Shown piece after piece: positions 1-35,367 of a stretch of DNA of 35,367 bases (the first letter of the stretch is position 1; each line of letters begins with the position of its first letter). The stretch comes from Alphaproteobacteria bacterium (lineage in GTDB: Bacteria; Pseudomonadota; Alphaproteobacteria; ATCC43930; CGMCC-115725). The stretch lies in NCBI GenBank assembly GCA_019238055.1, contig JAFAOB010000327.1, forward strand, positions 1 through 35,367, given 5' to 3'. Both the position numbers and the translations under genes were made by a program. Under the pieces are notes generated by a model that ran no database searches, had not been told where the DNA came from, and saw nothing but the letters and a program-made list of their open reading frames with translations.

Positions 1-2
1 TG

Positions 3-563
3 GCACCCGATCTTTATGCCCGCAAGGGCGGACCGTCCGACCCGAACAACATGGCGACGGTTATGCCGGTCATGTTCGGCAAAGAAGATGCCGAGGCGGT
101 GCGGGATCTCGAAGCCGCAGCAACGCATCTGCGCGACCTGCCGGGAGCGACCGGCAAGATCGGGGCGATCGGCTTTTGCTCGGGCGGGCGCCAGACCCTG
201 CTATTCGCGTGCAGCAGCGACAAGGTCAACGCCGCCGTCGATTGCTGGGGCGGCTTCATCCATCGCGCCACCCCCGACGCCGAAACGACGCCGGCGCGGC
301 CAAAGGCAATTCTCGACATGGTCAGCCAACTGCACTGCCCGCTGTTTGCGGTGTTTGGCGAGGAAGATCAGAACCCAAGCGTGGCGCAATCCGAGGACTT
401 GAAAAAGCGCGCCGAGGCCGCCGGCAAGGACGTGACAATCAAGGTTTACAAAAACGCCGGCCACGCTTTCCTCGCCGATTACCGGCCGAGCTACCGCGAG
501 GGCCCGGCGACCGAGCTGTGGGCCGATGCCGTCGCATTTTTCAACAAGCACCTGAAGGGCTGA
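3..563 (+). CDS. Dienelactone hydrolase family protein (5' end truncated by window)
   Basis: Frame is open from base 3 (APDLYARKGGPSDPNN then the ATG at 51). GFCSGGR nucleophile-elbow-like motif with Cys, and a C-terminal GHAF His motif, typical of the DLH family. Confidence 0.85.
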   Translation, partial: APDLYARKGGPSDPNNMATVMPVMFGKEDAEAVRDLEAAATHLRDLPGATGKIGAIGFCSGGRQTLLFACSSDKVNAAVDCWGGFIHRATPDAETTPARPKAILDMVSQLHCPLFAVFGEEDQNPSVAQSEDLKKRAEAAGKDVTIKVYKNAGHAFLADYRPSYREGPATELWADAVAFFNKHLKG

Positions 564-686
564 TCGGTCGAGGCGAGCCGACAATTCTTGCTGGAAGCCC
601 GTCACTCCGAACGCGGGGTGATGGGCCCGCCCTTTCGTGCATTGCCCTATCCGGGGCGCTGGCTGGTACGAACGCGCAATTCGGCT

Positions 687-1463
687 TCAGTGCTGCAGGA
701 CCAGGTAGAGCGAGAGCGCCAGCATCACGATGCCGCCGGCGCGGGCAATCCATTGCCCCGCGGGAAGCAGCTTCTCGATGAGCACAAAGACGGCGATCGC
801 CGCCATCCATAAGAGGCTCATGATGCCGGCGGCAAACAACAGCGCCATCAAGCCCCAGCAGCAGCCGACGCAAAAAAGCCCGTGCTCCCATCCCATCCGC
901 AACGCGCCGGCGCTGCCATCGCGCCAATGATGGAGCACAAAATCAAAGGGCGAGCGGCAATGCCTGAGGCATGTGGATTTGAGAGGGGTTAGCTGATACA
1001 GCCCGGCCGCGCCAAGGATCACGGCGGCTAGACCCGGAGCCAGCGCCTGCGTCGCCGGCGACATCAGCGCGGCGCGCTCGAGCCCCCAATCGGCGAGCAT
1101 TGCAACCGCGCCGAACACGCCCCAGGCGATCAGATATCCCGCGGCAAACACGGCAGTCGGGACAAAGGGCTTGCGGCGCTCGCGCTTGCGCCGGTTGATC
1201 GTAGCAAAGGTCATGATCATCGGTGCTGCCGATGGCAGCATCATCGCCGGCATCATCACCCACCAGAGCAGGAAATTGAGCGCGAAGTCGGCGGCACTCC
1301 ATGGCGCGAAGGTCGCCGGCATCAGCCCGGCCATCGCCGCCATCGGCCTCATCTGCAAGTAAAGATAAAGCCATGACAGCAACGTGACGATGGCGAGCGC
1401 CGCAGCAATTACGGCGCGGTCACGGCTGAGCAGCGCGTTGTGGTCGCGAACTAAGCCGACCAT
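687..1463 (-). CDS. DUF2182 family predicted metal-binding integral membrane protein
   Basis: 258 aa, multiple TM segments, MMPAMMLPSAAPMI and GLFCVGCCWGLMALLFAAGIMSLLWM motifs; overlaps the upstream DUF1326-like ORF. Confidence 0.8.
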   Translation of the reverse strand: MVGLVRDHNALLSRDRAVIAAALAIVTLLSWLYLYLQMRPMAAMAGLMPATFAPWSAADFALNFLLWWVMMPAMMLPSAAPMIMTFATINRRKRERRKPFVPTAVFAAGYLIAWGVFGAVAMLADWGLERAALMSPATQALAPGLAAVILGAAGLYQLTPLKSTCLRHCRSPFDFVLHHWRDGSAGALRMGWEHGLFCVGCCWGLMALLFAAGIMSLLWMAAIAVFVLIEKLLPAGQWIARAGGIVMLALSLYLVLQH

Positions 1464-2074
1464 GCAAAAGGCGCGAAATGCCCGTTATTGCCTCTGCCGC
1501 TCAGATCGAGATCGAGGCCAAAGCCCCCGACGCGGGTTTCGCTCGACCGCGCCAAGGCCAGGCGCCGGTTTGCCGGATGACCCGTGTTGTCGATGTAGAG
1601 CGGCTCTCCGCTGCGATTGCGCGACAGCACGCCGTCGATTTCGAACGACGCGATGTCGGGGATCACGACGCGGCGCTTGAACCCGGTGATCGTCAAATCG
1701 ATCGGCTTGAATTCAATGCCGCGGAAATCGCCGACCAAGTTCTGCCGGATAAAGCCGGGCGGGCCGCCAGCATCACCGCCAACAATGGCGGCCAATGCCT
1801 GACGCTGGTCGGGGCTGGCGGCGGTGTCGACAACCCCGGCAAAAATCCAATTGCCGTCGGCCATGACTTTGCCCGACCGGATCACCAGCGCGAATTTGAG
1901 CCCGGCGAGCGGGACAGGGCCGCTTTCGCCCTCGTCGATCCGGAACGCCATCACCGCGGTGCAATGATCGTGCGTTGCCGGCCCCTGCGGGTTCGTATAA
2001 ATGCACGGACACAGATAGTCGCAATTGCAACTTTCCATGTACTCCCCGCGCATCTTCCATGTCTGCTCCGGCAT
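1451..2074 (-). CDS. DUF1326 family protein
   Basis: 207 aa with N-terminal ESCNCDYLCPC cysteine cluster characteristic of DUF1326; stop overlaps the start of the DUF2182 gene by 13 bp. Confidence 0.8.
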   Translation of the reverse strand: MPEQTWKMRGEYMESCNCDYLCPCIYTNPQGPATHDHCTAVMAFRIDEGESGPVPLAGLKFALVIRSGKVMADGNWIFAGVVDTAASPDQRQALAAIVGGDAGGPPGFIRQNLVGDFRGIEFKPIDLTITGFKRRVVIPDIASFEIDGVLSRNRSGEPLYIDNTGHPANRRLALARSSETRVGGFGLDLDLSGRGNNGHFAPFAWSA

Positions 2075-2254
2075 ATCTTAGCCCCAACGAAGGCACGCAA
2101 CTGCGCGTCGCGAATTTTGGCCCGCAGCCTGGCCGAACCGCACTCGCATCCTAGCCCAACTCCAATCCGACTTGAAACCGATCGCTGCCGATGTTGCGAC
2201 CACCTCCGGATGGCTGCCGCCGGCGGTTCTCCCCTCCAGCCGCGGCGGTCGGCT

Positions 2255-3148
2255 CTATCGCGGACCTTCGATCAGGTCGCGCAAGGCCTGCACGACCGCG
2301 TGCGGGGTTTCCCGCGACAGAAAATGGCCAGCCACCGGGACCACCCGGCGGTCGTAGCGGTCGGTAAAATGCATGGCGTGGCCCACCGATTGTTCCACCG
2401 GCGATACGCCATCAGCCGCTCCATGCAAAACGATCGTCGGCGCCGCGATCGGCGGTTGCACCGCGAGCCGCTGTTCGAGCGGCTCCAAGACCGGATCACC
2501 CGGCGCATTGCGATGGCGGTGGCGGTAGGACTGGATCGTCACTGCGACAAAATCGGGATTGTCAAAGCTCGCCGCGGTCGCGTCGAACGTAGCATCGTCA
2601 AACCGCCAGTTCGGCGACCACAAACGCCATAGCAGGCGGGCGAGGTCGCGCCGGTTGGCCTCGAGCCCGGCGTGGCCGCGCTCGGTCTGTAAATACCATT
2701 GGTACCACATCCGGTGTTCTTGCGCCGCCGCGGCCGGGAGCCCTGCGAGGGCGATGTTCTGGATGTTGTACCCGCCGATCGACACCAGACCGCGCACCCG
2801 CTCGGGCCAGAGTGCGGCGACAACGCAGGCGGCGCGCCCGCCCCAGTCATAGCCGGCGAGATACGTGTCGGGGATGCCGAGAGCATCGAGAAAATCCTTG
2901 AGATCGGTGCCGAGCGCCGCTTGCTGACCCGAGCGCGGCGTGTCTCGGTGCAGAAACCGCGTCGGCCCATAACCACGCAGCCACGGCACGAGCACCCGGC
3001 ATCCCTCAGCCGCCAGCGCTGGCGCCACGTCGTCCCAATCGTGCGGGTCCGACGGCCAGCCGTGCAGCAAAACAACCGGCGTTCCGTCGTCCGGCCCATT
3101 CTCGTCGTAGCCGATATCGAGCGTAGCAGTGCGGATTGTGCGAAACAT
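2255..3148 (-). CDS. Alpha/beta hydrolase (epoxide hydrolase/dehalogenase-like)
   Basis: VVLLHGWPSDPHDWDDV oxyanion motif, LAGYDWGGRAACVVA nucleophile elbow (Asp type), C-terminal GHFLSRE His. Start taken at MFRTIRTATLDIGYDENG (3148), which avoids overlap with the next gene. Confidence 0.85.
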   Translation of the reverse strand: MFRTIRTATLDIGYDENGPDDGTPVVLLHGWPSDPHDWDDVAPALAAEGCRVLVPWLRGYGPTRFLHRDTPRSGQQAALGTDLKDFLDALGIPDTYLAGYDWGGRAACVVAALWPERVRGLVSIGGYNIQNIALAGLPAAAAQEHRMWYQWYLQTERGHAGLEANRRDLARLLWRLWSPNWRFDDATFDATAASFDNPDFVAVTIQSYRHRHRNAPGDPVLEPLEQRLAVQPPIAAPTIVLHGAADGVSPVEQSVGHAMHFTDRYDRRVVPVAGHFLSRETPHAVVQALRDLIEGPR

Positions 3149-3158
3149 CGGCCCACCT

Positions 3159-4499
3159 TCATATTTCGCCGCCAAGCCAGTCGAGGGTAGGTTCGTCTTC
3201 GAGATGCTGCAGCCGCTCGAACAATATCGCGGCTCTTCCCTCACCGAGCGCGCCGCGAGTCAGCCGCAGGAATTTATCCTCGAGATCGGTTGGCGCCAGC
3301 GTGCCGTCCTCGATCCGCGCGGCCAAGCGCTGGTCGCCTTTCAGGTCGATCGTGACCGTCGTTGCTCCGGCCCCGTGGCCCGTCGTGTTTGAGACAGCCT
3401 CAACCGTCACCCGGCGGCACAAAGCGCGGATATCGGGATCATCGAGCGCGCCCTCGGCAAAGGATTCGGGATTGCGCGGGTCGCGATAGACCGCCAAGGC
3501 CGCGCAAAACGGAACACTATATTGCGCCATCATCAGGTCGGCGGGCTCGGGGATGTTGTGCAATGTCGCCATGCGCTCGCTGCCGGTGATCGCGAGGTCC
3601 TCGACATCGGCGCCGGCAAAGCCGTAATCGGCCTGCAATTGCGTGATCGCCTTGACTGCAGCATGGGCGTTGATGTGGCATGGATAGCGCTTCAACGCGA
3701 TGCTGCTGGTTTCCCAATGCTCGCCGAGCCCCTTGGTCAGCTCGGCGACATCCCATTCGCGGCAAAATACGGCGAGAAACCCAAAAGGTCCTTCGAGCAC
3801 AGTGTCGGGGGCGGTAAAGCCGTCCTGCGCGAGGCTCGCAGCGAGGACACCGCCTTCCGATGCCCGCCCCAGATGCAGCCGCTTGACCATGCCGCCCCGC
3901 CCGGCGCGGGCAAATTCAAGCAATCCGCAGGCGAGCGATCCGGCAATGCCGAGTGCCATCGCCATTCGCTCGGCGTCAAGCCGCAGGAGGTGCCCGCTGG
4001 CAATGGCGCCGCCAAACGGGCCGGTATTGCCTGGCGCGTGAAAGCCGCGCTGTTCGTTGGTATGACCGGTAGCGCGACCGATCCGCACCATAACCTCGCA
4101 ACCGGCGACAAAAGCCGCGATCAGCGCGCGGCCGCCGAGGCCCTGTTGCTGGGCCAATGCGAGTGCTGGCGGCAACAATGTCGCGCCGGGATGAACACCG
4201 GCGCCGGGTCGGGTCAGGCTGTCGAGCTCGAAGGCATGGGCGAGCGCACCATTGGAGAGCGCCGCCGCAGGTGCCGTCACACTCGGCCTGCCGGCGCCGA
4301 GGATATGGCATTTGCCGCCCGGCCCGGTGCACTCGGCGTAAGCGATGACGATGCGGCTCCACGGCAAACCGGCGCCGCAGATGATCGCCGCCACCGTATC
4401 GGCGATGCACTCTTTCGCCCGGGTGACGATCTCGCTCGGCAGATCCTCATAACGAAGCGCTGCCGCATATTGCGCCAGCCGAACCGTCTCCTGCACCAT
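3159..4499 (-). CDS. MmgE/PrpD family protein (2-methylcitrate dehydratase-like)
   Basis: 446 aa with YEDLPSEIVTRAKECIADTVAAIICG N-terminus, LSNGALAHAFELDSL, and KRYPCHINAHAAVKAI typical of MmgE/PrpD. Confidence 0.9.
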   Translation of the reverse strand: MVQETVRLAQYAAALRYEDLPSEIVTRAKECIADTVAAIICGAGLPWSRIVIAYAECTGPGGKCHILGAGRPSVTAPAAALSNGALAHAFELDSLTRPGAGVHPGATLLPPALALAQQQGLGGRALIAAFVAGCEVMVRIGRATGHTNEQRGFHAPGNTGPFGGAIASGHLLRLDAERMAMALGIAGSLACGLLEFARAGRGGMVKRLHLGRASEGGVLAASLAQDGFTAPDTVLEGPFGFLAVFCREWDVAELTKGLGEHWETSSIALKRYPCHINAHAAVKAITQLQADYGFAGADVEDLAITGSERMATLHNIPEPADLMMAQYSVPFCAALAVYRDPRNPESFAEGALDDPDIRALCRRVTVEAVSNTTGHGAGATTVTIDLKGDQRLAARIEDGTLAPTDLEDKFLRLTRGALGEGRAAILFERLQHLEDEPTLDWLGGEI

Positions 4500-4590
4500 G
4501 CCCGCCCCTCCTGCAATTCGCGCGACATCTTAACCAGGTCGCGGCCGAATTGCCGAATCGCCAACCCTCAACGCGCCGGCGACAAGGCGA

Positions 4591-5805
4591 TCAGAGCGGC
4601 AAACCCTGCACGAGGCGCGGCAGCTTGCCGGTAATCCCCATCGCATCCCGCATCAGAAAGCGCTTCAGCGGCGGCACACGGTTAACAGCGGCCAAGCCCA
4701 GGTCACGGATCAACCGCAGCGGCGCCAAGGTATTTGAGAACAGCCGGTTCAAACCGTCGGTCACGGCCGCCAGCAGCACCGCATCAAAGCGGCGCCATGA
4801 TTGATAGCGCTCAAGCAGCGCATCGTCGCCGATATCGAGCCCGAGCCGGCGCGTATCGACGATCAGCTCGGCGAGTGCCGCCACGTCGCGGATGCCGAGG
4901 TTGAGACCCTGCCCGGCGATCGGATGGATGACATGCACGGCCTCCCCAACCAGCGCGAGCCGGCGGTCGATGTAACGCTCGGCCAACATCAAGAAGACCG
5001 GGTAAGACCAGCGCGGGCCGACCGGCTCGACCAACCCGAGAAAATCTCCGAACCGGGCTCGGAGCTCGGCGGTAAAGGCAGCATCGGGAAGCGCCATGAT
5101 CCGCTTCGCCAAGTCTTCGCGTTCGGTCCAGACGATCGACGAGCGGTTGCCGGTCATCGGCAGGACCGCGAACGGCCCAGACGGCAGGAAATGCTCGACC
5201 GCGATGCCCGCATGTGGGCGCTCGTGGCGCACTGTCGTTACGATTGCGGTCTGCCGATAGCGCCACTCGATCGTGCGAATCCCGGCCGCGCGGCGCAATG
5301 GCGAATTTGCGCCATCGGCGGCGGCGATCAGGCGTCCCGTCATCCGGCGCCCGTCGGCAAGGGCTGCGGTTGCCGCACCGGGCGCGGTTTCAACCGCGTT
5401 GACTTCGAGCGGCGCCAACAGCGTCAACCGTGGCAGCGCGCGCGCATGCTCGAGCAAGGCGCGGCGCAGCACTTGGTTCTCGACGATCCAGCCGAGCGGC
5501 GCATCGCTGCCGAGCTCGCGATGATCGTAGTGCAGGAATAGCGGCGCGTTATCGTCCGCGACGCGGATTTCAAGGATCGGCTCGGCCTCCGAGGCGATCG
5601 CCGGCCACAGCCCGACTGCACTCAACACCTGTTGCGAGCCGTAGGCCAGCGCCGAGCTGCGGCCGTCAAAGCCCGTTGCCGACATGACGGCAGGGTCCTG
5701 TCGATCGACGACGGCGCAGGCCAGGCCGGCGCCGGCACAAGCGATCCCGAGCATGAGCCCGTTCAGCCCACCGCCAGCAATCAGCAGCTCAAAATCGTCG
5801 GTCAT
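4591..5805 (-). CDS. UbiH/UbiF/VisC/COQ6-family FAD-dependent hydroxylase (ubiquinone biosynthesis)
   Basis: GGGLNGLMLGIACAGAG FAD motif, ADGANSPLRRAAGI, LVGEAVHVIHPIAGQGLNLGIRDVAAL motif of UbiH/COQ6 hydroxylases. Confidence 0.88.
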   Translation of the reverse strand: MTDDFELLIAGGGLNGLMLGIACAGAGLACAVVDRQDPAVMSATGFDGRSSALAYGSQQVLSAVGLWPAIASEAEPILEIRVADDNAPLFLHYDHRELGSDAPLGWIVENQVLRRALLEHARALPRLTLLAPLEVNAVETAPGAATAALADGRRMTGRLIAAADGANSPLRRAAGIRTIEWRYRQTAIVTTVRHERPHAGIAVEHFLPSGPFAVLPMTGNRSSIVWTEREDLAKRIMALPDAAFTAELRARFGDFLGLVEPVGPRWSYPVFLMLAERYIDRRLALVGEAVHVIHPIAGQGLNLGIRDVAALAELIVDTRRLGLDIGDDALLERYQSWRRFDAVLLAAVTDGLNRLFSNTLAPLRLIRDLGLAAVNRVPPLKRFLMRDAMGITGKLPRLVQGLPL

Positions 5806-5863
5806 TCGGCACCCTTGTCAGGATCAGCTGACCTAAGCCGGGCCGCGATCCTGCCTACACCCC

Positions 5864-6340
5864 TCACCCCCGCGGCCTCGGGCGAAGCGCTTGTCGGAAC
5901 GCCTGCGGCATTGTCAGGCTCGGCCGCGCCTCGCAGAGCTGCATGACCTTCGCGATGTTGCCGCTGATACGGCTGACATCGATGACGTGAATCCCGGCCT
6001 TCGCCGCAAGATAGCCATAGTAAAACATCGCCGCAGATGCGCGATCCTCGTCGGAGGCTCGCAGCAGATCGGCGCAGCGGACCCGGTCCACATCCCATCG
6101 ATGCGGTGCGACCTGGGCTTCCGAGGGCTGCGGAGCGGCCGCTGGCGGGGCCGGGGCGGCCGGAGGCGATGCCGGAGCAGTCGCTGGTGGCGGCGGAGCG
6201 GCCGGTGGTGATGCCGGAGCAGTGGGTGCTGGCTGCGGAGCGGCTGCCGGTCCGGTCGTCGCCTGGGCGCTGGCCTGGGACTGCGGGAGGCAGGCAAAGC
6301 AACACAGCGCTAGCAGTGCCGACGAGATTCGACTTGTCAT
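5864..6340 (-). CDS. Exported Pro/Ala-rich protein with HdeA/HdeB-like C-terminal domain
   Basis: Signal peptide MTSRISSALLALCCFACLPQSQASA from 6340; Pro/Ala-rich linker; C-terminal VRCADLL...FYYGYLAAKAG...KVMQLCEARP with two Cys, as in HdeA-like proteins. Confidence 0.65.
   Translation of the reverse strand: MTSRISSALLALCCFACLPQSQASAQATTGPAAAPQPAPTAPASPPAAPPPPATAPASPPAAPAPPAAAPQPSEAQVAPHRWDVDRVRCADLLRASDEDRASAAMFYYGYLAAKAGIHVIDVSRISGNIAKVMQLCEARPSLTMPQAFRQALRPRPRG
6154..6250. repeat. 42-bp tandem repeat inside the HdeA-like CDS (two full units plus a partial third)
   Basis: Units at 6154-6195 and 6196-6237 share ...CGGCCGG.GG.GATGCCGGAGCAGT.G.TG...; a partial third unit GAGCGGCTGCCGG begins at 6238. 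Encodes 14-aa PTAPASPPAAP-type repeats. Confidence 0.7.
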
Positions 6341-6380
6341 TGGTCCCCCAGAATCGAAACCCGCAGCCGAATGACTGCTC

Positions 6381-6692
6381 TCAGTAACAGGCTCCCGACG
6401 CGCGCGCAGCACCGCGGCGAGCCGCCCCGGCAATGCCTCCAACGGCCGCCCCGATCGCCGCCCCTCGCCCGGCATTGCCGCCAATCGCGCCGAAGAGAGC
6501 ACCGCCCGCGGCTCCTCGTGCCGCCCCCGACACTGGCCCCGGAGTTACCGCCGGGCATGGCGGCGAAGCATAGCCGGGCGGCGGCGGATAGTAGCCCGGC
6601 GGCCGGTAATATTGTGCGCGCACGGGTCCGACCAGTACAGCGAGCACTGTAATCGCGCCGCAGAGCAAACGCGCGAAACGAAGCATTTCCAT
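6381..6692 (-). CDS. Glycine-zipper family exported small protein
   Basis: Signal sequence MEMLRFARLLCGAITVLAVLVGPVRAQ, Tyr/Pro-rich segment, then GAARGAAGGALFGAIGGNAGRGAAIGAAVGGIAGAARRG glycine-zipper repeats. Confidence 0.6.
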   Translation of the reverse strand: MEMLRFARLLCGAITVLAVLVGPVRAQYYRPPGYYPPPPGYASPPCPAVTPGPVSGAARGAAGGALFGAIGGNAGRGAAIGAAVGGIAGAARRGAARASGACY

Positions 6693-6820
6693 GTCCTTCA
6701 GGAGATCGCAGCAGAGATTGAAGGCAATGCTAGCCTTCGCGCTCGCGGCATGCAATCGCTCGCCAGCGCAAGGCAGGGCCTGGTGGAGTCAGGCCTCAAT
6801 CTCTCCTGGTCGCGAGGCGA

Positions 6821-6850
6821 TTGGCCGCGACATGCGGATCGGGATATTAT
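6821..6850 (+). promoter_or_regulatory. Candidate sigma70-type promoter upstream of ftsK
   Basis: TTGGCC (6821-6826), 18-nt spacer, TATTAT (6845-6850), 75 nt before the ATG at 6926. Sequence match only. Confidence 0.3.
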
Positions 6851-6925
6851 GGGATGAGGCTTTGCGCGGAATCGGTGTACCACGGGCCGCACAGGGTTGG
6901 GGGACGGACCGGCATCGGGGGAAGC

Positions 6926-9340
6926 ATGGCGAGATCGATCGGTTTTCGCGCGGGTCCCAGCTCGCGCCAATTTCGCGCCTGGACGGAAATAGCGGCCGCC
7001 GTGAAGCGGCGATTATACGAAACGCTCGGTTTTGCCTTGTTGCTGTTGGCATTGCTGATCGCGGCAACGCTTTTTTCCTATAACCCGGGGGATCCGTCGC
7101 TGGATACGGCAATCGACCGCGCGCCACGCAATCTGCTCGGCGGCGATGGCGCGGTTTTTGCCGATTTGCTGCGCCAAAGCCTTGGGTTTGCGGCCTTTGT
7201 GATCCCGGTCGTGCTGATTGGATGGTCATTGCGTTTGATGCTCGATCACCCGCTGCAATCGCTGTGGCTGAAGCTCGGCTTATTGCCGCTGGCGCTGGTT
7301 ATCGCGTCGCTGGCGTTGTCGGTCCTCGGGAATGGCGAAGTATCCGATGGAATCGGCTATGGCGGGATGCTGGGTTGGGCAATGCAACGATTGGTCCAGC
7401 GGGCCGGCTTCGGCCGGTTCGCCCTTCCCATGGCAATGGGCGCGGCCGCCGGGCTCGGCTTGTTGCTGTTGCTGATTCTTGGGGTGTCTCGACGAGAGTG
7501 GGCCAAGCTGAGCCGCGGCGTCGGCCGATTTGCGGCACTGTCCGGACGCGGAACCATGCGTGCAGCGGGTTTTGGGGAACGAATGTTGCGTCGCTGGGGG
7601 CAGGCCCGCTTCCGGGACGGCGCAATTCCCGCTGACGCTAAGCCACGATCGGGCAGGGTTGTCACGGCGTTGCCGGACCGGCGCGAACCGCGCATGGATC
7701 GCGCCACAACGCCGGAGGCTCCCGCAGCCGATCACGAGCGCGGCAGCCTCGTGCGCTTCATATCGCCACAGGGGCGTCGAGCTGCACCGGGACGGTTGGG
7801 CGAGGAAGAGCGTCAGCCCAAACTCGACCTCGTGCTGGATAACGAACCAGTGCTGCCCGCTCTCGACCTGCTGGTCAAGGCGCCCTTGGTCAAGACCGCG
7901 ACGATCGACGAGGACGCACTCGAAAAGAACGCGCGGATGCTCGAAACCGTGCTCGAGGATTACGGGGTGCGCGGGCAAATCGTGCAGGTTCGCCCGGGGC
8001 CGGTTGTCACCTTGTACGAACTCGAACCGGCGCCTGGGATCAAAGCATCGCGAGTTATCGGCCTCGCCGACGACATCGCACGCTCGATGAGCGCCATCTC
8101 GGTGCGCGTCGCTGTCGTTCCGGGCCGCAGCGTGATCGGCATTGAATTGCCAAACCGCAAAGCCGAGACGGTCTATTTGCGCGAACTGCTCGATTCGCCG
8201 GTCTACGAAAATTACCCAGACCGCCTGGCGCTGGTTCTGGGTAAGGATATATCCGGCGAACCGGTTCTGGCTGATCTCGCCAAAATGCCGCACCTGCTGA
8301 TCGCCGGCACCACCGGATCGGGCAAATCGGTCGGCATCAATACGATGATTCTATCGATCCTCTATCGGATGCCGCCCGACCGCTGCAAGTTCATCATGGT
8401 CGATCCGAAAATGCTGGAATTGTCGGTCTATGATGGCATTCCGCATCTGCTCGCCCCGGTCGTCACCGACCCGAGAAAGGCGGTGCTCGCGCTCAAATGG
8501 GTCGTGCGCGAGATGGAAACGCGCTATCGCAAAATGTCGAAACTCGGCGTGCGCAATATCGACGGCTTCAACGCTCGGGTGGCCGAAGCGGCGGCTAAAG
8601 GCGAGAACCTGATCCGCAAGGTCCAGACCGGCTTCGACGAGGAGACCGGCCGGCCGATCTTTGAGGACGAACCATTCGACCCCGCCGAATTGCCGCTGAT
8701 CATCGTCGTTGTCGACGAGATGGCCGATCTGATGCTGGTCGCCGGCAAGGAGATCGAAGCGGCGATCCAGCGTCTGGCCCAGATGGCGCGCGCCGCGGGA
8801 ATTCACATCATTATGGCGACACAGCGCCCGTCGGTCGATGTTATCACCGGCACGATCAAGGCGAATTTCCCTACCCGTATCAGCTTTCAGGTTACGTCGA
8901 AGATTGACAGCCGCACGATCCTTGGCGAGGGCGGCGCCGAGCAGCTGCTGGGCCGCGGCGACATGCTTTACATGGCGGGCGGCGGCCGGATTACTCGCGT
9001 CCACGGTCCGTTTGTTTCAGACGAGGAGGTCGAGCGGGTCGTCTCGTTTCTGAAGGCGCGCGGCGAGCCCGAGTACATCGACGACATCACCGAAGACGAT
9101 GACGGGCTCGTGGACTCACTGTTGAGCGAGGAGGACAGCGACTCGGCTGACATGCTGTATCGACAGGCGGTTGCCATTGTCTGCCGCGAGCGCAAAGCCT
9201 CGACGAGCTTTGTGCAGCGTCATTTGCAGATCGGCTACAACCGCGCCGCGCGGATCATCGAGCGGATGGAAGCGGAAGGCGTCGTCAGCGCCGCCAATCA
9301 TGTCGGCAAACGCGAGGTCCTGGCGCGGGTGGGCGAATAA
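6926..9340 (+). CDS. ftsK: DNA translocase FtsK
   Basis: N-terminal TM segments, LIAGTTGSGKSVGINTMILSILY Walker A, LPLIIVVVDEMADLMLVAGKE Walker B, IIMATQRPSVDVITGTIKANFPTRISFQV, C-terminal gamma (winged-helix) domain STSFVQRHLQIGYNRAARIIERME. Confidence 0.95.
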   Translation: MARSIGFRAGPSSRQFRAWTEIAAAVKRRLYETLGFALLLLALLIAATLFSYNPGDPSLDTAIDRAPRNLLGGDGAVFADLLRQSLGFAAFVIPVVLIGWSLRLMLDHPLQSLWLKLGLLPLALVIASLALSVLGNGEVSDGIGYGGMLGWAMQRLVQRAGFGRFALPMAMGAAAGLGLLLLLILGVSRREWAKLSRGVGRFAALSGRGTMRAAGFGERMLRRWGQARFRDGAIPADAKPRSGRVVTALPDRREPRMDRATTPEAPAADHERGSLVRFISPQGRRAAPGRLGEEERQPKLDLVLDNEPVLPALDLLVKAPLVKTATIDEDALEKNARMLETVLEDYGVRGQIVQVRPGPVVTLYELEPAPGIKASRVIGLADDIARSMSAISVRVAVVPGRSVIGIELPNRKAETVYLRELLDSPVYENYPDRLALVLGKDISGEPVLADLAKMPHLLIAGTTGSGKSVGINTMILSILYRMPPDRCKFIMVDPKMLELSVYDGIPHLLAPVVTDPRKAVLALKWVVREMETRYRKMSKLGVRNIDGFNARVAEAAAKGENLIRKVQTGFDEETGRPIFEDEPFDPAELPLIIVVVDEMADLMLVAGKEIEAAIQRLAQMARAAGIHIIMATQRPSVDVITGTIKANFPTRISFQVTSKIDSRTILGEGGAEQLLGRGDMLYMAGGGRITRVHGPFVSDEEVERVVSFLKARGEPEYIDDITEDDDGLVDSLLSEEDSDSADMLYRQAVAIVCRERKASTSFVQRHLQIGYNRAARIIERMEAEGVVSAANHVGKREVLARVGE

Positions 9341-9370
9341 GCGCAATTGACGCGGACGATCCGCGACCTC

Positions 9371-10111
9371 ATGTCGGCAACGCAGCCGTGTCGGCGGGCT
9401 GGAGCAGATAATTTGGTCGGGATTGCAAAAGCCCCCGGATCGAGCCGGAAATTGGCTGCAGGGTGGCTGCGGTGGTCGTTGTTGGGGTTCGGGTTGGCCC
9501 TGGCGGTTGCAGTGTCACAGGGTAGGGCTGAGGCCAATCCACCGCCTCAGCCGGTGCAGCTTACCACCCAGGATAAGGCCGATCTGCAGCGGATTGCCGC
9601 TTACCTTAACGCCATCGGCACAATGACCGCGCGCTTTCACCAGCAGGCGGCCAATGGCGGGACGGCTAGCGGCTGGGTGTGGATGGAACGGCCAGGCCGC
9701 ATGCGCTTTCAGTACGACCCGCCCAACCCGATCTTGCTGATCGCGGATCGGTTTTACGTCTACTACATCGATACTCAACTTGCCGAGGTATCGCAGGTCG
9801 GTTTGAAGTTTACGCCGGCCTGGTTTTTCTTGCGGGTCCCGATCAGCTTTGACGACCTCGAAGTCACCCGTTTCGAGCGCGGCAACAATGCGCTGCAAAT
9901 CACAGTTATTGACCCCGCCGCGCCCGACAACGGCAGCTTGACAATGAACTTTACCGAAACCCCATTATCCTTGCGCGAGTGGACGATTGTCGACCAGCAG
10001 CACCACGTTACCTCGGTATCACTGTCGCAACAGCAATTCGGTATGGCGCTCGACCCTAACCTGTTTGTATATCAAAACCCGTATCGACCCCACCGCGGCA
10101 CTGATAATTGA
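9371..10111 (+). CDS. lolA: Outer-membrane lipoprotein carrier protein LolA family
   Basis: Signal/TM N-terminus, LNAIGTMTARFHQ, GWVWMERPGRMRFQYDPPNPILLIADRFYVYYID, C-terminal SLSQQQFGMALDPNLFVYQNP; directly after ftsK. Start uncertain (TTG 9347 also possible). Confidence 0.85.
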   Translation: MSATQPCRRAGADNLVGIAKAPGSSRKLAAGWLRWSLLGFGLALAVAVSQGRAEANPPPQPVQLTTQDKADLQRIAAYLNAIGTMTARFHQQAANGGTASGWVWMERPGRMRFQYDPPNPILLIADRFYVYYIDTQLAEVSQVGLKFTPAWFFLRVPISFDDLEVTRFERGNNALQITVIDPAAPDNGSLTMNFTETPLSLREWTIVDQQHHVTSVSLSQQQFGMALDPNLFVYQNPYRPHRGTDN

Positions 10112-10122
10112 GCGACACCGCA

Positions 10123-10896
10123 ATGCCAACCCGTCCTCTGCCGATCGTCGGGATCCCCGCCTGTAGGCGCATAATCAACGAACGGGTTGTTCACACTGTT
10201 GCCGACAAATATCCGAGCGCGATTATCGCGGCGACCGGCTGTCTGCCGGTCTCGATCCCGGCGGTCGGGTCCAAGATCGATATTACGGCGGTGCTCAACA
10301 GAATCGATGGGCTGTTGCTCACTGGCAGCCCATCAAACGTCCATCCGAGCGAATACGGTCACGAGCCGCTCGATGGCGAGATCCTGCACGACCTGGAGCG
10401 CGATGCGACGACATTGCCCTTGATCCGCGAAGCGGTACGGCGCGACCTGCCGATTTTTGCGATCTGCCGCGGGATTCAGGAGCTGAACGTGGCGCTTGGC
10501 GGCACCTTGCATCAACGGCTTTACGCCATGCCGGACCGGATCAGCCATCGGCCGCGTAAAGATTCGCCGGATGGCCCCTACGGGCCCGTGCACAGTGTAA
10601 AGCTAGTCCCCGGCGGGATGTTGGCAACACTGATCGGCAGCGCGGAGATCATGGTCAATTCGCTGCATTCGCAAGGCATTGACCGGCTGGCTCCGGGACT
10701 GCGCATCGAGGCGACCGCGCCCGACGGCCAGATCGAGGCGGTCACCCTGCCGCAAGCTCGGTTTGTACTCGGCGTGCAGTGGCACCCGGAATACAAGGTT
10801 CTCAAAAATCCAGTTTCCTCGGGGCTATTCTCGGCCTTCGGGAAAGCCTGCAGTGCAGCCGCTGCGAGTTTTCGCCTTCAGGTTTGCGCGGCCTGA
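10123..10896 (+). CDS. Gamma-glutamyl-gamma-aminobutyrate hydrolase / peptidase C26 family (class I glutamine amidotransferase-like)
   Basis: VGIPACRR start, GLLLTGSPSNVHPSEYG, catalytic FAICRGIQELNVALGGTL, HSQGIDRLAPGLRIEA, GVQWHPEY. A TTG start at 10108 would overlap the lolA stop. Confidence 0.88.
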   Translation: MPTRPLPIVGIPACRRIINERVVHTVADKYPSAIIAATGCLPVSIPAVGSKIDITAVLNRIDGLLLTGSPSNVHPSEYGHEPLDGEILHDLERDATTLPLIREAVRRDLPIFAICRGIQELNVALGGTLHQRLYAMPDRISHRPRKDSPDGPYGPVHSVKLVPGGMLATLIGSAEIMVNSLHSQGIDRLAPGLRIEATAPDGQIEAVTLPQARFVLGVQWHPEYKVLKNPVSSGLFSAFGKACSAAAASFRLQVCAA

Positions 10897-11007
10897 GAGA
10901 ATCGTGATTTGTTCCATAAGGCCATATGTCAATTTTTTCTTTCCGCTATGCAAGAATCGAGGGGTTGCTCTGCCTGATTCGCACCCCATCTGACGTCTAC
11001 AGAAGCG

Positions 11008-11028
11008 GAGAGAGGTTAAAGCTCTCTC
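11008..11028 (+). other. Inverted repeat GAGAGAG-gttaaag-CTCTCTC in the xth leader
   Basis: Perfect 7-bp arms read directly, followed by CAAAAA. Confidence 0.6.
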
Positions 11029-11085
11029 AAAAATGGACCCGTCTCCCCTGCGGGCCCAATTTCCCCCAAACGCTTCTGATATGCA

Positions 11086-11116
11086 GGCGCCCGGTCTTCC
11101 CCCCCGACCGGGCGCC
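11086..11116 (+). terminator. Strong GC hairpin (terminator or leader attenuator candidate) between the C26 gene and xth
   Basis: GGCGCCCGGTC-ttccccccc-GACCGGGCGCC: perfect 11-bp stem, 9-nt loop, followed by GTCTTATTT (weak T tract). Confidence 0.5.
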
Positions 11117-11143
11117 GTCTTATTTCCCGTTCGACGCAACTCT

Positions 11144-11159
11144 GCTCCCGATCGGGAGC
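11144..11159. other. 16-bp perfect palindrome GCTCCCGATCGGGAGC just upstream of the xth start
   Basis: Read directly; contains GGGAG (possible Shine-Dalgarno) about 12 nt upstream of the GTG at 11171. Confidence 0.6.
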
Positions 11160-11170
11160 TCCGTCTAACC

Positions 11171-11968
11171 GTGAGCCTGCGGGTTGCCACCTGGAACATC
11201 AACTCGGTCCGGCTGCGCCTCGACAATGTCCGTCGGCTGATTGCCGAATGGACGCCGGATGTTTTGTGTCTGCAGGAAACCAAGAGCCCGAATGCGCTAT
11301 TCCCGAGCGAGGCGTTTGAGACCCTCGGCTATCGGCACCGGCTGGTGCACGGAATGAAGGGGTATAACGGGGTCGCCATCCTCTCCCGGGTACCGATCGA
11401 GACATCCGAGACCCGCAACTGGTGCGCGCGCGAGGATTGTCGTCACGCGCTCGCCGTGCTGCCCGGGGGTATCGAGTTGCACAATATCTACGTTCCGGCC
11501 GGCGGCGACATACCCGACGCGGACACCAATCCGAAATTTGCGCACAAGCTGCAATTTCTCGATGAAGTCGCCGCTTGGTTCGCCGCCAAGCGCCATGACG
11601 ATCGGCCGATGATGGCAGTCGGCGATCTGAACATCGCACCGCTCGAAGCAGATGTCTGGTCCCACAAGCAACTTTTGACGGTCGTCAGTCACACCCCGGT
11701 CGAGGTCGAGCGTCTCGGGCGGCTCCAGCAGTCGGGGGGCTTTGTCGATGTGGTGCGGTATTTCGTACCGCCGCCGGAGCGGCTTTATACGTGGTGGAGC
11801 TATCGCGCCCGCGACTGGGCCGCATCAAATCGGGGCCGGTGGCTCGACCACATCTGGGTGACGCCCGGGCTGATCGGAGAACTGGCGGAAGCGCGGGTGT
11901 TGCGCGACAGTCGCAGCTGGCCGAAAGCCTCCGACCACGTGCCCGTCATGCTGACGATCGGCAGCTGA
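11171..11968 (+). CDS. xth: Exodeoxyribonuclease III (Xth/ExoA family)
   Basis: LRVATWNINSVRLRLDNVRRLIAEWTPDVLCLQETKSPNALFP, YNGVAILSR, GDLNIAPLEADVWSHK, TWWSYRARDWAASNRGRWLDHIWVTPGL, SDHVPVML. GTG start placed where conservation begins. Confidence 0.93.
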   Translation: MSLRVATWNINSVRLRLDNVRRLIAEWTPDVLCLQETKSPNALFPSEAFETLGYRHRLVHGMKGYNGVAILSRVPIETSETRNWCAREDCRHALAVLPGGIELHNIYVPAGGDIPDADTNPKFAHKLQFLDEVAAWFAAKRHDDRPMMAVGDLNIAPLEADVWSHKQLLTVVSHTPVEVERLGRLQQSGGFVDVVRYFVPPPERLYTWWSYRARDWAASNRGRWLDHIWVTPGLIGELAEARVLRDSRSWPKASDHVPVMLTIGS

Positions 11969-12452
11969 TCCGGCGATAGAGATGATAGCGGCCGGGCATT
12001 ACACCTTCCGGCAGCGCCAAAGCAGCGAGCCTCGGGCAATCGATTGCGGGTTCGCTGACCAGCACAGCGCCGGGGCGCAGCAGCGGCAGGATCAACGGCG
12101 CAAGGGCGGCGGCGAGTGCCTGGCTGGCGGTGACATCGCCGCTTCCCGGATCGAGATGAGCGAGAGCCACCTGGCCTACGAGCCAAGCGCGCGCTGCCGG
12201 CAAGGTCTCGCGCATGTCACCGAGCAACAGGAACTTGCTGGGCGGAATGCAGCCAGGATGGGCCGCGAGATGACGCTCGCAGACAAAGATGTTGCGCTCG
12301 GGAAAGAGTTGGCGCAGATGATCGTAGGTGCGGCCGTTGCCGAGCCCGAGTTCGAGAACCGGGCCGTCAAGCCCGCGCACGAGCTCTGCCGCAAGATTGA
12401 GACAAACTCGCTGCGCCTTGAGCCGGCGGATGAAGCTGTCGAGCCGGCTCAT
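11946..12452 (-). CDS. Small class I SAM-dependent methyltransferase-like protein
   Basis: GPVLELGLGNGRTYDHLRQLFP (SAM motif I) and ALAHLDPGSGD; 3' end overlaps xth convergently. Confidence 0.7.
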   Translation of the reverse strand: MSRLDSFIRRLKAQRVCLNLAAELVRGLDGPVLELGLGNGRTYDHLRQLFPERNIFVCERHLAAHPGCIPPSKFLLLGDMRETLPAARAWLVGQVALAHLDPGSGDVTASQALAAALAPLILPLLRPGAVLVSEPAIDCPRLAALALPEGVMPGRYHLYRRISCRSSA

Positions 12453-12462
12453 TGCGCATTGA

Positions 12463-12945
12463 TCAGGCAGCGAGGCCGACCTGCTCGCGCAAGCGCTTGT
12501 TTTCGGCCGTTACCGCGCGCAGTTGGTTATTCACCGCATCGAGGCGGTGGGCCAACTCCTGCATGATTGCAACCGCGATATTGGGAAATTCGCGCACCAT
12601 TCGCATGAACGGCTCTTTCGCAATGCGTAGGGCGATAAGACGGTCCTTGGCACGGACCGTCGCGTTGCGCGGCATGTTGCATAGGATGCCCATCTCGCCG
12701 ACCGTCTCATTAGCGCCGAGCGTCGCGAGGATCACTGGCCCGGCCGACGTTTCGGCAATCACCTCGGCATGCCCGTCGATGATCAGGTAGGCGGCATCGG
12801 CAGGGTCGCCCTGGCGCACAATCACCCTGCCGGGATCGAACCCAACCCGCTCGCTCATAAACGCCAACAGCTTCAACCTGGATGGCTCGATCTCGGCGAA
12901 GAGCGGCACGCGGCGCAACAATTCGAATTCCTGTTTCAGGCTCAT
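12463..12945 (-). CDS. Stand-alone cyclic nucleotide-binding domain protein (Crp-like cNMP domain, no HTH)
   Basis: LLRRVPLFAEIEPSRLKLLAF, VIVRQGDPADAAYLIIDGHAEVI, VGEMGILCNMPRNATVRAKDRLIALRI; C-terminal short coiled coil LDAVNNQLRAVTAENKRLREQ, no helix-turn-helix. Confidence 0.85.
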   Translation of the reverse strand: MSLKQEFELLRRVPLFAEIEPSRLKLLAFMSERVGFDPGRVIVRQGDPADAAYLIIDGHAEVIAETSAGPVILATLGANETVGEMGILCNMPRNATVRAKDRLIALRIAKEPFMRMVREFPNIAVAIMQELAHRLDAVNNQLRAVTAENKRLREQVGLAA

Positions 12946-13611
12946 GACGCTCCCTCCTTTTTCTCCCGACCGCCTCTTGTCGTTCCGTCGCTGCCAAAGG
13001 CTAGCATCGGTTTCATCCAATGGCGAGTTTGGCCGGCACTCTCCGCTTCTGCAACTTGCCACTGCTGAACACGACCACATAAATGAAGTGGCGCGCAAGG
13101 CTCGCTGCTGCAGCGCTCAGATGAGCGTTGCACAACGGCCTCGCAACACCTCGCGTTGCCCCGACATTGCGCGACCGCACGGAAGCCGAGTGGCGGTCTC
13201 GCTCGTGCCAATCCGAATTTGGTCATTGCCGCGCTGGCTCCGCGCCATCATGCACAGCAAGCGTATTCGCCGCCGCCGCTCGTTTAATGACGCTACGTTG
13301 ACGCTCGATCAGCACGATAAATGACTTCGTTAGTGACACGACTCCGATCGTACTTGACGAGCAATAACTCGGACCGCAAGTTCGTCATCAGGCAAGCGTC
13401 GGCTGCATCGAGTGAAGAATGCAAAAGCCGACAGACGACGCTCAACGTCAAAGTGGGAACATCCATGGCGGAAGAGGATCCGTAATGGTCGCGGTTCATC
13501 CTGTATGCCGCAGCGGTTATACACTTGATTGTTATGGACTTCTTAAAAATGTCATTCGTAGCCGGAACGGCTCTGCAATAGTCGATCGATCAAGCCACGT
13601 GAGGTGACCTG

Positions 13612-14838
13612 ATGGCCGGCCCCCGCCACCATAAGCGCGTGCTGATCTACAGCCATGACAGCTTCGGTCTCGGCCATTTGCGCCGCTGCCGGGCGATTGC
13701 TCATTCCCTCGTAGATGCGGACCCGGCGTTGTCTGTCCTCATTTTGTCGGGCTCGCCAATCATCGGCAGCTTCGATTTCCGATCGAGGGTCGACTTCGTG
13801 CGTGTCCCCGGGGTCATCAAGCTGCGCAACGGCGAGTATGTTTCGCTCAATCTCCATATCGATATTGAGGAGACATTGGCGATGCGCTCCTCGATCATCC
13901 GTCATACAGCCGACATTTTCGACCCCGACATGCTGATCGTAGACAAAGAGCCGCTCGGCCTGCGCGGAGAGGTGCGCGACACCCTGGAGCTGCTGCAGTG
14001 CCGGCGGGCAACGGTGATCCTCGGTTTGCGCGATGTGATGGACGATCCCGAAGCGCTTGAAAGCGAATGGGAACGCAAACACGCGTTGCCGGCGCTCGCC
14101 GAATACTACGATGAGATCTGGGTCTACGGCCTGCCGCAAATCTGTGACCCGCTGGCCGGGCTCAACGTGCCGGCGAGTGTGCGGAGAAAGATGGTTTATA
14201 CCGGCTATCTGCGCCGCACCGCGAACGACGCGGTGCTGACGCCGGATTTGCAACAGATCATCGAGAAGCCGTTTTTGCTTGTCACGCCGGGCGGTGGTGG
14301 CGATGGCGACGAGCTCGTCGATATGGTGCTCGCGGCCTACGAGCAGGACCCGGACATTCCGCTGCCGGCGCTGATCGTGTTCGGTCCATTCATGGCGCCC
14401 GAGCAGCGGGTCGGCTTCGCAGCCCGGGCGGCGCGGCTGCAAAGGGTTCACGCGATCACCTTCAGCGCCCGCCTCGAAGCGCTGATTGCGCGCGCCGTCG
14501 GTGTCGTCGCGATGGGCGGCTACAACACCTTTTGCGAGATCCTGTCCTTCGACAAGCCGGCGCTGATCATGCCGCGCATCGCACCCCGACTCGAACAGCA
14601 CATCCGCGCCGCGCGCGCCGCGGAACTCGGGCTTTTGGCGATGCTGCCCGAAACCCGCAGTCGGGATCCGCAGGCCATGGCAACGGCATTGCGGCGCCTG
14701 GTCAATCAACCACCACCGTCGAGCGCGGTGATCCCGGGCTTGCTCGACGGGATGCTTAACGTAAACAGGTTGGCGAAGAAATGGCTCGACCGCGACCGCA
14801 TACCGCAGCTTGTCATGCGGGCGCGCGCCAGCCAATGA
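13612..14838 (+). CDS. Predicted glycosyltransferase (COG4671-like, GT-B/MurG-like fold)
   Basis: KRVLIYSHDSFGLGHLRRCRAIAHSL N-terminus, TPGGGGDGDELVDMVL, GVVAMGGYNTFCEILSFDKPALIMPRIAPRLEQHIRAARAAELG C-terminal donor-binding region. Confidence 0.82.
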   Translation: MAGPRHHKRVLIYSHDSFGLGHLRRCRAIAHSLVDADPALSVLILSGSPIIGSFDFRSRVDFVRVPGVIKLRNGEYVSLNLHIDIEETLAMRSSIIRHTADIFDPDMLIVDKEPLGLRGEVRDTLELLQCRRATVILGLRDVMDDPEALESEWERKHALPALAEYYDEIWVYGLPQICDPLAGLNVPASVRRKMVYTGYLRRTANDAVLTPDLQQIIEKPFLLVTPGGGGDGDELVDMVLAAYEQDPDIPLPALIVFGPFMAPEQRVGFAARAARLQRVHAITFSARLEALIARAVGVVAMGGYNTFCEILSFDKPALIMPRIAPRLEQHIRAARAAELGLLAMLPETRSRDPQAMATALRRLVNQPPPSSAVIPGLLDGMLNVNRLAKKWLDRDRIPQLVMRARASQ

Positions 14839-16139
14839 ACGAGACTGGGGCCGTCATGAATGCCCGGAAAGTCGCCTACATTCTCAAGGGGTATCCACGG
14901 CTTTCCGAAACCTTTATCGCACAGGAAATGCTGGCACTCGAACAATGCGGGCTCGGCATTCTGATCGTCTCGCTGCGTCATCCGACCGATCGTAAAGTGC
15001 ATCCGATTGCCGAAGCGATCCGCGCCGAACGGCTCTACCTTCCGGAGTACCTCTACCAGGAGCCGTTGCGCGTTTGGCGAAGCTGGCGGCAAATACGCCG
15101 CCGCAACGGCTATCGACACGCGCAACGGGCTTGGCTTGCCGATCTGCTGCGCGATCCGACGCCGAACCGGGTCCGCCGGTTCGGTCAGGCGCTGGTGCTG
15201 GCGGCCGAGCTGCCCGCCGACATCCACCACCTGCATGCTCATTTTCTGCACACCCCGGCATCCGTTGCCCGATACACAGCCCTGATGCGCGGGCTCGGCT
15301 GGACCGTCTCGGCCCATGCCAAGGACATATGGACGACGCCCGATTGGGAAAAGCGCGAAAAGCTCGGCGCGGCGCAGTGGGTGGTAACGTGCACTGCGGC
15401 CGGCCACGCCCATTTGGCGGCGCTGGCGCCGCAGCCGGAACGCATTGCGCTCTGTTATCATGGCCTCGATCTCGATCGGTTTTCGTCCCCGCCGCCGCGC
15501 TGTCAGGGGGGCGACGGGGGCGACGCCGAGCGCCCGGTCAGGCTGCTTTCCGTCGGTCGCGCGGTGGCGAAGAAGGGTTACGACGAGCTGCTCTCAGCCT
15601 TGGCGCTGCTGCCGCCCGATCTTGCGTGGCGATTGGTGCATATCGGCGGTGGGGAGCTCGCGGGAGCCTTGCGCCGGCAAGCCGAGCTTCTTGGTCTAAG
15701 CAGCCGGATCGAGTGGCGGGGTGCCTGCGCGCAGCCCGAAGTACTGGCTGCCTATCGCGCGGCCGACTTGTTTGTCCTCGCCGCCAAAGTTGCCGCCGAT
15801 GGTGACCGCGACGGCTTGCCCAATGTTCTGATGGAGGCGCAAAGCCAAGGGCTTGCTTGCATTGCGACCGATGTCTCAGGAATCCCCGAGCTGATCCGTG
15901 ACGGCGAAACGGGCATGCTGGTCCCGCCCGGCAACCCCCCGACGCTCGCGGCTGCTCTTCTAGCCTTGATCCGCGACCCGGGGCGGCGCACCGCCCTGGG
16001 CGCCGCCGGCGAGAGGCATGTCCGTCAATCCTTCTCGATGACGTCCGGCATCGATATGCTCGCGCGGCGCTTCGGACTGACGCCGGAAAAGACCGCCACC
16101 GAAGTTAGAGGGGCACGCGAGCCGGTCGCGGCCGGTTAG
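14835..16139 (+). CDS. Glycosyltransferase family 4 (WcaL/colanic-acid-type)
   Basis: KVAYILKGYPRLSETFIAQEMLALEQCGLGILIVSLRHPTD, HLHAHFLHTPASVARY, SVGRAVAKKGYDELL, GLPNVLMEAQSQGLACIATDVSGIPELIRDGETGMLVPPGN. ATGA overlap with the upstream gene. Confidence 0.9.
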   Translation: MNETGAVMNARKVAYILKGYPRLSETFIAQEMLALEQCGLGILIVSLRHPTDRKVHPIAEAIRAERLYLPEYLYQEPLRVWRSWRQIRRRNGYRHAQRAWLADLLRDPTPNRVRRFGQALVLAAELPADIHHLHAHFLHTPASVARYTALMRGLGWTVSAHAKDIWTTPDWEKREKLGAAQWVVTCTAAGHAHLAALAPQPERIALCYHGLDLDRFSSPPPRCQGGDGGDAERPVRLLSVGRAVAKKGYDELLSALALLPPDLAWRLVHIGGGELAGALRRQAELLGLSSRIEWRGACAQPEVLAAYRAADLFVLAAKVAADGDRDGLPNVLMEAQSQGLACIATDVSGIPELIRDGETGMLVPPGNPPTLAAALLALIRDPGRRTALGAAGERHVRQSFSMTSGIDMLARRFGLTPEKTATEVRGAREPVAAG

Positions 16140-16150
16140 CTCGCGATACC

Positions 16151-17257
16151 ATGCGCATCGCCTTTTACGCGCCGTTGAAGCCGCCAGATCATCCGGTACC
16201 GTCGGGCGACCGGCGGGTCGCTCAGCTGTTCTTTGAAGCGCTGCAATTGGCCGGACATCATCCCGTATTAGCGTCACGGCTGCGCAGCTTCGAGGGGCGG
16301 GGTGACCAATTTCGACAGGCAAGGCTTGCCGGCATTGGCGGGCGGCTCGCGGATCGTGCCCTGAGTCGCTGGCGTGCCGCGCCGGCCGCCGCACCGGAAC
16401 TGTGGTTTACTTATCATATCTATCACAAGGCACCCGACTGGCTCGGGCCGCGGATTTCGACCGAACTCGGAATCCCCTACGTTATCGCCGAGGCGTCATT
16501 TGCGCCAAAGCGCGCGAATGGGCCGTGGGCGCAGGGTCACCGCGCCGCGGAACAGGCGATCCGGCGTGCCGACGCGGTGATCGGGCTGAACCCGGTGGAT
16601 CGCGCTTGCGTGCTGTCGTTGCTTGTCGAACCGGCGCGCTGGCTGGGAATCAAGCCGTTTGTCGATGCGGCCGATTTCACACCGCGACCGGCCAAGGATG
16701 GCCCTCCGCTTCGGCTGATCACGGCGGCGATGATGCGCCACGGCGATAAGCTGGTTTCCTATCGGGTTCTCGGTGCGGCGCTGACCAACTTGCTCGATCT
16801 CGATTGGACGCTTGAAGTTATCGGGGACGGTGCCGCTCGGGCTGAGGTCATGACGGCACTCGCCCCGCTTCATAGCCGGCTCGTGTTGGCGGGGAGGCTC
16901 GACCCCGACACAACGGCGCGCCGCCTCGCAGCCGCCGATCTCTATGTATGGCCGGCGATCAACGAGGCCTTTGGCATGGCATTGCTCGAAGCACAGGCAA
17001 GCGGATTGCCGGTGGTTGCTGGCGCCAGTGGCGGCGTCGCCGAAATTGTAGCGCATCAAATGACCGGATTGCTGGTACAGCCGGGAGATCCAGCGGCCTT
17101 TGCTGCGGCCGTCCGGCAGCTCATCACCGATGTCGCGCTCCGCCGACGGTACGCCGCGGCGGCGCGGCGGCGGGTGCTGGTCGAGCATGATCTGCCCGCG
17201 GCGGCCGCACGCCTTGGCGTCGTCATCGACACGCTGCACTTGGCAAATGCCGCATAA
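16151..17257 (+). CDS. Glycosyltransferase family 4
   Basis: MRIAFYAPLKPPDHPVPSGDRRVAQLFFEALQLAGHH, LVLAGRLDPDTTARRLAAADLYVWPAINEAFGMALLEAQASGLPVVAGASGGVAEIV (EX7E-type). Confidence 0.88.
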   Translation: MRIAFYAPLKPPDHPVPSGDRRVAQLFFEALQLAGHHPVLASRLRSFEGRGDQFRQARLAGIGGRLADRALSRWRAAPAAAPELWFTYHIYHKAPDWLGPRISTELGIPYVIAEASFAPKRANGPWAQGHRAAEQAIRRADAVIGLNPVDRACVLSLLVEPARWLGIKPFVDAADFTPRPAKDGPPLRLITAAMMRHGDKLVSYRVLGAALTNLLDLDWTLEVIGDGAARAEVMTALAPLHSRLVLAGRLDPDTTARRLAAADLYVWPAINEAFGMALLEAQASGLPVVAGASGGVAEIVAHQMTGLLVQPGDPAAFAAAVRQLITDVALRRRYAAAARRRVLVEHDLPAAAARLGVVIDTLHLANAA

Positions 17258-17284
17258 CCATTCGAGCCCGCCTGGCAGGGTCCG

Positions 17285-18478
17285 ATGAGCGGGTCAGTGC
17301 TGTTCTATGTCCAACACGTGCTCGGGATCGGGCATCTGCGGCGCGCGCTTCATCTTGTCAACGGAATGGCGCAGGAGGGTCTCGCCGTAACCCTGATCAC
17401 TGGTGGCGAACCGATGCCCGAACTCGTCAGCGCCAAGGCCCGAGCTGTCGTACAGCTGCCGCCACTGCGAGCGACCGATGCCAGCTTCCGCAACCTCGTC
17501 GGCCTTGATGGCCAGCCTGCCGACGAGACCTTGTGGTCAGAGCGCCGCGAGATGCTGCTCGCCGCCTTGGCCAAAACCATGCCCGACACCGTATTGATCG
17601 AGGGCTACCCGTTCGCCCGCCGCGCCTTCCGGCGCGAGTTGGAGCCGTTGATTGCCGCCGCTCGGGCGCGCCGGCCTCGACCCGAAATATTGTGCTCGCT
17701 GCGCGACATCATCGTCCCCCCGCGCGAAGAGAAGCGCGCACAGGAGATCGTCGATAGTATCCGTGCCAATTTTGACGCGGTTTTGGTCCATGGCGATCCG
17801 CGGTTGATCAGGCTGGAAGAAAGCTTTCCGCTCGCTTCGGAAATCGCCGACCGGCTGGTTTATACGGGTTATGTCGCAGCACCCGAGCCGGCAACCCGCG
17901 ACACCGGCAATGCCGGTACGGGTGAGGTTCTGGTTTCGGCCGGCGGCGGTGCTGTCGGCGGTGCCTTGATGCGGGCCGCACTCGCGGCAAGGCGGCACGG
18001 CTGTCTCGCAGTTGCCAATTGGCGGATCCTGACCGGACCCAATCTGCCGGCAGCCGAATTTGCGGAATTAGCGGCGGATGTGCCACAAGGCGTCATCATC
18101 GAGCGCTATCGCAGCGATTTCGCAGACATGTTGCGGCGCTGCCGGGTTTCGGTCAGTCAGGCTGGATATAATACGGTTCTCGACATCATTGGCGCCCGCA
18201 TCCCGGCGGTGCTGGTGCCGTTTGCCGAGGAGCACGAGACCGAGCAAACCTTGCGAGCCGAGCGGCTGGCGGCATGCGGTGTCATTGAGATGTTGCCGGC
18301 TGCGGCGCTCTCGCCGGAGCGGCTAGCCGAGGCGATCGAGCGGGTGGCTCAACGTCCTCCCTCAGTGCTCGAACTCGACACGGCGGGGGCGCACTGTACC
18401 GCGATTAGAATTGCTCGGATGATCGCAAATCGGACGAGGTCAGAACCGGATCCAGAAAATTATCGTTCCGGCGGGTGA
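17285..18478 (+). CDS. Predicted glycosyltransferase (COG4671-like), paralogue of 13612-14838
   Basis: VLFYVQHVLGIGHLRRALHLVNGMAQEG, ICSLRDII-type segment CSLRDIIVPPREEKRAQEIVDSI, VSAGGGAVGGALM, VSQAGYNTVLDIIGARIPAVLVPFAEEHETEQTLRAERLAACGV. Confidence 0.82.
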   Translation: MSGSVLFYVQHVLGIGHLRRALHLVNGMAQEGLAVTLITGGEPMPELVSAKARAVVQLPPLRATDASFRNLVGLDGQPADETLWSERREMLLAALAKTMPDTVLIEGYPFARRAFRRELEPLIAAARARRPRPEILCSLRDIIVPPREEKRAQEIVDSIRANFDAVLVHGDPRLIRLEESFPLASEIADRLVYTGYVAAPEPATRDTGNAGTGEVLVSAGGGAVGGALMRAALAARRHGCLAVANWRILTGPNLPAAEFAELAADVPQGVIIERYRSDFADMLRRCRVSVSQAGYNTVLDIIGARIPAVLVPFAEEHETEQTLRAERLAACGVIEMLPAAALSPERLAEAIERVAQRPPSVLELDTAGAHCTAIRIARMIANRTRSEPDPENYRSGG

Positions 18479-18493
18479 CTAAAGGCTCGGTCG

Positions 18494-19318
18494 ATGATAA
18501 CTGTTCCCGACAGCCCAGCCCCTGGATCGACACATTGGACCGATCTCGGGTATGAATTGAACCGCTGGGAGGAGGAAGGGAGGACCGCAACGCTGTGGTG
18601 GCGTGACGATGACGCAGTGGCGCCCTCTCGCCGGCTCGACGATTTGCTGACCGTCGCCGGCGCGGTCCCTGTTTCTCTGGCCGTTATCCCGGCAAACGCA
18701 GAACCGGCGCTCGCCGGCTGGCTTGAACGACACGCATCGCCTTCGGTCCGCGTCCTGCAGCATGGGTATCGGCATGCCAACCATGCTTCAGCGGTGAAAA
18801 AGAGCGAGTTTCCAAATTCGCGCCCGCGCGAAACGGTTAAGACTGATTTGGCGCTCGGGCGGGCACGGTTGGCTGAATTGTTCGGACCACGTGCTCTCGC
18901 CGTGTTGGCGCCACCGTGGAACCGCTTCGACGACTCGTTCCTGCCGCTCCTCGCCGAAATCGGCATCCGTGGCATTTCAAAGATCAAGGCCCGCTTCTCG
19001 GCTTATCCTGAGCCGGGGGTTTTCGAAGCCAACGTGCATGTCGATCTTGTCTCCTGGCGCACCGATCGAGGCTTTGTTGGCGAGGCGGCGGCGCTCGGCG
19101 GGCTAGTCGCGCATTTGAGAGCGCGCCGGAGCGGCAATGCCGATCCCGACGAGCCGACCGGGCTGTTGACCCACCATCTCGTGCAAGACGAGGCGAGCAG
19201 CACCTTTCTCGCCCGATTGATCAGCCTGACGCGCAATCATCCGGCGGCGCGCTGGCTCGATGCCGACGCAGTTTTCGCATCGGCGGATGCCAAGTCGGCG
19301 ACCAGGGGCCAGGCGTGA
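18494..19318 (+). CDS. Polysaccharide deacetylase (NodB-like) family protein
   Basis: TLWWRDDDAVAPSRRLDDLL (Asp-Asp), LQHGYRHANHA (His motif), LAPPWNRFDDSFLPLLAEIGIRGISK. Confidence 0.72.
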   Translation: MITVPDSPAPGSTHWTDLGYELNRWEEEGRTATLWWRDDDAVAPSRRLDDLLTVAGAVPVSLAVIPANAEPALAGWLERHASPSVRVLQHGYRHANHASAVKKSEFPNSRPRETVKTDLALGRARLAELFGPRALAVLAPPWNRFDDSFLPLLAEIGIRGISKIKARFSAYPEPGVFEANVHVDLVSWRTDRGFVGEAAALGGLVAHLRARRSGNADPDEPTGLLTHHLVQDEASSTFLARLISLTRNHPAARWLDADAVFASADAKSATRGQA

Positions 19319-19830
19319 CCCGCCATAGCTATCCGAGTTCGGCGATGATCGGCGACTATCTGCGCGCCACCGCCGGGTTCTGCCCGGCGGTGGCGATCCT
19401 GGCGAGCGCGTCGGTCGGCCCGGTCGCGACTGCGGTATTTGTCAGTATTGCTGCGCTGTTCGCACTATTCGGGCTGCGCACCGGGCTGCGCCATGCAACC
19501 CGGTTCGAAGCGACCGAAACCGGGCTGTCCGCCCTGGGACCGCTCGCAGCAACCATTTTATGGGCCGAACTCGATCGTATGGAGCTCGCCTATTATTCGA
19601 CCCGGCGCGATCGCCGCGATGGCTGGATGCAGCTTGAGCTGCGTGCCGGCACTTCATCGATCCGCCTCGACAGCCGGGTTGATGGATTTGAACAGCTGGT
19701 CGAGCGCTCGGCGCTTGCCGCTGCGCTGCGCGGTATCGAGTTAAGCTCCACGACCGCCGCCAATCTGCAGGCGCTCGGGCTCAGAACGTCCGGTTTTTAC
19801 GGTGCAAGCGCGGCGGAGGGCCGGGCGTGA
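19315..19830 (+). CDS. Hypothetical membrane protein, two predicted TM helices plus beta-rich (PH-like?) domain
   Basis: 171 aa; GTG start overlaps the deacetylase stop (GTGA) and its stop overlaps the ABC ATPase start (GTGA). Hydrophobic AVAILASASVGPVATAVFVSIAALFALFGL. Confidence 0.65.
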   Translation: MTRHSYPSSAMIGDYLRATAGFCPAVAILASASVGPVATAVFVSIAALFALFGLRTGLRHATRFEATETGLSALGPLAATILWAELDRMELAYYSTRRDRRDGWMQLELRAGTSSIRLDSRVDGFEQLVERSALAAALRGIELSSTTAANLQALGLRTSGFYGASAAEGRA

Positions 19831-21731
19831 GCGATCTGCTCACCATACGCGATCTTCACATACGTTTTGCCGCACCGGGCGGCTTTATCCACGCGGTTAG
19901 AGGCGCCTCATTTCGGGTGCGGCCGCGTTCGACGGTGGCCTTGGTCGGCGAATCCGGTTCAGGAAAGTCTGTCGTCAGCCAGGCGATCATGCGCATCCTG
20001 CCGCGCAACGGGGAGATTACGCAGGGCAATATCCTCTTCAATGACCCGCGCGGCGCCGGCACCACGGTCGACCTCGCACGATTGCCGGCCAACAGCCTTG
20101 AGATGCGGGCAATTCGTGGCGGCCGCATCTCGATCATTTTCCAGGAGCCGATGACGTCGCTGTCGCCGCTTCACACGGTCGGCAATCAGGTCGGTGAGGC
20201 CTTGCGGCTGCATCGCAGGGTCGGTTCGGCAGAAGCTGTCGAATTGACCCAGGAGATCTTGCGCCTCGTTGGTTTCCCCGATCCACATCGGGCACTGAGA
20301 AGCTATCCATTCGAGCTGTCGGGGGGATTGCGACAGCGCGCGATGATCGCCATGGCGCTGGTCTGCCGCCCGGCGCTGTTGATCGCTGACGAGCCGACCA
20401 CCGCGCTCGATGTGACCATCCAGGCGCAGATCCTGAAGCTGATACTCGAATTACAGCACGAGCTCGGCATGGCGGTGCTGCTGATCACCCACGACCTCGG
20501 TGTGGTCGCCAATGTCGCCGAAGAAATCGTCGTCATGTATCGCGGCGAAGTCGTCGAAAGCGGCACCCTTCACGATATTTTCCGCCAGCCGGAGCATCCT
20601 TATCTGCGCGCCCTGTTGCGCGCGGTGCCGCGCTTCGACATGAAGCCCGGGGAGCGTCTGATGCCGATCCGCGAGATCGCATCCGGTGATGCACCGCATC
20701 TAATGGCGAAAAAAGCGCAATGGCCGGCAGGATATTCGGGGCCACTGCTTGAATGCCGGGGGTTGCACAAATCATTCACGATCCGCAAGGCTGGGATTTT
20801 CGGCAGTGGCCGGGCAGCGGCGCGGGTGATTGCGGTCGATGACGTAAGCCTAAAGATCGAACGGGGCGAATGCCTCGGCTTGGTCGGCGAGAGTGGGTGC
20901 GGCAAGACCACTTTGAGCAAGATATTGCTGCGGGCGGTCGAGCCAGACGTGGGATCGATCACCTTCAACGATCACGGCAAGCAAATCGACGTGCTGGCGC
21001 TCGAAGGCGATCGGCTCAAGCAGTTTCGGCGTCAGGTGCAATTCATATTTCAGGACCCGTTTGGGTCATTAAACCCACGCATGACGGTGTTCGACATCGT
21101 CGAGGAGCCGCTGGCGATCCATGGCATCGGCGATGCCCGCTCGCGCCGCGGGATCGTTGAGGAACTGGTCGAACTGGTCGGTCTTAATCGCCATCATCTG
21201 CGCCGATACCCACACAGCTTCTCAGGCGGTCAGCGGCAGCGCATCGGCATCGCTCGCGCGCTGGCGCTGCGGCCCGATCTCGTGGTCTGCGACGAGCCAA
21301 CCTCGGCGCTAGACGTCTCGATCCAGGCACAGATTCTCAATCTGCTGATGGATCTAAAGCAGAAACTTGGACTGACCTATCTGTTTATTTCCCACAACCT
21401 CGCAGTCGTCGATTACATCGCCGACCGCATTGCTGTGATGTGCGCTGGTCGCATCGTCGAGACTGCAGACCGCGCCACCTTGTTCCGCGCGCCGGTGCAT
21501 CCGTATACGCAGGCGCTGTTGGCGGCGGTCCCGACCCCCGATTTGGCGCAGCGGCTCGATTTCCGGCGGCTGATGGAAGACCGCGCCTCCGACCCCGGCG
21601 CGTGGCCAGAACCATTCCGCCGTGAACGGGCCAAACCGCTCGGGTTGTTTGAGGTGGCGCCAGGCCATGTTGTCGAAGCACGAGCGATGCCGACACTACC
21701 GGTGCGCGCGGGTGGGCTCGCCCGCGCGTGA
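19827..21731 (+). CDS. Duplicated ABC transporter ATP-binding protein, oligopeptide/YejF type
   Basis: Two nucleotide-binding domains: [15 protein letters not shown] / [15 protein letters not shown] / [12 protein letters not shown] and [14 protein letters not shown] / [15 protein letters not shown] / [19 protein letters not shown] and [12 protein letters not shown] oligopeptide-family C-termini. Confidence 0.93.
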
Positions 21732-21747
21732 CCGCGGAGCTGCAAAC

Positions 21748-23730
21748 ATGGAAGATCACGATGTTGGTCGGCGCAATAGGAGACTGACCCGACGCTCGTT
21801 CAACAGCACGTTGCTTCTGGGAGGGGTGTTAGCGTCGTTCCCAGACATCGCGTGGGCCGAGGTTTCGCCATCGGAAACACCATTTTTTGCTAAAAAGATT
21901 GCTGCGGGCGCCCTACCCAATGTCGCCGCCCGGGTGCCGGCGGAGCCTGCTGTGGTCGACTCGTCGGGCAAACCCGGCGGCGAATTGCGCATATTGATGG
22001 CGACCCCGAAGGACACCCGAATGATGGTGGTCTACGGCTACGCCCGGCTGGTGTCTCTGACACCGGAGCTGAAATTCATGCCCGACATCCTAAAGGCGAT
22101 CGATATAGAGGGCGCACGCATCTTCACCTTGCACCTGCGCAAGGGAATGAAATGGTCCGACGGCCACCCGTTTACGACCGAGGATTTCCGCTACTGGTTC
22201 GAAGACATCGCGGGCAACAAGAAATTGACGCCCTCCGGCCTGCCGGTCGAACTGGTGCCGGGTGGCGACAAGCCGCGGTTCGAGGTTATGGATGAGACCA
22301 CAGTGCGTTACAGCTGGTCGCGCCCGAACCCGCTGTTTGTACCCCAGATTGCCGGTCCCGACCCGCTCTTCATTTATGCCCCCGCTCACTACCTTAAGCA
22401 GTTCCACGCGAAATATGCCGATAAAGCCAAGCTCACCGCCATGATCAAACAGGCGGGGGTGCGGAATTGGGCGGTGCTGCACTTTCGCCACAGTGGAATG
22501 TACAAAAACGACAACCCGGATTTGCCGAGTTTAGAGCCGTGGATTCTGAAAACCAAACCGCCAGCGGAGCGGTTTATCTTTGAACGCAATCCTTATTATT
22601 ACCGGGTTGACAAGTCAGGCAATCAGCTTCCCTATATAGATCAGGTGATCATGTCGCTGGCCGATTCGCGCATCATCTCGGCCAAGACTGCGGCTGGCGA
22701 AAGCGATCTGCAGGCACGCTATTTGAGCTTTGACAATTATACGTTTTTGCGCCAGGGCGAGGACCGCAATCACTACAACGTACGGCTATGGCGGACCGGG
22801 CCCGGCAGCCAGTTCGCGCTTTACCCCAATCTTAACGTCCAGGATCCGGTATGGCGTGGGCTGCTGCGCGACGTACGCTTTCGGCGCGCCTTGTCGCTTG
22901 CCGTCAATCGCCACGAACTCAATGAGGTGATCTACTTTGGCTTGGCGATCGAAGGGCAGAACACGCTGCTGCCACAAAGCCCGCTTTACGAAGCCGCCCA
23001 TCGCCAAGCCTGGGCGCAGTATGATCCGGGTGAGGCCAATCGCTTGCTCGATCTGATCGGGCTGACCAAGCGCGGCAGCGATGACGTTCGGCTACTGCCC
23101 GACGGCCGGCTGATGGAGATCATCGTCGAATATTCGGGCGAACTGCCCGAGGAACCCGATGTTCTCGAGTTGATCCGCGACTCGTGGCGCCACATCGGGA
23201 TCAGGCTCTTCGCCAAGCCGGCGCAGCTGACCCTGTTTCGGCGGCGCGTGTTTTCCGGCGAAACATTAATGTCGCTTGACAAGGGGATCGAGAACGGTCT
23301 CGCCAATGCGGCGGCGTCGCCGTGGGAATTTGCTCCCACATCGCAGCAGGAACTCGAATGGCCAAAATGGGGCCAATATTACGAAACCAAAGGCGAGGCC
23401 GGCGAACCGCCGGATCTGCCGTCCGCGGTCAAGCTCCGCGATCTGTTTAACCAGTGGCTTGACACCGCCGCAGAGGACAAGCAGCGCGCCATTTGGCACG
23501 ACATCCTGCAAATATGGGCCGATGAAGTGTTTTCGATCGGTACCGTTGGCGGCGTATTGCAACCCGTCGTGGTCAACGATAAATTGCGCAATATCCCGGA
23601 AAAAGGGATCTACAATTGGGATCCCGGAGCCTTTTTCGGCATCTACAAGCCAGATCATTTCTGGTTCGAGACCGGTGCGCCGGCAAAATCGGCGTCCATT
23701 GGCGCCGAGCCCACAGCAGCGAACCCTTGA
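21748..23730 (+). CDS. ABC transporter substrate-binding protein, peptide/oligosaccharide (SBP_bac_5) family, Tat signal
   Basis: RRLTRRSFNSTLLLGG twin-arginine signal; LHLRKGMKWSDGHPFTTEDFRYWFEDI, DVRFRRALSLAVNRHELNEVIYFGLA typical of the family. Confidence 0.88.
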   Translation: MEDHDVGRRNRRLTRRSFNSTLLLGGVLASFPDIAWAEVSPSETPFFAKKIAAGALPNVAARVPAEPAVVDSSGKPGGELRILMATPKDTRMMVVYGYARLVSLTPELKFMPDILKAIDIEGARIFTLHLRKGMKWSDGHPFTTEDFRYWFEDIAGNKKLTPSGLPVELVPGGDKPRFEVMDETTVRYSWSRPNPLFVPQIAGPDPLFIYAPAHYLKQFHAKYADKAKLTAMIKQAGVRNWAVLHFRHSGMYKNDNPDLPSLEPWILKTKPPAERFIFERNPYYYRVDKSGNQLPYIDQVIMSLADSRIISAKTAAGESDLQARYLSFDNYTFLRQGEDRNHYNVRLWRTGPGSQFALYPNLNVQDPVWRGLLRDVRFRRALSLAVNRHELNEVIYFGLAIEGQNTLLPQSPLYEAAHRQAWAQYDPGEANRLLDLIGLTKRGSDDVRLLPDGRLMEIIVEYSGELPEEPDVLELIRDSWRHIGIRLFAKPAQLTLFRRRVFSGETLMSLDKGIENGLANAAASPWEFAPTSQQELEWPKWGQYYETKGEAGEPPDLPSAVKLRDLFNQWLDTAAEDKQRAIWHDILQIWADEVFSIGTVGGVLQPVVVNDKLRNIPEKGIYNWDPGAFFGIYKPDHFWFETGAPAKSASIGAEPTAANP

Positions 23731-23802
23731 GGTTTGACCACGCGCTCACGCTGCTGTTGACCCCGACAACCCGCCCGCGTACGACATCCAAAACTTCGGT
23801 AC

Positions 23803-23831
23803 CCTGTACTTGCCGCGGCAAGCACGACAGG
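23803..23831 (+). promoter_or_regulatory. Intercistronic hairpin between the SBP and permease genes
   Basis: CTTGCCGCGGCAAG perfect 14-bp palindrome (23809-23822) flanked by CCTGT (23803-23807) / ACAGG (23827-23831). Confidence 0.5.
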
Positions 23832-23840
23832 ATTAGCCTG

Positions 23841-24839
23841 ATGCTCCGGTACATTATCCATCGCATCCTGATCATGATCCCGACTTTGGTCGCGATTAGT
23901 ATTGTTATATTTACGATAATCAATCTGCCTCCTGGCAACTATTTCACGACCTACATCGCCGAGCTGGAGGGCTCGGGGCAAAAAGCCGATCTCGCTAAGA
24001 TCGAATTCCTCGAAAAGGAGTACGGCTTTGATCGCCCGCGATGGCAGCAATATCTCTATTGGGTCGGCGGCCTGTTACATGGCGATCTCGGATATTCGTT
24101 CTCCTATGATCTGCCAGTCAATAAAGTAGTCGGAGACCGTCTACTTTTGACTGCAGTCGTCTCGATCACTACAATTATTTTTACCTATGTCGTGGCATTT
24201 CCGATCGGTATCTACTCCGCAACACATCAGTATAGTATAAGCGACCACCTACTGACCTTACTGGGCTTTCTCGGCCTGGCGACGCCGAGTTTTTTGTTGG
24301 CGCTGGTGCTGCTGTATTTTGCGAACGTGTATTTTGGGATCTCGATCGGCGGCTTGATGGACCCGAAATACCTCGATCAGCCGTGGAGCTGGGGCAAGGT
24401 CCTATCGCTGATGGCGCATATTTGGATTCCGGTGATCGTCATCGGCTCGGCGGGAACCGCTGCCATGATCCGGCGGCTGCGCGCCAATCTGCTTGACGAG
24501 CTGCAAAAGCAATATGTCGTGACCGCGCGCGCCAAAGGCCTGCACCCGCTCCGGGCACTCTTCAAGTACCCGCTGCGGATGGCCCTGAACCCGTTCATTT
24601 CCGACATCGGATCATTGCTGCCGCAGGTGATTTCCGGGGCGGCGATCGTTTCGGTCGTCATGTCGCTGCCGACGACCGGGCCAATGCTGCTTAGCGCATT
24701 GCGCAGTCAAGACATGTACCTGGCCGGCTCGTTTCTAATGTTTATGTCGTTTCTGACGGTGATTGGCGTGTTTGTGTCCGACCTCGCCTTGGCGTTGCTC
24801 GACCCGCGAATTCGGCTGCAGGCAGGGCGCCGGCAATGA
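23841..24839 (+). CDS. ABC transporter permease (DppB/OppB/YejB type)
   Basis: MLRYIIHRILIMIPTLVAISIVIFTIINLPPGN; RRLRANLLDELQKQYVVTARAKGLHPLRALFKYPLRMAL EAA-type loop. Confidence 0.9.
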   Translation: MLRYIIHRILIMIPTLVAISIVIFTIINLPPGNYFTTYIAELEGSGQKADLAKIEFLEKEYGFDRPRWQQYLYWVGGLLHGDLGYSFSYDLPVNKVVGDRLLLTAVVSITTIIFTYVVAFPIGIYSATHQYSISDHLLTLLGFLGLATPSFLLALVLLYFANVYFGISIGGLMDPKYLDQPWSWGKVLSLMAHIWIPVIVIGSAGTAAMIRRLRANLLDELQKQYVVTARAKGLHPLRALFKYPLRMALNPFISDIGSLLPQVISGAAIVSVVMSLPTTGPMLLSALRSQDMYLAGSFLMFMSFLTVIGVFVSDLALALLDPRIRLQAGRRQ

Positions 24840-26047
24840 GCGATCTGACCTTTGTTCCGGGGCCAGAGCACAGTCCGGCCGGTGACCTCGCCGAACCGGT
24901 ACCGCTTCCGCACTACGTCTCCAGGGCGCCCTATGATCCCTATGCCGTCGAGCGGATGACGGCGGCGCAAGAACGGTTTTATGTCGCCTCGCAATGGCGC
25001 ATGGTATGGTGGAAGTTGTGCCGCCACCGCGTTGCCGTTGCGTCCGGCGCAATACTGCTCGCAATGTATATCGGGATCACAATTTGCGAGTTTCTTGCCC
25101 CTTACGGGATGGATACCCGCAATACCGACTTCATCTATGCCCCGCCGCAGCCGGTTCACATCTTCTCTCACGGCCATCTCGTCGCACCTTATGTGCTCGG
25201 CTTCGACTACCGGCTCGATATGAAGCGGCTGGAGCGGATTTACACGCCAGATCCGGAGAAGCGTCAGCCGATACGCTTTTTCTGCCGAGGTGACGAATAC
25301 AAGTTTTGGGGACTGTTCCCGGGCAATCTCCATCTTGCTTGCCCAGCTCATGGCGGCCAGTTGTTTCTGCTGGGCACCGACCGGCTTGGCCGGGACCTGA
25401 TGTCGCGGATGATCTATGGAGCACGCGTCTCATTGACGGTCGGGCTTGTTGGCGTCGCGGTCAGCCTGACTCTTGGAATCGTCATCGGCGGCATTGCCGG
25501 CTATTACGGTGGATGGACCGACATCCTGATCCAGCGGGCGATGGAGGTGATCCAATCCTTTCCGCATTTGCCGCTGTGGATGGCGTTATCGGCGATCTTG
25601 CCGGTCAGCTGGAGCCCGCTGTTCGTCTATTTCGGGATCACGCTGATCCTGGGGATGATCGACTGGACGCATCTGGCGCGCGCGGTGCGCTCCAAATTGC
25701 TGGCCTTGCGTGAGGAAGATTTCTGCACCGCCGCGGTGCTGATGGGCGCACGACCGGTGCGCATCATCGGCCGCCATTTGCTGCCGAGCTTTTCGAGCCA
25801 CCTGATCGCCTCGGCCACGCTGATGGTTCCCGGCATGATACTCGGCGAGACGGCGCTGTCGTTTCTCGGGCTTGGGGTGCGGCCACCGATGACCAGTTGG
25901 GGCGTGCTACTGAGCGATGCGCAGAATATCAATGTCGTAGCGCTATATCCCTGGCTGATGGCGCCGGTCGCGACCGTGATCGTCGCCGTGCTCGCCTTCA
26001 ACTTTTTTGGGGATGGATTGCGCGACGCTGCCGATCCCTATCATTGA
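24836..26047 (+). CDS. ABC transporter permease (DppC/OppC/YejE type)
   Basis: LLGTDRLGRDLMSRMIYGARVSLTVGLVGVAVSLTLGIVIGGIAGYYGGWTD; ARAVRSKLLALREEDFCTAAVLMGARPVRIIGRHLLPS; ATGA overlap with the upstream gene. Confidence 0.92.
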   Translation: MSDLTFVPGPEHSPAGDLAEPVPLPHYVSRAPYDPYAVERMTAAQERFYVASQWRMVWWKLCRHRVAVASGAILLAMYIGITICEFLAPYGMDTRNTDFIYAPPQPVHIFSHGHLVAPYVLGFDYRLDMKRLERIYTPDPEKRQPIRFFCRGDEYKFWGLFPGNLHLACPAHGGQLFLLGTDRLGRDLMSRMIYGARVSLTVGLVGVAVSLTLGIVIGGIAGYYGGWTDILIQRAMEVIQSFPHLPLWMALSAILPVSWSPLFVYFGITLILGMIDWTHLARAVRSKLLALREEDFCTAAVLMGARPVRIIGRHLLPSFSSHLIASATLMVPGMILGETALSFLGLGVRPPMTSWGVLLSDAQNINVVALYPWLMAPVATVIVAVLAFNFFGDGLRDAADPYH

Positions 26048-26051
26048 GCCG

Positions 26052-26072
26052 GCGCTACCGTTGGGCTAGCGC
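26052..26072. terminator. Hairpin in the 26-bp gap between convergent genes (possible shared terminator)
   Basis: GCGCTA-ccgttgggc-TAGCGC: 6-bp stem, 9-nt loop, no obvious T tract. Confidence 0.35.
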
Positions 26073-26073
26073 A

Positions 26074-26904
26074 TCAGGGATGCAACACGAGCCCTTCATG
26101 GGCGACGATCGTGCCAGGCCGTGTCACCTCGGCCTCGGCCGCGACCCCATCCATAAAGGCGTCGTCATGACCGGGATCGTGGTGAAAGATCACCAACCTA
26201 CGCACGCCAGCGGCGTCAGCCAACCGCACCCCTTCCTGCCAGGTGGAATGGCCCCAATCCTTGTGCTGGGGGAATTCCGCATCAGTATAGGTCGCATCGT
26301 AAATCATTAGATCCGCCCGTTTGACCAAGGCCAGGATGTTGCGGTCGAGGCCTTCGGGGCGATGCTCAGTGTCGGTAATGTAGGCGACAACTTTGCCGGC
26401 AAATTCGATGCGGTAACCGGTGGCACCGTTTGGATGATTGAGTGGCCCGGTTGCGATGTCGATCCCGCTGTGCGGCGACAGTCTGTCCCCGGCGCCAAAA
26501 TCGTGAAATTCGATCTGAGCTGTGAAGATCCCCATTGGGATTGGAAACAGCGGCTCGATCATCATGTCCTCGAGCACGGTCTTGATTCCGCGCCCGTTAA
26601 GATGACCAGCCCATATGCGGATCCTGCTACGCGAATCATAGCATGGCGCAAAAAACGGCAGCCCGCAGATGTGGTCAAAATGTGTGTGGCTATAGAAAAG
26701 GTCCAACTCCGCCGGCTGTTCCGCCTGCATCAACTCGTTGCCCAAAAGACGCAAGCCGGTGCCGCCGTCAAACACCATGAGGTGGTTGCCGCAACGCATC
26801 TCGACACAAGACGTATTGCCGCCGTAACGCACCGTATCCGGGCCTGGGCAGGCGATGCTGCCGCGCACGCCCCAAAACCGCACCGTAAATTCCGGCTTGG
26901 CCAA
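26074..26904 (-). CDS. MBL-fold metallo-hydrolase
   Basis: FWGVRGSIACPGPDTVRYGGNTSCVE, YSHTHFDHICGLPFF (HxHxDH), VAYITDTEH, LMIYDATYTD, IFHHDPGHDD. Confidence 0.88.
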   Translation of the reverse strand: MAKPEFTVRFWGVRGSIACPGPDTVRYGGNTSCVEMRCGNHLMVFDGGTGLRLLGNELMQAEQPAELDLFYSHTHFDHICGLPFFAPCYDSRSRIRIWAGHLNGRGIKTVLEDMMIEPLFPIPMGIFTAQIEFHDFGAGDRLSPHSGIDIATGPLNHPNGATGYRIEFAGKVVAYITDTEHRPEGLDRNILALVKRADLMIYDATYTDAEFPQHKDWGHSTWQEGVRLADAAGVRRLVIFHHDPGHDDAFMDGVAAEAEVTRPGTIVAHEGLVLHP

Positions 26905-26991
26905 AATCCGGATCCCGATGTTTGCGTCCTCACGCCCATATATCGTCGGATTTGCCCCAAAAAGCTATATCGCGGTCTCACTGCGATGCGA

Positions 26992-27021
26992 TTGCCCGCT
27001 TTTTTGACGTTTTATTATAAA
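26992..27021 (+). promoter_or_regulatory. Candidate promoter upstream of the small ORF at 27083
   Basis: TTGCCC (26992-26997), 18-nt spacer, TATAAA (27016-27021) in an AT-rich stretch. Sequence match only. Confidence 0.3.
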
Positions 27022-27082
27022 CCATCACTTAACCAAATTGATTTATCACCATCTCGTCCCCCAACCATCCCGAGAAGCGACC

Positions 27083-27304
27083 ATGTTGCAAACCAATTAT
27101 GAAGAGGCAATCGCTCAATTTTTGCGCACTAAAAAAGTTACCCGCTGTCCTACGGTCTGCGCGGTTCCCACTCAGGCGACAATCCCCGATTCCGATCGCG
27201 CCGCTTACCGCCGCTATGTTGCTGCGAAAGAGGAAGCACGGCTTTCGCGAGCAAAATCGCTCACTGATTTCGCCAACCCGTGGCTGTCGCCGACCGCCTC
27301 CTGA
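27083..27304 (+). CDS. Small hypothetical protein (73 aa)
   Basis: ATG with GAGAAG purine-rich SD just upstream, preceded by an AT-rich promoter-like region; hydrophilic product. Confidence 0.5.
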   Translation: MLQTNYEEAIAQFLRTKKVTRCPTVCAVPTQATIPDSDRAAYRRYVAAKEEARLSRAKSLTDFANPWLSPTAS

Positions 27305-27340
27305 CCTTGCGCCCTTGACTCTAGCTCGGCCTCGAGGGGA

Positions 27341-28408
27341 TCACGAGTTGGCGCGCTGACGGGGCCGAAGCATTCCGGCAACGTGATCGATTGCAGCGTA
27401 ATAGGCGACGGAAGCGGCAATAGCATGGCGGCCGAGACACGCCTCGGTGAATTTGATCACGTGCTCGTCGCCGTTTTCGATTGCGTGGTCGATCAGCTGG
27501 CGTTCGCTTCTTTCGCAAGGCTCGACCAAGTCGGCGAAAGCGGTACCGCTGCCGTAGCAGGCGTAGAGCGCGCAGCCGCTTTGCCAAGCGTAGCGCAGTG
27601 CGGTGCGCGCCGTGCCTTCGCCGATGTGAGGGACAATGTGTCCGAGAGCCGCAGGGCTGGTCACTGCGTGAATGAAAGCGATCGTCGTTGGTATATCGCG
27701 GGCATTCGCCAGATAGACCCGCGCAAACAACTCGGTCATTTCGGCGATTTGCGACGCTGTCGGCCGCTCGGTGGTGACCCAGCCGATGATCGGTGCGAAC
27801 CACGGCATGTCATCGAGGATCGCGAGTGCTGTGACAATATTGCCAGGGCGGCGCTGGCCAGGCGGAACGGTCGGGACACGCATGATCGCTTCGCGCGGCG
27901 CCAGGGGTTCTGGCAGCCGGCGGTTGTCTTCCGGCAACCGCTGCCAGGTCGCTGCCCAGCTCGCGAGCGCGTCGGCCAGCTCGCGGCGCCGGCTCGGCGT
28001 CTCGGCTTCGGCAAGCCCGCGCACTGCATGCCCGACGCGGATCACGCCATGCGTCGCCGCGGCGCAAAATCCGGGAGCGAGCCGTTCAACCCAGTGATCG
28101 AGCACGGTTTGCCATGCGGCTTGCCCGATCTCGTTGCGAAAGAACAACGCCCAGTCGGTGAAGCGCTCACGGTGCCCGAGCATATCACGCCAATCGTCGC
28201 TGCGAATTAGCTCGCCCGCCGGCGGACGCGGCCGCATTCGGTCGCGATAGCGTGCGAGCCAAGGCATCACCGCCTCGGGACGCCCGAGCGCGCATAGCGC
28301 CTCAGCAACCATCGGTGCATGGTTGGTATTGCCGTTATCCAGCGCGATCCCGTAGGGTGTCATTGCGTCGAGCGCGTCGTCATATGACGAATAGCACGGC
28401 GTAAGCAT
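27341..28408 (-). CDS. Questin oxidase family protein (DUF4243-like)
   Basis: 355 aa with YGIALDNGNTNHAPMVAEAL, DWRDMLGHRERFTDWALFF, GFCAAATHGVIRVGHAVRGL, HAVTSPAALGHIVPHI pattern of questin-oxidase-like proteins. Confidence 0.7.
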   Translation of the reverse strand: MLTPCYSSYDDALDAMTPYGIALDNGNTNHAPMVAEALCALGRPEAVMPWLARYRDRMRPRPPAGELIRSDDWRDMLGHRERFTDWALFFRNEIGQAAWQTVLDHWVERLAPGFCAAATHGVIRVGHAVRGLAEAETPSRRRELADALASWAATWQRLPEDNRRLPEPLAPREAIMRVPTVPPGQRRPGNIVTALAILDDMPWFAPIIGWVTTERPTASQIAEMTELFARVYLANARDIPTTIAFIHAVTSPAALGHIVPHIGEGTARTALRYAWQSGCALYACYGSGTAFADLVEPCERSERQLIDHAIENGDEHVIKFTEACLGRHAIAASVAYYAAIDHVAGMLRPRQRANS

Positions 28409-28647
28409 ATTGGCCCGCCTTCTGCTTCCCAGGTTTACAGTCTAACCGATCTCAGCAGTCCCGGCAGCCTTGATGATCGCCAGCAGATCGAATGAGGGCT
28501 CTCGTCATCATGCTATCAGTGCAGAGCCAGCGGCAGAGCTTCGCGTCCCCTTCCGCCCATCGCGAAGAAGGTCCGCCCAGTCAATGCAGAGCGCTGAGAT
28601 CGTGAGGCGTGTAATCGCCATACGGACACCTAAAAATAGGTTCGCTG

Positions 28648-29334
28648 ATGAACAGACGTCAGGTTCTCTCGATCATCGCAGGTAGCGCCGCATGGCCGCT
28701 GACCGCACGGGCGGTCCCGCGGCCGCCGACATTGCGCCGGTTGCGACTGGTCAACGCCCATACCGGTGAGACCTTTGATGGCGCTTATCGCGACGACAAC
28801 GGTCCGATCGAGCAGGCGGTCAAGGAACTTTGCGTCTTCTTCAGAGACTTTCACTGCGGTGCGGTCGCGCAGATGGATGTCGGTGTCTTCGATTTCCTCG
28901 CCAACGTTCTTGATGCTGTGGGCGAGCGCCAGGCGACGATCCTGTCGGCTTATCGCACCCGCGCCACAAACGAGATGCTGGCGCGTACAATGTTCGGCGT
29001 TGCCGAGAACAGCCAGCACATTTACGGCCGGGCGCTCGACATTTCGCTCGGCTCAAAGCTCGCGCAAGCGATGGAAGCCGCGCGCGCAATGCGCCGCGGC
29101 GGCGTCGGCTGGTATCCCCATTCGCATTTCATCCATATCGACACGGGACCGGTGCGAAACTGGACGCTCGACGAGAGTGGGCTCGGTAATCTGCTGCTGT
29201 TCGATGGGAATGGCTGGGTGCCGTTTCCCGGCGCCCACCGTCCGCTCAAGGTTTCCGAGCGCCTCGCCCTCGAGCACCAGCTCGCCCGCGCCGAATTTCT
29301 TGCCCGCACCAGGCTGCTGACCCGCTTCCGTTAG
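28648..29334 (+). CDS. DUF882 / YcbK-like (peptidase M15-related) exported protein
   Basis: N-terminal MNRRQVLSIIAGSAAWPLTARA signal (Tat-like); RLVNAHTGETFDGAYR; ILSAYRTRATNEML; HIYGRALDISL; GGVGWYPHSHFIHIDTGPVRNW. Confidence 0.88.
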   Translation: MNRRQVLSIIAGSAAWPLTARAVPRPPTLRRLRLVNAHTGETFDGAYRDDNGPIEQAVKELCVFFRDFHCGAVAQMDVGVFDFLANVLDAVGERQATILSAYRTRATNEMLARTMFGVAENSQHIYGRALDISLGSKLAQAMEAARAMRRGGVGWYPHSHFIHIDTGPVRNWTLDESGLGNLLLFDGNGWVPFPGAHRPLKVSERLALEHQLARAEFLARTRLLTRFR

Positions 29335-29346
29335 GCAGGCGCGATC

Positions 29347-30477
29347 CTAGCCGGCAACCGCGACGCCGATCAGCCGGCCGACGCCAAAAGTGATACCGGC
29401 CGCCGCAAGACCGACGACCAGCTGACGCGCCCCTGAAAACCAAACACTCCGGCCGGTGAACAGCGACGTACCAGCCCCGAGCAGGAACAAGGCGGCACTG
29501 CTCGCAGCCAAGCTTGCTGCTAGTGCCGGCATTCCGCCAAAGCCAAAATAGGGCGCCACCGGAAAGATCGCGCCGATGGCAAAAAGCATGAAGGATGTGC
29601 CGGAAGCGGCCCAGGCCGACCCGCCGAGCTCCTCGGGATCGACCCCCAATTCCTCGCGGACCAGCGTGTCGAGGGCGGTCTTCTTGTTGGCAATCAATTG
29701 CTTGGCCAGAGTCCTCGCAAGCTCTTCAGGCAGCCCCTTCGCCTGGTAGATCAGCGCCAGCTCCTCCTCTTCTTCTTCCGGGACCTGCTCCAATTCGTCG
29801 GCTTCGGTATTGATCTGGCGTTGCGCCGACTCGCGCGCGGTGTTGACCGACAGCCATTCGCCGAGCGCCATCGAACACGAGCCCGCGAGCAGACCGGCGA
29901 TCCCGGTGACGAGTATGGCATGCGGCGCCAAATCCGCACCCGCTACCCCCATTACGAGACTGAGATTGGAGACGAGCCCGTCATTGGCGCCGAGCACGGC
30001 GGCACGCAATGCATTGCCGCCGTGCCCACGATGGCGGCCTTCGAGCCGCGCCAGAGTGGCGCCGGTGAATGCCGTCGGCGAGGGTGCAGCGAGCGCCTTG
30101 ATGATCCGCGCGTGCGAGCGCTCTGTCGCCGGAAGCCCGCCCGCTACCGCCTCGGGTTGGGTGGAATAGGAGCCGCTGTCCAGGTGCTCGAGGGTGTTGA
30201 CTGTCGGCAATACGAAGGCCGGACCAAATCGGCGCGCGAGCCAAGCGAGAGCTCGGGTGCGAAACCCGGGACGCAATCTTGGGACATGCTGCCCCAGGGC
30301 TGCGATCTGTTTCTTCCAAAATTCCGCATGCGCCGACTCGACCGCCGCGAGGCGACTGTAGACCTGCGCCAGCTGCGGGTTCTTTTCGGTCTCGGATAAC
30401 GTTTTATAGAGTTCGGCGCTGTCGATTTCGCCTTGAAGGTTCGCGGTATAGCGCTGTTGGGAACCTGGTTCGGCCAT
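29347..30477 (-). CDS. mbfA: Membrane-bound ferritin-like/VIT1 family iron transporter (MbfA-like)
   Basis: N-terminal ferritin-like helices (EIDSAELYKTL...LAAVESAHAEFWKKQIAAL; GLPATERSHARIIKAL), then VIT1/CCC1 domain NALRAAVLGANDGLVSNLSLVMGVAGAD...LAGSCSMALGEWLSVNTARE. Confidence 0.8.
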   Translation of the reverse strand: MAEPGSQQRYTANLQGEIDSAELYKTLSETEKNPQLAQVYSRLAAVESAHAEFWKKQIAALGQHVPRLRPGFRTRALAWLARRFGPAFVLPTVNTLEHLDSGSYSTQPEAVAGGLPATERSHARIIKALAAPSPTAFTGATLARLEGRHRGHGGNALRAAVLGANDGLVSNLSLVMGVAGADLAPHAILVTGIAGLLAGSCSMALGEWLSVNTARESAQRQINTEADELEQVPEEEEEELALIYQAKGLPEELARTLAKQLIANKKTALDTLVREELGVDPEELGGSAWAASGTSFMLFAIGAIFPVAPYFGFGGMPALAASLAASSAALFLLGAGTSLFTGRSVWFSGARQLVVGLAAAGITFGVGRLIGVAVAG

Positions 30478-30498
30478 CGCCTACCCCGATCAGGATTG

Positions 30499-31194
30499 TC
30501 ACGACGAAGCGAATGTTACAACGACCCCGGTTGCCGCATCGGGCGGATTAGTGAACGGCGTTTCAAAATGGGCGACTTCGCCCGGCTCCAGCCGCCGCTT
30601 TGGCGGGTCGACGGTTTTGAACTGCAGCTCTTTTTCGGCCGAATCCTGCAGTGTGACGCGCAGCCGCGGAACATCGCGTGGCACACTGCCGGGATTAGCG
30701 ATCTCGCCATCGACAACCAGCCCGTCGGGTGTGCGTGCCGGTACGATTTTTCGTATCACTAGGCCAATCTCGGTCTCGGGGGCCGGTGTAGCCGCCGCGG
30801 TATGGGGAGCCACCGCTGGGGCTTGCTGATCCGTCGCAAAGTGGCGATCGATAAACACGCCGCCAATGATTATCACTGCCAGCAGCGCCACGATGCCTGC
30901 TATCCCCGAGGCGCGGGATCGTGCGCGCGACGATGCAGGCGGAGTACGCGGCGGGATATCGAGCCGTGGGATCTCTGCCGAGGCAGCTCGCCCGATCGAT
31001 TGAGCGGTGGCCTCGTCCTGGTCGCCTAGAACTCCTTCATGTGCTATGCCAGCAGCAGATTTCTGCCGGGCGGCAGCCGTCTCGTACCAAACATGACCGC
31101 AATTGGCGCACCGAACAGTGCGTCCGGTCGAACCCGCAAATTCCTGATCGTGAACGCGATAACGGGTGTCACAGGCAGGACAGGTTAGAATCAT
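30499..31194 (-). CDS. MJ0042-type zinc-ribbon, single-TM protein (DUF3426-like)
   Basis: MILTCPACDTRYRVHDQEFAGSTGRTVRCANCGHVWYET zinc ribbon, IAGIVALLAVIIIGGVFI TM, C-terminal VDGEIANPGSVPRDVPRLRVTLQD. Confidence 0.82.
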   Translation of the reverse strand: MILTCPACDTRYRVHDQEFAGSTGRTVRCANCGHVWYETAAARQKSAAGIAHEGVLGDQDEATAQSIGRAASAEIPRLDIPPRTPPASSRARSRASGIAGIVALLAVIIIGGVFIDRHFATDQQAPAVAPHTAAATPAPETEIGLVIRKIVPARTPDGLVVDGEIANPGSVPRDVPRLRVTLQDSAEKELQFKTVDPPKRRLEPGEVAHFETPFTNPPDAATGVVVTFASS

Positions 31195-31243
31195 TGGCAC
31201 CGCATCGCGGGCGATCACACCGGTCGATGACCTTCGAACCGGC

Positions 31244-32395
31244 TCATGTGGCAATCGGCGATCCGCCGCGGCGGGCCAGCGCTCGCAGATGATAGTCGGC
31301 GTCGCCGAAGATCGTATCGATCATTGTCACGCGTTTGAAGTAGTGGCCGACTTTGTATTCCATCGTCATGCCGATGCCGCCATGCAGCTGGATCGCCTGC
31401 TGTCCGACGAATTTTCCCGAGCGACCAATTTGGATCTTGGCGGCCGATATTGCATCGCGGCGCTCGGTCGCGTTCTCCTCGGCCGCCATCATTGTTGCGT
31501 ACATCGCCATACTGCGGGCTTGCTCCAACGCTATCAACATGTCGACAGCACGGTGCTGCAGCACCTGAAAGCTGCCGATCTCGCGGCCAAACTGGCGACG
31601 GGTCTTTAAATACTCGACCGTCAGCTCATGCATGATCGCCATCGCCCCGACCGCCTCGGCACAAAGCGCCGCGACCCCTTCGTCGACAACGCGCTCGACA
31701 AGCGGCAGTCCGGCGCCCGGCTCGCCGAGCACGGCATCCGCCCCGACCCGCACCCCGGCGAGTGTCACCTCTGCCGCTCGCAACCCGTCTTGGGTTGGGT
31801 AGCCCCGCCGCGAGATACCCGGGGCTGCAGCATCGACCAGAAACACGCCGATCCCCTCGCGATCGCGCTGCCCGCCGCCGAGCCGCGCTGTCACGATCAG
31901 CTTGCCGGCGCTGTCGCCATACAGCACCACACCCTTTTCGCCGTCGAGCACCCACCCGGAGCCGTCGCGGCGGGCTCTCGTCATGACATCGGCGAGGTTC
32001 CAGCGCGAATTCCGTTCGGTCTGACCGAATGCCAGGATCAGGCTGCCATCTGCGATTTTGGGAACGACCTCGCGGCGTAACTCGGCATTGCCGCCATGGC
32101 GCAGAAAACCGCCGCCGAGCACGACCGTGGCGAAATACGGTTCAAGTACCAGACCGCGGCCGATCGCTTCCATGACCAGCATCGTTTCAACCGGACCGCC
32201 CCCCGAGCCGCCATCAGCTTCGGCAAAGGGCAGCCCAAGCAATCCCAACTCGGCGTATTGGCGCCACAGCTCGCGGCTCCAGCCCTCCGCGTTTTGGGCA
32301 TAGGCCTTGCGCTGCTCAAAAGCGTAGCGATCGCCGATCAACCGGTCGAGGCTGTCCTTCAACAATCGCTGCTCTTCGCTCAGATCGAAGTCCAT
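31244..32395 (-). CDS. Acyl-CoA dehydrogenase
   Basis: MDFDLSEEQRLLKDSLDRLI, REIGSFQVLQHRAVDMLIALEQARSM, AIQLHGGIGMTMEYKVGHYFKR. Confidence 0.92.
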   Translation of the reverse strand: MDFDLSEEQRLLKDSLDRLIGDRYAFEQRKAYAQNAEGWSRELWRQYAELGLLGLPFAEADGGSGGGPVETMLVMEAIGRGLVLEPYFATVVLGGGFLRHGGNAELRREVVPKIADGSLILAFGQTERNSRWNLADVMTRARRDGSGWVLDGEKGVVLYGDSAGKLIVTARLGGGQRDREGIGVFLVDAAAPGISRRGYPTQDGLRAAEVTLAGVRVGADAVLGEPGAGLPLVERVVDEGVAALCAEAVGAMAIMHELTVEYLKTRRQFGREIGSFQVLQHRAVDMLIALEQARSMAMYATMMAAEENATERRDAISAAKIQIGRSGKFVGQQAIQLHGGIGMTMEYKVGHYFKRVTMIDTIFGDADYHLRALARRGGSPIAT

Positions 32396-32514
32396 CCGCT
32401 AACGCCCCCTATATCGCCCAAGCTCAGAGCTCGATCAAAACCACCCGGTGAGGCCCGAGGTCCCTGTCGCCTCTGCCGAGGCAATGGCCAGAGCCTCAAG
32501 CCGTGTTTCACACA

Positions 32515-33720
32515 TCACAATCCGAGAATGGCCTTGGCCACGATATTCTTTTGGATTTCATTCGTCCCGCCGTAAATCGTCGTTTTACGCCAGTTGAAGT
32601 AAGTGGGCGCGATCGGTCCGGCCCATTCGGGGCCGATCGGCGGCTCATTCCAGCGGTCGTCATCCTCACGCTCCGGCTGGTATGGCAACGCGTACGGACC
32701 GACGACCTCCATCAATAGCTCTGTCGTTGCCTGCTGAATCTCCGAGCCCTTGATCTTGAGGATTGAGGAGGCGGGATCGGGTCTGTTGTCGGTGCGGTGG
32801 CGCTCGGCTGCCACGACGCGCAACTGCGTCATTTCGAGCGCCTTCAGCTCGACCTCGACTGCAGCCAGCTTTTCGCGGAACCGCTCGTCTTCGATCAGCG
32901 GCCTCTCGCCATCGCGCTCGAGCGCCGCCAGTTCCTTGATCCGTCGAATACGCTCTTTCGATAAACCGACCCGCGCAATCCCGGTGCGCTCGCGGCCAAG
33001 CAGATATTTCGCGTAGTCCCAGCCCTTGTTCTCCTGGCCGACCAGGTTTTCGACCGGGACGTTGACATCGTCGAAAAAGACCTCGTTGACCTCGTGACCG
33101 CCCTCGATCGTGATGATCGGGCGCACCGTGATCCCGGGCGTTTTCATATCGATCAGCAGAAACGAGATGCCCTCTTGCTTTTTCGCCTGCGGGTCGGTGC
33201 GCACCAGGCAAAAGATCCAATCGGCGTGCTGCGCCAGTGTGGTCCAGGTCTTTTGCCCATTGACGATGTAATGATCACCATCGCGCTTGGCTGCGGTTCG
33301 CAACGAGGCGAGATCGGAGCCCGAGCCCGGTTCGGAAAAGCCCTGGCACCACCAATCCTCGAGATTGGCGATGCGGGGCAGAAAATGCTTTTTCTGCGTC
33401 TCTGAGCCGAACGCGATCATGACCGGGCCGACCATGGTCACGCCAAAGCCCAAGGGCTGAGGCGCCGGCGTCAATTGCAGCTCTTCCTGAAAGATGTATT
33501 GCTGAACCGGCGTCCAGCCGGTGCCACCCCATTCGACCGGCCAGTTCGCGACTGCCCAGCCCTTTTTGTTCAGGATGCGTTGCCAGGTGACGATGTCGTC
33601 CTTGGCGAGCTTTTTTCCTTCCACCAGCTTGGTGCGTATGCTCTCGGGCAGATTCTCGTGAAAGAAGGTTCGGACTTCATCGCGAAAGGCCAGTTCCTCA
33701 GGCGTAAAGCGGAGATCCAT
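32515..33720 (-). CDS. Acyl-CoA dehydrogenase
   Basis: MDLRFTPEELAFRDEVRTFFHENLP, WWCQGFSEPGSGSDLASLRTAAKRDGDHYIVNGQKTWTT, TTIYGGTNEIQKNIVAKAILGL. Confidence 0.93.
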   Translation of the reverse strand: MDLRFTPEELAFRDEVRTFFHENLPESIRTKLVEGKKLAKDDIVTWQRILNKKGWAVANWPVEWGGTGWTPVQQYIFQEELQLTPAPQPLGFGVTMVGPVMIAFGSETQKKHFLPRIANLEDWWCQGFSEPGSGSDLASLRTAAKRDGDHYIVNGQKTWTTLAQHADWIFCLVRTDPQAKKQEGISFLLIDMKTPGITVRPIITIEGGHEVNEVFFDDVNVPVENLVGQENKGWDYAKYLLGRERTGIARVGLSKERIRRIKELAALERDGERPLIEDERFREKLAAVEVELKALEMTQLRVVAAERHRTDNRPDPASSILKIKGSEIQQATTELLMEVVGPYALPYQPEREDDDRWNEPPIGPEWAGPIAPTYFNWRKTTIYGGTNEIQKNIVAKAILGL

Positions 33721-33740
33721 CAGTTGCGCTCCCGTTTCCT

Positions 33741-33815
33741 GTCGCCCCGCGAAAGCGGGGCCCAGGGCCACCACTCAGTGGTATAATTGTGGATTCCCGC
33801 TTGCGCGGGCATGAC
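33741..33815. repeat. REP-like composite palindromic intergenic element
   Basis: Hairpins CCCCGC-gaaa-GCGGGG (33745-33760), CCACT-c-AGTGG (33771-33781) and CCCGC-ttgc-GCGGG (33796-33809), with GTCGCCCCGCGAAAGCGGGGCCCAGG...GGATTCCCGC..GCGGGCATGACGG resembling widespread alphaproteobacterial intergenic palindromes. Confidence 0.6.
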
Positions 33816-33823
33816 GGTTTTAA

Positions 33824-35367
33824 TCACGATCCAAATCCTCGGCCCTCGGCAGCGAGGTGCGAGATCAGCGCCGCGGGACGCAAGCTCTCGTCGCCCGCGT
33901 GTTCGGCGTAATGTGCCAGCCTGTCACGAACATGGCTGAGACCGAGCTGGTCGGCGTAATACATCGGGCCGCCGCGCCACACCGGCCAGCCATAGCCGTA
34001 GACCCAGACAACATCGATATCGCCGGACCGCGCGGCGATGCCCTCTTCCAATATTCGCGCTCCCTCATTGATCATCGGCAAGGCCGTGCGCTCGACAATC
34101 TCCTCCGGCCCGATCTTGCGCCGCGATATGCCGAGCCGGGCCGAGGCGTCGAGGATGATCCGTTCGACCTCGGGATCAGGAATCGGCGTCCGCGACCCGG
34201 CCTCGTATCTGAAGTACCCTTTGCCGGTCTTCTGGCCAAAATGTCCGGCTTCGCACAGCGCGTCTTCGATGACGGCACGCTCGCCGCGAGATTTGCGGAT
34301 CAGCCAGCCGACATCGAGCCCGGCCAGATCCATCATCGCAAACGGCCCCATCGGCAAGCCGAATTCAACGAGAGCCGCCTCGACATCCTGCGGCAGCGCG
34401 CCTTCGAGCAATAACCGTTCCGCCTCGACCGAGCGGCGCGCGAGCATCCGGTTGCCGACAAAACCATAACAGACCCCGACCACGACCGGCACTTTGCCGA
34501 GCCGCCGCGCAAGCGCGAGCGCGGTCGCGAGCGCATCGGGCGCGCTGCCGGCGCCACGCACGATTTCTAAGAGCCGCATAACGTTCGCGGGGCTGAAGAA
34601 ATGGGTCCCGATTATGTCTTGGGGCCGCGCCGTGGCGCCGGCGATTTCGTCGACATCAAGCGTCGAGGTATTGGTCGCGAGCAGCGCCCCAGGTTTGGCG
34701 ACTCGATCGAGTTCGGCGAACACCCGCTTTTTGAGGTCCATATCCTCGAACACGGCCTCGATCACGACATCGGCCTCAGCCGCCGCATCGATGCCGACCT
34801 TACCCGCGATCAGCCCGACGCGCCGCTCCATATCCTCGGCGCTAAGCCCGCCACGCGCCATCGTCGCACGGTAATTGGCGGCAATCCGGTCACGCCCTTT
34901 TTGCAGCTGCTCGTCGCTCGTCTCGATCAGCGTGACCGGAATGCCGGCATTGGCAAAGCACATCGCGATGCCGCCGCCCATTGTACCGGCGCCGAGCACC
35001 GCTGCACGGGCAATTGGCCGCGGCTCGGTCCTCGCCGGCATATTGGGCACCTTTGCCGCCTCCCGTTCGGCGAAGAAGATGTGGCGCTGCGCCTTTGACT
35101 GATCGCCAGTGACGAGCTTGCGAAACAGCTCGCTTTCGCGCCGCAGCCCTTTATCAAAGGGCAAGGTGAAGGCATTGCGCACCGCCTCGACGCAAGCCGC
35201 CGGCGCCTCGCGACCGCGCAAGCGGCGGGTCAGCGCCGCCGCGGTCTCGTCGAACGAACGGGAATCCGCTTGTGCTACCGCGAGCTTGTCGGCCCCGTCG
35301 CGAATGCGCTGCAATGGGCGCTTTTCCGCGACGACACGGCGGGCAAAAGCGACCGTCCCGGCCGTCA
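33824..35367 (-). CDS. 3-hydroxyacyl-CoA dehydrogenase / enoyl-CoA hydratase multifunctional protein (N-terminus outside window)
   Basis: AAVLGAGTMGGGIAMCFANAGIPVTLIE NAD motif, IIGTHFFSPANVMRLLEIV, GFVGNRMLARR, VDVVWVYGYGWPVWRGGPMYYAD; frame stays open to the window edge (TAGTVAFARRVVAEKRPLQRIRDGADKL). Confidence 0.92.
   Translation of the reverse strand, partial: TAGTVAFARRVVAEKRPLQRIRDGADKLAVAQADSRSFDETAAALTRRLRGREAPAACVEAVRNAFTLPFDKGLRRESELFRKLVTGDQSKAQRHIFFAEREAAKVPNMPARTEPRPIARAAVLGAGTMGGGIAMCFANAGIPVTLIETSDEQLQKGRDRIAANYRATMARGGLSAEDMERRVGLIAGKVGIDAAAEADVVIEAVFEDMDLKKRVFAELDRVAKPGALLATNTSTLDVDEIAGATARPQDIIGTHFFSPANVMRLLEIVRGAGSAPDALATALALARRLGKVPVVVGVCYGFVGNRMLARRSVEAERLLLEGALPQDVEAALVEFGLPMGPFAMMDLAGLDVGWLIRKSRGERAVIEDALCEAGHFGQKTGKGYFRYEAGSRTPIPDPEVERIILDASARLGISRRKIGPEEIVERTALPMINEGARILEEGIAARSGDIDVVWVYGYGWPVWRGGPMYYADQLGLSHVRDRLAHYAEHAGDESLRPAALISHLAAEGRGFGS

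Follow-up and report, generated by a model that had tools for sequence, protein, structure and literature searches.

A conserved proteobacterial gene module joins glycan-synthesis genes to an Opp-type ABC importer

The glycan-synthesis genes and the ABC importer genes that lie side by side in the window (the whole 35,367-nucleotide stretch of alphaproteobacterial DNA analysed here) constitute one real, widespread conserved module. The cluster spans positions 13612–26047 and comprises ten ORFs, all open and all on the + strand (Table 1). Read directly from the sequence, the glycan genes are joined by an ATGA overlap at 14835 followed by gaps of 11, 27 and 15 bp, while GTGA overlaps at 19315 and 19827 connect the deacetylase gene to MP171 and MP171 to the ATPase gene. 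Within the importer portion, a 16-bp gap precedes the binding-protein gene at 21748, a 110-bp gap precedes the first permease gene at 23841, and the two permease genes share an ATGA overlap at 24836. The ten same-strand genes with these overlaps and gaps match the initial annotation base for base, and profile searches identify four glycosyltransferases (two GT28-C-like, two GT4) and a complete ABC importer, while the NodB-like deacetylase and the membrane protein gave no firm family match. A promoter and terminator scan of the cluster returned promoter-like sites no more commonly than chance.

Table 1. Cluster genes and recurrent or remnant features in the window; locus counts refer to the 66 long cluster loci.
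Feature	Position	Strand	Basis and occurrence
SAM methyltransferase	11946–12452	−	PF12692; 21/66 loci, rearranged ones included; recurrent partner
Stand-alone cyclic-nucleotide-binding protein	12463–12948	−	PF00027; 30/66 loci; recurrent exporter partner
3′ remnant of deleted linked ABC exporter	12950–13124	−	DNA match and weak protein match
GTa, GT28-C/COG4671-like glycosyltransferase	13612–14838	+	Sub-threshold Glyco_tran_28_C match; 65/66 loci
GTb, GT4 glycosyltransferase, EpsE/WcaL-like	14835–16139	+	Profile search; 60/66 loci
GTc, GT4 glycosyltransferase	16151–17257	+	Profile search; 50/66 loci
GTd, GT28-C glycosyltransferase, distant GTa paralog	17285–18478	+	56/66 loci
NodB-like (CE4-type) deacetylase, cytoplasmic, no signal peptide seen	18494–19318	+	Motif residues; ortholog annotation
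MP171 (171 aa), two membrane helices and predicted PH-like domain	19315–19830	+	Structure model
Importer double ATPase, GsiA/OppDF type	19827–21731	+	Profile search
Cluster-C solute-binding protein, twin-arginine signal, SPH1118/MelB-like	21748–23730	+	SBP_bac_5; sequence and structure comparison
OppB-type permease	23841–24839	+	Profile search
OppC-type permease, long insertion past first membrane helix	24836–26047	+	Profile search
Metallo-beta-lactamase-fold hydrolase	26074–26904	−	PF12706; 13/66 loci; probable accessory partner

Seeding with the deacetylase family across 84,980 genomes recovers at least 558 relatives, and of 47 long loci drawn from the best 80, 40 hold three or all four of the importer genes and 3 hold none. 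These loci extend over Alpha-, Beta- and Gammaproteobacteria and display several gene orders; those of the gammaproteobacteria, Azospirillum and the rhizobia are quite unlike and nonetheless retain the importer. In a few loci (L063, L081) no importer is linked to the glycan genes. The neighbourhood maps rest on mechanical ORF calling and therefore include antisense ORFs and under-count module members. Approached from the importer side, a binding-protein seed in 397 genomes separates orthologs at ~46–54% identity from paralogs at 29–33%, and glycan genes occur at 24 of 27 ortholog loci versus 0 of 11 paralogous importer loci (Fisher 3e-7, a value that ignores species phylogeny). Three binding-protein orthologs, L168, L170 and L188, have no other importer or glycan genes nearby.

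Analysis of 61 relatives reveals that the same ten-gene order recurs in related genomes. GTa and the binding protein are both present in 23 of these, both absent from 37, and GTa stands alone in a single incomplete genome, corresponding to co-presence in 23/24 cluster-bearing relatives. Their distances correlate in a mirror-tree comparison (r 0.88, shared species ancestry included in the value). The boundary between the glycan and importer genes, formed by MP171 and the ATPase, preserves a 4-bp NTGA overlap in 24 of 38 loci, and 0 of 66 long loci hold any of the genes that flank the module in the window (FtsK, LolA, glutamine amidotransferase, questin-oxidase-like and VIT). Two of the flanking genes, a questin-oxidase-like gene at 27341–28408 and a gene at 29347–30477 for a VIT1 transporter with a fused rubrerythrin domain, are unrelated to the module. 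Because the linkage is kept in varied gene orders while the flanks differ, the coupling is no accident of one genome. Both seedings, the co-presence and the flank controls together uphold, as a conserved module, the initial proposal that the glycan and importer genes form one coupled unit; the neighbourhood analysis named there as a possible refutation finds glycan and ABC genes usually together. A mobile element or single-genome island is ruled out, the cluster being conserved throughout the family and beyond.

The importer belongs to the Opp/Dpp type (PepT family), with profile searches identifying an SBP_bac_5 binding protein, two BPD_transp_1 permeases (OppB/OppC) and ATPases with oligo_HPY tails. 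Sequence comparison puts T. maritima OppA 5IPW and Sphingomonas SPH1118 closest to the binding protein. Its best structural match is SPH1118 (Z 37.9, 2.0 Å, 588 residues, 28% identity), followed by T. maritima OppA and then by MelB with raffinose, melibiose and galactinol. SPH1118 was likewise annotated as peptide-binding, yet binds pectin oligosaccharides (PMC9314435). Although the importer is annotated as peptide-type, its binding protein most resembles proteins that bind pectin and galactosides; the ligand is thus probably an oligosaccharide, and the importer is more likely an oligosaccharide than a peptide carrier. The stacking tryptophan W594 of SPH1118 corresponds to W624 here, conserved in 28/31 members, and the galacturonate-binding R57 is replaced by V94, with the R438 position variable. 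Pectin as the exact ligand gains no support from this residue mapping, R57 and R438 not being conserved. Compared with the cluster-C Opp/Dpp importers (SPH1118, MelB and T. maritima OppA 5IPW), the system shares the binding-protein fold and size and the permease and ATPase families, but its binding protein forms a branch of its own (mean column identity 60% over 31 members; paralogs 29–33%) in which the main galacturonate arginines of SPH1118 are replaced, and its genetic tie is to glycan synthesis rather than catabolism. A Cnt-like opine-type metallophore export/import system, raised by NikD/CntD-like ATPase scores, was rejected, because the importer is linked to glycosyltransferases and such scores are usual for Opp ATPases in tandem.

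In most relatives, a divergent gene adjoining GTa encodes an MsbA-like ABC exporter of ~930 residues, followed by the stand-alone cyclic-nucleotide-binding protein and then the PF12692 methyltransferase. The exporter, linked or not, is found in 23/24 cluster-bearing relatives and in 11/11 outside genomes tested, Thalassospira included; there it is unlinked and, as in further genomes that lack a linked copy, lies elsewhere. Three genomes (G000, G002 and G005) lack the linked exporter and keep the importer. G002 and G005 belong to the same genus and retain the rest of the module, and no exporter at all was found in G005, whose assembly is possibly fragmented. The linked exporter was lost in the lineage of the window. 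Window DNA 11324–13124 matches positions 4–1811 of locus L149 in sister genome G007, covering the exporter 3′ end, and G007 holds an intact exporter exactly between the genes that flank the deletion in the window; the remnant also gives a weak protein match to exporter residues 900–922 (E 0.005). The interval 12950–13611 is the scar of the deleted gene. Absence of an exporter, initially noted for the cluster, is true of the window only and is no trait of the system; it reflects a lineage-specific loss where most relatives have an adjacent ABC exporter. True absence from this genome is also ruled out: the exporter forms two paralogous lines, and contig C507 carries a copy that falls with full support in the unlinked B line and is not the linked copy. 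This unlinked paralog probably replaces the linked exporter here. Decay of the cluster after the loss is ruled out, the genes being intact and under purifying selection (pN/pS 0.11–0.41 versus a sister genome).

The relatives' exporter shares the ABC_membrane plus ABC_tran half-transporter layout of MsbA/PglK-type glycolipid ABC exporters, but differs in its length of ~930 aa and in an ATPase domain split by a ~300-residue insertion, and it scores far under the MsbA and PglK cut-offs (193.6 bits against the NCBIfam MsbA equivalog, cut-off 602). In L030:14877–17687 and its relatives, Pfam ABC_tran covers only residues 420–527, the domain remainder lying at ~825–926, and the insertion repeats an NLLFG-like stretch, an unusual exporter architecture.

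The deacetylase-like protein contains equivalents of the CE4 Asp-His-His metal site and catalytic motifs. In an alignment of ten diverse orthologs with motifs assigned by eye, the CE4-equivalent positions D38–D40, H90, H94, P141–W142, D184, W188 and H227 are invariant, and annotated orthologs are named polysaccharide deacetylase. Profile search returned only a weak DUF2334 match below cut-off, and comparison of the sequence with solved structures gave no match. The cluster resembles nodulation-factor modules in placing a signal-peptide-free NodB-like deacetylase beside glycosyltransferases and an exporter, but it has neither NodC nor NodA, its transferases are of the GT-B type, and the deacetylase sequence is too distant for the Pfam polysaccharide deacetylase model. 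MP171 has no family match in profile searches. Its model (pLDDT 93.4) places two membrane helices before a PH-like domain, and structure comparison returned chiefly PH and FERM domains, with scores (Foldseek E>0.001, VIA Z up to 7.8) that suggest a PH-like fold but do not settle it.

Several accessory genes recur around the module in addition to those in Table 1. The hydrolase encoded beyond the second permease gene may belong to the system. A histidine phosphatase occurs in 35/66 long loci and a Methyltransf_24 enzyme in 25 loci, while a class III nucleotide cyclase is found in 27 module loci, in at least three different positions, beside the stand-alone cyclic-nucleotide-binding protein (for example L082:6078–7463, L087:17250–18602 and L144:1959–3302). 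A nucleotide-sugar dehydrogenase is present in 8 rhizobial-type loci, and a DUF3095 protein (L176:16119–17297) recurs in six rhizobial-type loci. The metallo-beta-lactamase-fold hydrolase is also seen near the rearranged module loci L173 and L178–L181.

Like Wzx/Wzy and ABC-2 exopolysaccharide loci, the cluster combines several cytoplasmic glycosyltransferases with a modifying enzyme in one apparent operon. It differs from them in that flippase, polymerase, copolymerase, ABC-2 exporter and initiating phosphoglycosyltransferase were not found, an importer standing in their place. The initially reported lack of Wzx, Wzy and an initiating phosphoglycosyltransferase holds for the ten genes and the flanking genes scanned.

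Taken as a whole, these features are tentatively explained by a conserved cell-envelope glycan module whose product is made, exported and taken back. The four cytoplasmic glycosyltransferases would assemble a short oligosaccharide or glycoconjugate, which the NodB-like enzyme would partly N-deacetylate and which linked enzymes would dephosphorylate and methylate in many relatives. The MsbA-like ABC exporter would carry the glycan outward, here probably via the unlinked paralog, and the Opp-type importer, whose binding protein falls within the oligosaccharide-binding part of cluster C, would recapture the glycan or a fragment of it. The combination of a PH-like membrane protein, a cyclic-nucleotide-binding protein and a frequent cyclase suggests that cAMP or cGMP may regulate the module at the membrane, a reading that gene content leaves evenly balanced. 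That the importer's ligand is the module's own product is a possibility we advance with reserve. No glycoside hydrolase that could free fragments was identified in the cluster, which counts against recapture, as do the missing galacturonate-binding arginines, the few loci whose glycan genes lack a linked importer, and the equal closeness of T. maritima OppA, which has no known ligand complex. A more specific version is a widespread, undescribed circuit that makes, exports and recaptures a small modified glycan, with a dedicated importer bringing the cell's own product back and the cyclase and cyclic-nucleotide-binding protein setting the flux. It is unlikely in that complete form; the circuit's glycan would perhaps be a signal or an osmotic or envelope sugar.

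Persistence of the importer where the linked exporter was lost is compatible with recapture, and fits at least as well a supply of acceptor, in which an imported oligosaccharide, either the cell's own envelope fragment or an external one, is extended by the four transferases and the product exported. An imported acceptor would account for the lack of an initiating phosphoglycosyltransferase gene in the cluster and its scanned neighbourhood, and the overlap joining the last glycan gene to the ATPase gene is in keeping with it. Action of four transferases on a free imported oligosaccharide would nevertheless be unusual, and a lipid whose synthesis genes lie at another locus could serve as acceptor just as well, leaving acceptor import doubtful.

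The nearest characterised relative of the binding protein imports pectin (PMC9314435, PMC7055323), and the module resides in rhizobial hosts, consistent with uptake of an external acidic or galactose-type oligosaccharide, such as plant cell wall fragments, as nutrient or signal, the glycan genes being co-regulated without sharing its substrate. In R. johnstonii 3841 the module extends from RL_RS29990 to RL_RS30035 on pRL11, and the adjacent nucleotide-sugar dehydrogenase is probably pRL110056, placed by gene count from the published anchors pRL110007, pRL110043 and pRL110044, a gene reported to be important for root colonisation (PMC11103875). This phenotype favours uptake from plants as a lead from a neighbouring gene, not as proof for the module. 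The S. meliloti capsule genes smb20804/20805 could not be tied to the module as the same locus. External uptake is rather improbable, however, as marine and groundwater bacteria that live far from plants carry the module too, the cluster has no degradative enzymes, and co-regulation alone would hardly preserve linkage across so many rearrangements. That an ordinary peptide transporter merely sits beside unrelated glycan genes through common ancestry, as the oligopeptide/nickel-type labels given to the importer by Pfam and NCBIfam might imply, is scarcely credible and already contradicted by the importer-seeded and flank tests, given joint conservation in differing gene orders across three classes while all other neighbours vary and paralogous importers are never linked to glycan genes.

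Literature searches for this gene combination returned no description, in agreement with the initial statement that no characterised system matches, and as far as shown the conserved glycan-importer module is built from known families and is undescribed in the literature searched. Its carriers include hundreds of proteobacterial species, model rhizobia and Azospirillum among them, in which annotation gives the genes only generic glycosyltransferase and peptide-transporter labels. Should the module's own glycan be what the importer carries, some peptide-type importers would be partners in glycan synthesis, and a surface sugar would be tied to cyclic-nucleotide signalling. The presence of the module in genetically tractable hosts makes these proposals directly testable.
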